Shown: piece by piece, positions 1 to 64,000 of the stretch
How the letters are laid out: each line of letters begins with the position of its first letter
How positions within the stretch are numbered: position 1 is the stretch's first letter
NCBI RefSeq assembly: GCF_030409505.1
Contig: NZ_JAUFPZ010000002.1
Coordinates: 1,116,001-1,180,000, forward strand
Direction of reading: 5' to 3'
From: Zunongwangia endophytica
GTDB lineage: Bacteria; Bacteroidota; Bacteroidia; Flavobacteriales; Flavobacteriaceae
Length of the DNA: 64,000 nucleotides
Made by a program: the position numbers and the translations under genes
Notes under the pieces: model-generated
Told to the model about the DNA's origin: nothing
The model's input: only the letters and a program-made list of their open reading frames with translations
The model's database searches: none

Positions 1-163
1 GAGAAAATATAAATAATAAAATCAATATTTATAAAGTTTTTTTCTGCCCTATTTGATAAAAATTAATAATTGAAATTTGATAGATTTATTAATTATTTTT
101 AAAATGTAGAAATGGAAAAAATTATTGAATTGTACTATGCAGAACGTGTCGGCAAAGCTGGCA

Positions 164-289
164 ACAATGGTTATAATTAATTGCTACTGAATTTTCTATC
201 GAAAATTCAAGACTTTTTGCTAAATTTAGTTACACAATTGAAAATCCTAGCGGATTTTCACGCAACATAATCATAACCCAAACCGTTGT
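164..289. repeat. attC-like structured repeat, copy A (upstream cassette boundary)
   Basis: The outer arms can fold on each other: ACAATG (164-169) pairs with CGTTGT (284-289), and GTTATAATTAATTGC just inside pairs with the segment GCAACATAATCATAAC near 262-277, leaving six bases (CCAAAC) bulged on the right side only. Two inner perfect hairpins lie between them: GAATTTTC/GAAAATTC (189-208, loop TATC) and AAAATCC/GGATTTT (242-258). A second, diverged copy lies at 994-1121, directly after the gene at 338-1006. AAC on the left and GTT on the right plus a one-sided bulge recall integron attC sites, but the GTTRRRY core is not exact. A 22-codon reading frame at 112-180 ends inside this repeat and may be the tail of a lost cassette gene. 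Cassette function is inferred. Confidence 0.6.
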
Positions 290-337
290 GCGTAAGCTAA
301 AAACAGCAAATTTCACAACAGGTAATTCGACTAAATT

Positions 338-1006
338 ATGATGATTGACAAAGAATTTATTGACAAAACCGAACGTTCTGAATGGGATTTTAGCAACGAA
401 ATTCTTTACTCAATGTGCAGAGAAAATTTCACTCATACACAAACGGACAAAATTATTGGAAAAACCGTTTTAATTGGTCGAACTTATGCAGCTGCAATTG
501 AAAGAAGAAAAAATAAAACCAAAGAGGAACAAAACGATAATTTTTATATTGACAAAGTTGCACCTGAATTTAAAAAATCAAAATTGGATTTTTATTTAGA
601 AAAACTGAAATCTGAAACAGAACTGGACGAAAAAAATATTCCCGAAATTTTAAAAGTTCATTTTTATTTAACTAGTTTGATTAAGGAATTAACAGAGCAA
701 AACAAAAGATCTTTTTCTTCAAAATATTTACATTTCCATCTTCCTCACTTATTTTTTATTTATGATACAAGAGCTGTAAAAGCAATTGGACTTTTAAAGA
801 CGAAATTTCAATATAAATACAAAGAACAAATTAATTCGGAAAATGCTGATAAAGAATACGCATCCTTTTTTTATAAATGTTTTGCTCAAAAAAACAAATT
901 GAAAAACGAATTTAATAGAAAAATATCGACTCGACATATTGACAATATATTAATGAAAGCCGTGGAACTGAATGAAACAAAAGCCTACGCACAACAACGT
1001 GTATAA
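338..1006 (+). CDS. hypothetical protein, probable mobile-cassette cargo
   Basis: A 222-residue protein that I cannot assign to a family. It is charged, rich in Lys, Glu and Asn, with no signal peptide or membrane segment, so it is probably cytosolic. The middle (about residues 125-150) holds a conserved-looking patch, SSKYLHFHLPHLFFIYDTRA, that recalls helical DNA-glycosylase-fold proteins, but this is too weak for a call. Two Met codons (338 and 341) can serve as start. The stop codon lies inside the left arm of repeat copy B, and copy A ends about 48 bp upstream of the start. This tight fit between two like-oriented structured repeats is the layout of a single-gene cassette. Function unknown. 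Confidence 0.7.
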   Translation: MMIDKEFIDKTERSEWDFSNEILYSMCRENFTHTQTDKIIGKTVLIGRTYAAAIERRKNKTKEEQNDNFYIDKVAPEFKKSKLDFYLEKLKSETELDEKNIPEILKVHFYLTSLIKELTEQNKRSFSSKYLHFHLPHLFFIYDTRAVKAIGLLKTKFQYKYKEQINSENADKEYASFFYKCFAQKNKLKNEFNRKISTRHIDNILMKAVELNETKAYAQQRV

Positions 1007-1121
1007 TTAATTGCTTTGGTCGTTGCCTATTTGGAAAATTCCTTCGGAATTTTCTCACGTTCGTTTTTGTTTACTAAATTAGTTGCTTAACCACGCAACT
1101 AACCATACACAAACACGTTAG
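994..1121. repeat. attC-like structured repeat, copy B (downstream cassette boundary)
   Basis: Same design and length as copy A. The left arm ACAACG (994-999) pairs partly with CGTTAG (1116-1121). The next segment TGTATAATTAATTGC pairs with GCAACTAACCATACA (1095-1109), leaving CAAACA bulged on the right. An inner perfect 9-bp hairpin GAAAATTCC/GGAATTTTC lies at 1034-1054. Compared with copy A, the GT/AC pairs of the inner stem are replaced by TG/CA, so pairing is kept while bases change. The upstream gene's stop codon (1004-1006) is inside the left arm. The IS3-family element begins 10 bp after the right end. Confidence 0.6.
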
Positions 1122-1130
1122 CGGTAATAT

Positions 1131-1155
1131 TGACTCGTCCTGAATAAAGGCTACA
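1131..1155 (+). repeat. IS left terminal inverted repeat
   Basis: Begins TGACTCGTCCTGAATAAAGG and ends CTACA. It matches the reverse complement of 2406-2430 at 19 of 25 positions. It lies 15 bp upstream of the orfA start, so it probably overlaps the transposase promoter. Confidence 0.85.
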
Positions 1156-1169
1156 TAATTTCAAACATT

Positions 1170-1541
1170 ATGTATAAAAATGACAGAGTAATCAGACGGT
1201 ATTCCGAATCGTTCAAACTAAAAATTTTAGACGAACTTACGGCAGGAAAATTAAACAAGTATCAACTAGGTAAAGCTTACGGTATTGCTCCAACAACCAT
1301 CAACGAGTGGATCAAAAAATATAACCGTAAAGACCTTATGAACACCAGAGTGACTGTGAAAACAAAAGATGAGATTACACGCATCAAACAGCTTCAAAAA
1401 GAAATTGAACAGCTGAAGAAACTTCTTTTGAAAAAGGATATGGACGCCCTTATAGAAGATTCTTATCTTGAAGTGGCAGCAGAACAGCTGGGCTATAAAT
1501 CAGTGCTTGAACTTAAAAAAAAACTAAGTATCAAGCCTTGA
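1170..1541 (+). CDS. IS3-family transposase OrfA
   Basis: A 123-residue DNA-binding subunit. The N-terminal half holds a helix-turn-helix (about residues 12-50, around YQLGKAYGIAPTTINEWIKK), followed by a Leu/Ile/Lys-rich coiled coil (about 68-92), as usual for IS3 OrfA. The stop codon overlaps the start of orfB by 4 bp, with orfB in the -1 frame. A run of nine A (1515-1523), read in frame as three Lys codons, lies just before the stop. It is a good slippery site for the programmed -1 shift that makes the OrfAB transposase in this family, and the -1 frame is open from 1517 onwards. Confidence 0.92.
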   Translation: MYKNDRVIRRYSESFKLKILDELTAGKLNKYQLGKAYGIAPTTINEWIKKYNRKDLMNTRVTVKTKDEITRIKQLQKEIEQLKKLLLKKDMDALIEDSYLEVAAEQLGYKSVLELKKKLSIKP

Positions 1542-2392
1542 TCAAGGCCAAGCATAAATCCAGAGGATCTGCATCCCTTTCAGCCATAACAGCCTATTTT
1601 GGCCTTAAACGTGACGCCTACTATAAATACAAACATAGAGAAGACCAACGTTCAGAAGTAGAAAATAAGGTTGTTGCCATAGTCAAGAAAAGGCGCAGAT
1701 CCCTTCCTAGGGAAGGTGTTAGAAAACTGACCAGATCACTCGACAAAGAGTTTACAAATGCCGATTTAAAAATAGGTAGGGATACCTTATTCAACATTCT
1801 TAGAAAACATAATATGCTTACACTTAGAAAAAAATACAGTTCCAGAACCACCAACTCATTGCACAGGTTCCGCAAATACAAAAATATCATCAAATACCTC
1901 AAAGTAACAAAACCCAACCAAGTCTGGGTAAGTGATATTACTTATATAAGGACCATAAAGGGCTTTTGTTATCTGGCGCTAATTACAGATATGCACAGTC
2001 GTAAAATAGTTGGTTATGATATAAGCAATAGCCTAGAACTTAAAGGCTGTCAGAGAGCTTTTAACAAAGCTTTATATCAAGCTGAAGATACTACCGGGCT
2101 AATACACCATTCCGACAGAGGTATTCAGTATTGTAGCAATGTATACACTCAAATCCTTAAAAGAAATAGCATAGAAATCAGTATGACTGAAGAAAATCAT
2201 TGCTACGAAAATGCAATCGCAGAACGGGTAAATGGCATATTAAAAGACGAATTCTATCTCGACCAGACCTTTGATAGCCTACAACATGCTAAGAGGGCTA
2301 CAAAAAATGCAATTAATTTGTATAATGAAATAAGATTACATTTATCTTTAGACTATCAAACACCAAATATGGTGTATAAATTAACAGCGTAA
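1538..2392 (+). CDS. IS3-family transposase OrfB (DDE integrase core)
   Basis: A 284-residue retroviral-integrase-type catalytic domain. The N-terminal third resembles the HTH_21 region of IS3 transposases. The DDE triad is visible: Asp in VSDITY (about residue 132), Asp in HHSDRG (about 191), and Glu in ENAIAER 36 residues later, matching the D-35-E spacing of the family. The first codon at 1538 is TTG and has no clear ribosome site; expression is more likely as an OrfAB fusion by -1 slippage on the A9 run at 1515-1523. The frame is intact to the stop, 13 bp before the right inverted repeat. Confidence 0.92.
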   Translation: MIKAKHKSRGSASLSAITAYFGLKRDAYYKYKHREDQRSEVENKVVAIVKKRRRSLPREGVRKLTRSLDKEFTNADLKIGRDTLFNILRKHNMLTLRKKYSSRTTNSLHRFRKYKNIIKYLKVTKPNQVWVSDITYIRTIKGFCYLALITDMHSRKIVGYDISNSLELKGCQRAFNKALYQAEDTTGLIHHSDRGIQYCSNVYTQILKRNSIEISMTEENHCYENAIAERVNGILKDEFYLDQTFDSLQHAKRATKNAINLYNEIRLHLSLDYQTPNMVYKLTA

Positions 2393-2405
2393 ATCAATTT
2401 TAACC

Positions 2406-2430
2406 TGTAGCCATATTTTAGGACTAGACA
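2406..2430 (-). repeat. IS right terminal inverted repeat
   Basis: Reverse complement begins TGTCTAGTCCTAAAATATGG and ends CTACA, matching the left end at 19 of 25 positions. It defines the right border of the IS, 16 bp before the next start codon. Confidence 0.85.
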
Positions 2431-2446
2431 TTTTTATAAGAATTCA

Positions 2447-3547
2447 ATGAAAAGAATATTATTAATGCTTCTAGCAGTTATTACATTTTGTAGCTGTCAA
2501 AAGGAGAAAAAGAAAAATTTAGAGGATGTAATAGCTGAATTCCATCGGCATGTAGAAAACATTGATAAAGTAGAGTATAAAGTGCAAAGAATTGATACTT
2601 TTTCAGACGGCTTTGTTTGGAATAACACAGGATATGCACTCATTGAAAAAAGACCTCAAGATAAGATGTTTGGCTTTTCATTCTACGGTAAAAGAAACGA
2701 TTTGGACAAAGCTAATTTATATGAAAATAGCAAGGCATTTGAAATCAAAGATCAAGAAAACAGCTTTAAATCTATTTACCACAAAGGAGTTTTAGGAAGT
2801 CCTGGTGGTCAAATGGTTGTAGAAAACATCTTTCAACTCGACTCTATATATGAAAACTTGGAATTATTAGAGAAAGAAAACAAGTATATTCTTAAATATT
2901 CATTTGAGGCTGATACAGTATATGAAATAACCGATAGAGAAAAAATAATCGAATTAAGAAAGAAAGATTTCTTTCCTATTAAGATTATAAACCGCAAAAA
3001 ATCGCTAGGAAACAATTCTATGTATCAATACGAATTAAACAATGTAAAAATTAATCAAGAAGTTAAAAATTCTGTTTCAGATATTAAAAACAAAATTTCT
3101 AATTTTCAATATATTGGTGAAAAGAAACAAACTCCTAATCCAATTTTAAATAAACAATTTCCAAAAATTGATTTACCTTATTTACAGAATGATAATAAAA
3201 ACCTCATTCTTGAAAATGGAAAAGTTACCCTAATAGACTTTTGGGAAGTCTGGTGCAGTCCATGTATAAAATCGTTTCCTAAAGTACAGGAATTAAAAAC
3301 AAGATATAATGAAGACCTTTCAGTAATTGGAGTAGTAACAGAAAACAAAGAAAATGCTATAAAACTAATACAGGAAAAAGGTATAACGTTTCCAAATTTA
3401 CTTGGTGATCAAACTATTCATGAAAAATATAGAGTTGATAGTTTTCCTAGATATTTTCTTATTGATAAAGAAGGTAAAGTAAAAAAAGAATATGTTGTTT
3501 ACTCAGAGGATATAGAAAAGGATATTCAAAACTTAATTAACGAGTAA
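2447..3547 (+). CDS. TlpA-like thioredoxin-fold lipoprotein
   Basis: A 366-residue protein with a lipoprotein signal (MKRILLMLLAVITFCSC, lipid Cys about residue 17), then a region of about 200 residues without a recognised motif, then a TlpA/AhpC-type thioredoxin domain (about 230-366). The active site is WCSPC (W269, C270, C273), preceded by LIDFWEVWC, and the cis-Pro loop is near SFPRYF. It is probably anchored in the periplasm, where it would reduce or exchange disulfides; the substrate is unknown. The IS element ends only 16 bp before the ATG, so the native upstream region is displaced and expression may start in the IS. Directly after the stop is GCAACAACGATTAAT, which resembles the left arm of the attC-like repeats. 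Confidence 0.85.
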   Translation: MKRILLMLLAVITFCSCQKEKKKNLEDVIAEFHRHVENIDKVEYKVQRIDTFSDGFVWNNTGYALIEKRPQDKMFGFSFYGKRNDLDKANLYENSKAFEIKDQENSFKSIYHKGVLGSPGGQMVVENIFQLDSIYENLELLEKENKYILKYSFEADTVYEITDREKIIELRKKDFFPIKIINRKKSLGNNSMYQYELNNVKINQEVKNSVSDIKNKISNFQYIGEKKQTPNPILNKQFPKIDLPYLQNDNKNLILENGKVTLIDFWEVWCSPCIKSFPKVQELKTRYNEDLSVIGVVTENKENAIKLIQEKGITFPNLLGDQTIHEKYRVDSFPRYFLIDKEGKVKKEYVVYSEDIEKDIQNLINE

Positions 3548-3836
3548 AACTGCAGGCAACAACGATTAATCCCAAGTAGCAGTTTTTATTTAAAAAAAGG
3601 TAATTTTATAAAACAAGTAAGTAAAAGTTAAGCTGACAAGTCCGCGTCCCATCTTCCGCTACTGTACTTTTCCCGAAATAAATTGACTAAAAATTAAACC
3701 CTTTAGTACTACACTGTCAATTTTATTATTGCAAGTAGATAAATATTTAAAATTCTACCTCAATAGGATTTTTAAATTTCCGTAATTCAATATTTAATTT
3801 ATTAATATTGAATTATAAAGTTTTCTACTAATCTAT
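3548..3836. other. intergenic region, possible truncated cassette repeat
   Basis: 289 bp without a gene. At 3557-3570 the sequence GCAACAACGATTAAT resembles the left arm of repeats A and B and, as there, follows a stop codon at once. I find no matching right arm. The rest is AT-rich with one GC-richer patch near 3637-3662. No terminator hairpin was seen. Confidence 0.3.
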
Positions 3837-4421
3837 ATGCAACCCGAAAATTCAATTGTATTCGAAATTTTTAAAGGAGTATCCTTTTCTCCTCATCAAA
3901 TTGATCTCATTGAAAATCAAATTGAAAAAATTACTTTAAAAAAAGGCGATACTTTATTAAAAGTCCAAGAAATAGTTCATTTTCAATATTATGTAAATGA
4001 GGGTTGTCTGAGAACCTATTTTATAGACCAAGCTGGGAAAGAACATACCTTACAATTTGCTATTAAAGACTGGTGGATTAGCGATTACACGGCCTTCTTC
4101 TCCTCTACTCCAGCTATTATGAATATTGAGTGTATTCAGGATGCGATACTTTATAGAATTTCTAAAGCGAGTATGGAAAGCCTATTTGCAGAGATCCCGC
4201 AACTGGAGACGTTCTTCAGAAAAAAAATGGAAGGCGCTTTTGCAAGTTTTCAGAAGAGAATATTAGCCAGTTTAGCACAACCTGCAAAAGAACGATATTC
4301 TGCATTTATAAAGTCTTATCCAGATATAGAGCAAAATGTAAAAAATTACCATATCGCTTCGTATCTGGGCATAACTACAGAAAGTTTAAGTCGAATACGA
4401 AAAGAAAGCCACGCAAAGTAA
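3837..4421 (+). CDS. Crp/Fnr-family transcriptional regulator
   Basis: A 194-residue protein with an N-terminal cyclic-nucleotide-binding beta-barrel (about 25-115; ITLKKGDTLLK, then YYVNEGCLRTYF) and a C-terminal winged helix (about 150-190) with recognition region IASYLGITTESLSRIR. This is the short, FixK/Fnr-like form common in Bacteroidota. No cysteine cluster for an iron-sulfur centre is visible, so its signal is unknown. It precedes the DJ-1/PfpI gene by 74 bp on the same strand, where a separate promoter-like TAGCTTTG (4462-4469) is found; it may act on that gene, but this is inference. Confidence 0.88.
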   Translation: MQPENSIVFEIFKGVSFSPHQIDLIENQIEKITLKKGDTLLKVQEIVHFQYYVNEGCLRTYFIDQAGKEHTLQFAIKDWWISDYTAFFSSTPAIMNIECIQDAILYRISKASMESLFAEIPQLETFFRKKMEGAFASFQKRILASLAQPAKERYSAFIKSYPDIEQNVKNYHIASYLGITTESLSRIRKESHAK

Positions 4422-4461
4422 TTTCTTATCATACATCAATTTTTAAATTCTACTTCTCCCT

Positions 4462-4469
4462 TAGCTTTG
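4462..4469 (+). promoter_or_regulatory. putative -7 box of the DJ-1/PfpI gene
   Basis: TAGCTTTG fits the Bacteroidota -7 consensus TAnnTTTG and lies 26 bp before the ATG at 4496. No clear TTTG box is seen about 19 bp upstream, so the promoter may need an activator. Confidence 0.4.
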
Positions 4470-4495
4470 TACTTGTTAAACAATTGAAACAATAA

Positions 4496-5296
4496 ATGAA
4501 ACGAGTATTAACAGCGATATTCGCTATTGCTTTATTTTCTTCTTGTGGTCAAAACACAAAAAAAGAAAATTCGAATACACAAAGTAAAAGCGAACATCCT
4601 AAAAAAAACACTGAAATGAAAAAGGTATTATTTGTATTAACTAGTCACGAAGATTTAGGAGAAACCGGAGAAAAAACCGGATTTTGGATTGAAGAATTTG
4701 CAGCTCCTTACTATCTTCTAAAAGATAAGGGGTTTCAGATTACTTTAGCATCACCAAAAGGTGGGCAACCGCCATTAGACCCTAAAAGTGAATCTCCAGA
4801 CGCTCAAACCACTGCTACAAAACGTTTCTATAAAGATGAAGCTACACAAAATGTGCTAGCTGAAACATTGAAGTTAGCAACTGTAGATCAGGAAGATTTC
4901 GATGCGGTATTTTATCCTGGTGGCCACGGACCGTTATGGGATTTAGCTGAAGATAAAAATTCTATCGCCCTAATTGAAGATTTTTATAATCATAACAAAC
5001 CGGTTGCCGCAGTTTGCCACGCGCCAGGTGTGTTTAAAAACACTAAAAATGCTGACGGATCTTCTTTAGTTGAAGGAAAAAAAGTAACCGGATTTACAAA
5101 TGAAGAGGAAGAAGCGGTTCAACTTACCAATGTAGTTCCATTCTTAGTAGAAGATATGCTGAAGAAGAATGGTGGTGTTTATTCTAAAAAGGAAGCCTGG
5201 ACTCCGTATGCTGTAGAAGATGGTTTATTGATTACCGGACAAAACCCTGCATCTTCAGAAAAAGTTGCTGAAATTTTAGCTCAAAGATTGAAGTAA
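4496..5296 (+). CDS. DJ-1/PfpI (type 1 glutamine amidotransferase-like) lipoprotein
   Basis: A 266-residue protein with a lipoprotein signal (MKRVLTAIFAIALFSSCGQ, lipid Cys 17), a Lys/Asn/Ser-rich linker, and a DJ-1/PfpI domain from about residue 42. The nucleophile elbow is AVCHAPG (Cys174), the upstream GGHGP loop is present, and the acidic residue expected near the start of the fold lies in GFWIEEFAAPYY. This pattern resembles HchA/Hsp31-like members (glyoxalase or deglycase activities are reported for that family). An internal Met at about residue 42 (MKKVLFVLTSHED) is where non-exported homologues usually begin, so export by an added signal peptide is notable. A terminator follows at 5319-5351. 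Confidence 0.85.
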   Translation: MKRVLTAIFAIALFSSCGQNTKKENSNTQSKSEHPKKNTEMKKVLFVLTSHEDLGETGEKTGFWIEEFAAPYYLLKDKGFQITLASPKGGQPPLDPKSESPDAQTTATKRFYKDEATQNVLAETLKLATVDQEDFDAVFYPGGHGPLWDLAEDKNSIALIEDFYNHNKPVAAVCHAPGVFKNTKNADGSSLVEGKKVTGFTNEEEEAVQLTNVVPFLVEDMLKKNGGVYSKKEAWTPYAVEDGLLITGQNPASSEKVAEILAQRLK

Positions 5297-5318
5297 TAAA
5301 AAATTCTCAAGCATTTTA

Positions 5319-5351
5319 AAACCGCGACTTGAGACTTTCAAGTTGCGGTTT
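5319..5351 (+). terminator. rho-independent terminator after the DJ-1/PfpI gene
   Basis: AAACCGCGACTTGA pairs with TCAAGTTGCGGTTT (one G-U pair, loop GACTT), followed by ATTTTT. Confidence 0.8.
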
Positions 5352-5542
5352 ATTTTTGAAATAATTAATGAATAAAATGAAGTAACCAAACCACTAACCT
5401 ATTAATTTTCAGTTTTTTAAAACACTTATATTAATAAAAATACAAGCACCGTCTCAAATTCGTTAGCATTTCAAATTATTATTTTTATTACATTTAATCA
5501 CTCTAAAATTTCATAACCTTTTTAAAATCTTTATTTCTAAAA

Positions 5543-6574
5543 TTGTCTCGTAAAACTTCCAAAAACATACTGCGCATTGGCTTAGCTTTAGGTACAATTA
5601 TTTCCTTATTTTTTGTTCCGTGGATACTATTAAAAGCCTGGTTGATGCCTTTACCCACTACTATTCAGGAACAGGCGAATGAAGCTATTAAACTTGGTTT
5701 TGATGGAATCATTATATATGTAGATAAGAAAGATAGCGAATCTGAATTTTACACTGCCGGATATAAAAATAGAGCAACTAAAGTTCCGGCCGATCCTAAT
5801 ACACTATTCAAAATAGCAAGTGTAAGCAAATTGTATAAAGCAGTGACTGTAGCAAAATTAGTACGAGAACGAAAACTATCTTTAGATAAAACATTGAGTG
5901 ATTATTTGCCTGAATTAAAAAACAGAATAGAAAATGCTGATAAAATTACTTTGAGAATGATGGTAGAGCATCGAAGTGGTATTCCTAATTATACCGATAC
6001 TTATATGTATTGGGCTGCCCCAAAAGAAACGGCAGATGAAAACTTGGCGTTGGTTTTAGATTTACCTGCTAAGTTCGATCCGGGAGACGATTATGAATAT
6101 TCTAATACCAATTACCTACTAATTGATCGTATTATCAATCGAGTGCTAGGGTACGATTCATTTATTTACATTCAAGAAAATATATTAGATCCGCTAGATC
6201 TTAATAATACTCATGGATCGATTGAAGATGTAGATATCAATAATGTAATGAGCGGTTATTATATTGGTTACGAGCAGGATTTAAAAACGGACAAAGTAGA
6301 TTCAATGGTCTCTACCGCAGAAGATGTAGGAAAATTTATTAGGGCTCTTAACGATGGTAGTGTTTTTAAAGATCAAAAAGAAAAAGACATTTATTCTTCA
6401 ATTTATCGATATAACCACACCGGTTTAATACCCGGTTATCAAACCATTGCTAAATATCATGATGATATCGATGCGGTCGTTGTTCAATTTACAAATACTA
6501 CAAACTTTGACGGCTACGAATGGAATTTAAACGAAATAGTATATAACAGAATCGTTAAAATACTTCGTAAGTAA
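5543..6574 (+). CDS. serine hydrolase, beta-lactamase class C / PBP-like
   Basis: A 343-residue protein with an N-terminal hydrophobic segment (about residues 10-34), so membrane-anchored or exported. The penicillin-recognising fold is clear: SVSK (Ser93 nucleophile, Lys96), YSN in EYSNTNY, and HTG in YNHTGLIPGY near the C-terminus. Family members are D-alanyl-D-alanine peptidases, esterases or beta-lactamases; the substrate cannot be read here. The start is TTG at 5543: there is no in-frame ATG nearby upstream and the hydrophobic segment follows at once. It stands alone between two other exported-protein genes. Confidence 0.85.
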   Translation: MSRKTSKNILRIGLALGTIISLFFVPWILLKAWLMPLPTTIQEQANEAIKLGFDGIIIYVDKKDSESEFYTAGYKNRATKVPADPNTLFKIASVSKLYKAVTVAKLVRERKLSLDKTLSDYLPELKNRIENADKITLRMMVEHRSGIPNYTDTYMYWAAPKETADENLALVLDLPAKFDPGDDYEYSNTNYLLIDRIINRVLGYDSFIYIQENILDPLDLNNTHGSIEDVDINNVMSGYYIGYEQDLKTDKVDSMVSTAEDVGKFIRALNDGSVFKDQKEKDIYSSIYRYNHTGLIPGYQTIAKYHDDIDAVVVQFTNTTNFDGYEWNLNEIVYNRIVKILRK

Positions 6575-6667
6575 AAAATATACCATTCTTCTTCATCCCG
6601 CTATAATTGATATGTAAAATATATTATATTAGTTTTCAATTAACGCCATCAATCAAACTCAGTTACT

Positions 6668-7621
6668 ATGTTTCGCCAATCAGCTATTAAAATCTTTGCT
6701 TACAGCATCATCGTTTCCTTAGCTTTTGCTTGTAAGAAAGACGTGAAAATTTCAGAAGATGATTATCAAATAGCTTCAGACACCGTCAATTTTCAATGGC
6801 TCAAACTGAAACAAGATGGCATCACTATAAATCACGGCGCTATTCTTTTACCTGTTAAATTTGAAGGTATCGACAAAACTTTCAAGATGCAATTGGATCT
6901 TGGGATTAATCACAACGTAATTTATGGCGATTCGTTAGAAGTAATTACATCAGCATATCCTAAACTAAGTCAGAATATTCAGCATCGAGATGGTTATAAT
7001 GTATTTTACAACAAACTAGCTTTCAGAAATGATCAAAAATTAAAATCTGACAATCTATTTATTCAGCAGAATTTTGGCGATAATGGAGATCTTAATGATC
7101 TAGATCTTATTGGTACAATTGGTGCCAATGAAATTAAAGGCAAAATTCTTATAATCAACTTTAAATCTCAAAACCTAGTTATTACCGATAAACTTGAAAC
7201 CTGGGAAGAACAGAATTTTAGTTTTACACCCTTAAAATTCCAAAATAACCAGCTGTATTTAGATCTAATCGCAGGCGGCAATAGCCATCGTTTTATGTAT
7301 AGTACTCAGGCTAGTCTATTTCCGCTAACCACTGTAGATAAAAATTTGTTTGATAAATTAACCAATAAAAGCTTTAAACAAAATAAGCAACTCAGATCCT
7401 TCGGAGAAAAAATAAGCTTTACAGGAAGCGATATAACTACTGCAGTTAAAATTGCCGATTTAAACCTACCGATAAACAACAAAAAAGCCTTTTTTACGGA
7501 AGCAAAAACTGCAGTAAAAACTTTAGAATCTGAAAATGCAAAAGGTGTTATTGGGAATGACCTTTTTATGAATAATACGATAGTTATTGACTTGGTGAAT
7601 AATCGATTTGGAATAAAGTAA
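6668..7621 (+). CDS. retropepsin-like aspartyl protease-fold lipoprotein
   Basis: A 317-residue protein with a lipoprotein signal (lipid Cys22 in LAFACKKD). Two halves carry clan-AA-like motifs: MQLDLGINHNVIYG (about 74-87) looks like the flap-proximal D-[ST]-G segment, and LIGTIGANEIKGKILIINF plus VIGNDLFMNNTIVIDL match the psi-loop 'G..G.[DN].L' pattern of pepsin-like folds. The usual catalytic Thr/Ser is Leu here (D77-L78-G79), so protease activity is doubtful. Probably periplasmic or in the outer membrane. The C-terminus ends in RFGIK, usual for this group. Converges with the LolA-like gene. Confidence 0.55.
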   Translation: MFRQSAIKIFAYSIIVSLAFACKKDVKISEDDYQIASDTVNFQWLKLKQDGITINHGAILLPVKFEGIDKTFKMQLDLGINHNVIYGDSLEVITSAYPKLSQNIQHRDGYNVFYNKLAFRNDQKLKSDNLFIQQNFGDNGDLNDLDLIGTIGANEIKGKILIINFKSQNLVITDKLETWEEQNFSFTPLKFQNNQLYLDLIAGGNSHRFMYSTQASLFPLTTVDKNLFDKLTNKSFKQNKQLRSFGEKISFTGSDITTAVKIADLNLPINNKKAFFTEAKTAVKTLESENAKGVIGNDLFMNNTIVIDLVNNRFGIK

Positions 7622-7699
7622 TTCAATTCAAGATTAGTCAGTAGCAATTTTATTCTTGAAATAGAATTGAAAACTAATCCCAAAAATTTCATTTTCAGA

Positions 7700-8359
7700 T
7701 TATCTAAAATCTCTTGAAATCTTATAGTTTTTTATCTGTAGTTTTACCTTACCTGTATTGGTATCTGAGTTTCGCATGGTTTTACGATCGATTTTGGTAT
7801 CACTCCCCATAAAATTAAGCGGAATCTTAAGATTCTCGATAGCAAAAGAAACTTCAACATAACTAGGTAATATTTCTTCGGAAGTGTAATTCATATCCAG
7901 ACGATAACTTCCCTGTTTTTTTGTTGTAATTTCTGAAATAATGATATGTTTATTTTCAGTATCCAGATAAAGAGTTGCCATCGCCATATCGGCCTTATCA
8001 TCTTTCGGAATAATACTTAAAACTTTTAATTCTTTATTGTCGACCGTTTGGAAGCCTCGATCTACGCTAATAAATGGATGCTCAAAAAGTTCTGAAAACG
8101 TAAAATCCAATCCACGTTTAGGAAAGATTAGAAAGTCATTGCTAGAAAACTTTACTTTCTCACCACGATTGTAATTCATAGTAGCACTCTTTGATGGCAT
8201 ATTTATAAAAGGGGCTTCCACATCAATTACAATATCAGCGGTAAAATGAGAAATCTGATCCATTTGTTTTTTAATCGCTAATAGATCCTCATCTATTTCC
8301 TGAGCTTTTAAAGCTGAAGTAACACTAAGTAAAATGCAGAAAAATATGTTCAATTTCAT
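7700..8359 (-). CDS. exported LolA-like protein
   Basis: A 219-residue protein with a Sec signal peptide (MKLNIFFCILLSVTSALKAQ). The rest is beta-rich and patterned like the LolA/LolB superfamily (half-barrel lipid-binding proteins): KQMDQISHFTADIVIDV, then alternating strands. It is the last gene of a four-gene minus-strand operon and overlaps the permease gene by 4 bp. Its pairing with an ABC-2 exporter suggests it handles something moved by, or delivered to, that exporter. The family call rests on pattern only. Confidence 0.5.
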   Translation of the reverse strand: MKLNIFFCILLSVTSALKAQEIDEDLLAIKKQMDQISHFTADIVIDVEAPFINMPSKSATMNYNRGEKVKFSSNDFLIFPKRGLDFTFSELFEHPFISVDRGFQTVDNKELKVLSIIPKDDKADMAMATLYLDTENKHIIISEITTKKQGSYRLDMNYTSEEILPSYVEVSFAIENLKIPLNFMGSDTKIDRKTMRNSDTNTGKVKLQIKNYKISRDFR

Positions 8360-9183
8360 CCAATATCGCTTTTACTAAATTTATAAATCCCAAAACCAGC
8401 AAACAACAACGTATAGATAAAAAGAAGTAAATTATTAAAGGCGATTTTCTTTATATCCAAGTCGTAATTGAAAAACTGCTGCCAGGAATTAGTTAATTTC
8501 GGAAATAATAGATCATTCATCATTCCAAAATCTGCTTTTAAAATAATAGAGCACAGAATTAAGAATAGCGCAGATGCTATCCAGGTTTTAGTTGGCTCCT
8601 TCAGGAAAATTCCCAAAGTTATGCTTACGGTAGTGAAGAAAATCATACTTAATGTTCCTGAAGCAAAAGCACAAATGATTCGAAAAAAGGCTTCTTCCGA
8701 AGAGAAAAAATTTAAAGTTCCCAGATAAACTACTAAATCCCCATCACCAAAAATGCTGTAAGCCAGTAAAAAACTTGTGAGCATTAAGATTCCCAACATC
8801 AAAATTGTAAATATAAGAGAGGTAATATACTTGGCTATAATTAGCTTTTTTTTGCTCACTGCCTGTAGCATAAGCGTTTTAAGCGTTCCGGTTTTATATT
8901 CCTCAGTAATTAATGCTGAACTCACGATCATCAAAATTAAGGGAAGATTAAACCAAAGTGAATTTAATACTATATAAAGTAAAAGGTTACCGTTAAGCAG
9001 GTTCCCTTCAAAATAAAAAGATTGCCTCAAATTATCTAATAAGAGTTCTAAAACAGTTCTTCCCTGATAATAGGCCGCAAAAAAGATGATGAATTCTATG
9101 ATTAATACCGCAGCAATGGCATACCAGGTTTTTGCTTCTTTGAAGAGCTTAAATAGCTCTATCTTTAACATCCTATACAACAT
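8356..9183 (-). CDS. ABC-2-type transporter permease
   Basis: A 275-residue integral membrane protein with about six hydrophobic segments, in the arrangement of ABC-2 permeases: N-terminal MLKIELFKLFKEAKTWYAI, and the conserved region LITEEYKTGTLKTLMLQAVS (about 87-106), a hallmark of this class. It overlaps the ATPase gene by 11 bp and the LolA-like gene by 4 bp, so the three are translated together. Substrate unknown; many relatives are bacteriocin- or lipid-linked exporters. Confidence 0.88.
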   Translation of the reverse strand: MLYRMLKIELFKLFKEAKTWYAIAAVLIIEFIIFFAAYYQGRTVLELLLDNLRQSFYFEGNLLNGNLLLYIVLNSLWFNLPLILMIVSSALITEEYKTGTLKTLMLQAVSKKKLIIAKYITSLIFTILMLGILMLTSFLLAYSIFGDGDLVVYLGTLNFFSSEEAFFRIICAFASGTLSMIFFTTVSITLGIFLKEPTKTWIASALFLILCSIILKADFGMMNDLLFPKLTNSWQQFFNYDLDIKKIAFNNLLLFIYTLLFAGFGIYKFSKSDIG

Positions 9184-10033
9184 TGCGGATGGGATTTAAA
9201 AGCTCATCTAAGGTTACCTGAGGGGTGCAGCTTGCAATTAAGAATCCATTTTCAAGTAGCTTTTGTAAAACCTCAGAAATTTCAGAAGTTGCGCATGCAA
9301 TCGTTATTCTATTTTTTTCTGAAGAAATTAGATTTGGTAACAAATTTTCCGCTTTTTCTATTCCATCTCCTTTAATTACATATTTTGAAACACAATTTTC
9401 AAATAATATATTGGTGTCTCCTTGATTAACGATTTTCCCATTATCGATTACGTATAAATAATTACAGCAATTCTGTAATTCATTCATTAAATGAGAAGAG
9501 ATAAGCACTGCTTTATTATTTGCAGCAAGTGATTTGATAAGCTGAATCAAAGACGAAACTCCGGTAGGATCCAATCCTGAAAAAGGTTCGTCTAAAATGA
9601 TAATTTCGGGATCATTTAGAAGCGCTATCGCAATTGCTAACCGTTGTTTCATTCCCATAGAAAAATTACGTACTGCATCTTTTCTATCTAGTGGGAGTCC
9701 GACATTTTTTAAATATTCTTGAAGACTTACATTATTTCTTGGAGCATTTTGAATTTCAGCAAAAATCTTAAGATTCTCGTAAGCATTTAGATAACCATAC
9801 AAGCCGGGATTTTCGATAATCGCTCCAATAGGCTTCAATTTAGCCGAATTAATTTTAAGAGACCCTTCATCTGGCGTAATCAAGTTCGTTAATAGTTTAA
9901 ATAATGTGGTTTTACCAGCACCATTCTTACCTAGCAAACCGTAAATTCCTCCTGACTTTAGCTGAATAGAAATGTTATCTACTGCATTACCAGATTTGTA
10001 TCTTTTGGTTAAATTGGTTACCTCTAAAATCAA
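9173..10033 (-). CDS. ABC transporter ATP-binding protein
   Basis: A 286-residue nucleotide-binding subunit (BcrA/CcmA type). Walker A is GLLGKNGAGKTT (about 33-44), the signature is NFSMGMKQRLAIA (about 123-135), Walker B is IIILDEPFSGLDP (about 144-156), and the switch His is in ISSHLMNEL. The C-terminal 70 residues form the small domain usual for exporters with ABC-2 permeases. It overlaps both neighbours (4 and 11 bp) and pairs with the permease at 8356-9183. Confidence 0.93.
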   Translation of the reverse strand: MILEVTNLTKRYKSGNAVDNISIQLKSGGIYGLLGKNGAGKTTLFKLLTNLITPDEGSLKINSAKLKPIGAIIENPGLYGYLNAYENLKIFAEIQNAPRNNVSLQEYLKNVGLPLDRKDAVRNFSMGMKQRLAIAIALLNDPEIIILDEPFSGLDPTGVSSLIQLIKSLAANNKAVLISSHLMNELQNCCNYLYVIDNGKIVNQGDTNILFENCVSKYVIKGDGIEKAENLLPNLISSEKNRITIACATSEISEVLQKLLENGFLIASCTPQVTLDELLNPIRNVV

Positions 10034-10569
10034 TAAAGTAGATTTTGATGGTTTCTAAAATCAAATTTAGGGGAATAATAACGCTCCAAAAATGTACGCG
10101 ACCAAAAATATCTTCGGAAGAGAAATAAGGGATCTTTAAGCATAAATATAGGAATAAAATGATACCAGGCTACGCCACTTTTTTGATAATATCGTTTGAC
10201 ATCGTTATCTAAGCCAAGCTCTTTTGCGGCTGCCAAAAATGCCATTCGCTGGCACTTACTTCCCATATAATTTTTGGCGATTTTTGAAGTAAATCCATGT
10301 CGAAATAATTGATCTTTTACCCTTTTATAATTTTGAAATCTGGACCAAACATCTGCCAGTACCAAAAACATGTGGATAAAAGAGAACATCAAACACCACA
10401 ACCAAAAGCTAATAATCAGTAGATCTTCAGAATCTAAGGATTTATGGAATTCAGAATAATAGAAAAGAGTTTCTATAATAAATAATAGAAGTGCACCGTA
10501 TAACAGTTTCCCTACATTCCAATAAGATTTTAAAATTGTGGGCTGTTTTGGTAAATCATGGAAGTTCAT
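10030..10569 (-). CDS. membrane protein of unknown function, first gene of the ABC operon
   Basis: A 179-residue protein with two hydrophobic segments (about 24-40 and 52-75) and a long C-terminal region rich in Lys, Arg, Tyr and Phe (from about 80), with RRYFWSRTFLERYY near the end. I do not recognise the family. It overlaps the ATPase start by 4 bp (ATGA type), so it is co-translated with the exporter and may help assemble it or recognise its substrate. About 170 bp of AT-rich DNA without a visible gene separates it from the LacI gene. Confidence 0.75.
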   Translation of the reverse strand: MNFHDLPKQPTILKSYWNVGKLLYGALLLFIIETLFYYSEFHKSLDSEDLLIISFWLWCLMFSFIHMFLVLADVWSRFQNYKRVKDQLFRHGFTSKIAKNYMGSKCQRMAFLAAAKELGLDNDVKRYYQKSGVAWYHFIPIFMLKDPLFLFRRYFWSRTFLERYYSPKFDFRNHQNLLY

Positions 10570-10741
10570 ATTGGAAAGGCAATAACAATCCTTGCAAATA
10601 TAAAATCATTGTTTCACACGAGTACATTCATTGATCCGCTTTAACTTAAATTTATAATCGGTGAAATATATCTCTATTTTATAATGTCATCAAGCTTCTA
10701 AAGTCTATTTAAGAACCATTAAATTAGATATATAAACTCTA

Positions 10742-11764
10742 CTAACGCCCAGTAGATGAATCCCGTTCGTTTAAGGTTGTAGAAAGAACTTTTTGACTGG
10801 TAATGGGTTTTCCGCTAGGATCTTTCAACATTTTTAGCATAATATTCATCACTTCCTGCCCTATTTTTTCCATAGGTTGAGATACGGCGGTAATAGAAGG
10901 CGAATAAATTTCAAAAAAGTCGTTATCATCAAAAGTACTTATTCCTATTTTATTCATCAGATCAGGAAAAGATTCCGTGATCACCTCTAACCCAATTTGA
11001 GTTAGATAATTGGTTGCGAAAAATAGCGCATCTACGTCTTCTTTATTCAGAAAATTTTGAATCAGTGCTTTAATTTTTGACTTATTATTTTCATAAAAAG
11101 GAACTTCTAAAATGAATTCTTTAAGATTGTTATCTTCTAACGCGATTTTATATCCGTTTTTTCTATCCTGCATTTGCGTTTGCTCTGATGCGATGGTTAC
11201 AAATGCTATTTTCTTAAACGAATTTTCAATTAGACGATTGGTTGCATGTTGAACTGCTTCAGCATTATTTACAATCACATAGTTCGTTTCTAAATCGGGA
11301 AAGTAACGATCAAATAAAACTACAGGAATATCATCTTCTACTAAATCCTGAATTTCACTTTCTATGCCGGGAGAAGGCACTATTATATAGCCATCCACTT
11401 GGCGTTCTCTAAACAAATTAATCAATTCCTTTGATCTCTCATCATCATTCTCACTGCTACAAAATAATACCTTATACCCCTTTTCGTATGCAATATCTTC
11501 AATAATACGCGCTACTTTAGAGAAAAAGTAATTTGAAATATCTTCAACCATTACCACTATAATTTTACTGCGTCCAGTACGTAAACTTTGAGCAAGCAAA
11601 TTGGGTTTATAGTTTATTGATTTCGCATATTCGATAATTTTCTTTGCTACCTGATCTGAAATACGTTTTTCCTTAGCTTTTCCATTCAGCACAAACGAAA
11701 CTGTAGTCACAGATACATTTAAAGCTGCAGCAATATCTTTAATGGAGTAGCGCTTATTTTTCAT
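10742..11764 (-). CDS. LacI-family transcriptional regulator
   Basis: A 340-residue regulator: N-terminal helix-turn-helix (about residues 5-28, IKDIAAALNVSVTTVSFVLN) and hinge (NYKPNLLAQSLRTGRS, about 52-67), then a periplasmic-binding-protein-like effector domain (about 68-335). It flanks the arabinose operon on its 3' side and is transcribed the same way, but 554 bp and a strong terminator separate them, so it has its own promoter. It may control the locus, sensing a sugar or sugar phosphate; this is inferred from position. A second candidate regulator lies at 32980-33669. Confidence 0.9.
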   Translation of the reverse strand: MKNKRYSIKDIAAALNVSVTTVSFVLNGKAKEKRISDQVAKKIIEYAKSINYKPNLLAQSLRTGRSKIIVVMVEDISNYFFSKVARIIEDIAYEKGYKVLFCSSENDDERSKELINLFRERQVDGYIIVPSPGIESEIQDLVEDDIPVVLFDRYFPDLETNYVIVNNAEAVQHATNRLIENSFKKIAFVTIASEQTQMQDRKNGYKIALEDNNLKEFILEVPFYENNKSKIKALIQNFLNKEDVDALFFATNYLTQIGLEVITESFPDLMNKIGISTFDDNDFFEIYSPSITAVSQPMEKIGQEVMNIMLKMLKDPSGKPITSQKVLSTTLNERDSSTGR

Positions 11765-12066
11765 TTTAATAGAGAGTTATAGTACGTAAAATTATAGTTT
11801 GTTTATTCGATTTTCATTTTCTGAAAACAGATTAATATATTGACATAATCAATCCAGTAACATTTAGAAATTCTTAGATTTAAACGGCTGAATTTTACTA
11901 TTTGACAGAAATAAACAACACCTAAATATCCATAGAATTTTATTAAAAGAAACGAAAATTATTTCATTTGACCCTTAATTTTTTGAATAAATACAGCTAT
12001 TTAACCGTCGGAACACATAATTTATAATATGAATAAATTACTGCTTTTGGAAATAAAATTCAAAAA

Positions 12067-12117
12067 ATGAAAAGATTGAGAAAATACGATTTTGACACAG
12101 TACGAAGAAGCTCTTAG
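12067..12117 (+). CDS. possible 16-residue peptide before a hairpin
   Basis: ATG at 12067 opens the peptide MKRLRKYDFDTVRRSS, ending in TAG at 12115-12117. It is very basic. The stop is followed after 4 bp by a stable hairpin (12122-12147). An A-rich stretch precedes the ATG, as is common in Bacteroidota. The size, charge and hairpin could mean a leader peptide or a small protein, but short ORFs arise by chance and no plus-strand promoter of standard type is evident. Confidence 0.3.
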   Translation: MKRLRKYDFDTVRRSS

Positions 12118-12121
12118 AATA

Positions 12122-12147
12122 GGGAGAGAGACACTACCCTCTCTCCC
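12122..12147 (+). other. GC-rich stem-loop
   Basis: GGGAGAGAG pairs perfectly with CTCTCTCCC (loop ACACTACC), followed by CTTTATG rather than a clean T run. It stands out in very AT-rich DNA. It could be a weak terminator of a plus-strand transcript or a structured RNA element. Confidence 0.5.
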
Positions 12148-12162
12148 CTTTATGTAAAATTC

Positions 12163-12183
12163 ACACTTACAAACTCTAAGTGT
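12163..12183. promoter_or_regulatory. candidate operator near the LacI gene
   Basis: ACACTTA-CAAACTC-TAAGTGT: the same 7-bp half-sites and 7-bp spacer as the site at the araB promoter, with half-sites in the opposite order. It lies 23 bp downstream of a minus-strand -7-like box (12206-12213). Confidence 0.5.
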
Positions 12184-12270
12184 ATTGTATATTCAAAGTA
12201 ATAATCAAATATACATAAAACCTTTTAGCAAATAAAACAATTTATTCAATTTCAATGAAATAGCTCATAA

Positions 12271-12300
12271 AAAAACCGGTAATGTACATTACCGGTTTTT
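12271..12300 (-). terminator. terminator of the araB-araD-araA-galM-symporter operon
   Basis: A perfect 30-bp palindrome: 15 bases AAAAACCGGTAATGT followed by their exact reverse complement, with T runs on both sides. It begins 18 bp after the symporter stop codon in the direction of transcription. Confidence 0.85.
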
Positions 12301-12318
12301 AAAAATATCAAAACAATT

Positions 12319-14022
12319 CTACCAAAAATACCAGTAGAATGCTCCTGTTAGTCCTAGAATAACTACAGAATGTATAACATCCCATTTATTCCAACTTTTA
12401 CGATCTTCATCATCATCCTCTTTACTGGTAGTTCCAAATACTAAACCTTTTATTTTAGCAGTATCTGGTGCTTCCGTTAATAAACTAACGACTACCACTA
12501 CTAGTATACAGAATAAGAACATCCAACCACAGAAATAAAGCCAGTTTAAGTCGTAGAAAAGGTATTTGAATATTGTATCATCAGATACCTCTAGATTACT
12601 ATAATATACTTTTGCGCCTAAACGAGTTAATCCAATAATCAAACCTGAAATTAATCCCCACATACCGCCTTTCGCGCTGGTACGCTTCCATGTAATTCCT
12701 AATAGGAAAGCAGCTGCGATACCTGGTGCCAATACAGATTGTACGTCTTGTAAATAGGTATACAATACATCACCAACACTTCGCATAATAGGAATCCAAA
12801 GAATACCTAAAACCACGATTACTAAGGTGGCAATTTGTCCTATTCTTACTAACTTATTTTCTGGTGTTTCAGGTTTCAGTTTTTTATAGAAATCTATGGT
12901 AAATAGCATTGCAGAAGAGTTGAATAAAGAAGCTAAAGAACTCATCAAGGCTGCTAAAATTCCACAAACTACCAATCCTTTTACTCCGGCAGGCAATAAT
13001 TTGGCGACCAAATTAGGGAAAGCCGCATCGGCATTCGCTACACCGTTATCTAAAAATGGTAAGAAACCTTCTCCTCCTGTAGATACACTTTGATAGTGAA
13101 GTGAAAATGCTATCATACCTGGAATTAAGAATAGAAAAACAGGTAATAATTTTAAATAAGCACCAAATATAGTTCCACGTCGAGATTCTTTTAGGTTTTT
13201 ACCTGAAAGCACTCTTTGAACGATATATTGATCTGTACACCAGTACCAAAATCCAATTATAGAAGATCCAATTAATGCACCTAACCATGGGAAGTTCTCG
13301 TCTTTATTGCTTCTTATTAGATTCACCATAGAATCTCCGTAGTCATTAACTTCTACAGCACTAGTAATGGCTATCATTTCATCCCAGCCTCCTAATTCTT
13401 TAAGTCCTAATACAACAATTATAGCTGAACCTAAAAGTAAGATTGGTGTCTGTAAAATTGAAGTATATAACACCGACTTCATTCCACCAAATATGGTATA
13501 TAAAGCAGTAATTAATACTAATCCAATTGCAGCAATCCAAAAGAAATCAATTCCCCAAAGCGTTTCAATACCAAAAACTTCCTGAAAAACTAATCCTCCA
13601 GCATAAACTGTTACGGCTACTTTGGTAAGTACATAACTAATTAAAGATATAACTGAAAGAATCGTACGTGACTCTTTATTATATCTACGTTCTAAGAATT
13701 CTGGCATAGTATATACCATACTTCGACTATAAAAAGGAACAAAAACCCATCCTAATATAAGTATCATCCATCCCTGGATTTCCCAGTGTGCCATTGCCAT
13801 ACCACTGGAAGCTCCAGCCCCGGCAAGACCGATTAAATGTTCAGAACCAATGTTCGAAGCAAATATCGATGTTCCGATTGCGATCCAACCAGCGTCCTTT
13901 CCTCCTAAAAAATAGTCTTCAGAATTATTAGATTTTTGGCTCACAACATAGACAATAACTCCTATAAGTAGCAGACAAAAAACACCAATAACGACCCAGT
14001 CTAAAAATTCGAATGTTTGCAT
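12319..14022 (-). CDS. sodium/solute symporter (SSS family), probable arabinose importer
   Basis: A 567-residue protein with about 14 hydrophobic segments. The SGLT-like N-terminal signature is present: SEDYFLGGKDAGWIAIGTS and NIGSEHLIGLAGAGA (about 33-70), which carries sodium-site residues in known members. It is the last gene of the arabinose operon, 4 bp after galM, and is followed by a strong terminator. Placement after araB-araD-araA-galM argues for sodium-driven import of L-arabinose across the inner membrane; the exact sugar is inferred. The acidic loop EDDDEDRK comes just before the last transmembrane segment. Confidence 0.9.
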   Translation of the reverse strand: MQTFEFLDWVVIGVFCLLLIGVIVYVVSQKSNNSEDYFLGGKDAGWIAIGTSIFASNIGSEHLIGLAGAGASSGMAMAHWEIQGWMILILGWVFVPFYSRSMVYTMPEFLERRYNKESRTILSVISLISYVLTKVAVTVYAGGLVFQEVFGIETLWGIDFFWIAAIGLVLITALYTIFGGMKSVLYTSILQTPILLLGSAIIVVLGLKELGGWDEMIAITSAVEVNDYGDSMVNLIRSNKDENFPWLGALIGSSIIGFWYWCTDQYIVQRVLSGKNLKESRRGTIFGAYLKLLPVFLFLIPGMIAFSLHYQSVSTGGEGFLPFLDNGVANADAAFPNLVAKLLPAGVKGLVVCGILAALMSSLASLFNSSAMLFTIDFYKKLKPETPENKLVRIGQIATLVIVVLGILWIPIMRSVGDVLYTYLQDVQSVLAPGIAAAFLLGITWKRTSAKGGMWGLISGLIIGLTRLGAKVYYSNLEVSDDTIFKYLFYDLNWLYFCGWMFLFCILVVVVVSLLTEAPDTAKIKGLVFGTTSKEDDDEDRKSWNKWDVIHSVVILGLTGAFYWYFW

Positions 14023-14026
14023 ATTA

Positions 14027-15211
14027 CTATTTTACAGAAAATTTAAATGTTGTTTTCGAATTGTATTTCTCTCCAGGATTTAGAACTACTGAAGGAAATT
14101 TTTCCTGATTTGGTGAATCCGGATAATGCTGTGTTTCTAAACAAAAACCTGAACGTTTTGCATAAGTACCTTCTCCACCCTGGCGTGGTAAAGTCCCGTC
14201 AAGAAAATTACCTGTGTAAAATTGAATTCCCGGCTCGGTAGTAGAAACTTCTAGAAAACGACCACTTTCTGGATCATAAGCTGAAGCAGCAAAATGCATG
14301 CTTTCAGATTGATCATTCAAAACCCAACAATGATCATAACCTTGTCCTAATTCTAATTGTTTATTTTCAGCTTCAATCTCCTTACCTACTTTCTTAGCTT
14401 CAGTAAAATCGAAAGGAGTACCTTCAACCATTTTAAACTCTCCGGTAGGAATTAAAGTTTCGTCTACAGGTAAAAACTCATCTGCAGCTATAGTCACTTC
14501 ATGATCTAAAATCGTTTCGTCAAAATTACCGGTCAAATTGAAATAAGAATGTTGTGTAAGATTAACAACAGTTTTCTTATCAGTTTCAGCTTCATACGCT
14601 ACATCAAGAGAATTATCTTCATTCAGAGTATAAGTAACAGTAACATCAAGGTTTCCTGGATATCCCATTTCTCCGTCTTTACTAGCATATTTAAGTACTA
14701 AAGAAGTACTATCGGATGGAACTTCTGCTGTCCACATTACTTTATCAAAACCTTGATCACCACCGTGAAGAGAGTTTTTTCCGTTATTCTGCGGAAGTTG
14801 ATATTCTTCACCATCCAGGCTGAATTTGCCATCTGCAATTCTATTCCCATATCGACCAATTAAAGCACCAAAATAAGGGTGCTCTGAAGTGTACTGACTT
14901 AATGAATCGAAGCCTAAAATTACATCTTCAAATTCGTCATTTTTATCTGGAACTTTAAGTGACGTTATACGACCACCGTAAGTGATTATTTTCACTTCCA
15001 TCCCAGCCTCATTTGTTAAGGTATATTGCTCTACCTTTTCACCTTCAGCAGTTGTACCGTAATCTTCTTTAGATAAGAAATCGATTTCGGATTCGGTTGT
15101 GGTTACCTCTTCTTCTGTTTTTTCAGACTTTCCGTCTCCCTTACAATTGGTAAGGGAAAACAGAAAACTGAATAAACATAGGAAGTAAACCGTATGCTTT
15201 ATTTTTCTCAT
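14027..15211 (-). CDS. galM: aldose 1-epimerase (mutarotase), lipoprotein
   Basis: A 394-residue GalM-family enzyme that interconverts alpha and beta anomers of aldoses. A lipoprotein signal (lipid Cys about residue 23, LTNCKGDG) and an acidic Thr/Glu linker precede the mutarotase domain (from about 50). Family motifs: GRYGNRIADGKF, the catalytic-His region NLTQHSYFNLTG, and GIQFYTGNFLDG with the C-terminal Glu in FCLETQHYPDSPN. The anchor places it in the periplasm or outer membrane, where it could supply the anomer used by the symporter 4 bp downstream. Cytosolic GalM proteins lack the leader and are shorter. Confidence 0.92.
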   Translation of the reverse strand: MRKIKHTVYFLCLFSFLFSLTNCKGDGKSEKTEEEVTTTESEIDFLSKEDYGTTAEGEKVEQYTLTNEAGMEVKIITYGGRITSLKVPDKNDEFEDVILGFDSLSQYTSEHPYFGALIGRYGNRIADGKFSLDGEEYQLPQNNGKNSLHGGDQGFDKVMWTAEVPSDSTSLVLKYASKDGEMGYPGNLDVTVTYTLNEDNSLDVAYEAETDKKTVVNLTQHSYFNLTGNFDETILDHEVTIAADEFLPVDETLIPTGEFKMVEGTPFDFTEAKKVGKEIEAENKQLELGQGYDHCWVLNDQSESMHFAASAYDPESGRFLEVSTTEPGIQFYTGNFLDGTLPRQGGEGTYAKRSGFCLETQHYPDSPNQEKFPSVVLNPGEKYNSKTTFKFSVK

Positions 15212-15223
15212 AATTTAAAACAG

Positions 15224-16732
15224 TTACATTTTATGTTGAAAGAGATGGTAATACGCTTCATTTGCATTCAACGTATCTTTAAATTCTCTTATTCTGGTAT
15301 TATCATCTATTACCAAAAGTTCTACTCCGGCAATATCTGCAAAATCTTCCATATATTCTGTAGTTAAGGCCTGAGAATAAACTGTATGGTGTGCACCACC
15401 AGCTAAAATCCAAGCTGTCGCAGCTACTTCAAGATCTGGTTTACAATCCCAAAGAACTCTAGCTACAGGTAATTTTGGCAATTCCTGCTCAGGAGCAACT
15501 GCTTCAACTTCATTTACTATAAGTCTAAAGCGATTTCCCATATCGATCCAAGTAGCGTTGATTGCGTCTCCTGCTGGAGAATTAAACACCAAACGTACAG
15601 GATCTTCTTTTCCTCCAATTCCTAATGGATGAACTTCACAAGAAGGTTTTGCATCTGCTATACTTGGGCAAATCTCTAACATGTGAGATCCCATTACTAA
15701 AGATTTCTCTGGAGTGAAATGGTAAGTATAATCTTCCATAAAAGAAGTTCCACCTTCTAGGCCATAAGCCATAACCTTCATTACTCTGGTTAGAGCAGCT
15801 GTTTTCCAGTCTCCTTCTCCACCAAAGCCATAACCATCTGCCATAAGACGTTGCACAGCAAGACCTGGTAATTGTTTTAATTCTCCAAGATTTTCGAAAG
15901 TATCAGTAAATGCTTTAAAACCGCCTTCATCTAAAAATTTACGTAAACCTAGTTCAATTTTAGCAGCGTCGACTAAAGATTGTCTTTGATCGCCACCTTC
16001 CTTAAGACTATCAGTAAGATTATAATCCTTAGCGTAAGTATCTAAAAGTTGATTTAGTTCCTCATCGGTAATTTCATTAATCTTGGCTACAACGTCAGAA
16101 GAATCGTATGCATTTACAGCAACTCCAAATTTCAACTGCGCTTCCACTTTATCACCTTCAGTTACGGCTACATTACGCATATTGTCTCCAATACGAGCAA
16201 CTTTTAAATTTTGCATTTCGTCCCATCCTAAAGCTACGCGAGACCAAATACCAAGTTTCTTTTGTACTCTATCCGATTTCCAGTGTCCTACTACTACTTT
16301 ACGTTTTTTACGCATTCTAGACATCATAAAACCAAATTCACGATCACCGTGAGCAGATTGGTTCAGATTCATAAAGTCCATGTCGATATCACTCCACGGC
16401 ACTTCAGCATTAAATTGCGTATGTAAATGGCAAATTGGCTTACTTAATAAAGTTAAACCTTTAATCCACATTTTTGAAGGAGAAAACGTATGCATCCAGG
16501 CTACTAAGCCGATACATTTTTCTGAATTATTAGCATCGCGCATAACTGCTGCGATTTCATCTTCAGTTTTTACGGTGTCCTTATAAACAATTTTAACCGG
16601 AATTTCTGAAGAAGTATCTAATCCTTCTACGATTTCTTTTGAGTTTTTTGCTACCTGCTCTAAAGTTTCAGGTCCGTACAAATGCTGGCTTCCTGTTATA
16701 AACCAGATTTCTTTACTTTCTATAGCAACCAT
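15224..16732 (-). CDS. araA: L-arabinose isomerase
   Basis: A 502-residue enzyme of the usual family length that converts L-arabinose to L-ribulose in the cytosol with a divalent metal. Conserved stretches include [19 protein letters not shown] at the N-terminus, [38 protein letters not shown] (catalytic Glu region), EDYTYHF and the metal-site region [26 protein letters not shown]. It is the third gene of the operon, 20 bp after araD and 12 bp before galM, with no promoter signal between, so all are expected to be expressed together under the araB promoter. Confidence 0.97.
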
Positions 16733-16752
16733 TGATTATTTTGTTAGGGTTA

Positions 16753-17457
16753 TTAGTTTTGACCGTAATAGGCATTTTTACCATGCTTACGCTCGTAATG
16801 TTTTTTAATTAAAGAATCTTTTAATCTTGGGGCATTAGGATTAATTTGTAAAGTTAGATAAGCCATTTTACCAACTTCTTCCAATACTTTACTATTATAT
16901 ACTGCCTTCGCCGCAGTTGGTCCCCATGTAAAAGGACCATGGTTTCCTAATAAAACCATTTGAACTTCCTCATAAGATAAACCTTTATCCTTGAAGCAAT
17001 CCAGAATCTGAATACCGGTATTATATTCATAATTACCAGCAATCAACTCATCCTTCATTGGTGGAGCACAAGGAATATCTGCAGTTAAATGATCTGCATG
17101 AGTAGTTCCAAAAATTGGAATATCTAACTGGGATTGAGCCCATGCTACAGAATATGTTGCATGGGTGTGAGCAATTCCCCCTATATTTTCCCAATGCTTA
17201 TATAAATATGCGTGGGTTTTAGTATCAGAAGATGGTCGCATCTCTCCTTCGATAACGTTATTATCGAAATCTAGAATTACAATATCTTCAGGCTTAAGCT
17301 CTGCGTACGGTACACCGCTAGGTTTGATAGCAAAAACTTTTTCTTTGCGATCTACTGCACTAACGTTCCCAAAAGTATAAATTACCAGATTTAATGCATC
17401 TAATTGCATATTCGCCTCGTAACATTCCTCCTTTAGTGATTGATATTTAGAACTCAT
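16753..17457 (-). CDS. araD: L-ribulose-5-phosphate 4-epimerase
   Basis: A 234-residue class II aldolase-family enzyme that converts L-ribulose 5-phosphate to D-xylulose 5-phosphate, the last step before the pentose phosphate pathway. Zinc ligands are seen in the HTH motif of GGIAHTHATYSVAWAQ (about 92-107) and in the later His of LLGNHGPFTWG; TTHADHL is the conserved catalytic loop. Full length and intact. It lies between araB (6 bp) and araA (20 bp). Confidence 0.97.
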   Translation of the reverse strand: MSSKYQSLKEECYEANMQLDALNLVIYTFGNVSAVDRKEKVFAIKPSGVPYAELKPEDIVILDFDNNVIEGEMRPSSDTKTHAYLYKHWENIGGIAHTHATYSVAWAQSQLDIPIFGTTHADHLTADIPCAPPMKDELIAGNYEYNTGIQILDCFKDKGLSYEEVQMVLLGNHGPFTWGPTAAKAVYNSKVLEEVGKMAYLTLQINPNAPRLKDSLIKKHYERKHGKNAYYGQN

Positions 17458-17463
17458 TATCTA

Positions 17464-19137
17464 TTATTTTTTTGTGATACTTTCTTCAACAAAATGACTT
17501 AACTCTTTATAAGCTGCCATTTGTTTCTCGTATTCAACAAGCATTTCTGGTTCAGGATAATACTCCGCTTCGAAATCGCTTCCTAAAGTTTTACTAGCTG
17601 TAATAACATCGTCGTATAAACCAGCAGCCACTGCAGCATAAACCGCAGATCCTAAAGCCGGCGCTTCATCTGAAGAGGCTATCTTAATTGGCATATTTAA
17701 AGTATTTGCTAAAGTCTGCATGATATACGGAGATTTTCTCGCTACGCCGCCAATACCAATCACAGATTTAATCTCTACTCCTTCGTCTTTAAAACGATCA
17801 ACTATTTCTTTCGCACCAAAGCAAATAGAATTTACTAATGCTTTAAAAATATGAGGAGCTTTACTTCCTAGAGAAAGATTGCTAATGGCACTTGTTAATT
17901 CCTGATTTGCATCTGGAGTACGGCGACCGTTAATCCAATCTAAAGCAACTGGAATGCTGTCATTAATATCTATAGCTTCCGCTTCAGCAGATAACTCTTT
18001 AATAAAGTTCTTATCTACTTCCTCTTTTAAAGCCTTAATTTGATCTTCTGAAAGAACTTCAGAATTATATACTAAATGATGTAAAGGCCATGACAAAACA
18101 TTTTTGAACCATGCTAACACATCGCCAAAAGCAGATTGTCCAGCTTCTAAACCAACCATTCCTGGTATCACAGATCCATCTACTTGTCCGCAAATTCCTT
18201 TAACAGTTTTATCTCCTACTACATCGTATGGAGAAACTATAATGTCACAAGTTGAAGTTCCCATTACACGAACTAGTGCATGTTCTTCTACCTTGGCTCC
18301 AACTGCTCCTGAATGTGCATCGAAAGTACCTACTGCGATTACAGTATCTTCTGAAAGTCCTAATTTTTTAGCCCATTCTTTGCTAATATTACCAGCAACT
18401 TCATCTGAAGTATAAGTTTCAGTATACAATCTCGATCGTAAAGCAGCACAATAAGGATGTAATTTTCCTAAAAATTCTTCTGAAGGTAAACCTCCCCAGC
18501 TCTCGTGCCACATTGCTTTATGCCCTGCTCCACATCTACTTCTTTTAAAAGAAGCTAGATCGGTATCTTCAATAAGAAGATATGTCATAATATCACAATG
18601 TTCCATCCAAGAATATGCAGCATCTTTAACGGCTTCATCTTCTCGAACAATATGTGTGATTTTTGCCCAAAACCACTCAGAAGAATAAATACCTCCTTCA
18701 TATTTTGTATAATCTTCTCCACCCCAATTTTCCGCTAACTCGTTAATTTCGTTAGCTTCTTTAATAGATGTGTGATCTTTCCAAAGGATCATCATTGCAT
18801 TTGGATTATCAGTAAATCCATCTACTAATGCTAAAGGAGTTCCATCTTCTGTAACCGGTACAGGAGAAGAACCTGTGGTATCAATACAGATACCTTTTAC
18901 AGCTTCGCCTTTTACGCCGCTTTTTTCAATGACTCCTTTTATTGTTTTCTCCAGACCTTCAATATGATCTAAAGGATGTTGCCGAAATCGATTGAGACTT
19001 GCATCACAAAAAAGTTGTTTTTTCCATCGCGGATACCAAAACGTGTCTGAAGCAAGCTCCTTTCCACTTTTGCTATCTACTAAAACAGCTCTTACAGAAT
19101 CTGTCCCGTAATCAAGTCCTATTACATAACTTTCCAT
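17464..19137 (-). CDS. araB: ribulokinase
   Basis: A 557-residue FGGY-family kinase that phosphorylates L-ribulose with ATP. Motifs: GLDYGTDSVRAVLVD at the N-terminus (phosphate loop 1), IDTTGSSPVPV, the FGGY-type region MGTSTCDIIVS, GQSAFGDVLAWF, and the C-terminal IGGVARKSPYIMQTLANTL (adenosine binding). It is the first gene of the arabinose catabolic operon; its upstream region holds a TAnnTTTG box and a perfect 7-7-7 inverted repeat, so it is likely controlled by the AraR-like repressor at 32980-33669. Confidence 0.96.
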   Translation of the reverse strand: MESYVIGLDYGTDSVRAVLVDSKSGKELASDTFWYPRWKKQLFCDASLNRFRQHPLDHIEGLEKTIKGVIEKSGVKGEAVKGICIDTTGSSPVPVTEDGTPLALVDGFTDNPNAMMILWKDHTSIKEANEINELAENWGGEDYTKYEGGIYSSEWFWAKITHIVREDEAVKDAAYSWMEHCDIMTYLLIEDTDLASFKRSRCGAGHKAMWHESWGGLPSEEFLGKLHPYCAALRSRLYTETYTSDEVAGNISKEWAKKLGLSEDTVIAVGTFDAHSGAVGAKVEEHALVRVMGTSTCDIIVSPYDVVGDKTVKGICGQVDGSVIPGMVGLEAGQSAFGDVLAWFKNVLSWPLHHLVYNSEVLSEDQIKALKEEVDKNFIKELSAEAEAIDINDSIPVALDWINGRRTPDANQELTSAISNLSLGSKAPHIFKALVNSICFGAKEIVDRFKDEGVEIKSVIGIGGVARKSPYIMQTLANTLNMPIKIASSDEAPALGSAVYAAVAAGLYDDVITASKTLGSDFEAEYYPEPEMLVEYEKQMAAYKELSHFVEESITKK

Positions 19138-19160
19138 GTATTTTAACTTTTAGTCTGAAA

Positions 19161-19168
19161 CAAATATA
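19161..19168 (-). promoter_or_regulatory. putative -7 box of the araB operon
   Basis: Minus strand TATATTTG matches TAnnTTTG and ends 23 bp before the araB ATG. The nearest upstream TTTG is 25 bp away (plus-strand CAAA 19194-19197), longer than the usual 19, and lies inside the candidate operator. Confidence 0.5.
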
Positions 19169-19183
19169 TAATTTTACTTTTAT

Positions 19184-19204
19184 TAAGTGTAATCAAAACA
19201 CTTA
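19184..19204. promoter_or_regulatory. candidate AraR-type operator at the araB promoter
   Basis: A perfect inverted repeat TAAGTGT-AATCAAA-ACACTTA, 15 bp upstream of the araB -7 box, covering the -33 region, a position suited to repression. Related sites lie at 32742-32762 (SusC promoter) and 12163-12183. Binding by the Nudix-type regulator is inferred from locus context. Confidence 0.65.
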
Positions 19205-19207
19205 TAA

Positions 19208-19232
19208 TTTTAAGATTTCTTTAATCTTAAAA
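19208..19232. other. AT-rich inverted repeat between the two arabinose operons
   Basis: TTTTAAGATT pairs perfectly with AATCTTAAAA (loop TCTTT). It lies 3 bp from the araB operator. It has almost no GC and no T tail, so it is a poor terminator; it may be a second regulator site. The rest of 19233-19396 shows nothing I can name. Confidence 0.35.
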
Positions 19233-19396
19233 GATCAAAAGAATAAGGCTACTCTTTAAATGAATTTTATATTCCAAATTCACCTTATTCTCAATTGATT
19301 TTATTTTTACTGAAGCATCTAAAGAATATTGACGATTAAATCATAATTTACTAAAATTTAATCGACTCCTAATTTAACTCGATATTGTTAAATTCT

Positions 19397-20503
19397 CTAG
19401 TATAATTCAAAAACAGGTCTGCCATTTTCATCGAATTTCACTTCCATTACCCGTGCATGACGATTAGGATCATACAATGGATCTGCTTTAATTTCTTCTA
19501 AAGATCGTTTGTCTGAGTCTGGCACCATTTTAGGATCTCCAACAGCCTTTTCGTAATCTCTTGCATGATAAATCATTAAAGGATCTCCGTTTTCATCTAC
19601 TGTAAAAGAATTGTGACCAGGACCATAGATGTCTTTATCTTCGTTTGTTTCTAATACTGGATTTCTTGATTTTTTCCAGGAATTTCTATCCAATAAGTCT
19701 GCATCTTCATCTGCTTCCATCATTCCCATACTATAAGAAGCTCCCGTCGCACTTGCTGAAAAAGTAATGAAAATTTTACCCGCATTCTTAATGACTGCAG
19801 GACCTTCATTCACCCAAAAATCTATACGTTCCCAATCGTAATCTGGTGTGGTCAACATAAACTGAACTGTTTTCAGTTTTATAGGAGATTCCATTTCAGC
19901 TAAATACAAATTAGAAGCTGCGAACTGTCCGCCGGTTTTTTCTGCCCAACAGTAGTAACGTTTTCCGTTATGCTCAAAAACAGTTCCGTCTAAAGAAAAA
20001 TCGGTAAAACTCATAGGATCGTCATCTGCTGCCTGCATTTGTCCAAGTTCAACCCATTCATCTTTTAGTGGATCCTGACCTTTACATTCTAAAACGTAAG
20101 GTCTTAGTTTCCAAATATCGTCTTCTTCACTTGCAGCAAAATGAACGTACCACTTTCCATCTAAATAATGAATTTCTGGTGCCCAAATATGCCGACTCAT
20201 GGGTCCGCTTTCATGCTTTTTCCAAACTTTAAATGGTTTGGCATCTTGTAATCCTTTGATTGTTTTTGCTCTTCTTATTTCGATAGCATCGTAGGTAGGT
20301 ACAGAACCAGTAAAATAATAATAACCATCTGTATGCTTATAAATAAAGGGATCTGCCCGCTGTAGCACTATAGGATCATTAGATTTTACATAATTTTTAT
20401 CTTTAGATGTTTGCTGTGCATTTAATTGTGAGTAGCTGGTCATTCCAAAAATTGAGAAGACCATCAAAAACATATTTAAAAATGATTTAAACTTCATATT
20501 CAT
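19397..20503 (-). CDS. GH43 glycosidase, probable alpha-L-arabinofuranosidase
   Basis: A 368-residue exported enzyme (signal peptide about residues 1-29, ending LNA). It is a five-bladed beta-propeller of family GH43: base Asp51 in RADPFIYK, the middle Asp in SLDGTVFEHNG, and the acid Glu in NEGPAVIKNAG; HIWAPEIHYLDGKWYVHF is the classic GH43 blade motif. The pattern resembles exo-acting arabinofuranosidases more than endo-arabinanases, but the subfamily is uncertain. It is the last gene of the eight-gene SusCD operon, 18 bp after the next GH43, and probably periplasmic. Confidence 0.85.
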   Translation of the reverse strand: MNMKFKSFLNMFLMVFSIFGMTSYSQLNAQQTSKDKNYVKSNDPIVLQRADPFIYKHTDGYYYFTGSVPTYDAIEIRRAKTIKGLQDAKPFKVWKKHESGPMSRHIWAPEIHYLDGKWYVHFAASEEDDIWKLRPYVLECKGQDPLKDEWVELGQMQAADDDPMSFTDFSLDGTVFEHNGKRYYCWAEKTGGQFAASNLYLAEMESPIKLKTVQFMLTTPDYDWERIDFWVNEGPAVIKNAGKIFITFSASATGASYSMGMMEADEDADLLDRNSWKKSRNPVLETNEDKDIYGPGHNSFTVDENGDPLMIYHARDYEKAVGDPKMVPDSDKRSLEEIKADPLYDPNRHARVMEVKFDENGRPVFELY

Positions 20504-20521
20504 TGTTTTTCGTGTGAGTTT

Positions 20522-21517
20522 TTAATTCAGTTTTAGCTGCTTTGGCCATTCATTTTCCCAACTTAATTCTTTAATCCTGAGTTTTGGTTTTGCACCATCC
20601 TGAGCATCATAAGCATGGAAAAACATATAATCTTTATCATCAAAAGTATAAACACTATTGTGACCAGCACCATACCACTTTTCGTTCCCTTCGACTACTA
20701 AAGTACCACCGCCCATGGCTAGAGATTTACCAGATTTATCTAAATATGGTCCTTTTACAGATTTAGAGCGTCCAACAACTACCTTGTACGTACTTTCTTC
20801 ACCCCGGCAACATAGATCCCAGGAAATAAAAAGATAATACCATTCATTCTTTTTAAAGATGAAAGGTGCTTCTAGCGCTGCATCACCAGGATTTTTATCC
20901 TCGATATCGAAAGAACGCTCTCTTCTCGCGATTGTATACCATTCTTCTGGGTGAGCAATTGATTTTAAATCTTCGCTCAATTTAACCAATTTGAGTCCGT
21001 CCCAAAATGACCCAAAATTCATCCAGGCCGTTCCCTCTTCATCAAAAACAATATTAGGATCTATAGCATTCCACATATCGCGATTAGGAACAGATTGAAC
21101 GATTATTCCCTGATCTTCCCATTTATAATCTGGGCTTTCTGGATCTAAAGTAGTATTGATTGTAAGACCGATGGCAGAAGTGTTTTTGGCAAAAGCGGAA
21201 ACCGAATAGTATAAATAGAATTTACCATTATGCGCTACAACATCTGGGGCCCAAATATGATTTCTAAACTCTGGCACCACACTATCTGTCCAGGATGGCT
21301 TTTCAGCAAAAACCGGAGCTTCATGTTTCCATTCTTTTAAATCTTCCGAAGAAAACATTGAAATTCCTCTACCGGTACAAAACATATAATACTTCCCTTC
21401 TGCCTCTATGGCTACCGGATCGTGAACCATAGTTTCGTTGGTTGGTGTCACCATTTGTGCCGAAACAAAAAAGCTGTTTAGCACAATCCCTAATAAGCAA
21501 TATTTTATATTTTTCAT
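20522..21517 (-). CDS. GH43 arabinan endo-1,5-alpha-L-arabinosidase
   Basis: A 331-residue exported enzyme (signal peptide about 1-20, ending SAQ). GH43 residues: base Asp33 in MVHDPVAI, pKa-modulating Asp in AIDPNIVFDEEG, acid Glu in LEAPFIFKKN; HIWAPDVVAHNGKFYLYYS is present, as is YGAGHNS before the last blade. WMNFGSFWDGLKLVKL and CCRGEESTYKVVVGRS are typical of AbnA/Arb43 endo-arabinanases that cut alpha-1,5-arabinan. No lipid Cys, so periplasmic rather than surface. It lies 1 bp from the neighbouring GH43. Confidence 0.88.
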   Translation of the reverse strand: MKNIKYCLLGIVLNSFFVSAQMVTPTNETMVHDPVAIEAEGKYYMFCTGRGISMFSSEDLKEWKHEAPVFAEKPSWTDSVVPEFRNHIWAPDVVAHNGKFYLYYSVSAFAKNTSAIGLTINTTLDPESPDYKWEDQGIIVQSVPNRDMWNAIDPNIVFDEEGTAWMNFGSFWDGLKLVKLSEDLKSIAHPEEWYTIARRERSFDIEDKNPGDAALEAPFIFKKNEWYYLFISWDLCCRGEESTYKVVVGRSKSVKGPYLDKSGKSLAMGGGTLVVEGNEKWYGAGHNSVYTFDDKDYMFFHAYDAQDGAKPKLRIKELSWENEWPKQLKLN

Positions 21518-21518
21518 A

Positions 21519-22481
21519 TTATTTCTGTATTCCCTCAGAGGTCATAATTATTCTTTTAATCGTGTTATCATCGTTATAGTAAAGCCTATCGATGCATACT
21601 GATCTTCGGAAACTTCCGCCGTGAGTTGGAATACTTCCGTTATGGTAAACAAAATACCACTTATCTTTAAATTCTATAACTGCTTGATGGTTGGTATTTG
21701 AATTTCCAGCAACTTCATTTAAAATACCTTTGTACTCCCATGGTCCTTCTATAGATTTACTCATGGCATACGCTGTTTTCTCAGGAAATTTATAGGCATA
21801 CGATAAATAATACCAGTCGTCCTTTTTATGAATCCATGGCGCTTCGGTAAAATGAGGAAGATCTACAGTTTGAATTTCTCCTTCAAATTCAATCATATTA
21901 TCTTTTAATTTCACCCAATATAACTGCGTATTCCCCCAATATAAATAAGCATCACCATTGTCTTCGATCCAAACGGTAGGATCGATATCATCCCAAGAAA
22001 TATCTGTATATTCAGTAGTCATATCGTTAGTGATTATAGCACTACCACGAGCATCCTTAAAAGGCCCCACGGGAGAATCTGAAACCGCAACACCAATGGC
22101 TTTTCCTGGATGACTATCATCATGTTCTACAGTAACATACCAATAAAACTTACCATCTCTTTCAATCACCTGAGCAGCCCAGGCAGATCCTTTAGCCCAT
22201 TTAAAATCTGTCGCTTTTAAAGGTACTTTATGTTCTTTCCAGTTCACCATATCTGCAGAGCTATACACCAGCCACTCATCCATCTTATAAAAATTACGAT
22301 CTAGCGGTGCCTCATCGTGCCCAGCATATATGTATACCGAATCTTTATAAACCAGCGCTGCCGGATCTGCAGTATATTTCTCAGTAATTATTGGATTATT
22401 GAAATTTTCTTCTTGTGAGATAGCTAATGTTGAAGAAGCTATTAAAAATCCAGATAATACGAGTTTAGAAATTTTCATCAT
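21519..22481 (-). CDS. GH43 glycosidase (arabinofuranosidase/xylosidase type)
   Basis: A 320-residue single-domain exported enzyme (signal peptide about 1-22). GH43 residues: base Asp39 in YTADPAALVY, Asp in DDIDPTVWIEDNG, acid Glu in HFTEAPWIHKK. GSAWAAQVIERDGKFYWYVT replaces the usual WAPE motif, as in the GH43 branch annotated as beta-xylosidase or alpha-L-arabinofuranosidase. It lacks the C-terminal beta-sandwich seen in many xylosidases. In an arabinan locus an arabinofuranosidase role is the better guess. It overlaps the GH127 gene by 4 bp. Confidence 0.85.
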   Translation of the reverse strand: MMKISKLVLSGFLIASSTLAISQEENFNNPIITEKYTADPAALVYKDSVYIYAGHDEAPLDRNFYKMDEWLVYSSADMVNWKEHKVPLKATDFKWAKGSAWAAQVIERDGKFYWYVTVEHDDSHPGKAIGVAVSDSPVGPFKDARGSAIITNDMTTEYTDISWDDIDPTVWIEDNGDAYLYWGNTQLYWVKLKDNMIEFEGEIQTVDLPHFTEAPWIHKKDDWYYLSYAYKFPEKTAYAMSKSIEGPWEYKGILNEVAGNSNTNHQAVIEFKDKWYFVYHNGSIPTHGGSFRRSVCIDRLYYNDDNTIKRIIMTSEGIQK

Positions 22482-24862
22482 TGTTTTTTCATTAATCTTA
22501 CGCCGTAAATACCAGCAGTACGAGAGCCTGCTTCTGCTTCAAAGCGAATGGTTAGGGTTTTGTTTTTTTGTTCTATAATTTTCTTGGGTAGTTGATAATC
22601 TCTAGTGAAAAAATCTTCTCCTTTTTCACCTTTTAAGGATTCTTTTATAATTACTTCGCCATTGACTAAAATTGAAAATTTACGGTTAGCATCCAAACCA
22701 AAATAAGTGATTTGCACTCGAGCGGCTTCATTATTTTCATCCTGAAGTTCATAACTAAACCAGCCTGAAGCATCTCTCCAGTGACGATCTTTATTTACGC
22801 CAGCATTAGAATTTTCAGATTTAATAAAATGATCAGATTCGGGTTGTTGCTCACCAGGATTCACAAGATCTATCGTTGCTTCTTCTAGCTCACGTTCGGC
22901 AATTTCCTGCTGTTTTCTTTTTTGCTGAATCGCTTCCAGACTTTTATGAGTTTCTACTGGAAAATAAATGGCGTAACGTGAATCGTGAACTTCGTAAAAA
23001 GGCACAAATTCTAGATCGCTATAAGTTGAAGGGTATAAAACATCCTTAACTGAAAATCTTAAATTTTCAGTTGAATTTGAGGTAACCTTAGAAGTTAGAT
23101 CTTCTATATCATTCAAAACAAACATTGGTGCTTCTGAAAGTGCAATTTTTTCGCCTTCTGCAATATGCCCTCCCCTACTTGCATCGGCAAATAAGCCTTT
23201 TAGATCTTCCTTACCCGTTTTGGCGGCAAGTACAATAGGACCATATTTTAAAGATTCATAATTGGATCCATCAGGTAATCTTTCCGAAGAAATAGTCATT
23301 GGTAATTTCATGGAAATTTGATCTCCATTTTTCCATTTTCTATTGATCGATATATAAGAACCCGGCTTTTTATCGAATTTCACTTTTTTTCCGTTTACCT
23401 CCACCTTAAAACCGTTACCAGCCCAAGAAGGATAACGAAGATTTATAATTAATTTTTGTGGTTTTTGGGTTTCAATTTTAAATGAAGTCTCTTCAGAATT
23501 CGGAAATTCAGTTGTCTGAATTAATTTAAAGTTTTTGTCTTCCCAATTTACTTCCGAAGGGATAAAAAGGTTTACGTATAGCTCATTCTCGCTATGCGTA
23601 TAAATCATTTGATTGTACTTTCCATGATTTTCTAAACCAGAACCTACGCAACACCACATACTGGTTTCAGGTTGGGAATACACGCGGTAATGATCGGGGC
23701 GCATAGGTGTAAAATACACGAAGCCGCCTTCCGGATGCTGGGAAGATAAAATATGATTGTACAATCCCTGCTCATAAAAATTTATATATTTTTCTTCAGG
23801 ATTCGCTAAAAACAACTTTTCACTCAGCTTTAGCATGTTATAAGTATTGCAGGTTTCTGGTCCCTGAACGCTATTTATCATGCTAGAAAAATCATCTGAG
23901 GGATGAAAATGCTCTCTTACACTATTTCCGCCGATGGACACTGTTCTTTTATTGACTACATTTTTCCAAAAATAAGAAGCTGCGTTATGATATTGTTGAT
24001 TATCATCGAGCGCAGCAATAGTTTCAAAACCTATTACTTTTGGAATCTGTGTATTGGCATGCATTCCGTTTAGCATGTCCTTATTATTCGCTAAGGGCTG
24101 AAGTATTTCTTTTTGGGTAAAAGCATAAGCTAAATCTAAATACTTTTTTTCTCCTGTAATTTTGTAAACGTCTGCGAAAGTTTCGTTTAATCCACCATGC
24201 TCTGAAATAAGCATTTCCTGAATTTGATTTTCAGAAAGATCTGAAGTAATATCGATCATCCAATCGGTTAGATCTATAAGCATTTGTTTTGCTTCCTTAT
24301 TACCAGCAATAAGATAAGCATCTCTTAAACCAGAATAGGTTTTATGAATATTATAAAGTGGTACCCAGCCATCGTTAAGACTAAAACCACCAGCTTTAAT
24401 GTTCCCTTCTGAAATTTCTTTCCAAATTCGGTTACTTTCAGGAATTCCGCCAATGTATCCATTGCCATTCGCATCCTGAGCTTTTTTTAGCTCCGTAATC
24501 ATGTTATTAAGACGCTCTAAAGCTTCTTCACTACCTGCTGAAGCATACATCTGAGCAAGAGCTGTCAAATAATGACCTCCAATATGGCCATCGAGCCCGG
24601 TATTTTCCCAATTGGGATAACTTTCTGCTTTAGGGCTTAGACCCGCTTCACGCAAAAAAGGAGCTAGCAACCGATCTGGATCCATTTCCATAATATACTC
24701 CAAATCGGTATGCATAGCTTCTTCAAATAAGCTATTTTGAAGTTTTACATCCTTAAGTTTAAAATGTGATAACTTGCTTTGCTGAGCAAATGTTACTGAA
24801 GTTAGAAACATAACTCCTAATGCTAAACCTGTTCTTTTTAAACTAAGAATTCTAAATTTCAT
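22478..24862 (-). CDS. GH127 beta-L-arabinofuranosidase (DUF1680 type)
   Basis: A 794-residue exported enzyme (signal peptide about 1-26, ending TFA). The (alpha/alpha)6 barrel carries the family's unusual zinc-cysteine site: Glu336 and Cys338 in PETCNTYNMLK, and Cys404-Cys405 in MWCCVGSGLENHG; in the characterised GH127 HypBA1 the equivalent Cys is the nucleophile. Beta-sandwich domains follow to about 620, then a charged linker and a C-terminal domain (about 660-794) with HWRDASGWFSYELQ, as in related Bacteroidota proteins. It would remove beta-linked L-arabinofuranose, found for example on plant hydroxyproline-rich proteins and some pectins. The charged linker has runs of Glu and Lys. Confidence 0.9.
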   Translation of the reverse strand: MKFRILSLKRTGLALGVMFLTSVTFAQQSKLSHFKLKDVKLQNSLFEEAMHTDLEYIMEMDPDRLLAPFLREAGLSPKAESYPNWENTGLDGHIGGHYLTALAQMYASAGSEEALERLNNMITELKKAQDANGNGYIGGIPESNRIWKEISEGNIKAGGFSLNDGWVPLYNIHKTYSGLRDAYLIAGNKEAKQMLIDLTDWMIDITSDLSENQIQEMLISEHGGLNETFADVYKITGEKKYLDLAYAFTQKEILQPLANNKDMLNGMHANTQIPKVIGFETIAALDDNQQYHNAASYFWKNVVNKRTVSIGGNSVREHFHPSDDFSSMINSVQGPETCNTYNMLKLSEKLFLANPEEKYINFYEQGLYNHILSSQHPEGGFVYFTPMRPDHYRVYSQPETSMWCCVGSGLENHGKYNQMIYTHSENELYVNLFIPSEVNWEDKNFKLIQTTEFPNSEETSFKIETQKPQKLIINLRYPSWAGNGFKVEVNGKKVKFDKKPGSYISINRKWKNGDQISMKLPMTISSERLPDGSNYESLKYGPIVLAAKTGKEDLKGLFADASRGGHIAEGEKIALSEAPMFVLNDIEDLTSKVTSNSTENLRFSVKDVLYPSTYSDLEFVPFYEVHDSRYAIYFPVETHKSLEAIQQKRKQQEIAERELEEATIDLVNPGEQQPESDHFIKSENSNAGVNKDRHWRDASGWFSYELQDENNEAARVQITYFGLDANRKFSILVNGEVIIKESLKGEKGEDFFTRDYQLPKKIIEQKNKTLTIRFEAEAGSRTAGIYGVRLMKKQ

Positions 24863-24872
24863 TGATGTTTTA

Positions 24873-26495
24873 TTATCTGGATTTCTTACCCCAAACAGAA
24901 TAGCCGTTATTTGCTATACCTGCATAAGTCATTGTTGTTTTTCTAGGAGATGCCTCCCAATCCCATGCATTATCTAAGATAAAACTATTTCCGTTAATAC
25001 TTAATATCTGGGCATCTTCATTAAAAGACCATGAGCCACTAATTGCGCCTCCCAGCGTGTTATCTTCATTAAGAATGACGTCAACAGAAGTTTGCATGGT
25101 TCTATATTGATACTGCAAGGTGATTTGCTCCCATGTTCCGATCAAGTCTTCTTTAACTATTTTTTCCTCTGGAACCGCTGCATATCTCTCTGGTGCTACT
25201 ACCGGCCAACCTTCTTCAGTCCAGTAAATTTCTCGAATTTGTCCCATCATTACTGCATTAGAAGCATTGATTCCTTCTACACCTTCAGGCAACCTGCCCT
25301 GTGAAGAATAAAACCATTTTCCGGTATCTTCATCTTTAAATACAGTACAATGTGCAATACCAACCCATCCCGGGTGATTATCAAATTGATATGGATGTGT
25401 TAATACAGGAAACGCTTCTGCGCCATTGGTTACATTTCCACCGTCAATTCCAAAATATGGACCTTCAATATTTTCTGATCTTGCAACACGTGTATTGTAC
25501 GCTACAGATAATTCATCATAAGCCAGAAATAAATAATAAAAGCCAGTCTCCTCATTATAAATAATCTCTGGACCTTCTAAAGCCTGCCAACGATTTTGGT
25601 CTACGCTACCTCTACCGGCAACGCGCGTACCATAATCCTCTAAAGAACTTAATTGATATGGTTTCCCAGTAGATGGGTCAACTTTAACTGCAGCAATCCC
25701 AGAATGCCAAGAACCATAAATTAACCAATGATCACCATTAGCAGCCTTAATAAAAGAGGGGTCGATAGCGTTATATTTAAAATAGCCACTCCAATCTCCA
25801 CTACCAGTTCTGGTATAAGTTTCTAAACCATCCGAAATCGAGCTTACAACCATTCCTTTATCTTCCCAGTTATTCGAAGCAAGATCGTCGGTTTCTGCTA
25901 AACCTATAAATGCACGCTCTGTCCAAGAAGCACTATCGTCATTTCCTACGATAGGATTAGTAACGACTACACTATAATAAAATCTATATTTACCGTCAAC
26001 CTCAGCAATTTCAGGAGCCCAAAAACCATAAGTTGGGTTTTCTATAGCCGGCAAAGGCGGGTCCATATTTGATCGCATACTATTTAATGAATCTTTGATC
26101 CAGGATGGCACTTCTGAAAATACCATTCCCTGAAAATCCCAATCTACCAAATTTGATGATCTTCTGTATGGAAAATGACCATTTCCCTCGTGTGCATTCC
26201 CGTAAGATGCATCTGTTTGGTACATATAAAAGTAGTCACCATCTTTAGTTATACTTGGATCGTGAACATTTGCTAAGTTCCAGGAAGATCGATTTTCCCA
26301 TGATGCAATTGATGTATAATCATCATCATAAGTAGGTCCATCAAAATCTGATTCCTCATCTATAGTTTCTTCTTCCTCTTCTTCAGATTCCTCTACGAAA
26401 CCTCCAGAATCATCATCGGAGCAAGAATATGCTCCGATGATGATTAATATTGCTATTAATCTTTTAATATATGATTTTTCATTTATTGTTATCAT
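24873..26495 (-). CDS. surface lipoprotein endo-arabinanase (GH43) with C-terminal domain
   Basis: A 540-residue protein. Lipid Cys25 is followed by SDDDSGG, which fits the acidic export signal that sends Bacteroidota lipoproteins to the cell surface, and then a long Glu/Asp-rich tether (about 33-60). The GH43 propeller runs from about 75 to 430: base Asp in NVHDPSITK, YGFWAPEIAEVDGKYRFYYS, Asp in NAIDPSFIKAANG, acid Glu in ALEGPEIIYNEE. A C-terminal domain (about 445-540, starting LIGTWEQITL) resembles the extra domain of extracellular bacterial endo-arabinanases. It probably makes the first cuts in arabinan at the surface, feeding the SusCD pair. Its gene lies 5 bp from GH51 and 10 bp from GH127. 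Confidence 0.88.
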   Translation of the reverse strand: MITINEKSYIKRLIAILIIIGAYSCSDDDSGGFVEESEEEEEETIDEESDFDGPTYDDDYTSIASWENRSSWNLANVHDPSITKDGDYFYMYQTDASYGNAHEGNGHFPYRRSSNLVDWDFQGMVFSEVPSWIKDSLNSMRSNMDPPLPAIENPTYGFWAPEIAEVDGKYRFYYSVVVTNPIVGNDDSASWTERAFIGLAETDDLASNNWEDKGMVVSSISDGLETYTRTGSGDWSGYFKYNAIDPSFIKAANGDHWLIYGSWHSGIAAVKVDPSTGKPYQLSSLEDYGTRVAGRGSVDQNRWQALEGPEIIYNEETGFYYLFLAYDELSVAYNTRVARSENIEGPYFGIDGGNVTNGAEAFPVLTHPYQFDNHPGWVGIAHCTVFKDEDTGKWFYSSQGRLPEGVEGINASNAVMMGQIREIYWTEEGWPVVAPERYAAVPEEKIVKEDLIGTWEQITLQYQYRTMQTSVDVILNEDNTLGGAISGSWSFNEDAQILSINGNSFILDNAWDWEASPRKTTMTYAGIANNGYSVWGKKSR

Positions 26496-26500
26496 AATTT

Positions 26501-28051
26501 TTATTTACTCTCCAAAACAACTACAGAAAAAGGAGGTAAAGTAATCTTCAAGTTCCCTCTTTTGAATTTAAAATCTTTGAATTGTTTCGGAATTATTTTT
26601 TCTGGAATATCAAAAGTATTGTGATCCTGAAGTTTATCAGAAACCAATATTTCTGCATCAAAATCATCGATATCAAATCCTGAAAGATCGAACTCAACTT
26701 CGTTCTCTTTTTCAGAATCTATATTCACCGCGGAAATATGAATAACATTCTTATCGTCTTTAGACGCAGATACTGATACTGCAGGTAGAGATTCTCCTTC
26801 ATAAGAATATTGAGGTGAATCAAAAGAAACCGGAAGTAACTTAGCATCTTGATGAACTTTATACATTTCCATTACATGATACGTAGGTGTCAATAACATC
26901 TTAGCTCCATCAGTTAGCGCTACTGCTTGTAATACGTTAACAGTTTGAGCAAGATTTGCCATTTTCACACGTTTACTATGATTGTTGAAGATGTTTAAGG
27001 AAACTCCCGCAATCATTGCATCACGCATCGTATTTTGTTGATATAAAAACCCAGGATTTGTATCTTCCTGAACGTCATACCATCCTCCCCACTCATCTAC
27101 GATAAGCTCAATATTTCCTTTAGGATCATATTTATCCATTATCGCACTATGCTTAGTTACCAACTCTTCCATTCTTAAAGCTGTATGCATAGTAGAAAAA
27201 TACTGTGCCTCGTTAAAATCTACAGCGTCTCCTTTATTACCCCACTCTACAAAAGAATAAGAATGTAAAGCCACACCTTCAATTAGATTATGAGGAACAT
27301 CACGCATCAAAACTTCTGTCCAGTGATAATCATCCACATTAGCACCAGAAGCGATACGATATAAACCAGTTTCATTATCCCAGCTGGTCATAAATGTAGC
27401 ATACTGACGGTAAAGATTTGCGTAATATTCTGGTGTCATGTTTCCACCACAGCCCCACATCTCGTTACCTACACCCCAATATTTGACTCCCCATGATTTT
27501 TCTCTTCCATTTTCTTTACGAAGATCTGCCATAGGACTAGTACCATCATGATTTACATATTGAATCCAATCTGCAAATTCTTTTACGGTACCACTACCAA
27601 TATTCGCCGCTAAATAAGGCTCGGCTCCAAGCTCTTCACAAAGGTTAAGAAAGTTATGCGTACCAAAGCTATTATCCTCGGTAACTCCACCCCACCATTG
27701 ATTCACTATTGTCGGGCGATCCTCTTTGGGACCGATCCCGTCCATCCAATGGTAAGTATCAGCAAAACATCCTCCCGGCCATCTTAAGATCGGAATTTGA
27801 AGATTTTTTAAGGCTTCGATAAGATCATTCCTTACCCCATCGGTATTTGGAATATCACTAGCCTCTCCTACATATAAACCATCGTAAATACTACGTCCTA
27901 AATGTTCTGCGAAATGACCGTAGATATTTCTATTGATCAATAAGGAATCTTGATCCTCAATATCAACCTTAGTTTGAGCACTAAGTCCTGAAAATCCTAA
28001 TAGAAATAAAACTATTGATAATCTTGTTAAGCTGTTTTTCTTCATAGTCAA
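26501..28051 (-). CDS. GH51 alpha-L-arabinofuranosidase
   Basis: A 516-residue exported enzyme (signal peptide about 1-25, ending LSAQ). The GH51 TIM barrel is clear: RWPGGCFADTYHWMDGIGP, acid/base Glu197 in WGVGNEMWGCGG, and nucleophile Glu320 in IVDEWGGWYD; a C-terminal beta-sandwich ends in PPFSVVVLE, typical for the family. It removes terminal alpha-L-arabinofuranose from arabino-oligosaccharides. No lipid Cys, so probably periplasmic; many GH51 enzymes are cytosolic, so the leader is worth noting. It follows SusD by 14 bp. Confidence 0.94.
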   Translation of the reverse strand: MTMKKNSLTRLSIVLFLLGFSGLSAQTKVDIEDQDSLLINRNIYGHFAEHLGRSIYDGLYVGEASDIPNTDGVRNDLIEALKNLQIPILRWPGGCFADTYHWMDGIGPKEDRPTIVNQWWGGVTEDNSFGTHNFLNLCEELGAEPYLAANIGSGTVKEFADWIQYVNHDGTSPMADLRKENGREKSWGVKYWGVGNEMWGCGGNMTPEYYANLYRQYATFMTSWDNETGLYRIASGANVDDYHWTEVLMRDVPHNLIEGVALHSYSFVEWGNKGDAVDFNEAQYFSTMHTALRMEELVTKHSAIMDKYDPKGNIELIVDEWGGWYDVQEDTNPGFLYQQNTMRDAMIAGVSLNIFNNHSKRVKMANLAQTVNVLQAVALTDGAKMLLTPTYHVMEMYKVHQDAKLLPVSFDSPQYSYEGESLPAVSVSASKDDKNVIHISAVNIDSEKENEVEFDLSGFDIDDFDAEILVSDKLQDHNTFDIPEKIIPKQFKDFKFKRGNLKITLPPFSVVVLESK

Positions 28052-28065
28052 TTAAAAATGGTTTA

Positions 28066-29634
28066 TTAATTAGCTGAATTTGGTTCAGCGTTAGGATTTA
28101 CATCTAACTCAGATTGTGGAATAGGCAAATACTCTTTTCCGGCTCTCCAAGAGTCAAATTCATTATCGCGCGATCTAAGTTCAGCTAATTTATCAGCATC
28201 ATATAACCATCCCCATCGTCTAATATCATGCCATCTTATACTTTCAATTGCGAACTCTAGTGCTCTTTCTTCTGCCAATTGATCTCTCATATCTTCTTGA
28301 GAAAGACTTGGCGCAATATCCTCAAGATCTGCAAGATTTGCTCTATTTCTAACTTGATTTATATACTGATACGCCTCTTGCGTCTGCCCCAATTCATTTA
28401 AAGCCTCTGCATACATTAGTAAAACATCAGCATATCTCATTAAGCGATAGTTAATTTCAGAAAGTTCGTTACCTCCCTCACTTTCAGAATCAAAACCTAA
28501 ACCATCATGTGTGTACTTTCTTGGATAAATAGCATCGGGAGCATGTGGCCATTCTACTCCTCCGTATACTGTGGTTGAATTTGCTTCTGGTTCGTTAGAA
28601 GCAATAGTTACTAACAATCTAGGATCTATATTGTCATCTACGGTTTCTTCTTCTTTGTATTTATTATAAATCCATCTTGTAGGCAGAAAATCTGAGTATC
28701 CAAACCCGTCTTGTGCATAAGTATGACCAGTTGAAGAAACTTGCTGCCAAGCATTCTGTGGCTCTCCACCGTAATTTTTGACAGAACCTCCTACTTGATC
28801 TGGATTAGCAAATTGAACTTCAAATAAAGATTCTGCATTATTTTCACTAAATGGACTAAAATTATCTCTATAATCATCCATTAATGAATAGATATTTACT
28901 TCTGGGCCATCAATCAATTTTCTAAACTCAGCAGCTGCATCGCTCCATTCTTCTTGATATAAATGTGCTTTACCTAAAAAACCTGTAGCTGCACCTTTGG
29001 TTGCTCTTCCTAACTGAGCTCGATCGGGTCCGTTTACATTTTCATAATCGACCGGTAGCATTTGCTGAGCTTGAGCAAAATCAGATTTTATTTGCGTCCA
29101 TAATTCTTCTTCTGTACCTGTTGGTTGATAATAATCCTCTTGAACTTGAGCAGGAGTTAGGGGAATAGGTACTTTTTCAAAATTGATGGCCAAATGAAAA
29201 TAAGCCAAACCTCTTAAAAAATATGCCTGACCTAGAATTCTTTGCTTTAGATCCTCATCCATTTCAATATCTGGAGCATTTTGTAACACTTGATTGGCTC
29301 TAAAAACCTGTTGATAATAAGCTTCCCACATCCATCTTATTGGATCTGAAGTAGGCAAAATAGTAAAATTCGAGATTTGGCCCAAATCTGGCCATGGACT
29401 ATCTGCCTTAAAATCATCTGCACGGCCATCCGTCAAAGCAGGAGTCATCCTCATATAATATCCGTCGTTAATAAGAGGAGTATATACAGCATTGATTCCA
29501 GCTAAAGCTTGATCTTCATCTGCCCAATACAGAGAAGCGGTCATGCTGTTTGGATTTTCTAAGTTTAGTTCATCTTCACAACCAGTAATTGCTAGCATGC
29601 CTATAGATAGCATTAATATATTTCTAACTTTCAT
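28066..29634 (-). CDS. SusD/RagB-family glycan-binding lipoprotein
   Basis: A 522-residue surface lipoprotein. Lipid Cys19 (AITGCEDELNLENP) is followed by acidic residues, as in surface-exported lipoproteins. N-terminal TPR-like helices (SMTASLYWADEDQALAGINA) and the C-terminal SusD core with YADVLLMYAEALNELG, INQVRNRANL, LAEERALEFAIESIRWHDIRRW and the closing YLPIPQSELDVNPN are all present. It acts as the hinged lid of the SusC pore and binds arabinan oligosaccharides (substrate inferred from the operon). It lies 11 bp after the SusC gene. Confidence 0.96.
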   Translation of the reverse strand: MKVRNILMLSIGMLAITGCEDELNLENPNSMTASLYWADEDQALAGINAVYTPLINDGYYMRMTPALTDGRADDFKADSPWPDLGQISNFTILPTSDPIRWMWEAYYQQVFRANQVLQNAPDIEMDEDLKQRILGQAYFLRGLAYFHLAINFEKVPIPLTPAQVQEDYYQPTGTEEELWTQIKSDFAQAQQMLPVDYENVNGPDRAQLGRATKGAATGFLGKAHLYQEEWSDAAAEFRKLIDGPEVNIYSLMDDYRDNFSPFSENNAESLFEVQFANPDQVGGSVKNYGGEPQNAWQQVSSTGHTYAQDGFGYSDFLPTRWIYNKYKEEETVDDNIDPRLLVTIASNEPEANSTTVYGGVEWPHAPDAIYPRKYTHDGLGFDSESEGGNELSEINYRLMRYADVLLMYAEALNELGQTQEAYQYINQVRNRANLADLEDIAPSLSQEDMRDQLAEERALEFAIESIRWHDIRRWGWLYDADKLAELRSRDNEFDSWRAGKEYLPIPQSELDVNPNAEPNSAN

Positions 29635-29645
29635 AATATTCTTTT

Positions 29646-32600
29646 TTAAAATGATAAATCAACACCTAGCATAAAAGTCCTAGGTCTTGGATAAGTTCCA
29701 TTATCAAAACCTGGATTCAAGATTCCCGAATTAAAATCAGGATTGTATCCTTTATAGTGCTGAAAAGTGTGTAAATTTTGAACTGTTCCATACACTCTCA
29801 AAGAGTTTATAGCACTATCAAAAACATCTTCTGGTAAAGTATATCCTAAAGACAAGGTATTGATTCGTAGATAATCTCCTTTTTGCAACCAACCTGGCCT
29901 GTTGGAATCACGTGCATTGTTATTAGGATCATCGGCAACAACACGAGGAATATTCGTATCTGTATTATCCGGTGTCCATCGATCCAAAATATCTTCATGA
30001 GCATTAATGTATCCAGTAGAAAGCATTAGCGATCTATATAATCTACTATTTATATAGTAACCTGCTGCACCTGAAGTAAACATAGTAAAATCAAATCTTT
30101 TATAATTAGCTGTGAAATTTAATCCAAAAGTAACACTTGGAAGCGCGCTACCTAAAAATGTTCTATCATCAGCATTGATTTCGCCGTCACCATTTAGGTC
30201 TTCAAATCTTACATCCCCGGGCGCAGCTCCAGGTTGAAGCGCATGATCATCCACTTCTGCCTGAGTTTGAAAAATACCGTCATACACAAATCCGAAATGT
30301 TCGCCTACTTCTCTTCCGATCTGGGTCCTAGATCCAGTTCCATTAATCGGCTCTTGATTTCCTCCTAATGCTAATACTTCATTATCTATAGTACTCGCAT
30401 TTGCAGAAATATCAAAATTAAAATCTTCACTAGTATAATGATAAGTTACTTCTCCCTCGAAACCAGAATTTCTAATACTACCAGCATTTACTAAAGGATT
30501 TACATTAACAGAACCTGTTGACCACGGAATTGGAACTCCTACTAGTATATCTTCCGTCTCTCTTCTATAATAGTCCAGAGTTACATCAATCCTGTTATTA
30601 AACAAGCTAGTTTCCAATCCTATATCTAGCGATTTTGTAGTCTCCCAAATTATATCTTCGTTAATAACACTAGTTTGCAAGCCACCTAAAACTCTATTTA
30701 GATTGAAGTTATACGGAATAGTTCTATTGATAACTGCCTGATAAAGATAATCACCTATGTTTTGATTACCAAGTTCACCATAACTTACTCTTAATTTTAG
30801 ATTACTTACTAGATCATCAGAAACATTAAAAAACTCTTCGTTATTTATTCTCCATCCTAAAGCTACAGATGGAAAAGTTCCCCATCTATTTTCTTCCTTA
30901 AACCTAGAAGAACCATCTCTTCTTAACGTCGCTGTTAAAAGATATCTATCGTCAAAATTATAGTTAAGTCTACCAAAATATGACGCAATTGAGCTTTCAA
31001 TTTGCTGACCTCCTACTGTTTGATTAACACCATTAGAAAGTATAGGATAATACGGCTTAGGTAAGTCTTCAGAATGTGCAGTTCTTATGACAGTCTTATT
31101 TTCCTGATAAGTTTGCCCCAAAATAAGATCAAAAGTATTTTTACCTAAGGTAGTTTTATAGTTCAGCGTATTTTCTATAAGTCCTACAGTATATATAGTA
31201 GAATTGTCATCTAAACGAGATATCCCAGATCCAAAGAAATAACCCATCTCAAATTCAGGAACAAAAGAAAAACTTCTCACATGAGTTTTGTCATAACTCG
31301 TGTTTAACTTGTAGGTTAATTCGTGATTGTCGTTATCAATAATTTTAAATTCTGGATTAACGATCGCAAAAATTCTATCTACTTCAACATTATTTGTAAA
31401 AAGACTATTTATACCCGGTACGTTTAAAATAATTTCCTGGTGAATTTCAGATGACGTTCCAGCATAACCACCTTCATTATTTTCATCGTAAATTCCTAAC
31501 GTTGGAATAGAATTAATTAAATCATTAATTAAAGGAGGACGTCCCCCAGTTAATACATCGTCTCTAAACGTCAATGAATTTTCAAAACTATGTGTGTAAT
31601 AAAGCGATGGAGATATCTTAAATCTTCCTTTCTCCATTACGGTATTAATTCTTCCAGAATATCTTTCATAATCTGGTCCATTACCTACAAAAATCCCTTC
31701 ATTTTCAAAATAATCGATAGAGGCATTATAAGTTATATTTTCACCACCACCAGATAAGCCAATGTTATGATTTTGTCGGTGTCCATTCTTTAAACCAACT
31801 GATTGCCAGTCTGTATTAATATCATCGACAAATAAATCAGAATTAGGATCGTTTCCTGGTATTAGAGGCTGTCCAGCATTCAATCTCTTCTCATTAGAGA
31901 TCATCTGGTAATCTTCTCTACCTAAAACAGGAATTCTTTGAGCCACTTCATCAATACCGTAATATCCACTGTATTGAATTTTTAATGGCGAATTTTTTCT
32001 ACCTTGTTTTGTAGTAATAATTACAACTCCATTGGCTGCTCTAGATCCGTAGATTGCACCTGCGGAAGCATCTTTAAGAACCTGAATACTTTCAATGTCA
32101 TTTGGATTAAAATCCCTGATCGATGTTCCAACTGGCACACCGTCTACAACATAAAGTGGCTGGCTATTACCAAAAGTAGCTACTCCACGAATTCTAACAT
32201 TTGCTCCAGCTCCCGGCTGTCCATCAGCAGTAACCGTAACACCGGCTGTTCTACCTTGTAGCATTTGAGAAACATCACTGTTAGAAACTTTCTGGATTTC
32301 GTCGGCGTCTATTACACTAACCGATCCCGTAAGATCTTCCTTACGTTGCGTACCATATCCAACTACAACGACATCGTCTAAGGCATTCAAATCATCAGAT
32401 AATGCAACATTAATTTCAGTTTGGGCACCAACTGAAACCTCCTGCGGCTTAAATCCAATAAAGGAATAAACAATTACATCGTTTGCGTTAGCCTCAATAG
32501 AGTAATTACCATCGATATCGGTAACTGCACCATTGTTTGTACCCTTAATAATAACATTAACCCCGGGCAATGGCAGACCATCGCTTTCAGAAGTTACAGT

Positions 32601-32723
32601 ACCAGTAATCAACTGGCCATCTTGCGCATTAGCAGAAAAGCCTATCAAAATGAAAAAGGCTAAGACACGAAAAGGTTTTCGAGTTGTGCTAAATGCTCTT
32701 AAAAGTAAATTTAAAATTAGCAT
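29646..32723 (-). CDS. SusC/RagA-family TonB-linked outer membrane transporter
   Basis: A 1025-residue outer-membrane importer, first gene of the eight-gene arabinan operon. After a signal peptide ending SANAQ comes a carboxypeptidase-like domain (LITGTVTSESDGLPLPGVNV.., about 40-115), the TonB box region VVVGYGTQRKEDLTGSV, the plug (GRTAGVTVT.., IRIRG-like VRIRGVATFG, VVDGVPVG, SIQVLKDASAGAIYGSRAANG) and the 22-strand barrel ending in FMLGVDLSF. Start: ATG at 32723 gives LILNLLLRAFSTTRKPFRVL before the hydrophobic core, a long but usual n-region. Its promoter (32763-32795) carries an operator-like repeat at the transcription start. Confidence 0.97.
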   Translation of the reverse strand: MLILNLLLRAFSTTRKPFRVLAFFILIGFSANAQDGQLITGTVTSESDGLPLPGVNVIIKGTNNGAVTDIDGNYSIEANANDVIVYSFIGFKPQEVSVGAQTEINVALSDDLNALDDVVVVGYGTQRKEDLTGSVSVIDADEIQKVSNSDVSQMLQGRTAGVTVTADGQPGAGANVRIRGVATFGNSQPLYVVDGVPVGTSIRDFNPNDIESIQVLKDASAGAIYGSRAANGVVIITTKQGRKNSPLKIQYSGYYGIDEVAQRIPVLGREDYQMISNEKRLNAGQPLIPGNDPNSDLFVDDINTDWQSVGLKNGHRQNHNIGLSGGGENITYNASIDYFENEGIFVGNGPDYERYSGRINTVMEKGRFKISPSLYYTHSFENSLTFRDDVLTGGRPPLINDLINSIPTLGIYDENNEGGYAGTSSEIHQEIILNVPGINSLFTNNVEVDRIFAIVNPEFKIIDNDNHELTYKLNTSYDKTHVRSFSFVPEFEMGYFFGSGISRLDDNSTIYTVGLIENTLNYKTTLGKNTFDLILGQTYQENKTVIRTAHSEDLPKPYYPILSNGVNQTVGGQQIESSIASYFGRLNYNFDDRYLLTATLRRDGSSRFKEENRWGTFPSVALGWRINNEEFFNVSDDLVSNLKLRVSYGELGNQNIGDYLYQAVINRTIPYNFNLNRVLGGLQTSVINEDIIWETTKSLDIGLETSLFNNRIDVTLDYYRRETEDILVGVPIPWSTGSVNVNPLVNAGSIRNSGFEGEVTYHYTSEDFNFDISANASTIDNEVLALGGNQEPINGTGSRTQIGREVGEHFGFVYDGIFQTQAEVDDHALQPGAAPGDVRFEDLNGDGEINADDRTFLGSALPSVTFGLNFTANYKRFDFTMFTSGAAGYYINSRLYRSLMLSTGYINAHEDILDRWTPDNTDTNIPRVVADDPNNNARDSNRPGWLQKGDYLRINTLSLGYTLPEDVFDSAINSLRVYGTVQNLHTFQHYKGYNPDFNSGILNPGFDNGTYPRPRTFMLGVDLSF

Positions 32724-32741
32724 AAGTTAAACTTTAGTTTA

Positions 32742-32762
32742 TAAGTGTGAATTTTACATTTC
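32742..32762. promoter_or_regulatory. candidate AraR-type operator at the SusC promoter
   Basis: TAAGTGT-GAATTTT-ACATTTC: the left half-site is identical to that at araB, the right half matches at 5 of 7 bases, and the spacer length is the same (7 bp). It lies right next to the -7 box, over the expected transcription start. Confidence 0.5.
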
Positions 32763-32795
32763 CAAATGTAATTAAAGTTTACTTAAATTTGCAAA
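32763..32795 (-). promoter_or_regulatory. promoter of the SusC/D arabinan operon
   Basis: On the minus strand, TTTG (plus-strand CAAA 32792-32795), a 21-bp spacer, then TACATTTG (plus-strand CAAATGTA 32763-32770) fit the Bacteroidota consensus TTTG-N19-TAnnTTTG. The -7 box is 40 bp before the SusC start. Confidence 0.65.
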
Positions 32796-32979
32796 TAATT
32801 TTTTACATATTTTTAACTTTAGGTCTTAAAATAAATGAATTTGATAATTCCATCCCCTCAAACATGCAGTATCCTGTGGTATCATGCTTTAATTGTTAAA
32901 ATTTCGAATATATCAAAAAAGTTAATGTAATTATGATTTATTTTTGAAAAAACCTAAATTGCCCAACTAATTTCAACCA

Positions 32980-33669
32980 ATGATTCATAGTTATAGTTCT
33001 GAGGATAAAATTCTACTTGCTGTGGACTGTATTATTTTCGGCTTCGACGACGAGGAGCTGAAGATTTTACTTATTAAAAGAGATTTCGAACCAGAAAAGG
33101 GAAAGTGGTCGCTTATGGGAGGCTTTCTAAAAAAACATGAAAATTTAGATCATGCAGCAAATCGAATTCTCCATCACCTCACCGGTTTAAATAATGTATA
33201 TCTAGAACAACTATATAATTTTAGTAAGGTAGATAGAGATCCAGTGGAGCGAACTCTATCTGTTTCCTATTTTGCACTTATTAATATTACTGAGCACGAC
33301 ACCGAACTAACAGAGAATTATTCAGCCAAATGGTTTTCGTTATCTGAAGCACCTTCGTTAATATTCGACCATACTAAAATGGTAAAGCGCGCGATTAGCC
33401 GACTTCGCTATAGAGCATCTAATGGACCAGTAGGATTTGAACTTTTACCTGAAAAATTCACAATGCGCCAATTACAAAAACTTTATGAAGCAATTTTAGG
33501 CGAAAAACTGGATAAAAGAAATTTTATTAATAAGATAAATTCGTTTGACATTTTGGTCAAACTGGAAGAAAAAGACATGAGTTCATCAAGAAAAGGTTCT
33601 TTTTTATACAAATTCGATCAGGAAAAATACAAAAGAAAAGCTGATGATGGCTTTTCTTTCAAACTATAG
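32980..33669 (+). CDS. araR: Nudix-related transcriptional regulator, AraR-like
   Basis: A 229-residue protein of the NrtR group: an N-terminal Nudix-fold domain (about 8-145) joined to a C-terminal winged helix (about 150-225, FTMRQLQKLYEAILGEKLDKRNFINKI being its start). The Nudix box is broken: in GFLKKHE..RILHHLTGL the catalytic glutamates of REUXEEXGU are replaced by Ile, His and Leu, so it should bind a ligand rather than hydrolyse it. Nudix-type AraR regulators of L-arabinose use are known in Bacteroides. It is divergent from the SusC operon and shares a 256-bp promoter region with it, fitting local control. Motif halves longer than shown were not used. Confidence 0.85.
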   Translation: MIHSYSSEDKILLAVDCIIFGFDDEELKILLIKRDFEPEKGKWSLMGGFLKKHENLDHAANRILHHLTGLNNVYLEQLYNFSKVDRDPVERTLSVSYFALINITEHDTELTENYSAKWFSLSEAPSLIFDHTKMVKRAISRLRYRASNGPVGFELLPEKFTMRQLQKLYEAILGEKLDKRNFINKINSFDILVKLEEKDMSSSRKGSFLYKFDQEKYKRKADDGFSFKL

Positions 33670-33758
33670 AAACTTTCTCCTTAACAAACCCACGGCGCAT
33701 TTTAGCGAAACGCGTTTTGGACTTTAAAATTTTACTAGTTAGACGAGTCTTATTTCAT

Positions 33759-33794
33759 AAAATAAAAAAAACCAAACTTCTCAGTCTGGCTTTT
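33759..33794 (-). terminator. terminator between convergent araR and 33818-34393 genes
   Basis: On the minus strand GCCAGACT pairs with AGTTTGGT (two G-U pairs, loop GAGA), followed by TTTTTTTATTTT. On the plus strand the stem is followed by TTTTCTC, so it may work both ways. Confidence 0.7.
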
Positions 33795-33817
33795 CTCAAA
33801 ATTTGTTTGGGAATTTC

Positions 33818-34393
33818 TTATCCTAGTGTTATTGTCTTAGTGATAGTATGTCCAGCTACCTTAAGAGCGATTACATACTTTCCAGCAGGAACTTCAGAAA
33901 AATCAAAAGTCTTTTTAACTACTAAGTCGTTATTTGTAGAAGAAGACATTAAATTTCCTGACTGATCGTATACTTTGAAAGTTGCATTATCATACCCTGG
34001 GTTTGTAAAAGAAACCAAAACTTTATCTTCTACTGTTTTGTAAAATGGTTTGAAGAAAATTTTAGAAGCACTTCTATTTACCGTTACACCGTCTGCATTT
34101 TTAGTAATTACAGTAGTAAGTATACTATCGTCTTTTTCAAAGTCTAAGAAATATGTTCCAGTTGGAATCGTGTGAAGATCTAAGGCTTTTTTATAAGAGG
34201 TCTCCATAAGTGCATCTCTAAAAAGAACTTCTCCGTTAGTATCTGTAAGAACCAAAGTAGATCCTTTTTGACTATGATCTAATTCAACTACTAATTTGTC
34301 ATCGTTTATTTTAACTTCTATATCTTTAGCGCTCAAAGTATTAGTTAATACTAATGCTAAAACCAAAACTGCTATTCTAGATAGATTTTTCAT
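33818..34393 (-). CDS. secreted beta-rich protein of unknown function
   Basis: A 191-residue exported protein (signal peptide about 1-22, ending LSA). Two similar beta-sandwich-like halves are visible: one with LVLTDTNGEVLFRDAL.. and IPTGTYFLDFEKDD, the other with VKVYDQSGNLMSS-like FKVYDQSGNLMSSS and VPAGKYVIALKVAGHTITKT. The second half looks like the C-terminal sorting domains of type IX secretion cargo, but here it makes up the protein rather than a tail. No enzyme motif. It stands alone, with a terminator after it. Confidence 0.75.
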   Translation of the reverse strand: MKNLSRIAVLVLALVLTNTLSAKDIEVKINDDKLVVELDHSQKGSTLVLTDTNGEVLFRDALMETSYKKALDLHTIPTGTYFLDFEKDDSILTTVITKNADGVTVNRSASKIFFKPFYKTVEDKVLVSFTNPGYDNATFKVYDQSGNLMSSSTNNDLVVKKTFDFSEVPAGKYVIALKVAGHTITKTITLG

Positions 34394-34611
34394 AATTTTC
34401 GGGATTTTTGTTAATTCTCTAATTATTGTTCAGCAAATATAAAGCGAAACTTAGCCGCAGCTAGGTAGAAAATATACTAAAACATGTGCTATATTAACCG
34501 AAAATATTATCGTAAATCTATTATATTGCAAATTTAACACATATGGGGTAATTTTAGACAGAATTAATTATTCATAAAAGACACCCCAAAATCCACTAAA
34601 ACGTTATCGAT

Positions 34612-35490
34612 ATGATAAAATCACAAAGAGCAGCTTTTCAAAAGATAGAACCTCAATTTGGTAGTTCTTTTAAATACGAAACCTTCGATTATCTTCATCA
34701 AAATCAAACTAATAACTTTTGGCATTATCACCCTGAAATTGAATTAGTATATATAAGCAGTGGATCTGGTAAACGACAAATTGGGAGTCACGTTTCCTAT
34801 TACCGCCAAGGGGATCTTATTCTAATAGGATCTAATTTGCCGCATTGTGGTTTTACTGAAAAACTGAACAAATACGAGCGAGAAACCGTAATTCAAATTC
34901 ATCCTGAGTTTTTAGGAGATACTTTTTTCAATATTCCCGAAACAAAAAATATTGTAACGCTTTTAGAAACCGCTAAAAAAGGAATTGTATTTCATGGTGA
35001 AGACAAAAGATATATAGGTGAAAAAATTGAAGAACTTAAGTATCGTTCACCTTTTAGCCGACTTATCGCTTTATTGGAGATTTTTAATCATTTAGAAGAA
35101 GCGAAAAATTACACTATCTTAAATGCTAAAGGTTTTGTATTAGAAACCGAACTACAGGATAATAATCGTATTAATCAAATTTTCAATTTTGTAAAAGAAG
35201 AATTTAAGCGTTCTATAGCTTTAGAAGAGGTAGCAGAATTAACCAGCATGACGGTACCGGCGTTTTGTAGGTTTTTCAAAAAAATTACAGGAAAAACTTT
35301 TACTCAATTTGTAAACGAATATCGACTTTCACATGCAGCTAAACTTTTACACGAAGAACAAATGAGTATTACTGATATCTGTTATGAATGTGGTTTTAAT
35401 AATTTTAGTCACTTCAATAAACAGTTCAAAAAATTTACTGGAAAATCTCCTTCTATATATAGAAACGAATTACGCGTGCAAATTTCATAA
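34612..35490 (+). CDS. AraC-family transcriptional regulator
   Basis: A 292-residue regulator with an N-terminal cupin (about 20-110; FWHYHPEIELVYISSGSGKR, YRQGDLILIGSNLPH) for effector sensing and a C-terminal double helix-turn-helix (about 190-290): VAELTSMTVPAFCRFFKKIT, then ITDICYECGFNNFSHFNKQF and the closing FTGKSPSIYR. Such cupin-AraC proteins often sense sugars. No likely target stands next to it; a link to the arabinose locus is possible but not shown. A strong terminator follows. Confidence 0.92.
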   Translation: MIKSQRAAFQKIEPQFGSSFKYETFDYLHQNQTNNFWHYHPEIELVYISSGSGKRQIGSHVSYYRQGDLILIGSNLPHCGFTEKLNKYERETVIQIHPEFLGDTFFNIPETKNIVTLLETAKKGIVFHGEDKRYIGEKIEELKYRSPFSRLIALLEIFNHLEEAKNYTILNAKGFVLETELQDNNRINQIFNFVKEEFKRSIALEEVAELTSMTVPAFCRFFKKITGKTFTQFVNEYRLSHAAKLLHEEQMSITDICYECGFNNFSHFNKQFKKFTGKSPSIYRNELRVQIS

Positions 35491-35492
35491 AA

Positions 35493-35516
35493 AAAGTCCG
35501 CCAAATAGCGGACTTT
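35493..35516. terminator. bidirectional terminator between AraC-type and ferredoxin genes
   Basis: AAAGTCCGC pairs perfectly with GCGGACTTT (loop CAAATA), with A and T runs on both sides, between convergent genes. Confidence 0.85.
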
Positions 35517-35540
35517 ATATTTTTCAGAATAAAAAATTCC

Positions 35541-35888
35541 TTAATCGTGCATAAACTTTTGCTTTTCTAGCAATATTTCTTCACTCTCTACGTGATCGTC
35601 ATCGGGCACACAACAATCTACAGGACATACCGCCGCACATTGTGGCTCTTCATGAAAACCTTTACATTCTGTACACTTATCTGGTACGATATAATAGTAT
35701 TCATCGCTTACCGGTTCCTGTGCTTCTTCTGCATTTGCCTCGGTACCCGATGGTAAAACGATATCACCAGAAAGATCGGTACCATCTGCATAGCGCCAAT
35801 CATCTGCTCCTTCATAAATCGCAGTATTAGGACATTCTGGCTCACAAGCGCCGCAGTTTATACATTCATCTGTTATAATGATTGCCAT
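35541..35888 (-). CDS. 4Fe-4S dicluster ferredoxin
   Basis: A 115-residue cytosolic electron carrier. Cluster one is [12 protein letters not shown] (about residues 9-20), cluster two is [18 protein letters not shown] (about 74-91), the 7Fe/8Fe-type spacing with a longer second loop. Between them is an acidic insert (about 25-65). The extra CC after the second motif ([10 protein letters not shown]) is common in this branch. It is divergent from the LuxC-like reductase gene, sharing about 140 bp of promoter DNA; this pairing recurs in flavobacteria as far as I recall. Confidence 0.92.
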
Positions 35889-36031
35889 AGCTGTTTTTTT
35901 AAGTTGTAAAAATAAAGCGAATCTTATTTTCTACGCCAGCTTTTAGGAAATTTTATAGTTTTTCCAGCTAGGAAGTTTTAATTTCGCTTTTACAAATTTA
36001 ACGTGAAGCCTTTTCATAACCAAATCTAGGA

Positions 36032-37099
36032 ATGACAATAAAAGAACGGATTTCATATTTTTCCAAATTAGGCGATTTTCTTAATAATTTTAAAGCTGAG
36101 GACACTTCTGCTTTAAATCTATCAGAAATAGACCGGAAATATTTTGACCAACTTGAAAAAAAAGTCAATTCAGCAGTACATCATAATGGCTGGTTTACAA
36201 AAGAAAATGTCTTATTCTCTCTAGATCAATGGAGCAAAGCATTATCTTCAGGAAATCTTGAACGCTGGTTATCTCCGTATGACTTCCCAGAGGAACAAAC
36301 TCCTAAAACGATCGCCATAATTATGGCGGGTAACATCCCTTTGGTAGGATTTCACGACTTTTTAAGCGTTCTCATTAGCGGTAATAATGTGCTTATTAAA
36401 CAGTCTGATAATGATAAGCAACTTTTACCCTTAATTTGCGCTTATTTAACTGAATTAAATTCAGAATTTGAATCTAAGATCAGAATTACCAAAGATCGCC
36501 TGGAAGACTTTGATGCAGTGATTGCGACAGGTAGCAACAATACCGCGAGATATTTTGAATATTACTTCAAAAATAAGCCCAATATCATTCGTAAGAATCG
36601 AAATTCAGTCGCTATAATTACTGGTGAGGAATCCAAAGAAGAATTAAAATTACTTTCCGAAGATATTTTTAGATACTATGGTTTAGGGTGTCGCAACGTC
36701 TCAAAATTATTTTTGCCTAGAAATTACGATTTTGATCATTTCTTTAAAGGAATTTTTCATTGGAATGACATTATCAATCAAAACAAATACGCGAATAATT
36801 ACGATTACAATAAAGCGGTTTACTTAATGAGTCAGTTTAATATTCTTGATAACGGATTTTTAATGCTGAAAGAAGATGAAAACTACGGCTCCCCTATCTC
36901 GGTGTTATTTTATGAATATTATGACGACCAAAATCAACTTCAGCAACATTTAGAAGAAGAAGCTGAAAAGTTACAGTGTGTTGTAAGAAAAGAAGCTTCT
37001 GTGAAAAATGAAGTGAAATTCGGAGAAACACAACATCCCAAATTATGGGATTATGCCGATGGTGTAGATACCATTCAGTTCTTAATTAACCTAAACTAA
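36032..37099 (+). CDS. acyl-CoA reductase, LuxC-like
   Basis: A 355-residue member of the LuxC/aldehyde dehydrogenase superfamily (NADPH-dependent reduction of acyl-CoA or acyl-protein to aldehyde). Visible: GNIPLVGFHDFLSVLISGNN (about 92-111), the GSNNTARYFEYYF nucleotide-site region (about 168-180), and the probable catalytic Cys220 in YGLGCRNVSKLFLP. No luciferase genes are near, so the product is not light-related. It precedes serC by 85 bp and is divergent from a ferredoxin, which may hint at a shared redox process. Function in this group is not established to my knowledge. Confidence 0.8.
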   Translation: MTIKERISYFSKLGDFLNNFKAEDTSALNLSEIDRKYFDQLEKKVNSAVHHNGWFTKENVLFSLDQWSKALSSGNLERWLSPYDFPEEQTPKTIAIIMAGNIPLVGFHDFLSVLISGNNVLIKQSDNDKQLLPLICAYLTELNSEFESKIRITKDRLEDFDAVIATGSNNTARYFEYYFKNKPNIIRKNRNSVAIITGEESKEELKLLSEDIFRYYGLGCRNVSKLFLPRNYDFDHFFKGIFHWNDIINQNKYANNYDYNKAVYLMSQFNILDNGFLMLKEDENYGSPISVLFYEYYDDQNQLQQHLEEEAEKLQCVVRKEASVKNEVKFGETQHPKLWDYADGVDTIQFLINLN

Positions 37100-37184
37100 C
37101 GTATATCTGGCAGATTTTGGAATAGAATATTTATCTATTTCAGAAGCCATAATCCTTGAAAAAGTTTCAAATCTTGAAGTTTAT

Positions 37185-38249
37185 ATGAAAAAACATAATT
37201 TTAGTGCCGGCCCTTGCATCCTGCCACAGGAAGTTTTTGAAAAAGCTTCACATGCAGTACTAGATTTTAATAACAGCGGACTTTCCATCTTAGAAATTTC
37301 GCATCGTAGTGAAGCATTTGTTTCTGTTATAGAAGAAGCGCGCGCTTTATCACTAGAGCTTTTGGGTCTTCAAAATAAAGGATATCAGGCATTATTTTTA
37401 CATGGTGGTGCCAGTATGCAATTTTTGATGGTGGCTTACAATCTACTTCAGAAAAAAGCAGCATATACCAATACAGGAACTTGGAGTTCTAAAGCAATAA
37501 AGGAAGCTAAAATGTTTGGCGAGGTTGTAGAAGTTGCTTCTTCTAAAGATAAAAACTTCAATTACATTCCAAAAAATTATCAGATTCCTGAAGATGCAGA
37601 CTATTTTCATTGTACCAGTAATAACACTATTTATGGTACCCAGATGAAATCTTTTCCAGAGACTAGCGCTCCATTAGTTTGTGACATGAGTAGTGATATA
37701 TTGTCCAGAACTTTAGATTTTTCAAAATTTGACTTAATCTATGCTGGTGCTCAAAAAAATATGGGACCTGCGGGAGTTACGCTAGCAGTGGTTAAAGAAG
37801 ACATCTTAGGAAGGGTAGAACGCCAAATCCCTTCGATGATGGATTATAAAGTTCATATCGATAAAGATAGCATGTTCAATACTCCATCTGTTTTTGCTAT
37901 TTATACTTCTTTACTGAATTTAAGATGGCTGAAAAATAAAGGTGGAATTTCAGGAATTGAAGCACAAAATAATGCAAAGGCAGAATTGCTTTATACTGAA
38001 ATAGATCGTAATTCTTTATTTAAAGGTTTTGCTGAAAAAGAAGACCGTTCTAATATGAATCCTACTTTTAATCTGGCTGAAGGAGCAGATAAAGCAACTT
38101 TTGATAAGCTTTGGAAAGAAGCGAACATAAACGGTCTAAATGGCCACAGAAGTGTTGGAGGCTATCGTGCTTCTATGTACAATGCTTTACCTATAGAAAG
38201 TGTTCAGGTCCTTGTCGATGTAATGCAGCATTTTGAAAAAATTTCTTAA
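37185..38249 (+). CDS. serC: phosphoserine aminotransferase
   Basis: A 354-residue PLP enzyme of serine (and pyridoxine) synthesis converting 3-phosphohydroxypyruvate to phosphoserine. The start HNFSAGPCILPQEVFEKA is the standard SerC N-terminus; EISHRSEAF, HGGASMQF, TNTGTWSSKAIKEA and the PLP lysine region YAGAQKNMGPAGVTL (about 186-200) follow, and the C-terminus holds GHRSVGGYRASMYNA. Full length. The serA gene follows by 20 bp, so the two steps are made together. Confidence 0.97.
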   Translation: MKKHNFSAGPCILPQEVFEKASHAVLDFNNSGLSILEISHRSEAFVSVIEEARALSLELLGLQNKGYQALFLHGGASMQFLMVAYNLLQKKAAYTNTGTWSSKAIKEAKMFGEVVEVASSKDKNFNYIPKNYQIPEDADYFHCTSNNTIYGTQMKSFPETSAPLVCDMSSDILSRTLDFSKFDLIYAGAQKNMGPAGVTLAVVKEDILGRVERQIPSMMDYKVHIDKDSMFNTPSVFAIYTSLLNLRWLKNKGGISGIEAQNNAKAELLYTEIDRNSLFKGFAEKEDRSNMNPTFNLAEGADKATFDKLWKEANINGLNGHRSVGGYRASMYNALPIESVQVLVDVMQHFEKIS

Positions 38250-38269
38250 AAATTAAATTAAATCAATCC

Positions 38270-39241
38270 ATGAATATTTTAGTTACCGATGGGCTTGCAC
38301 AAGCCGCAGTTTCTCAATTAACTGAAGCCGGCTTTAATGTATTATCGGTCAAAGTAGCCCAAGCTCAACTAAAAGAATATATTAACGCTAAAAACATTGA
38401 AGGGATCATTTCTCGATCTACTTATATCGAGAATGAGATTGTAGATGAGTGCCCGCAACTTAAATTTATTGCGGTTATTGGTGATCATAAAATCCTAGAT
38501 TCTGTAGCGCGTACCGAAAAGAATGGAATACAGATGATCACAGCTTCAGCATCAGCTAGTAGATCTGTAGCCGAACTTGTTTTTGCTCATTTATTAGGCG
38601 GAAGTCGTTACCTGCATCATGCCAATAGAACGATGCCATTAGAAGGTGATATGAGTTTTAAAGACTTAAGAAATTTCTATGCCGGCGGAATCGAACTAAA
38701 AGACAAAACTTTAGGAATTATTGGTCTAGGAAAAGTAGGTCACGAAGTGGCTAAAATCGCTTTAGGTTTTGGAATGAAGGTAATTGCTACAGATCCTAAT
38801 GTAGCTGAATCTAATGTTCAATTAGAAATTCAGGAACAAACCGTAAATATTAAGCTTGAAACTGTTTCTCTGGAAGAAGTACTAAAAAATTCAGATGTTG
38901 TTAGTGTAAGTGTTTCAACTCAGAAAACAGCATTATTAGGAGCTAAAGAAATTGCTATGATGAAGCCTGAAGCAGGAATCATTAATATTTCTAACGGAAA
39001 AGCAATTGATGAAGAAGCCTTAATAGCAGCTTTAGAGGAAGCCAAACTAAAATTTGCTGGCTTAGATACATTTGAGAACGAACCTACGCCAGCCATCAAG
39101 CTTTTAATGAACGAGCGAATTTCGCTTACGCCACATATTGGTAGTCTTACTGGAGTTGCGACAGAAAATGCCGGAGAACAGATTGCAAAAGATATCATCT
39201 CAAAATTTCATGGAAAATCGGGTATGGATTTTTTCAAATAA
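38270..39241 (+). CDS. serA: D-3-phosphoglycerate dehydrogenase (short form)
   Basis: A 323-residue NAD-dependent 2-hydroxyacid dehydrogenase. The Rossmann motif is GIIGLGKVGHEVAKIALGFG (about 148-167); catalytic residues are expected in the Arg of a region near SVSTQKT, Glu in TFENEPTP, and His in LTPHIGSLTG (about 289). It has no C-terminal ACT domain, so serine feedback of the E. coli type is not expected. Neighbour serC supports the serine-pathway role over a general D-2-hydroxyacid dehydrogenase. Confidence 0.9.
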   Translation: MNILVTDGLAQAAVSQLTEAGFNVLSVKVAQAQLKEYINAKNIEGIISRSTYIENEIVDECPQLKFIAVIGDHKILDSVARTEKNGIQMITASASASRSVAELVFAHLLGGSRYLHHANRTMPLEGDMSFKDLRNFYAGGIELKDKTLGIIGLGKVGHEVAKIALGFGMKVIATDPNVAESNVQLEIQEQTVNIKLETVSLEEVLKNSDVVSVSVSTQKTALLGAKEIAMMKPEAGIINISNGKAIDEEALIAALEEAKLKFAGLDTFENEPTPAIKLLMNERISLTPHIGSLTGVATENAGEQIAKDIISKFHGKSGMDFFK

Positions 39242-39316
39242 TATTTTCAAGATTATAATAATGCTTTAACATCCAAGCTAAATTTTATTGATTACATTCA
39301 GTAAAAATGAATAGTT

Positions 39317-39928
39317 ATGGCCTCGATATTAGATGTTTTAAATACAAATCTTGGAAAAGATATTATAAAAAAAGCTTCAACTGAAACCGGAGAATCTTCA
39401 GAAAAAGTTTCTTCGGTTTTTAGTATGGTTTTGCCCATCATTCTGGGTAATTTCAAAAACAAAATTCAGGAAGGCAGTATCGATAGTCTCTATGAATTAT
39501 TAAAAGTAGCTCCAGATCCTTATAAATTTTTAAAGAAAATTTCAGATCAGGAACCAAAAGAAATTTTAGAGTACGGCGAAGATTATAGTGAAATAATTTT
39601 AGGAGAAAACCTTTCGATTATTTCAGAAACTATAGGGGTGTCTTTAGATATCATTCCAACTGCTGTACAGCAAATTACTAAGATTGCTATTCCGGTGATC
39701 GTTGCAATACTAAGCATACAAAAGAAAGAAGAGCATTTGAGGGACACCGATATAGAATCTCTAATAGATAGCGCGCTAGGTTCTACATCAGAATATAATA
39801 ACTCTTTTCTAAAAACTATTTTAGACCAGCAGGATGATCCAAATATTATAAATGAAACTTCTGGAATGGTGCTGGGAAAGCAAAATAATGAAGAAGGTGT
39901 TTTAAAAGGATATACAGGTGGTAAATAA
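39317..39928 (+). CDS. DUF937-like protein
   Basis: A 203-residue cytosolic-looking protein starting MASILDVLNTNLGKDIIKKAS with a SSEKVSSVFSMVLPIILGNF repeat-like helix pattern (about 20-50), as in DUF937/YidB-type proteins. The role of the family is not firmly known. A gap of 75 bp follows serA and it may be read with the serine genes. The C-terminus (about 150-203) is Asn/Asp-rich and less conserved-looking. Confidence 0.7.
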   Translation: MASILDVLNTNLGKDIIKKASTETGESSEKVSSVFSMVLPIILGNFKNKIQEGSIDSLYELLKVAPDPYKFLKKISDQEPKEILEYGEDYSEIILGENLSIISETIGVSLDIIPTAVQQITKIAIPVIVAILSIQKKEEHLRDTDIESLIDSALGSTSEYNNSFLKTILDQQDDPNIINETSGMVLGKQNNEEGVLKGYTGGK

Positions 39929-39953
39929 ATATCTTTTTAACTAAATTGCCCTA

Positions 39954-40379
39954 ATGAAAAATTTACTTTATTTAGTTTTATTGGTGCTGTTCGTATACGG
40001 CTGTGGTTTAACCAAGAATAATGGTAGAAGCGGTAGAAACGCCAATGCAAAAAACGATACCGTTCGAATTGCAAATGATAGCCTGGAATATGAAATTATA
40101 ATAATTGAACCTGGCTTCAATTTGTTTATAAACAGTATTGCACGCCCTGAAGGTTATTATTCTCAAAATTACTTAGAAAATAAAAACCGCATTTTAGTAA
40201 CAGATTATAATAATCGCGTGCTCCAACCGATGCGTTATAACGATAATCTTTACGTGCAGCAAATTAATTACGATCCTCAGATCGATTATGGATACGAAGT
40301 AAATTATCTTCTATACTACTATTTTGTTTATTTAAGCCGGCAATATAACCAGAGGTTTAGCGTCCCGACTCGCATTTAA
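39954..40379 (+). CDS. small lipoprotein of unknown function (DUF6146-like)
   Basis: A 141-residue lipoprotein (lipid Cys17 in LLVLFVYGCGLTK). After a short basic linker it has EYEIIIIEPGFNLFINSIARP and a Tyr/Asn-rich C-terminal half (NYLLYYYFVYLSRQYNQRF). It matches my memory of a flavobacterial family labelled DUF6146, which often precedes the small membrane protein found next here. No function can be read. Confidence 0.7.
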   Translation: MKNLLYLVLLVLFVYGCGLTKNNGRSGRNANAKNDTVRIANDSLEYEIIIIEPGFNLFINSIARPEGYYSQNYLENKNRILVTDYNNRVLQPMRYNDNLYVQQINYDPQIDYGYEVNYLLYYYFVYLSRQYNQRFSVPTRI

Positions 40380-40412
40380 GTGGTGAACTCTTCATAACTT
40401 CATTGGTTTTCA

Positions 40413-40420
40413 TATCTTTG
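40413..40420 (+). promoter_or_regulatory. putative -7 box very close to a start codon
   Basis: TATCTTTG matches TAnnTTTG and ends 4 bp before the ATG at 40425, so a transcript from it would be leaderless or nearly so. No good -33 box was seen. Confidence 0.35.
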
Positions 40421-40424
40421 CAAC

Positions 40425-40724
40425 ATGGAGAAATTAAAAGAACGCTGGGGATTAACTTCTAACCGCCAGCTTATTGTAATCTTTATAGTTTTTGCAATTA
40501 CCGGATCTACGGCTGCAAAATTAGCTACACCGGTTACAGCTTTTCTAGGCATTACTTCAGAGCATGGATGGTATATTTACTGGCCTGCAAGAATCTTGCT
40601 GATATTCCCTATTTATCAGGTTTTGCTGGTAGCAATTGGATGGATTTTTGGCCAATTTGAGTTTTTCTGGGCCTTCGAAAAGAAAATGCTAAGCAGATTT
40701 GGACTTGGTAAATTTTTTAAATAA
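40425..40724 (+). CDS. small two-pass membrane protein (DUF6787-like)
   Basis: A 99-residue protein with two to three hydrophobic segments (about 15-38 and 50-82). MEKLKERWGLTSNRQLIVIF then FAITGSTAAKLATPV is a pattern I associate with the flavobacterial DUF6787 family. Function unknown. It lies 3 bp before the His-rich small protein gene, so both are co-transcribed. Confidence 0.7.
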   Translation: MEKLKERWGLTSNRQLIVIFIVFAITGSTAAKLATPVTAFLGITSEHGWYIYWPARILLIFPIYQVLLVAIGWIFGQFEFFWAFEKKMLSRFGLGKFFK

Positions 40725-40727
40725 TAG

Positions 40728-41048
40728 ATGATCAAAACCCTTAAAAATATCCTCATAGTTTTTGCGGCGTTTATTATCGTATTCCCGGCAATTGCTAATT
40801 GCGCACATATTTTTAGCGGTCATCATCACGGTCTTTGTGATAATTATGCGAAACAACACATCCATCAGTCAGATTTAGATTGTGATCTTGCTAAATTTCA
40901 TCAGAGTCCTTCTTTTAATTTCGGTGTTTTTACATTCGAACCTGTTATAGTTCATTCACAGGTTAAACATATTTTTAGTTTTTACGATTTTTTAAGTGAT
41001 TACCAAAAACTCTCTTTTGAGCTTCGAGGCCCTCCTAGCCTATCTTGA
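40728..41048 (+). CDS. small exported His/Cys-rich protein preceding a TonB receptor
   Basis: A 106-residue protein with a signal peptide (about 1-25). The mature N-terminus is rich in His and Cys: CAHIFSGHHHGLCDNY, then HIHQSDLDCDLAKFH, which could bind a metal. The C-terminus ends RGPPSLS. Short proteins of this design often sit just before copper- or zinc-linked TonB receptors in Bacteroidota. The next gene, 71 bp on, is such a receptor with a His-rich loop. A metal role is inferred. Confidence 0.65.
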   Translation: MIKTLKNILIVFAAFIIVFPAIANCAHIFSGHHHGLCDNYAKQHIHQSDLDCDLAKFHQSPSFNFGVFTFEPVIVHSQVKHIFSFYDFLSDYQKLSFELRGPPSLS

Positions 41049-41119
41049 TTAAAGATCTCAATTTTTCGATATTCTTAGATCGGAATTAAATTTTTCGTAA
41101 TTCATTTAAATAAAATACA

Positions 41120-43423
41120 ATGAGAACAGTGCTCATTACCTTGCTGTTTATAGCAATTGCTCCTATTATATACGCTCAAAATCAATTTAGCGGTCACATA
41201 ACGAATCAAGAAACCGGAGAACCTGTTTTTAGTGCTACCGTTTACTTTCCAAGATTAGAAAAAGGTACTACTACAGATATTGATGGTAATTTCATAATTA
41301 AAAATTTACCTTCAGGAGATTGCAAATTAGTGGTTTCTTCGATTGGTTTTACTTCGTATTCTCAAGAAGTAACGATCCCTTCAACTAACTTTGAGCTTGT
41401 TTTAAATCCTTCCGCAGTAGAAATGGAAGAAGTTATTGTATCGACGCCTTTTCACCAGTTACAAAGTGAAAATGTGATGCGAGTAGAGCGCGAAAGTGTT
41501 TCTGAGCTTAACAAAAAAGGTGCAGTAACCCTTGCTGATGGAATTTCTCAAATAGCCGGAGTAGAAAACTTAAGCACCGGTGTCGGTATTGGGAAACCTG
41601 TAATTAGAGGATTAAGCTCTAATCGTGTGCTTACGTATACTCAGGGTGTTCGTATGGAAAATCAGCAGTTTGGTGGTGAACATGGTTTGGGAATTAGCTC
41701 TAAAGGTATAGGTAGTGTAGAAGTAATTAAAGGCCCTGCTTCTCTTCTCTACGGAAGTGATGCGCTGGGCGGTGTTCTTTATCTGAATCCTGAACAATAT
41801 GCTTCGGTTGGAGAAACAAATGCTGAAGTAAATGGCGATTACTTCAGTAATACTTTGGGCTATCAGGCCAGTGCCATGGCAAAAACTTCCGGAGAAAAAC
41901 TAAAGTTTATCGCTCGTGGGAGTTTAGCAGAACATTCAGATTACAAAGCTGGAAATGGTGATCGAGTTACTAATACGAGATTCAACGAAAAAGATCTAAA
42001 AACAGGAATTGCTTATCAAAATGAAAAGTTTAAATCTGATCTACGTTACAATTTTAATCGTAGCGAGCTAGGAATTCCTGAAGAAATTGGCGAACAAACG
42101 ACATCGAAAACTCTTGTGTTGCCATACCAACAAATAGATAACCATATTCTAAGTTTAGACAATAAAATTTATTTTGCAAACTCTAGTATTGATGCAAAAT
42201 TTGGTTATCAATTTAATAATCGAAAAGAATTTGAAGATCACCACGAGCATGGCGAAGAACATGAAGATCATGCTGAAGAGGAACACGATCACGAAGGTGA
42301 GCACGAAGAGCATGATCATCACGATGAGGAAGGCGAAACATTAGATCCTGCTTTAGATATGGAGTTGGAAACCTTCAATTATAATATTAAATATAATCTG
42401 CCTAAACTCGGTAATTTTGAAACCATTGCCGGCATACAGGGAATGTGGCAGGAAAATAGAAATACGGGAGAAGAAGTTTTAATCCCTAATGCTGAAACGG
42501 TAGACTTTGGAATATTCGCTACAACGCATTTTCACTTAACAAAGTGGGATTTTCAGGCTGGTTTAAGATATGATACCAGAAATATCGATAGCGAAGTGTA
42601 TGGTGATTTAGATGATGCTGAATACATTCAGGCCATCGATCGTGACTTTAATAGTTTTAATGGTGCCTTTGGTGCGAAGTATCAGTTTAATAAACATTTA
42701 AATGCACGCCTAAATTTAGCAAGCGGATTTAGAGCTCCTAATTTAGCTGAACTTACCAGCAATGGTTCGCATCACGGCGCAAATCGTTATGAGGTTGGAA
42801 ACGCTAATCTGGATAACGAACAAAACTTTCAGATAGATTTTTCTCTTGAATGGAGAAATGAGCATTTTGAAGCTTTTGCTAATGCCTTTCACAACACCAT
42901 CAACAATTACATCTATCTAAGCCCAACAGGCGAAACAATGAATGAAAATCCCGTGTATGATTATGTACAGGATGATGCTGAATTATATGGTGGTGAAGCA
43001 GGTATTCACATCCACCCGCATCCATGGGATTGGTTACATATAGAAAGCAGTTTTGAAACCGTAACCGGTAAAAGAAGTGATGATGCTTATTTGCCGCTAA
43101 TACCGGCTAACAGCATTACCAATACGTTTAGAGTAGAATTTAATGAAGGTGAGATTATCAAAAATAAGTATGCTTTTATTCGCTTAAAGAATGTTTTCGA
43201 TAAAGAGAACACCAGCGCTTTTGAAACTAGAACTGGAGGTTATTCTTTATTAGGAGCAGGAATTGGCGGCCGAGTACAATTAGAAAAATCTGAAGTGCAG
43301 ATCTCTATCAACGGAAACAACCTTCTGGATAAATCATACATTGCGCATCTTTCCCGACTTAAAACCGATGGGATTGCCAATATTGGAAGAAATATTATGG
43401 TTTCAGTTCAGTGGTTTTTATAA
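41120..43423 (+). CDS. TonB-dependent receptor with His-rich loop, probable metal uptake
   Basis: A 767-residue outer-membrane receptor: signal peptide (about 1-19), carboxypeptidase-like domain (FSGHITNQETGEPVFSATVY.., about 22-100), plug (about 115-235, with GKPVIRGLSSNRVLTYTQGV and VEVIKGPASLLYGSDALGG) and a barrel ending VSVQWFL. A loop at about 372-405 is packed with His, Glu and Asp (HHEHGEEHEDH, EEHDHEGEHEEHDHHDE), as in zinc-type receptors such as ZnuD. With the His-rich small protein upstream this points to zinc or copper uptake. The metal is inferred. Confidence 0.85.
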   Translation: MRTVLITLLFIAIAPIIYAQNQFSGHITNQETGEPVFSATVYFPRLEKGTTTDIDGNFIIKNLPSGDCKLVVSSIGFTSYSQEVTIPSTNFELVLNPSAVEMEEVIVSTPFHQLQSENVMRVERESVSELNKKGAVTLADGISQIAGVENLSTGVGIGKPVIRGLSSNRVLTYTQGVRMENQQFGGEHGLGISSKGIGSVEVIKGPASLLYGSDALGGVLYLNPEQYASVGETNAEVNGDYFSNTLGYQASAMAKTSGEKLKFIARGSLAEHSDYKAGNGDRVTNTRFNEKDLKTGIAYQNEKFKSDLRYNFNRSELGIPEEIGEQTTSKTLVLPYQQIDNHILSLDNKIYFANSSIDAKFGYQFNNRKEFEDHHEHGEEHEDHAEEEHDHEGEHEEHDHHDEEGETLDPALDMELETFNYNIKYNLPKLGNFETIAGIQGMWQENRNTGEEVLIPNAETVDFGIFATTHFHLTKWDFQAGLRYDTRNIDSEVYGDLDDAEYIQAIDRDFNSFNGAFGAKYQFNKHLNARLNLASGFRAPNLAELTSNGSHHGANRYEVGNANLDNEQNFQIDFSLEWRNEHFEAFANAFHNTINNYIYLSPTGETMNENPVYDYVQDDAELYGGEAGIHIHPHPWDWLHIESSFETVTGKRSDDAYLPLIPANSITNTFRVEFNEGEIIKNKYAFIRLKNVFDKENTSAFETRTGGYSLLGAGIGGRVQLEKSEVQISINGNNLLDKSYIAHLSRLKTDGIANIGRNIMVSVQWFL

Positions 43424-43447
43424 TCCTAAACTTTAGAATTACATTAT

Positions 43448-43489
43448 AACAAAAAAGCCTGTTTGAGAATTCAAACAGGCTTTTTTGTT
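43448..43489. terminator. bidirectional terminator after the metal receptor gene
   Basis: A 19-bp perfect stem centred on GAAT with core AAGCCTGTTTGA/TCAAACAGGCTT and A/T runs on both sides, between convergent genes. Confidence 0.9.
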
Positions 43490-43507
43490 ATTTAATATTT
43501 GATAATA

Positions 43508-43807
43508 TTACCAGCTTTCAACTTCGATGGTACGTACTTGACCAACAGTGTCTTTTTTATACACGTAAGTATATAAATACATTAACGTGAAAGTCGGAAC
43601 GATATCAGTAAATGGGAGAATCTCTTCTATAAAAACAATAGCCGAAGCTAATTTTCCTTTTTTACCGGGATACATTTCTCTCATTTTTCGAGCAGCATAG
43701 GGTGCCCACAAAATATCCAAAAAAGGACCAATTAAAGGAACTCCCATAGTAAGCATACCAATACCATCTAGCAATAGTCCTTTAAAAAACAATTTATCTT
43801 TTAGCAT
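43508..43807 (-). CDS. small membrane protein of unknown function
   Basis: A 99-residue protein with two hydrophobic stretches (about 8-32 and 55-82) and a basic patch between them (AARKMREMYPGKKGK). I do not recognise a characterised family. A gap of 74 bp separates it from msrA upstream on the same strand. Confidence 0.7.
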   Translation of the reverse strand: MLKDKLFFKGLLLDGIGMLTMGVPLIGPFLDILWAPYAARKMREMYPGKKGKLASAIVFIEEILPFTDIVPTFTLMYLYTYVYKKDTVGQVRTIEVESW

Positions 43808-43881
43808 CTTCTTTTTGTATTGATTCAGTTAATTAAATCAAATAAAGTGCCAGTTTTCAGGTACTTACTAATATTTTATAA

Positions 43882-44430
43882 TTATTGCTTTAGTTTTTCT
43901 GCAAAAAGAGCATTCAGTTTCTTAATTTTAGGATCGATAATATATTGGCAATAAGGTTGTTCTCGATTCTGATTATAAAAGTCATAATGTTCGGCTTCCG
44001 CTTCATAAAATGCTGATGCTTCTGTAACTTCAGTAACTATAGGATCTTGAAAAACTTCCTGATTTTCTAATTCAGCAATTACCTGCTCTGCTATTCGCTT
44101 TTGTGCTTCTGAGTGATAAAAAATAGCACTACGATATTGCGTTCCTTTATCGTTTTGTTGGCGATTTAAAGTTGTGGGATCGTGAGTAGAAAAGAAGATT
44201 AATAATAATTCCTGAAAACTTATAATCTCAGGATCAAATGTAAACTGAATACCTTCAGCATGTCCCGTTCTTCCCGTCACAACTTCACGATATGGAGGAT
44301 TTTTAATGAATCCGCCGGTAAATCCAGATTTCACATCACTCACACCTTCCAGACGCTGAAAAACAGCTTCGGTACACCAAAAACATCCTGCAGCCAACGT
44401 GGCTAACTCTTCATTTTTCATAAATAGCAA
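43882..44430 (-). CDS. msrA: peptide methionine sulfoxide reductase A
   Basis: A 182-residue enzyme that reduces methionine-S-sulfoxide in proteins. The catalytic motif GCFWCTEA is at about residues 15-22 (Cys16 if translation starts at the first Met; MKNEEL at Met4 is the likelier start). GFTGGFIKNPPYREVVTGRTGHAEG, DPTTLNRQQNDKGTQYRS and the C-terminal EHYDFYNQNREQPYCQ are all typical. The C-terminal Cys could be the resolving one. No signal peptide, so cytosolic. A TACATTTG box on the minus strand lies 11 bp upstream of the first Met. Confidence 0.95.
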   Translation of the reverse strand: MLFMKNEELATLAAGCFWCTEAVFQRLEGVSDVKSGFTGGFIKNPPYREVVTGRTGHAEGIQFTFDPEIISFQELLLIFFSTHDPTTLNRQQNDKGTQYRSAIFYHSEAQKRIAEQVIAELENQEVFQDPIVTEVTEASAFYEAEAEHYDFYNQNREQPYCQYIIDPKIKKLNALFAEKLKQ

Positions 44431-44599
44431 ATATTTATCTCAAATGTAAGATTTACAATAGCAAAGGCATAGCCCGTTCACGTTATTTTAATAAAAATTA
44501 AAGGATAGCTACCGCTTCGTATTTCAGCAAATAATTAAAAGATTTTATACTTGGGGGTCGCGATTAAATTGGCTAATTTTCGAGCTGTTTATAGAAGTT

Positions 44600-45259
44600 A
44601 TGATCACAATTAAAAATATCCATAAGTATTACGGCGATTTACACGTTTTAAAAGGTGTTGATCTTCATATCGCGAAAAGCGAAATTGTTTCTGTAGTTGG
44701 TGCCTCGGGTGCCGGGAAAACAACCTTACTTCAGATTTTGGGAACATTAGATTTACCTGAAAAAAATAAGGAATCTAAACTTATAATCAACGAAACTGAT
44801 ATTTATGGTCTAAATGCTAAAAGCCTGGCGAAATTCAGGAATGATCATATTGGTTTTATATTCCAGTTTCATCAATTATTACCGGAATTTACTGCGTTAG
44901 AAAACATCTGCATTCCGGCGTACATCAAAAACACTCCAAAAGCTGAAGCCGAAAAAAGAGCGATGGAGCTTTTAGGCTTTTTAGGACTAAAAAATAGAGC
45001 AAAGCATAAACCCTCAACATTAAGTGGAGGAGAACAACAACGAATTGCGGTAGCGCGAGCATTAATGAATAACCCCGCAGTTATTTTTGCTGATGAACCG
45101 TCTGGTAATTTGGATAGTGAGTCTGCTGAAAATCTTCACAAACTCTTTTTTAAACTACGAGATGAATTTGGACAAACTTTCGTAATTGTAACACACAACG
45201 AAGAGCTTGCCGATATGGCCGATCGAAAATTGACGATGGTTGATGGTGAAATTGTGTAA
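44600..45259 (+). CDS. ABC transporter ATP-binding protein, LolD-like
   Basis: A 219-residue ATPase. Walker [11 protein letters not shown] (about 34-43), Q-loop [15 protein letters not shown], signature [15 protein letters not shown] (about 140-154) and Walker [13 protein letters not shown] match the LolD/MacB group. No permease gene is next to it, which is common in flavobacteria for the LolD-like subunit. It would drive lipoprotein release or another MacB-type process; the partner is not in the window. Confidence 0.9.
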
Positions 45260-45307
45260 TCTTCTAAGTAATTTTCGACTAAGCATCGCCTCTAAAAGTT
45301 TATATTT

Positions 45308-46072
45308 TTGAAGAAAAGCGAACTAAAAGAATTTCTAGATTTTAAAGTTAATCAATATAACACTCCAGATTTTATAGGTACAGATCCTATTCAAATTCCG
45401 CATCAATTCAGTAAAAAAGAAGATATCGAAATTGCAGGTTTTTTGGCTGCAACTATCGCTTGGGGAAATCGAAAAAGTATTCTGAAAAATGCGAATGATC
45501 TTATGGAGCGCATGGAGCGATCGCCACATGATTTTATTCTGAATTTTAGCGATAATAATTTAGAAACCATGGAAGGTTTTGTACATCGAACCTTCAATAG
45601 TATCGATCTTAGCTATTTTATGTGGTCCCTTCAAAATATTTATAAGAATCACGGCGGTCTGGAAAAAATTTTCAGTACTCATGCCACTGCAATCTCGCTT
45701 CAGCCAGCAATACATGAGTTTAAAAAGATTTTTTTTGAACTTCCGCATCAAAAAAGAACACAAAAACACGTTAGCGATCCGCTAAAAAATTCCGCAGCTA
45801 AACGTATAAACATGTTTTTACGTTGGATGGTAAGAAATGATAATTGTGGAGTCGATTTTGGTATTTGGGAGTCGATTTCTTCTTCACAACTCTCCTGCCC
45901 GCTCGATGTGCATTCTGGCAATATTGCAAGAAAATTAAAATTGCTGAAAAGAAAGCAAAACGATGCTAAAGCTTTAGCTGAATTAGATACCGCACTTCGT
46001 AAACTAGATCATCAAGATCCGGTAAAATATGATTTTGCATTATTTGGACTTGGAGCCTTCGAAAAATATTGA
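45308..46072 (+). CDS. TIGR02757 family protein (DUF2400)
   Basis: A 254-residue protein with the motifs of TIGR02757: DPIQIPHQFSKKEDIEIAGF, AWGNRKSILKNANDLMERM, SPLDVHSGNIARKL and the closing FALFGLGAFEK. The family is widespread in Bacteroidota; the fold resembles HhH DNA glycosylase-like helical proteins, but no activity is assigned that I know of. The start is TTG at 45308, since no ATG is in frame before the conserved N-terminal segment. It follows the LolD-like gene by 48 bp. Confidence 0.85.
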   Translation: MKKSELKEFLDFKVNQYNTPDFIGTDPIQIPHQFSKKEDIEIAGFLAATIAWGNRKSILKNANDLMERMERSPHDFILNFSDNNLETMEGFVHRTFNSIDLSYFMWSLQNIYKNHGGLEKIFSTHATAISLQPAIHEFKKIFFELPHQKRTQKHVSDPLKNSAAKRINMFLRWMVRNDNCGVDFGIWESISSSQLSCPLDVHSGNIARKLKLLKRKQNDAKALAELDTALRKLDHQDPVKYDFALFGLGAFEKY

Positions 46073-46097
46073 TGGCCCTATTTAATTGATTTCTATT

Positions 46098-46114
46098 TAA
46101 ATTTGTTAAATTTG
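46098..46114 (+). promoter_or_regulatory. tandem TAnnTTTG boxes before the histidine kinase gene
   Basis: TAAATTTG occurs twice (46098-46105 and 46107-46114). For the second, a TTG lies 18 bp upstream (46086-46088), a fair -33 match. The start codon is 54 bp further on. Confidence 0.5.
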
Positions 46115-46168
46115 TCTTAACGTTTTTACGTTATTTCCGTTTTTCAATCAGAAAATTGCGAAAATTCC

Positions 46169-47389
46169 ATGATCCAACCCGCTACACCTCTTAATGAAAA
46201 GGAACGTTTAAGTTCCCTAAATTCCATAGAGCTTCTTAAAGGAGTTTCTGAAGAAGAGTTCGATAACATCACGCAGCTTGCGTCCTACATCTGCAAAACA
46301 CCAATCTCGCTAATTACTTTAGTTGAAACCGAAAAAAATTGGTACAAATCTAATCATGGCGGCCCTTCGATTGCTGAATCTGAAAGGAGACTTTCCCACT
46401 GCGCTCATGCTATTCTTGAACCTGATGATCTAATGGAAGTCGAGGATTTACGAGAAGATTTGCGATTTAAAGATAATCCCTTCACTTCTAACCCAGAATC
46501 GCCTATTCTTTATTACGCAGGTATGCCTTTACTTGATAATAATGGTTTTGCATTAGGAACCTTATGTGTGCTAGATACTAAGATTAATAAATTAAATGAA
46601 GATCAAAAAAGCGCTTTAAAAGCTTTAGCGAAGCAAGTAGAGAAATTATTCGAATTGCGACGTAAAAATCTATATCTAGAAAAGATTAAGCAAGAATTAG
46701 ACGATCACAACTCTTTATTAAAAGATTTTGCCGGAGTAGTCTCTCACGACATGAAAATGCCTTTGGCCAATATGATTATCACAGCAGACTTGATTAAAGC
46801 TCGATACAAAGATCATGTTGATGAAAAGGGGCAAGAACATCTTTCTAATTTAAAAAAGTCGGCTTTAAAGCTTAGCGATTATATTAACGGAATACTGAAT
46901 CACTACGAGAGTGATCGCATTGCATCTTCTGATCTTGTAGAATTTGATTTCCATCATCTTTTAGAAGATATTATCGATTTAATGAATATTAATGATAAAT
47001 GTGAAATCAATTTTCCATCAGATAATATGATGCTGAATTGTAATCGATCTGCCTTAGAACAGATTTTTATCAACCTGATAAACAATAGCATTAAGTATAA
47101 TAACAAAGAGAAAATTGTTATTGATATTGAAAGTTTTAAGGATGAAAATTTTTATCACTTCACAGTAAAAGATAACGGAATTGGCATTCCTGAAGATCAG
47201 CTATCTAATATTTTTCAGTTATTCAAAACACTTTATATTACCGATAGGCAGGGTAATCAAGGAAACGGTATTGGGCTTTCTACCGTAAAAAAATTAGTGA
47301 ATTCACTTGGTGGAAAAATTAGTGTTCAATCAGTTTTAGGAGAAAGCACATGTTTTGATTTCAGTATAAAAAAATCGCTTTCTCTTTAA
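46169..47389 (+). CDS. GAF-domain sensor histidine kinase
   Basis: A 406-residue cytosolic kinase without membrane segments. N-terminal GAF domain (about 25-170; ICKTPISLITLVETEKNWYK, CAHAILEPDDLMEVEDLR), short coiled coil, HisKA domain with phospho-acceptor His193 in VVSHDMKMPLANM, and HATPase (about 270-403) with N box INLINNSIKYN, G1 DNGIGIPED and G2 GNGIGLSTVKKL. No response regulator lies next to it, so it is an orphan kinase. The signal for the GAF domain is unknown. Confidence 0.93.
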   Translation: MIQPATPLNEKERLSSLNSIELLKGVSEEEFDNITQLASYICKTPISLITLVETEKNWYKSNHGGPSIAESERRLSHCAHAILEPDDLMEVEDLREDLRFKDNPFTSNPESPILYYAGMPLLDNNGFALGTLCVLDTKINKLNEDQKSALKALAKQVEKLFELRRKNLYLEKIKQELDDHNSLLKDFAGVVSHDMKMPLANMIITADLIKARYKDHVDEKGQEHLSNLKKSALKLSDYINGILNHYESDRIASSDLVEFDFHHLLEDIIDLMNINDKCEINFPSDNMMLNCNRSALEQIFINLINNSIKYNNKEKIVIDIESFKDENFYHFTVKDNGIGIPEDQLSNIFQLFKTLYITDRQGNQGNGIGLSTVKKLVNSLGGKISVQSVLGESTCFDFSIKKSLSL

Positions 47390-47488
47390 AAATTGAGCAG
47401 ATCAATTGATATAGAAAGCACACTGCCTATTTACTTTAAATTTTCCCGAAAGCTACCAGATTGGTTACATTTAATCTCGATTATCGAG

Positions 47489-47518
47489 TTTGCCTGCCAC
47501 ACAATTTCTTTATATTTG
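47489..47518 (+). promoter_or_regulatory. promoter of the BatA-domain gene
   Basis: TTTG (47489-47492), an 18-bp spacer and TATATTTG (47511-47518) closely fit the Bacteroidota consensus. The start codon is 19 bp after the -7 box. Confidence 0.7.
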
Positions 47519-47537
47519 AGAAATCTTTAAATCCGGT

Positions 47538-49463
47538 ATGCAGTTTAAATATCCAGAAGTTCTATATGCGCTTATTTTACTGGTTATTCCATTTATCGTT
47601 CATTTATTTAAATTTCGCCGATTTCAAAAAGAAGCTTTTACCAACGTCAAGTTTCTAAAAAAAGTAGTTCAGGAAAATCGAAAAAGTAATCAGCTTAAAA
47701 AGTGGCTGATTCTTACAGCCAGAACGCTGGCGCTTGGTGCATTGATTTTAGCTTTTGCACAGCCCTTTTTTCCTTCGGGAAAAACCGCTAAGCAAACCAC
47801 TTCTACCCTATTCTATCTAGACAATTCGTTTAGCATGCAATTGCGCGGCGAACACGGGCCAATGTTAGCCTATAATATTCAGCAATTCTTAGAAAATGCT
47901 GAAGATGATACTTCTTTTGGCTTATTCACCAACACAAATGACTTCGGAATAATTTCTCCCAAAGAAAATCTGGCAGAAATACAGAATATTGATTACAGCT
48001 CAAATTCGCTTAATTTCGATATCATTAATTTAAAAGCGCAACAGTTTTTCAAAAACCATCCAGCCGAGCTACAGCGATTGGTTTTGGTATCTGATTTTCA
48101 GCAAAATTTAGGCAAATTAGATAAGCTCGATAATGTAGAATATCATTTTGTAAAAAATGAACCTCAGGAAATTAAAAATATCAGCATCGATTCGGCTTTT
48201 GTGATTGATAAAAACCTGAATCATATTAATTTAAAAGCAACATTTAGTAATACTGAAAAATTAGATCGAGATATTGCTATAACCCTGAAAAATGGAGAAC
48301 AGATATTAGCTAAAAAGAGCATTAATTTTAAAGAAGATAAGAAGCAAGAAATAGAATTTAGATTGCAGGCTGAAGAAATCGAAAACGGTGTAATCACTAT
48401 TGAAGATAATGGTTTGTATTATGATAACGAGCTGTTTTTTAGTTCTTCGGAATCTCCAAAAATCAAAGTTATAAGTGTTTCAGATCAAGATTCCGACTTT
48501 TTGAACCGAATTTTTACTGAAGATCAATTTGAATATACCAACTTCACTGAAGAAGAAGTCGATTACAGTGTATTTAGCAATGCCGATGTTATTATTTTGA
48601 ATGAAGTGAAGCAATTAAATACCGCTTTGCAGAATCAGTTAATTGAAGGATCTAAAAAAGGCGTAACAATTTGTATAATCCCACCTTCTGAACTTTCTAT
48701 TGAAAATTACAATCAGCTTTTATCGAATCTTAATTTACCGCTACTTCAGCAAAAACAAAATCGAGAGTTATTAATTACAGATATTGCTTTTCAGCATCCG
48801 ATATTTGATAATACATTCGAGAAAGAAATTGATAATTTTCAGTATCCCCAAGTTCAAACTTCTTACAACTTCACTTCAATAGCAACTGCGGCTTTAAGCT
48901 TTCAGAATAACGATGCATTTTTGCTAAATTCAGGTCAAAATTATATGTTTTCCGCAGCAATTAATCAGCAGAATTCTAATTTTCAGAATTCACCTTTAAT
49001 CGTTCCGGTGTTTTATAATATGGGAATTTCAGCAATAAAAATACCAGATTTATATTTCGAGGTTGGGCAGGAAAATTCGTTCGATGTAAATATTTCAGGA
49101 AATGCCGATCAGGTTGTAGAGATTCAGCAAAATTCTGGCGATAGTTTTATTCCGCTTCAGCAAAACACTTCAGATAAAATAACAGTAACAACATCAAATC
49201 TTCCAGAAACGGCAGGAAACTTTATGGTAGCCTATCAAGATGAAAAGATTTTACCTATAAGTTACAATTATCCAAGACAAGAAAGTAAACTTAATTATCT
49301 GGATATAAATGAGTTTGTAAATATCGAAAAACAACCGAATCTAAATACCTATTTTGAAACGGTAAAAGCAGCGCAACAAATCGATGTGCTTTGGAAATGG
49401 TTTGTTATTTTTGCACTAATCTTTTTAACCATAGAGATGCTCCTCTTAAAATTCTTTAAATGA
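47538..49463 (+). CDS. BatA-domain membrane protein
   Basis: A 641-residue inner-membrane protein. The N-terminus FKYPEVLYALILLVIPFIVHLFKFRRF plus KKWLILTARTLALGALILAFAQPFF is the BatA/aerotolerance-regulator N-terminal domain with two membrane segments (about 7-22 and 55-75). A von Willebrand A-like region follows (TLFYLDNSFSM, about 92), then a long periplasmic part and a last membrane segment (about 615-635). Such proteins may assemble complexes with MoxR ATPases, but none is near. It overlaps the dihydroorotase-like gene by 4 bp, so the two are translationally coupled. Confidence 0.85.
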   Translation: MQFKYPEVLYALILLVIPFIVHLFKFRRFQKEAFTNVKFLKKVVQENRKSNQLKKWLILTARTLALGALILAFAQPFFPSGKTAKQTTSTLFYLDNSFSMQLRGEHGPMLAYNIQQFLENAEDDTSFGLFTNTNDFGIISPKENLAEIQNIDYSSNSLNFDIINLKAQQFFKNHPAELQRLVLVSDFQQNLGKLDKLDNVEYHFVKNEPQEIKNISIDSAFVIDKNLNHINLKATFSNTEKLDRDIAITLKNGEQILAKKSINFKEDKKQEIEFRLQAEEIENGVITIEDNGLYYDNELFFSSSESPKIKVISVSDQDSDFLNRIFTEDQFEYTNFTEEEVDYSVFSNADVIILNEVKQLNTALQNQLIEGSKKGVTICIIPPSELSIENYNQLLSNLNLPLLQQKQNRELLITDIAFQHPIFDNTFEKEIDNFQYPQVQTSYNFTSIATAALSFQNNDAFLLNSGQNYMFSAAINQQNSNFQNSPLIVPVFYNMGISAIKIPDLYFEVGQENSFDVNISGNADQVVEIQQNSGDSFIPLQQNTSDKITVTTSNLPETAGNFMVAYQDEKILPISYNYPRQESKLNYLDINEFVNIEKQPNLNTYFETVKAAQQIDVLWKWFVIFALIFLTIEMLLLKFFK

Positions 49464-50719
49464 AGCTACTTATAAAATCAGCCACAATCGTAGATAAACA
49501 AAGCGATTATCATTTAAAACAAGCCGATATTCTTATTCAGGACGGCATCATTAAAAAAATCGGAAATGCTATTGAAGTTGAAGCCGATAAAGAAATAAAT
49601 ATTAAAGGTTTACATGTTTCGCAAGGTTGGCTGGATACCAGCGTAAGTTTTGGAGAACCAGGTTACGAAGAGCGTGAAACTATAGAAAATGGATTAAGAA
49701 CTGCGGCTTTTAGCGGTTTTACCGATGTTGTTTTAAATGCGCAATCGAAGCCAACCATCGACAATAGTTCGACGATTTATTCAGTTAAAGCAAAAGCGCA
49801 GGGAAACGCCGTCAACTTACTGCCAACCGGGACATTAACAGTTGCATCTAAAGGTGTAGATCTAGCCGAGCTTTACGATATGGGAAATGCCGGAGCGGTT
49901 AGCTTTGGAGATTATAAAAAGCCCGTTAGCAATCCTAATTTGCTCAAAATTGCATTGCAGTACGCACAGAATTTTGGCGGATTGGTACAATCCTTTCCGT
50001 TAGAAAAACGTATTGCCGGTAAGGGAATTGTAAACGAGCATCATAACAGCACGCTTTTAGGATTAAAAGGAATTCCTAATCTTGCAGAAGACTTACAAAT
50101 TGCACGAGATTTGTATTTGTTAGAATATACTGGTGGCAAATTGCACATTCCTACAATTTCTACAGAAAAATCGGTTGCCTTAATTAAAGAGGCTAAAAAG
50201 AAAGGTTTAGACATAACATGCAGCGTTGCCATCCATAACTTAGTACTTACCGACGATTTGCTCAGTGAGTTTGATACTCGCGCCAAAGTAATGCCGCCGC
50301 TTAGAACTAAAAAAGATACTAAAGCGCTTATTAAAGCTTTAAAAGATGGTGTTATCGATTTTGTTACCAGCGATCACGATCCTATAGATATTGAAAATAA
50401 GAAAGTAGAATTCGATAATGCCAACTACGGAAGCATTGGTTTAGAAAGTGCTTTTGGTGCTTTACAAACTATTTTTTCTACGGAAGAAACTGTAGCGATC
50501 TTAACGCGTGACAAAGAACGCTTTAAAGCTGAAATTTCGACTTTAGCAGAACAAAAATTAGCTAAATTAAGTTTCTTTTTACCTGAAGAAAAATACACTT
50601 TTGAAAAATCTGATATTCTTTCTATTTCTCAAAATAGTATATTTCTAGGCCAACAATTAAAAGGAAAAGCGATCGGAATTTTCAATAACAATCAATTAAT
50701 TATTTCCGAAGAATTTTAA
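49460..50719 (+). CDS. dihydroorotase homologue lacking metal ligands
   Basis: A 419-residue amidohydrolase-fold protein related to dihydroorotase (pyrimidine synthesis). The first metal motif, normally D-x-H-x-H followed by REPG, reads DTSVSFGEPG here, with Ser61 and Ser63 in place of both His. The histidine pair near VTPHHL is reduced to SVAIHNLVL. The late Asp is kept (FVTSDHDP). It is therefore probably not a catalytic zinc hydrolase; it may be a structural or regulatory partner, as inactive dihydroorotase homologues are for aspartate carbamoyltransferase in some bacteria. It overlaps the BatA-type gene (4 bp) and lies 4 bp before the next gene. Confidence 0.85.
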   Translation: MKLLIKSATIVDKQSDYHLKQADILIQDGIIKKIGNAIEVEADKEINIKGLHVSQGWLDTSVSFGEPGYEERETIENGLRTAAFSGFTDVVLNAQSKPTIDNSSTIYSVKAKAQGNAVNLLPTGTLTVASKGVDLAELYDMGNAGAVSFGDYKKPVSNPNLLKIALQYAQNFGGLVQSFPLEKRIAGKGIVNEHHNSTLLGLKGIPNLAEDLQIARDLYLLEYTGGKLHIPTISTEKSVALIKEAKKKGLDITCSVAIHNLVLTDDLLSEFDTRAKVMPPLRTKKDTKALIKALKDGVIDFVTSDHDPIDIENKKVEFDNANYGSIGLESAFGALQTIFSTEETVAILTRDKERFKAEISTLAEQKLAKLSFFLPEEKYTFEKSDILSISQNSIFLGQQLKGKAIGIFNNNQLIISEEF

Positions 50720-50723
50720 AAGA

Positions 50724-51062
50724 ATGAATCAGAATACCCAAAATACCCCTACAAATGGTAAAACTGCTGCGATAACGGCCTACATTACAATATTTGGCCT
50801 TGTACTTGCCATTTTTTTCAATATGGAAAACAAACATAAATTTGCTAGCTTCCATATACGGCAAGCTCTAGGCACACATATACTATTTTATGTTTTGGGC
50901 GCTATTGCATCTATATTCACTAACTTTTTTATACCTACCGCATTTTATTTGGTTTATGTTGTTTTAGCGATCTACGGACTAATAGCGGCCATACAGGGTG
51001 AGTTTAGGTTAATTCCGTATATCGGTGAGTATTTTCAAAAATGGTTTAAATCAATTACGTAA
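50724..51062 (+). CDS. small membrane protein, DUF4870-like
   Basis: A 112-residue protein with a polar Asn/Thr-rich start and three hydrophobic segments (about 13-32, 50-72, 74-90). KHKFASFHIRQALGTHILFYVLG is the pattern of DUF4870/Tic20-like small membrane proteins. Function unknown. The gene overlaps the next one by one base and is part of the 47538-51721 operon. Confidence 0.7.
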   Translation: MNQNTQNTPTNGKTAAITAYITIFGLVLAIFFNMENKHKFASFHIRQALGTHILFYVLGAIASIFTNFFIPTAFYLVYVVLAIYGLIAAIQGEFRLIPYIGEYFQKWFKSIT

Positions 51063-51721
51063 TGCAAACAGCACAACTTTCTTTAGAACACGTTATAAAG
51101 CAACCCAAAGGTCAAACCGAAAAAGCTCCAGTAGTTTTTATGTTTCACGGCTACGGAAGCAACGAGCAAGACCTTTTCAGTTTTGCCGGCGAATTACCGG
51201 AAGAGTTTTTTGTGATCTCGGTAAAAGCTCCCTACCCAATGCAGCCTAGTGGCAACGCGTGGTATACTATTTATTTTGACGATGCAAACGGCAAATTTAG
51301 TGATGATGAGCAGGCTATAAAATCTAGAGATTTGATAGCTAATTTTATAGATGAAGCCATAGACGCTTATCCTATAGATAAAAAGAAAGTCAGCATTTTA
51401 GGATTTAGCCAAGGCAGTATTTTAAGTTATGCTGTGGCACTCTCCTATCCCGAAAAAATCAAAAATATAATTGCGCTAAGTGGTTATGTAAATAAAGACA
51501 TTATTAAAAATGGCTTTGAAAATAACGATTTTGAACATTTAGATTTTTACTGCTCCCACGGAAGCGTAGATCAGGTTATTCCTATCGAATGGGCTAGAAA
51601 AACAAAGCCGTTTTTAGATGAATTAAATATCAAAAACACCTATTCTGAATTTCCCGTAGGTCATGGTGTAGCGCCACAAAACTTCTTTGAACTTAAGGAG
51701 TGGTTGGAGAAGAGAACATAG
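51062..51721 (+). CDS. alpha/beta hydrolase, carboxylesterase/phospholipase type
   Basis: A 219-residue cytosolic serine esterase. Motifs: the oxyanion-side MFHGYGSNEQDLFSFA (about 28-43), nucleophile elbow LGFSQGSILSYAVALSYP (Ser about 120), Asp in SHGSVDQVIPIEWA and the catalytic His in FPVGHGVAPQ (about 202). This fits the YpfH/Est-type carboxylesterase family. Last gene of the operon; the substrate is not known. Confidence 0.88.
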   Translation: MQTAQLSLEHVIKQPKGQTEKAPVVFMFHGYGSNEQDLFSFAGELPEEFFVISVKAPYPMQPSGNAWYTIYFDDANGKFSDDEQAIKSRDLIANFIDEAIDAYPIDKKKVSILGFSQGSILSYAVALSYPEKIKNIIALSGYVNKDIIKNGFENNDFEHLDFYCSHGSVDQVIPIEWARKTKPFLDELNIKNTYSEFPVGHGVAPQNFFELKEWLEKRT

Positions 51722-51808
51722 CTTATTTATCGATTTTGATCTTTTTATTTAAAGTTATTTTAACTTTTTAATATGACATTTGTTAGGTTTCATGCTTCAA
51801 ATTACTGG

Positions 51809-51816
51809 TAAATTTG
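51809..51816 (+). promoter_or_regulatory. putative -7 box of the pta-ackA operon
   Basis: TAAATTTG matches TAnnTTTG, about 110 bp before the pta ATG. TTTG at 51779-51782 is 26 bp upstream, longer than usual. The implied leader contains a small hairpin, TCCCAA/TTGGGA, near 51870-51887. Confidence 0.4.
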
Positions 51817-51925
51817 TAACACTTTCAGAAGAAAAAGAAAGTGATTGAAACTAATTTAACTGTTATATATCCCAACAAAATTTGGGAAATAGCATCAAAT
51901 CTCATTAAGAGAAAAAATAAGCACT

Positions 51926-54019
51926 ATGAATAAAGGTATCTACATTGCTACCATGGAAGAAGACAGTGGAAAGTCTTTAATTTCCCTGGGACTAATGCAA
52001 ACGCTTTTAGGTAAAACAGATAAAGTAGGATATTTTAGACCTATTATTGACGATTTTCCCGACGGTCAAAAAGATAATCATATCGAAACGGTTTTATCGC
52101 AATTCGATATAGAAATTCCTTACGAAGAAGCCTACGGAGTAACCCGAAAAGAACTGGTTGATAAAAGAAATGACGGTAAAGCAGGCGAGGTAATTGATGT
52201 TATTATCCAGAAGTATAAAAAACTGGAAGAAGAATTCAATTTTGTTTTGGTTGAAGGTACCGACTTTTCTGTAAAAGGAAATGTTTTTGAATTCGACACC
52301 AATGTAACCATTGCTAAAAACCTGGGCCTTCCTACAATAATTATTTCAAGCGGTAAGGATAAAAGTCAGAAGGAACTCGTTGACGCACTGAATTTTGTTT
52401 ACAGCTCGTTCACGAATCGTGATGTTAAAGTTATTGGCGTAGTTGCTAATAAAATTCAGGAAGAAAATATTGAAAATGTTAGAACCGATCTCAATAATTT
52501 TTTCCCGAAAGAAGTAGAAGTTTCTATCGTACCCATGGTAAAGACTTTGCTCCACCCTACCATCAAAGAGATTGTAGAAGAACTGGAAGGTAAAGTTATA
52601 TTTGGAGAAACGCATTTAAATAATCAAACCGGGAATTTTGGAGTTGGCGCAATGCAACTGCGTAACTATCTCACCAAACTTAAAGAAAATAGTCTAGTCA
52701 TTACTCCGGGAGATCGCGCAGATATTATTCTTGGTGCGTTGCAAGCACATATTTCAGCTAATTATCCTCCAATATCAGGAATTATTCTTACCGGCGGACT
52801 AATCCCCGAGGATAGTATCTTAAAACTAATCGAAGGACTTTCACAAATCGTTCCTATAGTTTCTGTACAAGGTGGAACTTTTAATGTGACTAACCGTATT
52901 GGTAATATCAAGTCCAAAATTTATAAAGACAGTAAACAGAAGATCATGACGTCTCTGGCTGTTTCAGATAAATATTTAAATCTTGATAGTCTTACTGAAA
53001 AACTCTTCAATTTTCAGCCAAAAGCGCTTACGCCAAAGATGTTTCAGTATAGTCTTTACAAGCGTGCGCAGCAATCTAGAAAAAGAATCGTGCTTCCTGA
53101 AGGTACAGACGAGCGTATTTTAATTGCCACAATGCGTCTTATTGCACTGAATATTGTAGACATTACGCTGTTAGGAAGTATCGATAAAATTAAAAATAAG
53201 ATCGCCGATCTTGGTCTAAATATCGATTTAAGCAAAATCGATGTGATCGACCCGGTGCATTCAGATAAATACGACGAGTATTCAGAAACTTTTTATGAAC
53301 TAAGAAAACATAAGAATGTAAATATGGATATGGCTCGAGATATGATGGCCGATGTTTCTTACTACGGAACCATGATGATCCATAAAGGTGATGCCGACGG
53401 AATGGTCTCTGGAGCTGCACATACTACCCAACACACCATTAGGCCTGCACTTCAGTTTATTAAAACTAAATCAGGAGTATCAGTAGTTTCTTCAGTATTC
53501 TTTATGTGTTTAGAAGATCGAGTTTCAGTATTTGGCGACTGTGCGATTAATCCTAATCCTAATGCCGCAGAACTTGCTGAAATTGCAATTTCTTCCGCAG
53601 AAAGTAGTCTCGCATTTGGTATTGAACCTAAAATTGCAATGCTGTCGTATTCTTCAGGAACTTCAGGTAAAGGTGAAGATGTAGACCGCGTTCGTGAAGC
53701 TACAGAAATTGTTAGAAATAAACGACCAGATCTTAAGGTGGAAGGTCCAATTCAATACGATGCTGCGGTCGATGCTACAATTGGTAAAAGTAAATTACCA
53801 GATTCTGAAGTTGCAGGACAAGCCAGTGTACTTATTTTCCCAGATCTCAATACTGGTAACAACACTTACAAAGCAGTACAGAGAGAAACCGGAGCTTTGG
53901 CTATAGGGCCAATGTTACAGGGACTTAATAAACCGGTTAACGATTTAAGTAGAGGGTGTACCGTAGACGACGTTTTTAATACAGTAATTATAACAGCTAT
54001 CCAGGCACAAGGAATTTAA
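51926..54019 (+). CDS. pta: phosphate acetyltransferase
   Basis: A 697-residue long-form Pta that interconverts acetyl-CoA and acetyl phosphate. The N-terminal P-loop-like domain (GIYIATMEEDSGKSLISLGL, about 4-23), a middle DRTGG domain (about 220-330) and the C-terminal catalytic domain (from about 373: RAQQSRKRIVLPEGTDERIL, then GDADGMVSGAAHTT and the closing SRGCTVDDVFNTVIITAIQA) are all present. It lies 1 bp before ackA, so the pair forms the acetate overflow/assimilation route. Confidence 0.97.
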   Translation: MNKGIYIATMEEDSGKSLISLGLMQTLLGKTDKVGYFRPIIDDFPDGQKDNHIETVLSQFDIEIPYEEAYGVTRKELVDKRNDGKAGEVIDVIIQKYKKLEEEFNFVLVEGTDFSVKGNVFEFDTNVTIAKNLGLPTIIISSGKDKSQKELVDALNFVYSSFTNRDVKVIGVVANKIQEENIENVRTDLNNFFPKEVEVSIVPMVKTLLHPTIKEIVEELEGKVIFGETHLNNQTGNFGVGAMQLRNYLTKLKENSLVITPGDRADIILGALQAHISANYPPISGIILTGGLIPEDSILKLIEGLSQIVPIVSVQGGTFNVTNRIGNIKSKIYKDSKQKIMTSLAVSDKYLNLDSLTEKLFNFQPKALTPKMFQYSLYKRAQQSRKRIVLPEGTDERILIATMRLIALNIVDITLLGSIDKIKNKIADLGLNIDLSKIDVIDPVHSDKYDEYSETFYELRKHKNVNMDMARDMMADVSYYGTMMIHKGDADGMVSGAAHTTQHTIRPALQFIKTKSGVSVVSSVFFMCLEDRVSVFGDCAINPNPNAAELAEIAISSAESSLAFGIEPKIAMLSYSSGTSGKGEDVDRVREATEIVRNKRPDLKVEGPIQYDAAVDATIGKSKLPDSEVAGQASVLIFPDLNTGNNTYKAVQRETGALAIGPMLQGLNKPVNDLSRGCTVDDVFNTVIITAIQAQGI

Positions 54020-54020
54020 T

Positions 54021-55214
54021 ATGAACATTTTAGTTATAAACTCAGGGAGTTCTTCTATAAAATACCAACTTATAAAAATGCCAGAAGAAACTGTTGCGGC
54101 TAGCGGACTGGTAGAGCGCATAGGTTTAGAGGGAGCCTTAATACATTATAATGCAGGTGAAACCAAACTTAGTAAAGAAGTAGAAATCCCAGATCACGAA
54201 ACCGGACTAAAAAGAATTACTGCTTTTTTGATGGATAGTGACGTTGGTGTAATAGAGGATGAAAATCATATTCAGATTGTTGGACATCGTGTGGTTCACG
54301 GCGGAAAAAGTTTAACAAAAACAGTTGAAGTTACTGCTGAAGTTAAAGAAGAGATTAGAAATGTATTTCCGTTGGCTCCTTTACATAATCCTCATAATTT
54401 AAGAGGAATTGAAGTAGCTGAAAAAGTTTTTGCAAATGCGAAACAAGTAGTCGTTTTTGATACTGCCTTTTTCCATACTATGCCGCAAAAAGCATATCAA
54501 TATGCTATTCCTAAAAAGTTTATGGAAGAAAATGCGGTACGATCTTATGGTTTTCATGGAACCAGCCATAAATATGTTTCTGAAAAAGCAATTGCATATT
54601 TGAATGAAAAAGGCCTTCCTTCAGAAAAAATAATCACAGTACATCTTGGTAATGGATGCAGCATTAGTGCTATTAAAGATGGAATTGCTATCGATCATTC
54701 TTTGGGAATGGGACCGGCAAACGGACTTATAATGGGAACTCGTGCTGGTGATATCGATCAATCTGTAATCTTTTATTTAATCGATAAGCTTGGTTACACT
54801 CCGCAACAAGTAAATGATATTTTGCTGAAAGAAAGCGGAATGTTAGGACTTACCGGTTATAGCGATATGCGCGATATTGAAGAGAAATCGGCTGAAGGTA
54901 ATGAAACCTGTCGATTAGCGCTTTACATGAACGGGTATCGCATTAAAAAATATATTGGTTCTTATATCGCTGCTTTAAATGGCGTTGATGCCGTTGTATT
55001 TACAGCCGGAATTGGTGAAAATAGCAGTGTTATTAGAAAGATTGCTTTAGAAGATATGGAATATCTAGGGCTTCATCTGGATCATCGAAAAAATGATGTT
55101 CGCGGAAAAACAATTCGTCCTATAAATTCGCCTGAAGCAGAGAAACAAATTTTAATCGTTCCTACTAACGAAGAGTTGGAAATTGCTAAGCAATCATATA
55201 ATTTGATTAAATAA
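54021..55214 (+). CDS. ackA: acetate kinase
   Basis: A 397-residue ASKHA-fold kinase that makes acetyl phosphate from acetate and ATP, or ATP from acetyl phosphate. Signature stretches: NSGSSSIKYQLIKMP at the N-terminus, GHRVVHGG, VFDTAFFHTMP, YGFHGTSHKYVS (catalytic His region), HLGNGCSISA and FTAGIGENSSVIR. Full length. The gene is followed by a terminator at 55233-55270. Confidence 0.98.
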   Translation: MNILVINSGSSSIKYQLIKMPEETVAASGLVERIGLEGALIHYNAGETKLSKEVEIPDHETGLKRITAFLMDSDVGVIEDENHIQIVGHRVVHGGKSLTKTVEVTAEVKEEIRNVFPLAPLHNPHNLRGIEVAEKVFANAKQVVVFDTAFFHTMPQKAYQYAIPKKFMEENAVRSYGFHGTSHKYVSEKAIAYLNEKGLPSEKIITVHLGNGCSISAIKDGIAIDHSLGMGPANGLIMGTRAGDIDQSVIFYLIDKLGYTPQQVNDILLKESGMLGLTGYSDMRDIEEKSAEGNETCRLALYMNGYRIKKYIGSYIAALNGVDAVVFTAGIGENSSVIRKIALEDMEYLGLHLDHRKNDVRGKTIRPINSPEAEKQILIVPTNEELEIAKQSYNLIK

Positions 55215-55232
55215 ATTAGTTATCTCTAAAAC

Positions 55233-55270
55233 AAAAAAAGCTTAGATTTTAAATAATCTGGGCTTTTTTT
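55233..55270 (+). terminator. terminator of pta-ackA
   Basis: AAGCTTAGATT pairs with AATCTGGGCTT (two G-U pairs, loop TTAAAT), flanked by an A run and a T7 tail. Confidence 0.85.
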
Positions 55271-55291
55271 ATATAATTTGAAATTGAAGAA

Positions 55292-55932
55292 TTACTTCTT
55301 GCCAGTTAGCGCTTTCACTTTCGGTAATTGTTCGTAATATTTTTCAAGACTCCATTTCATTTGAAATCCTTGCAGAAGGTAAGTTTGCATATCAGGTAGA
55401 CCTACTTCTGCTCTTATGCTATCAACTTTTTCAGGATTTTGTATGGCCGAACATATTTTCTACCAGTGGTATTATCGATCCAAACCTGACTTCCGTAAAT
55501 TTGCTTTCCTCCTCCTCTAAGTGCCACTCTGTCTTTTAATAATGCAAGATTTGAAGGTAAAGTTTGCCCATTTTTAACCGCAGATTCGATAATAGGAAGA
55601 TACATTTTTTGTGTCTCTAAATCGGCGTGCTGAATGACTAAAAATAAGGTACGATTTTGCTGAAGATTAAGGTTTTTTGGCCATCCATTTTGTAAAATTT
55701 CATCCACTTTTTTTTGATTGATCGAATCCTGAATTTTCATTTCAGAAATAAGATCTTTGAATTCTGAAGTTTTAGTTTTCCCTTCCTGTTGAAGTTTCAC
55801 TAACTTCATCCTTATTCCCTGATCTGTGTTCCAAATAGAATCTAATTGTGCCAAAATTTGTTCATTTTGGCCAAAAACAGCATGAAATATAAATAAAAGC
55901 GGCACTAAAATTACTGATGATAATCTTTGCAT
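55292..55932 (-). pseudogene. DUF6624-like exported protein, frameshifted near the 3' end
   Basis: The first reading frame (start 55932, stop 55414-55416) gives 172 residues: a signal peptide (about 1-21, ending VFG), then a helical region with NGWPKNLNLQQNRTLFLVIQHAD and RVALRGGGKQIYGSQVW. After RKYVRP (near plus-strand 55440) homologues would be expected to read on; shifting frame there gives QNPEKVDSIRAEVGLPDM and then YLLQGFQMKWSLEKYYEQ to a stop at 55292-55294. A single missing base around 55436-55446 explains this. It may be a real mutation or a sequencing error. The DUF6624 label is from memory of the IQHAD and RR-AEVGL pattern. Confidence 0.75.
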
Positions 55933-55996
55933 GATTTATGTCTTTCTATAAAGACGAATCAGGTAAAGATTTGTTAATCGTAATTAGGTATAAAAA

Positions 55997-56500
55997 TTAT
56001 TCGGCAGGATATAGAAAAGAGTTTAGTGGCTCAAATTCAACGCTTCCATCGTCACTAATAAAATACTTCAATAAAACTTCTCCCCAATGTTCTCCATCGG
56101 TGAATTCAGCGATTACCCATTTGTGATTAAGCAATTTGATTTTATTGATACGCATAGGATCTTTCATGCCTTCAAAAGGAACCATCTCGTTATCCTCTTC
56201 CGCTTTATTCATATCAATTAAAGCATCCTGAACTTTCTGCTCTACTTCAGCCGCTTGAAATCCATTATTTTCAAAATAGGTGATTGCGGGCTCATTTCTT
56301 TTCAGACTAAAATCATAAAAACCTTCAGGTGCATTAGTTTCTGTATTTTCCTCTTCAGCTTCTAACTTATCTAATTTCTTTTGGAGACTTACGATTCTGC
56401 TTGTTTGATCGTCCAAAATTTTCTTGTCGTTCACATAAATAAATATCGCAAACAGCGCAGCGAATATGAATAAATATAGTAGGATCTTATTTTTCATCAA
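55997..56500 (-). CDS. membrane-anchored coiled-coil protein of unknown function
   Basis: A 167-residue protein with one N-terminal membrane segment (about 5-23), a coiled coil (about 32-52, RIVSLQKKLDKLEAEEE) and a C-terminal domain with KLLNHKWVIAEFTDGEHWGE and LLKYFISDDGSVEFEPL. Orientation is probably with the C-terminus in the periplasm. It overlaps the MBL-fold hydrolase gene by 14 bp, so the two are co-translated. Family not recognised. Confidence 0.75.
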   Translation of the reverse strand: MMKNKILLYLFIFAALFAIFIYVNDKKILDDQTSRIVSLQKKLDKLEAEEENTETNAPEGFYDFSLKRNEPAITYFENNGFQAAEVEQKVQDALIDMNKAEEDNEMVPFEGMKDPMRINKIKLLNHKWVIAEFTDGEHWGEVLLKYFISDDGSVEFEPLNSFLYPAE

Positions 56501-57257
56501 TCGTTATTTTCAAATTATCATAAGCTAAATGTACATTTTCGGGTAAAGATTGCTCTACCTCTTCGTGAAAACCAAGCAAATGACTTATATGCGTTAAATA
56601 TGCCTTTTTGGGTTGAATTTTTTCGATAAACTCTAGTGCTTCAGCTAAATTGAAATGCGAATGATGAGGCTCTACACGTAATGCACTAACAACGACTACA
56701 TCAAGATTATTCAGTTTTTCGGCTTCTTTTTCAGAAATAGATTTTATATCGGTTAAATACGCAAACTTTTCCATTCGATAACCGTAGACCTGTAATCGAT
56801 TATGTAAATAGCTTACCGGAATAATTTCTTTTCCACCGATCTCAAAACTATCATTAGTAACGATATGCTGCTTAACGCCAGGTGCTCCCGGATATTTATT
56901 TTCAGTAACAAAAATGTAGTCAAATCGCTTTTTTAAAGCATCTAAAACACGATTATGTGCGTAAATTGGAATATCGCCCTGTCTAAAGAAAAACGGGCGT
57001 ATATCGTCTAAACCAGCAACATGATCATTATGCTCGTGAGTAAAAAGGATGGCATCCAACTTTTTGAAATTATTTGCCAGCATCTGCATTCTAAAATCGG
57101 GGCCGCAATCTATAAGTATATTTAGATCGTTCCACTCGACCATAATCGAAACCCTTAAGCGTTTATCCTTAGGATTTTCGCTTAAACAAACGGGATGATT
57201 ACTTCCAATAATTGGGATTCCTTGTGATGTGCCTGTGCCTAGAAATGTAACTTTCAA
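56487..57257 (-). CDS. MBL-fold phosphodiesterase (PhnP/RNase Z-like)
   Basis: A metallo-beta-lactamase-fold hydrolase of about 256 residues if started at the TTG at 57257 (LKVTFLGTGTSQGIPIIGS); an in-frame ATG lies 87 bp further upstream (57344) but only 14 bp from the divergent start, and homologues begin at KVTFLGTG. The metal motif FTHEHNDHVAGLDDIRPF, plus ILIDCGPDFRMQML, YLTDIKSIS and AYLTHISHLLGFHEEVE, fits the PhnP-like cyclic phosphodiesterase group. Cytosolic. The co-translated partner at 55997-56500 is of unknown role. Confidence 0.85.
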   Translation of the reverse strand: MKVTFLGTGTSQGIPIIGSNHPVCLSENPKDKRLRVSIMVEWNDLNILIDCGPDFRMQMLANNFKKLDAILFTHEHNDHVAGLDDIRPFFFRQGDIPIYAHNRVLDALKKRFDYIFVTENKYPGAPGVKQHIVTNDSFEIGGKEIIPVSYLHNRLQVYGYRMEKFAYLTDIKSISEKEAEKLNNLDVVVVSALRVEPHHSHFNLAEALEFIEKIQPKKAYLTHISHLLGFHEEVEQSLPENVHLAYDNLKITIDEK

Positions 57258-57292
57258 GAATGTTATATTTCTGACAAAGTTAATTAATATTT

Positions 57293-57322
57293 TTTGTTTA
57301 CCTTGGTGTTTTAGTACCTTTG
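57293..57322 (+). promoter_or_regulatory. promoter of the gene at 57359
   Basis: TTTG (57293-57296), an 18-bp spacer and TACCTTTG (57315-57322) fit the Bacteroidota consensus. It would overlap the long version of the divergent MBL gene and so supports the later TTG start for that gene. Confidence 0.65.
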
Positions 57323-57358
57323 ACAGCGTAAAAAAGGAATTCATCTAAAAGGAAAAAT

Positions 57359-58816
57359 ATGCCAATCACCATAATGGGCGACAAGGAATTTGAGAATGTT
57401 CCTTCTATAAAAAGTAAAGCGCTACGCATCAATCTAAACGAAAATATTTATGGTACCTTCTCTGAAATTGGCGCAGGACAGGAAACTGTAAGAAATTTTT
57501 TTAGAGCCGGTGGTGCATCGGGTACGATTGCCAAAGCGATGAGTGCTTACGATAAGGATTTTAGTGATGCTATTTATGGCGTTGAAGATGACAGAAGATA
57601 CGTTACTGAAGCCCGACTTAAAAAAATGCTTTCTCACGAGATTAAATTAATCGAAGAAAGAATTTCTAGAGAGAAACACCCCAATAAACTTTTCTTTAGC
57701 TACGCCAATACGGTGGCTACAATCGATTTTGCAAAAAAATATAAAGGTCATGGTTGGGTTGGAATTCGTTACCAGGTAAGTCCAGAGGAAGATTATAATG
57801 AAATTAGTCTTCACCTTCGATTTAAAGAAAACGATGCCCGCCATCAACAAAATACTTTAGGAATTTTAGGTGTCAATCTTATTTACGGCGCTTATTATAA
57901 GTTCGATAACCCTAAAAAATTACTTCGCTATTTATACGATCACATCGACAAAGATCAATTAGAAATTGATACCATTAACTTTTCTGGACCAAGATTCGAT
58001 AAAGTTGATAATCGATTGATGAGCTTACAGTTGGTTAAAAACGGAATGACCGATGCGGTAATGTTTAGCCCGAACGGAAATAATGTTTTACCAGCAAAAA
58101 TTCTTTACAAGAAAAATATCCTTGCCCTTCGCGGTAGTTTTAGACCTGTAACTAAGGTAAACATGGATATGTTTGAAAAATCCAGAGAATTATTCTTTAG
58201 TGAAAATAGAGTTTCTGAAGAAGATACCGAGGTGATTTTTGAAATTACACTATCCAATCTAAGAGCTGAAGGTGAGATCGATGAAAGAGATTTTATGGAT
58301 CGCGCAGAGCTTCTTTGCTCTTTGGGACAAACAGTAATGATCTCTAATTTTCAGGAATATTATAAGGTGGTAGAATACTTTAGCAAATACTCGAAAATGA
58401 GAATGGGTCTTGCTATGGGAGTAAATAACCTAATCGATGTTTTTGATGAAAAATACTATCGCCATTTAAGCGGTGGAATTCTGGAAGCTTTTGGTAAATT
58501 ATTTTTTAAAGATTTAAAAGTTTATCTATATCCACTGAAAGATTCTGAAACTGGTGAAATTACCACGAGTGAAAATTTAATGGTGCACCCAAGAATGAAA
58601 GAATTGTACAAATTCTTTAAGTATAATGGTCGTGTAGAAGATATAGAAAATTATAATCCAGAAATTCTTGATATTTACTCTAGAGAAGTGTTACAAATGA
58701 TAACCGATGGTAAAGAAGGCTGGGAAGATATGCTACCTGAAAAAACGACTAGCATGATTAAAGAACAAAACTTATTTCATTACAAAGAAAATAAAGAGAA
58801 GGCTGAAAAAGTCTAA
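57359..58816 (+). CDS. conserved cytosolic protein of unknown function
   Basis: A 485-residue protein without signal peptide or membrane segments. It starts MPITIMGDKEFENVPSIKSK and has recognisable conserved-looking blocks: FSEIGAGQETVRNFFRAGGA (about 37-56), AYDKDFSDAIYG, HGWVGIRYQ, and LGILGVNLIYGAYY; the last third is rich in charged and aromatic residues. Homologues in flavobacteria are, from memory, labelled variously (even as a nicotinate-nucleotide adenylyltransferase), none of which the sequence supports: no HxGH nucleotidyltransferase motif is present. A good promoter and a strong terminator (58838-58872) make it a single-gene unit. Confidence 0.8.
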   Translation: MPITIMGDKEFENVPSIKSKALRINLNENIYGTFSEIGAGQETVRNFFRAGGASGTIAKAMSAYDKDFSDAIYGVEDDRRYVTEARLKKMLSHEIKLIEERISREKHPNKLFFSYANTVATIDFAKKYKGHGWVGIRYQVSPEEDYNEISLHLRFKENDARHQQNTLGILGVNLIYGAYYKFDNPKKLLRYLYDHIDKDQLEIDTINFSGPRFDKVDNRLMSLQLVKNGMTDAVMFSPNGNNVLPAKILYKKNILALRGSFRPVTKVNMDMFEKSRELFFSENRVSEEDTEVIFEITLSNLRAEGEIDERDFMDRAELLCSLGQTVMISNFQEYYKVVEYFSKYSKMRMGLAMGVNNLIDVFDEKYYRHLSGGILEAFGKLFFKDLKVYLYPLKDSETGEITTSENLMVHPRMKELYKFFKYNGRVEDIENYNPEILDIYSREVLQMITDGKEGWEDMLPEKTTSMIKEQNLFHYKENKEKAEKV

Positions 58817-58837
58817 TACTCTTTAAATCATATTCAT

Positions 58838-58872
58838 AAAAAAGCGATCAGAAATTCTGATCGCTTTTTTTT
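58838..58872 (+). terminator. terminator of the unknown conserved gene
   Basis: AAGCGATCAGA pairs with TCTGATCGCTT around AAT, with an A run before and T8 after. Confidence 0.9.
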
Positions 58873-59015
58873 AGAGTTTATCTCAAAAGATGTATTACTT
58901 AAAATTTTTCACTTTCTATTAGTGAGATTCAATATACTGTAATTCAACATTATATCTCCGAATAAATTTCATTTTCAAAATATTATATAGAATCATTAAA
59001 AATAAGCCACACTTT

Positions 59016-59048
59016 TTTGTGATTCTTAGCGCTCCTTTTATACATTTG
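59016..59048 (+). promoter_or_regulatory. promoter of the siderophore-type receptor gene
   Basis: TTTG (59016-59019), a 21-bp spacer and TACATTTG (59041-59048), 30 bp before the start codon. No clear iron-box palindrome was found by eye. Confidence 0.55.
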
Positions 59049-59078
59049 TTTTATTATTTATAATTAATCTAAATAAAA

Positions 59079-61403
59079 ATGAAAAAAACACTACTTTTAC
59101 TTCTTCTTATTCTAAGTAGATTCTACGTCAGTTATTCTCAAAATAAGGATGTAGAACTAAGCGGGTATGTTTTTGATGAACAGCAAAACCCCATTAGCAA
59201 CGCCAACGTATATTTAAAGAATTCTACCTACGGCACCTATACCAATCAAGATGGTTCTTTTAAACTTGATAACATCAAAAAAGGGGAATACACGATTATA
59301 ATTTCTGAAATTGGCTTTATAAAAAAAGAATTGAAGATCAATATTCAATCCAATGAAAACATCGAAATCAAGCTTCAAAAAGAAATTAATTCGCTGTCTG
59401 ATGTTTTGATTTCAGGAGAAAAAGAAACTTCATACACCACTCGCAAAGTCTCACCTTCCCTAAAACTAAACGAAGAAATCATTAATATTCCTCAGAATAT
59501 CCAGATCATTACCAATGATGTATTAAAAGATCAAGCCACAATTTCTATCATGGAAAATGTTACCCGAAACGTAAGTGGCGCGCAAATGATCGAACATTGG
59601 GGAAATTTTGCAAGAATCAATATGCGTGGGTTTAGAATTCCGCCTTTTCGAAATGGAATGAACGTTCTTTCCACCTGGGGCCCAATGGCTGAAGATCTTG
59701 CTTTAGTAGATCGGATTGAAGTGGTTAAAGGGCCATCTGCCTTTATGCTTTCTAGCGGTGAGCCTGGCGGACTTTATAACGTAGTTACCAAAAAACCAAC
59801 AGGAAACCCTGGCGGCGAAATTGGTATTCTTACCGGTAGTTACAGTACATTGCGTGCTACTGCAGATATCGAAGGCAATTTATCTGAAGATAAAAAACTA
59901 CAATATCGATTTGTAGGTGCCGCGTCAACTAAAGAAGCTCATAGAGATTACGAGCCAGAAAATCGTTACACGATCGCACCGAGTATAAAATATAACTTTA
60001 ACGATAAAACATCAATAACTGCACAGTATACTTATCAATATTACAAAACAAAACTTATAGGATCTGCCTATGTTTTTGCTCCTAACGAATATGCCGATGT
60101 GGATCGAGATTTCACGTTATCTGATCCAAGACTTGGGCCTGCGGTTATGAAAGAGCATTACGGCTTTATCAATTTTGAACATCAGTTAAATCAGCATTGG
60201 AATTTAACCGCACAGCTTAGTTATATCAATTATGAGCACGAAGGCTCCAGTCTTTGGTTAGACAGTTCATTTGGAGTTAAGGATAATGGTGATTTATTAA
60301 GAAGTATTAGTATATGGGATGCTAAAGAAGAACAAAAACTGGGACAGGTATTTATTAATGGTAAAGAATTAACTGGTGATATTTCCCATACGATCTTAGG
60401 CGGTTTAGACTACGGAAATAAAAACTATATCGCAGATTGGGCACAAAGCGTCAATTTAGATACACAGGATAATCCATTTAATATCTATGATCCTCAGCCT
60501 GCAGCTATATTGCCAGAATTTGATAGAAGTACGGAACTACAACAACGCGCCAGTGGAATTATAACTTCCAATTATCTGTCTTATTATATTCAGGATCAAG
60601 TAGGCTTTTTAGATGATGATCTTCGCGTGACACTTGCAGGAAGATACACCGAATTTGAAAGCAGTGCTTACGGTGTACCTTCAAATGATAAAGTATTTAC
60701 ACCTCGTGTTGCAGTTTCCTTTTCGATCTTAGATAATTTAATTGCTTACGGAATGTACGACCAAACTTTCTTGCCAGAACAGGGAACCAATAGAATTGGT
60801 GAACCCTTTGATCCTGTAACTGCTGAAGATATCGAAGGAGGCTTAAAATTTGAATTCTTCAACGGTAATTGGAATGCTACCGCTACTTATTTTGATATTC
60901 ATAAAGATAAATTTCTGGTTGCAGATCCTGAAGATGCCAACTATTCAGTGCAGGTCGATACCGATATTACTTCTCGTGGTTTCGAGTTTGATACCCGCGG
61001 TGAAATTACCAAAGGCTTAAATCTTATTCTAAACTATGCCTATACAAACGTAGAAGATGCCGATGGAAACCCAATTGCCGGATTTTCTAAACACATCACT
61101 AATGGATGGTTAGATTATAAGTTTCAGACGCAAAATTTAAAAGGAGTGGGTCTTTCACTAGGTTACCAGTATTTAATAGATCGTTCTTCTTGGGTTTGGG
61201 GAGCCAATGGACAGACAGATCTTCCAGATTATTTTAGAATGGACGGTGCTTTAAGTTGGGAAAATGATAACTTCCGCGTGTCAGTTAACCTAAATAATCT
61301 CCTAAACGAATATTTATACTCTGGTGCAGATTATGGTACATACGTCTACTGGCAAAGTGAACCGGGCAGAAACTTTAGATTAAGCCTTAACTATAAATTT
61401 TAA
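59079..61403 (+). CDS. TonB-dependent siderophore-type receptor
   Basis: A 774-residue outer-membrane receptor: signal peptide (about 1-20), carboxypeptidase-like domain (about 24-100; LSGYVFDEQQNPISNANVYL), plug (about 118-235; VTRNVSGAQMIEHWGNFARI, MRGFRIPPFRNGM, RIEVVKGPSAFMLSSGEPGG) and barrel ending FRLSLNYKF. The plug phrasing is that of the FhuE/FpvA ferric-siderophore group. A DUF4198-like exported protein follows 54 bp later, a frequent partner of metal receptors. Iron-siderophore uptake is inferred; no synthesis genes are here. Confidence 0.88.
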   Translation: MKKTLLLLLLILSRFYVSYSQNKDVELSGYVFDEQQNPISNANVYLKNSTYGTYTNQDGSFKLDNIKKGEYTIIISEIGFIKKELKINIQSNENIEIKLQKEINSLSDVLISGEKETSYTTRKVSPSLKLNEEIINIPQNIQIITNDVLKDQATISIMENVTRNVSGAQMIEHWGNFARINMRGFRIPPFRNGMNVLSTWGPMAEDLALVDRIEVVKGPSAFMLSSGEPGGLYNVVTKKPTGNPGGEIGILTGSYSTLRATADIEGNLSEDKKLQYRFVGAASTKEAHRDYEPENRYTIAPSIKYNFNDKTSITAQYTYQYYKTKLIGSAYVFAPNEYADVDRDFTLSDPRLGPAVMKEHYGFINFEHQLNQHWNLTAQLSYINYEHEGSSLWLDSSFGVKDNGDLLRSISIWDAKEEQKLGQVFINGKELTGDISHTILGGLDYGNKNYIADWAQSVNLDTQDNPFNIYDPQPAAILPEFDRSTELQQRASGIITSNYLSYYIQDQVGFLDDDLRVTLAGRYTEFESSAYGVPSNDKVFTPRVAVSFSILDNLIAYGMYDQTFLPEQGTNRIGEPFDPVTAEDIEGGLKFEFFNGNWNATATYFDIHKDKFLVADPEDANYSVQVDTDITSRGFEFDTRGEITKGLNLILNYAYTNVEDADGNPIAGFSKHITNGWLDYKFQTQNLKGVGLSLGYQYLIDRSSWVWGANGQTDLPDYFRMDGALSWENDNFRVSVNLNNLLNEYLYSGADYGTYVYWQSEPGRNFRLSLNYKF

Positions 61404-61457
61404 ATCTTATTATTAAATTCAAAAATCTAATAACAAACACTATAAATCTATCATTCA

Positions 61458-62174
61458 ATGAAAAAACTAAGCCTAATTTTTCTATTCTTACTTTGCTACA
61501 GCACATCATTTGCTCATTATTTATGGATAGAAACAAATCCCAGCGGTAAACTTAATCAAGAGCAAAATGTAAAAATTCACTACGGCGAGTATACTTATGG
61601 TGTTATTGAAAAAACCGACGGAGAAGCCTTTAAAAGTGTTGCTAAATTTGAAGTTTGGGTAATTCATCCCGATGGAACTTCCACTAAGCTGAATTTAGAT
61701 AAAAAAGAAGATTATTATTCTGGTAGCTTCACTCCTACTACAAATGGTGTTTACACTGTTCAGCTAAAGAATGATAATATTGATGTTGTAGATTATTCTG
61801 AATATGACTTCGGAATTTTTAAAACCTATTACCAATCTTTTGCAAAAGTTAAGGTAGGAAAAACCGATGCGGCTTCAACTATTACTGAACATGGACTAAG
61901 CATTAAAGAGCTTCCGCATAAAAATGAAGAAAAAATACTTCAGGTAAACTACAAAGGTCAGCCTTTAAAAGAACAGGAAGTGAAAATTTATATTTCAGAT
62001 CTATGGTCTAAAACACTAACTACAGATGCTGAAGGTGAAATTTCTTTTAAACTTCCTTGGAATACAACCTATACGGTAGAAACTACCAAAAATGAAGAAG
62101 TTCCGGGAACTTACAATGGGGAAGATTACGAATTTATCTGGCATTGTGCTACCTATTGTTTTCCGAAGAAATAA
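61458..62174 (+). CDS. exported DUF4198-like protein
   Basis: A 238-residue protein with a signal peptide (about 1-19, ending FA) followed by HYLWIETNPSG, the typical mature start of DUF4198 proteins, two beta-sandwich-like parts and a His/Cys-containing C-terminus (FIWHCATYCFPKK) that could bind a metal. It sits right after a TonB receptor and before a terminator, so the two form a small operon. A role in metal or siderophore handling in the periplasm is likely but not shown. Confidence 0.75.
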   Translation: MKKLSLIFLFLLCYSTSFAHYLWIETNPSGKLNQEQNVKIHYGEYTYGVIEKTDGEAFKSVAKFEVWVIHPDGTSTKLNLDKKEDYYSGSFTPTTNGVYTVQLKNDNIDVVDYSEYDFGIFKTYYQSFAKVKVGKTDAASTITEHGLSIKELPHKNEEKILQVNYKGQPLKEQEVKIYISDLWSKTLTTDAEGEISFKLPWNTTYTVETTKNEEVPGTYNGEDYEFIWHCATYCFPKK

Positions 62175-62179
62175 TTTTA

Positions 62180-62220
62180 AATAAAAAAGCCTCGAAAATG
62201 ATTTTCGAGGCTTTTTTATT
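62180..62220. terminator. bidirectional terminator between DUF4198-like gene and murA
   Basis: A 20-bp perfect stem with core AAGCCTCGAAAAT/ATTTTCGAGGCTT around one G, A and T runs on both sides, between convergent genes. Confidence 0.9.
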
Positions 62221-62241
62221 ACTTTATATATTTTCCGACAA

Positions 62242-63555
62242 TTATTCTATACGTTCTATTTTAGCACCTATACTTTTTAATCGAGCTTCAATATCTTCGT
62301 AACCTCTATCGATTTGTTCGATATTATGGATCGTAGATGTTCCTTTTGCAGAAAGTGCCGCAATTAATAAGGAAATTCCCGCTCTAATATCTGGCGATGT
62401 CATTGTAGTCGCTTTTAATGTTGACTGGAAATCATGGCCAATAACTGTAGCTCGATGCGGATCGCAAAGGATAATTTTCGCGCCCATATCGATAAGCTTA
62501 TCTACGAAGAAAAGTCTGCTTTCAAACATTTTCTGGTGTATAAGCACACTGCCTTTAGCCTGCGTAGCAACTACTAAAATGATACTCAGCAAATCGGGTG
62601 TAAAACCAGGCCAGGGTGCATCACTAATATTCATTATAGAGCCATCTATAAAGCTTTGTACCTCGTAACCCTCAGTATGTGCGGGAATAAAAATATCGTC
62701 ACCTCGCCGCTCAATTCTAATTCCCAGTTTTTTAAAGGTAGTAGGAATTAAACCTAGCATCTCCCAATTCACGTTGGTAATAGTAATCTCACTTTTCGTC
62801 ATTGCTGCAAGACCAATCCAAGATCCTATTTCTACCATATCTGGTAAAATAGTATGCTCGCAACCTCCTAATTCTTTTACTCCTTCAATAATTAATAAGT
62901 TGGATCCTACGCCACTAATGTTAGCTCCCATAGAATTCAACATCTTACACAGCTGTTGTAGATAAGGTTCACAAGCAGCATTGTAAATTGTCGTAGTTCC
63001 TTCTGCCATTACAGCAGCCATCACGATATTAGCAGTACCGGTTACCGATGCTTCTTCTAAAAGCATGTACTTTCCTTTAAGTCCGTTAGGAGCTTCCACT
63101 CCATAAAAACGATCTTCTTTATTGTATCGAAAAGTAGCTCCAAGATTTATAAAACCTTCAAAATGCGTATCTAAACGACGTCGACCAATTTTATCACCTC
63201 CTGGTTTAGGAATATATCCTTTACCAAATCTTCCTAAAAGTGGGCCAACGATCATAATAGAACCTCTTAAGCCACTTCCGTCCTTCTTAAACTGCTCGCT
63301 TTGTAAATATTCAAGATCTAATTGATCACTTTTAAAAGAATAGCGACCTTTCCCTAATTTCTGAATCTTAACGCCAAGATTCCCTAATAAGGTTATTAAT
63401 TTATTGACATCAATAATATCTGGTATATTATTGATAATTACTTCTTCTGAAGTTAATAACACTGCACAAAGAATCTGCAAGGCTTCATTTTTTGCTCCCT
63501 GAGGCTGAATTTTCCCCTGAAGCTGATGCCCCCCTTCTATCTGAAAAGTTCCCAT
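62242..63555 (-). CDS. murA: UDP-N-acetylglucosamine 1-carboxyvinyltransferase
   Basis: A 437-residue enzyme that transfers enolpyruvate to UDP-GlcNAc, the first committed step of peptidoglycan synthesis. The N-terminal GHQLQGKIQPQGAKNEALQI (about 8-27) holds the conserved Lys-Asn, and GSIMIVGPLLGRFG, PGGDKIGRRRLDTHF, PDMVEIGSWIGLAAMT and DIRAGISLLIAALSA follow. At the catalytic-loop position (between about 114 and 122, near GKGYIPKPGGDKIG) the usual Cys is replaced by a non-Cys residue, as in the fosfomycin-resistant Cys-to-Asp variants; here I read IPKPGG without a Cys. It is preceded by the DUF4290-like gene (16 bp). Confidence 0.93.
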   Translation of the reverse strand: MGTFQIEGGHQLQGKIQPQGAKNEALQILCAVLLTSEEVIINNIPDIIDVNKLITLLGNLGVKIQKLGKGRYSFKSDQLDLEYLQSEQFKKDGSGLRGSIMIVGPLLGRFGKGYIPKPGGDKIGRRRLDTHFEGFINLGATFRYNKEDRFYGVEAPNGLKGKYMLLEEASVTGTANIVMAAVMAEGTTTIYNAACEPYLQQLCKMLNSMGANISGVGSNLLIIEGVKELGGCEHTILPDMVEIGSWIGLAAMTKSEITITNVNWEMLGLIPTTFKKLGIRIERRGDDIFIPAHTEGYEVQSFIDGSIMNISDAPWPGFTPDLLSIILVVATQAKGSVLIHQKMFESRLFFVDKLIDMGAKIILCDPHRATVIGHDFQSTLKATTMTSPDIRAGISLLIAALSAKGTSTIHNIEQIDRGYEDIEARLKSIGAKIERIE

Positions 63556-63571
63556 TTAATTTGGTTAAATT

Positions 63572-64000
63572 TTAGTAGCGTTTACGGCTTTTACGACTAG
63601 GTCTTTTTGGATTATTGTTGGTTTTGGTGTATTTCTTTTTACCACCACCACGCATAAGATTAGAAGAATCACTTAAATCCTCATCTGAATTCTTCAGATT
63701 CAAATCACCATCACTCAACTCTTTCAAATGCTCAAAAATCACATTATCATCTACAGTATCACGATTCCAATTAAGAAAAGATTTCTTCATGTGATTGGCA
63801 ATCGCTAACACTAATGCATCTTTAAATTCACCATCATCGTATTTTTTTGCCTCATCGATCATCCTCTTAATATTATTTCCGTAGAAACGATATTTAGGGA
63901 AATTTTGTGGATAATCTAGAGCATCTGGACGCTCTTCCAATTGTTCACGGCTAGGTTTTGGAAACGGTGATTCTACATCTAATTTAAAATCACTGATAAT
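63572..64000 (-). CDS. DUF4290-like protein, cut by the window end
   Basis: The frame is open to the right edge (143 codons visible), with no stop, so the true N-terminus lies outside. The visible part reads IISDFKLDVESPFPKPSREQ then ALDYPQNFPKYRFYGNNIKR, the pattern of the DUF4290 family, followed by a helical region and a basic tail (KRPSRKSRKRY). It is cytosolic by look. It precedes murA by 16 bp, a neighbourhood seen in other flavobacteria as I recall. The basic tail may bind nucleic acid, but this is a guess. Confidence 0.75.
   Translation of the reverse strand: MISDFKLDVESPFPKPSREQLEERPDALDYPQNFPKYRFYGNNIKRMIDEAKKYDDGEFKDALVLAIANHMKKSFLNWNRDTVDDNVIFEHLKELSDGDLNLKNSDEDLSDSSNLMRGGGKKKYTKTNNNPKRPSRKSRKRY

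Follow-up and report, generated by a model that had tools for sequence, protein, structure and literature searches.

The left end of a 64,000-nucleotide stretch of the Zunongwangia endophytica genome (the window; C2:1116001-1180000 of a 4.38-Mb genome in three contigs) carries two copies of a structured repeat around one gene, raising the question of whether this gene is a mobile cassette and, if so, to what kind of system it belongs. The first-pass annotation had described two repeats of the same orientation around a single gene, with the stop codon of the gene within the left arm of the second repeat. Both observations are correct: one open reading frame (338-1006, 222 aa) is flanked by copies A and B, whose orientation is identical, and its stop codon (1004-1006) falls in the left arm of copy B. 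The features of this region are as follows.

1 to 285, plus strand: 3' part of the preceding cassette, which starts left of the window and is 565 bp long.
155 to 296, plus strand: attC-like site A, assigned by covariance model R1 (105.6 bits), by sequence and by DNA folding; AAC at 163-165, left arm at 169-184, right arm at about 262-278, GTT at 285-287.
286 to 1117, plus strand: putative mobile unit, one 832-bp cassette, from the TT of site A to the G of site B.
338 to 1006, plus strand: cassette gene, 222 aa, stop codon in the left arm of site B.
985 to 1128, plus strand: attC-like site B, assigned by covariance model R1 (129.6 bits) and by DNA folding; AAC at 993-995, left arm at 999-1014, GTT at 1117-1119.
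1131 to 2430, plus strand: IS3-type element with orfA (1170-1541) and orfB (1538-2392), HTH_Tnp_1 and rve domains.

Site A closes the preceding cassette and spans 163-287 from AAC to GTT; site B spans 993-1119, and the right arm of copy A has one extra base. The DNA folding z-scores of copies A and B were -3.1 and -2.6 for the top strand and -3.4 and -2.9 for the bottom strand. Shuffled sequences folded as well in 5/200 cases for the top strand of copy B and in 0/200 for each of the other three strands. The bases following the GTT of copy A matched the left arm of copy B at 7/7 positions and the left arm of copy A at 2/7, indicating that the cassette unit is 286-1117; the stretch 285-298 is 93% complementary to 982-995 at the left arm of copy B. 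The earlier view of repeats flanking a gene therefore stands, with the refinement that the moving unit would be the segment from TT to G and not the repeat itself. Copies A and B are the only sites detected with R1 at E 1 in the 64-kb window, and the array goes on leftward.

The protein encoded by 338-1006 gave 0 matches in Pfam and 0 in PADLOC, and among the 198 other family genomes searched a single one had a homologue (G198, 46%). No site at E 1 was detected in the 3.6 kb examined around the G198 gene, so the family is not found exclusively in cassettes. The preceding 565-bp cassette has no ORF of 60 aa or more and its part in the window (1-285) is 79% like a cassette at piece position 80385 (C2 = 1016000 + position). 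No Rfam family matched in the window.

Many further copies were found across the genome with copies A and B as DNA queries, and covariance model R1 was built from 29 copies, over which its structure has 13 consensus pairs, 6 of them with double-sided changes. R1 gave 173 matches at E <=1 in 369 kb (the window and other stretches), some of which are antisense echoes of the palindromic sites. The site counts given here rest on the best 150 of these 173 matches, with 6 of the 150 dropped for lack of AAC or GTT and opposite-strand matches left out. Aligned to R1, the AAC was present in 144 and the GTT in 148 of the best 150, and site length was 110-199 nt, mostly 120-129 or 180-189. The main-strand sites were distributed as 101 in C2:1016001-1260000, 25 in C2:150001-230000, 1 at C2:4.17 Mb and 14 on contig C1. 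Of the 127 main-strand sites with AAC and GTT on C2 (among the best 150 of 173 matches), 126 form three one-way blocks.

C2:1027985 to 1117128, plus strand: block 1, 70 sites, the last being copy B.
C2:1188301 to 1231365, plus strand: block 2, 31 sites.
C2:173167 to 207202, minus strand: block 3, 25 sites.

Contig C1 (24,875 bp) contains 18.4 kb that are 99.96% identical to part of block 1; it is an alternative assembly, a second molecule or an array variant. Among 122 intervals shorter than 5.2 kb (median interval length 988 bp), the longest ORF of at least 60 aa was forward in 100 (IS transposase genes included) and reverse in 9, and 13 had none; stop codons often lie 10-14 nt ahead of the AAC. 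The 127 sites on C2 and these 100/122 intervals agree with the first-pass proposal that the repeats recur and alternate with different genes, and contradict both findings named there as speaking against it, namely repeats present only here or always beside the same gene.

If a circle is cut at GTT, the bases after the GTT and the left arm of the next site lie in one cassette and so must pair with each other. On C2, these bases matched the next left arm at 6 or more of 7 positions in 99/124 comparisons (68/124 exact), and the left arm of their own site in 5/127 (0/127 exact). Inclusion of contig C1, which duplicates part of C2, gave 108/137 (73/137 exact) for the next site and 5/141 (0/141 exact) for the own arm; the random expectation in this genome is 4.0% at 6/7 or better and 1.0% exact. 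A similar pattern was obtained at 40 loci of other genomes, in which 229 of 235 sites were used, 6 being without AAC or GTT: the next arm matched at 6/7 or better in 145/156 (102/156 exact) and the own arm in 4/156 (3/156 exact), against 3.7% and 1.3% at random. It is thus the next and not the own arm that is complementary; both halves of one arm therefore lie in the same cassette, which is what circles cut at GTT predict. The arm match extends about 9 nt past the GTT. On C2, 25 of the 124 next-site comparisons scored below 6/7, and 17 of these intervals are longer than 1.3 kb; several of the 25 contain IS copies or could conceal an undetected site.

The first-pass annotation had placed the recombinase serving such cassettes outside the window. 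In agreement with this, one of the 16 PF00589 matches of the genome, a tyrosine recombinase of 403 aa encoded at C2:1026224-1027435, heads block 1; no recombinase was found alongside blocks 2 and 3 in this search. The gene lies behind a tRNA gene, 550 bp ahead of the first detected site of block 1 and about 89 kb left of the window. The protein has an N-terminal part of about 105 aa, a core-binding domain and a catalytic domain, and its closest named relatives are those of Zunongwangia sp. HGR-M22 (83% identity) and Z. atlantica (73%). Homologues at E <=1e-50 were found in 110/199 family genomes. The 60 loci analyzed comprised the homologues ranked 2-41 and 20 lower-ranked, hand-chosen ones, some of which (such as G121, G006, G009, G087 and G084) were previously known to have nearby sites. 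Sites were present at 51/60; all 9 empty loci have less than 300 bp of contig downstream, and where more than 300 bp was readable the proportion was 51/51. Out of 235 site hits at these loci, 234 are downstream of the gene and 229 on its strand; of the six other hits, one (L180) is upstream and each of the remaining five overlaps a site on the gene's strand. Two homologues matched without the N-terminal part (G085 C24:282572-284687 and G141 C2:492523-495827) have a site nearby on the opposite strand, so these are possibly divergent arrangements.

An attI-like GTT lies 36 nt after the recombinase stop codon in this genome. The left arm of the first detected site was used as a probe against sequence that follows a GTT downstream of the stop codon. 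A match of at least 6/8, judged by sequence only, was obtained in 43/51 loci (7/8 in 32), against 4.7% and 0.4% at random, and 8/51 loci fell below 6/8. The attI-like GTT is 27-45 nt behind the stop codon in 29/43 and 63-205 nt in 14/43. The sequence ATATAACnAGTT recurs at the attI-like site of the long recombinase subfamily, and members of the short subfamily have other, often hairpin-like flanks.

Array content was also compared with that of a genome of the same genus (G100). Synteny runs through the tRNA and recombinase genes, stops at the attI-like GTT and resumes at about position 6543 of the window; between these points there are 95 kb here and about 22 kb in G100, most of the content is different, and the listed hits longer than 250 bp correspond to a few cassettes. 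The comparison of relatives proposed earlier thus revealed turnover of content at the level of the array rather than of 338-1006 by itself. Within the Z. endophytica genome the intervals gave eleven clusters of similar sequences, two of which are insertion-sequence copies; one 1024-bp cassette occurs at three places with 99-100% identity, and two other cassettes of block 1 or 2 have a further copy in block 3 (99%).

The window cassette is therefore very likely one unit of a chromosomal integron-like capture platform with a dedicated tyrosine recombinase. The original suggestion of a mobile cassette system of flavobacteria is supported by the cassette units, by the recombinase at the array head and by the turnover against a relative. 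In the proposed mechanism, a circular cassette (TT, gene, left arm and on to G) would be recombined at GTT, presumably by the array recombinase, with the attI-like site that follows the stop codon of the recombinase gene. Cassettes would also leave and enter the array by recombination at attC-like sites, with a single orientation throughout. Arrays would thus grow from attI, be shuffled by excision and be broken up by insertion sequences.

The fold of the sites bears on the strand that may be used. The outer arm of the circular form has a C·A mismatch at one position in 109/122 cases and a Watson-Crick pair there in 0/122. Ungapped inner arms of 16 bp were found in 102/127 sites; they have no extrahelical bases and carry A·C at positions 7 (81) and 12 (86). 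On the bottom strand the three conserved A·C mismatches become G·T wobbles, and this strand folds better than the top strand in 114/122 sites (mean 3.4 kcal/mol), compared with 48/130 random stretches of the same array. Sites of other genera gave the outer mismatch in 126/146, the inner ones in 138/168 and 154/168 and a better bottom strand in 143/146, counts that are not fully independent because the site-finding model came from training on this genome. If the left spacer is taken as 3 nt, the right spacer is 5-6 nt and resembles the unpaired spacer of attC. In known attC sites, according to the available excerpt of PMC2727003, the strand is set mainly by an extrahelical base. The attC-like site thus probably works as a folded bottom strand, and the asymmetry between mismatch and wobble could tell the enzyme which strand to use.

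The main alternative keeps the same platform with double-stranded recombination, the A·C mismatches serving another end such as preventing a hairpin replication block. Such a role would fit a recombinase without the insertion that lets IntI read unpaired bases, and the mismatches do weaken the hairpin. On the other hand, all three point one way and favour the bottom strand by a mean of 3.4 kcal/mol, a bias that equal weakening would not need. We regard this alternative as unlikely, although it is the strongest of those considered, and retain the folded single strand as the probable substrate.

The likeness to integrons raises the question of whether the recombinase is an IntI. Against model TIGR02249 it scored 197 bits, split in two stretches, for a cut-off of 265, whereas the plasmid IntI1 used as a control gave 505.7 bits in one piece. 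In the alignment with IntI1, the 11/11 family members shown are without the IntI insertion and 11/11 have an N-terminal extension of about 70-105 aa. Residues 182-246 of the IntI4 chain face only residues 289-310 of the query; the array recombinase thus lacks the IntI-specific insertion near patch III. The available text of PMC8138268 describes this insertion as essential for integron function, though not fully conserved in the subgroup studied there, and PMC9668308, in the part accessible, uses it as a defining mark. The system probably works like an integron, but its recombinase is not an IntI by this mark, which places it outside the canonical integron family.

An ordinary integron remnant, that is, an attC cluster without integrase whose cassettes are moved by a true IntI here or in a donor, is improbable. 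The topology of attC is shared (AAC and GTT ends, two arm pairs, gene stop at the left arm), and AAC and GTT are the only conserved attC bases according to the excerpt of PMC2727003. Blocks 2 and 3 have no recombinase, and Bacteroidota (or Bacteroidetes/Chlorobi) appear among integron-bearing groups in the available parts of PMC8618304, PMC9668308 and PMC2426708. Against this, a search with TIGR02249 at E 1e-55 found a true IntI in 0/199 family genomes, none being above the cut-off (0/14 control genomes matched in the same search), and the array heads are occupied by a recombinase that is not IntI. An IntI elsewhere was accordingly rejected, and the dedicated recombinase at the array head is kept as the preferred agent.

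The R' core motif of canonical attC is GTTRRRY. The sites of the present system have GTT followed by variable bases, e.g. GTTGTGC, GTTAGCG and GTTGCCA. The first-pass annotation had noted that the match to this core was inexact and that the system might be distinct; this was well founded, since the GTT is kept, the bases that follow it are cassette-specific and the recombinase scores below the curated IntI cut-off.

Mobilization by the host XerC/XerD, as in pdif modules, with the third recombinase as a bystander, is more doubtful still. The catalytic domain of the array recombinase is Xer-like: its best NCBIfam model is NF040815 (231 bits, cut-off 220) and its best PDB match is XerA (5hxy). 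In 21 genomes searched with PF00589 at E 1e-20, such a protein occurs beside at least two further Xer-length ones (open frames of 297-341 aa). As a control, the highest-scoring Xer-type gene (about 300 aa) was analyzed in 20 of the genomes that supplied the homologue loci, and 3 hits within 10 kb, one of 107 bits, were found in 2/20 loci, in contrast with the 51/51 readable loci of the third recombinase. Furthermore, the first cassette matches the GTT behind the third recombinase gene. pdif sites are dif-like and about 28 bp long, a length far from the 120-129 or 180-189 nt of most sites here. The pdif explanation was rejected on site length and on the recombinase link, which lies elsewhere. 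The array recombinase is related in sequence to XerA, XerC and XerD, and differs from them in its N-terminal part, in its link to cassette arrays and in a C-terminal PLD motif, present in 8/11 family rows and in IntI1 and absent in the three Xer rows aligned. A tree separates the recombinase family from the Xer rows; the IntI1 branch (3.33) is so long that the place of IntI1 is unsure, and no kinship with IntI is claimed from this tree.

Non-mobile structured repeats behind genes (terminators or REP-like elements), which would account for sites that fold and often lie just past stop codons, were rejected with near certainty, as a static repeat gives no reason for complementarity to the next site, for an attI-like start or for identical cassettes at several places.

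The array recombinase thus appears to drive a platform that shares with sedentary chromosomal integrons a single recombinase gene with an adjacent insertion site, a long array of one orientation in which most cassettes hold one gene, foldable AAC...GTT sites, a cut region at GTT and turnover. The marks of a canonical integron found here are the foldable AAC/GTT array, the pairing of the cassette start with the left arm of its own site and the attI-like site (43/51 loci). It differs from sedentary integrons in a recombinase without the IntI insertion and with an added N-terminal part, which may have a role in recombination. It also differs in that this gene is transcribed in the cassette direction and toward the attI-like site, and in a strand asymmetry lodged in three A·C (G·T) mismatches, with no GTTRRRY motif. 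Chromosomal integrons of Treponema also have intI transcribed toward attI in the cassette direction and, in the part of PMC3607928 available, are treated as intI integrons, whereas the recombinase described here falls below the IntI model. Blocks 2 and 3 resemble the CALIN of IntegronFinder (attC clusters without IntI) in having sites without a nearby recombinase; block 1, by contrast, is headed by one.

R1 sites were found in 173/199 family genomes at E 0.001 and, at E 1e-5, in 61/296 phylum genomes including other families and classes, with at most 16 and 11 sites, respectively, scored per genome and stricter filters. A relative of the recombinase (36.6% identity) is encoded by a plasmid of Chryseobacterium sp. 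SNU WT5 (L255, NZ_CP041688.1), and is followed by five co-directional matches of weak to moderate score (35.2 to 19.8 bits); a sixth, weaker one (14.9 bits, E 0.086) lies elsewhere on the opposite strand. The presumed array of this plasmid also contains a group II intron and an IS110 transposase.

With some reserve, we lean towards the view that Bacteroidota hold a second kind of integron, with a Xer/IntI-like recombinase that never acquired the IntI insertion, sites folded from the bottom strand, a strand read from three G·T wobbles instead of extrahelical bases, and perhaps an N-terminal domain of its own. Most Flavobacteriaceae would then carry it, as would other families of the phylum and at least one plasmid, and it would have been missed so far because searches key on IntI. 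In the available text of PMC7790495, single-strand recombination of integrons is credited to the I2 insertion of IntI, and direct proof of causality is said to be open; attC-like folded sites without this insertion would make that claim testable from the other side. The part of the IntegronFinder 2.0 paper available (PMC9024848) names one complete integron within Bacteroidetes, in Salinibacter ruber, and reviews list Bacteroidota as integron-bearing without detail in the portions accessible (PMC8618304, PMC9668308). If the present reading is true, a widespread bacterial family carries a large gene-capture platform without mention in that survey, as far as its accessible part goes. No description of the present system was recognised in the accessible text of the open-access literature, preprints and most subscription journals aside. 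Many such proteins carry the NCBI name 'site-specific tyrosine recombinase/integron integrase', so the link may be known to annotators by name.

A set of 86 cassette proteins, which leaves out IS transposases, ORFs shorter than 90 aa, four ORFs crossing stretch ends and exact repeats, with near-copies remaining, matched 71 PADLOC models and 52 Pfam families at E <=1e-5; the models overlap and are not system counts. Among the matches listed are AbiLi, PifA, Aga_TIR, nSTAND3, SLATT, HEPN_LA2681 and PemK-like models. Since cassette proteins match PADLOC defence models, the arrays may be a reservoir of anti-phage genes. Some cassette families, about 470-750 bp in length, lack a long forward ORF; one of these families has eight members (67-99% identity). 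ORF-poor cassettes occur at 1-285 of the window, at piece positions 30845, 63782, 71204, 93651, 98229 and 180300, numbered as above, and twice in block 3. In the 100 kb left of the window the tRNA was the sole Rfam match, with none for block 1 cassettes.

At C2:4168941-4170068 (L053:5941-7068) there is another recombinase gene, broken and of the shorter subfamily, that is followed by two sites. Its copy in G100 is 97.7% identical over 1.9 kb and has an array behind it, and one cassette family is present in both G100 arrays, so two platforms can coexist in one genome. Contig C1 of G100 also encodes eight near-equal-scoring 304-aa tyrosine recombinases, of which five map to 2.15-2.37 Mb and two to 1.275-1.287 Mb, next to the two arrays or within them; these are probably another mobile element.

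The element at 1131-2430, which we take to belong to the IS3 family, starts 14 nt from the G of the site B GTT, the same offset being found in 9/10 copies on C2 pieces; it is a site-targeting insertion sequence at attC-like sites. Matching 3-bp flanks (TTT, TTG, TTT, TTA) were present in 4/10 copies, and the window copy (left flank TAT, right flank TTT) is one of the six without them. The end of the array at copy B is probably due to an insertion sequence. It is possible that recombination or deletion between two IS3-type copies eliminated the remainder of the array, the flanks alone being no proof of it. A second IS type starts about 17-20 nt after the GTT in the 5 copies looked at.
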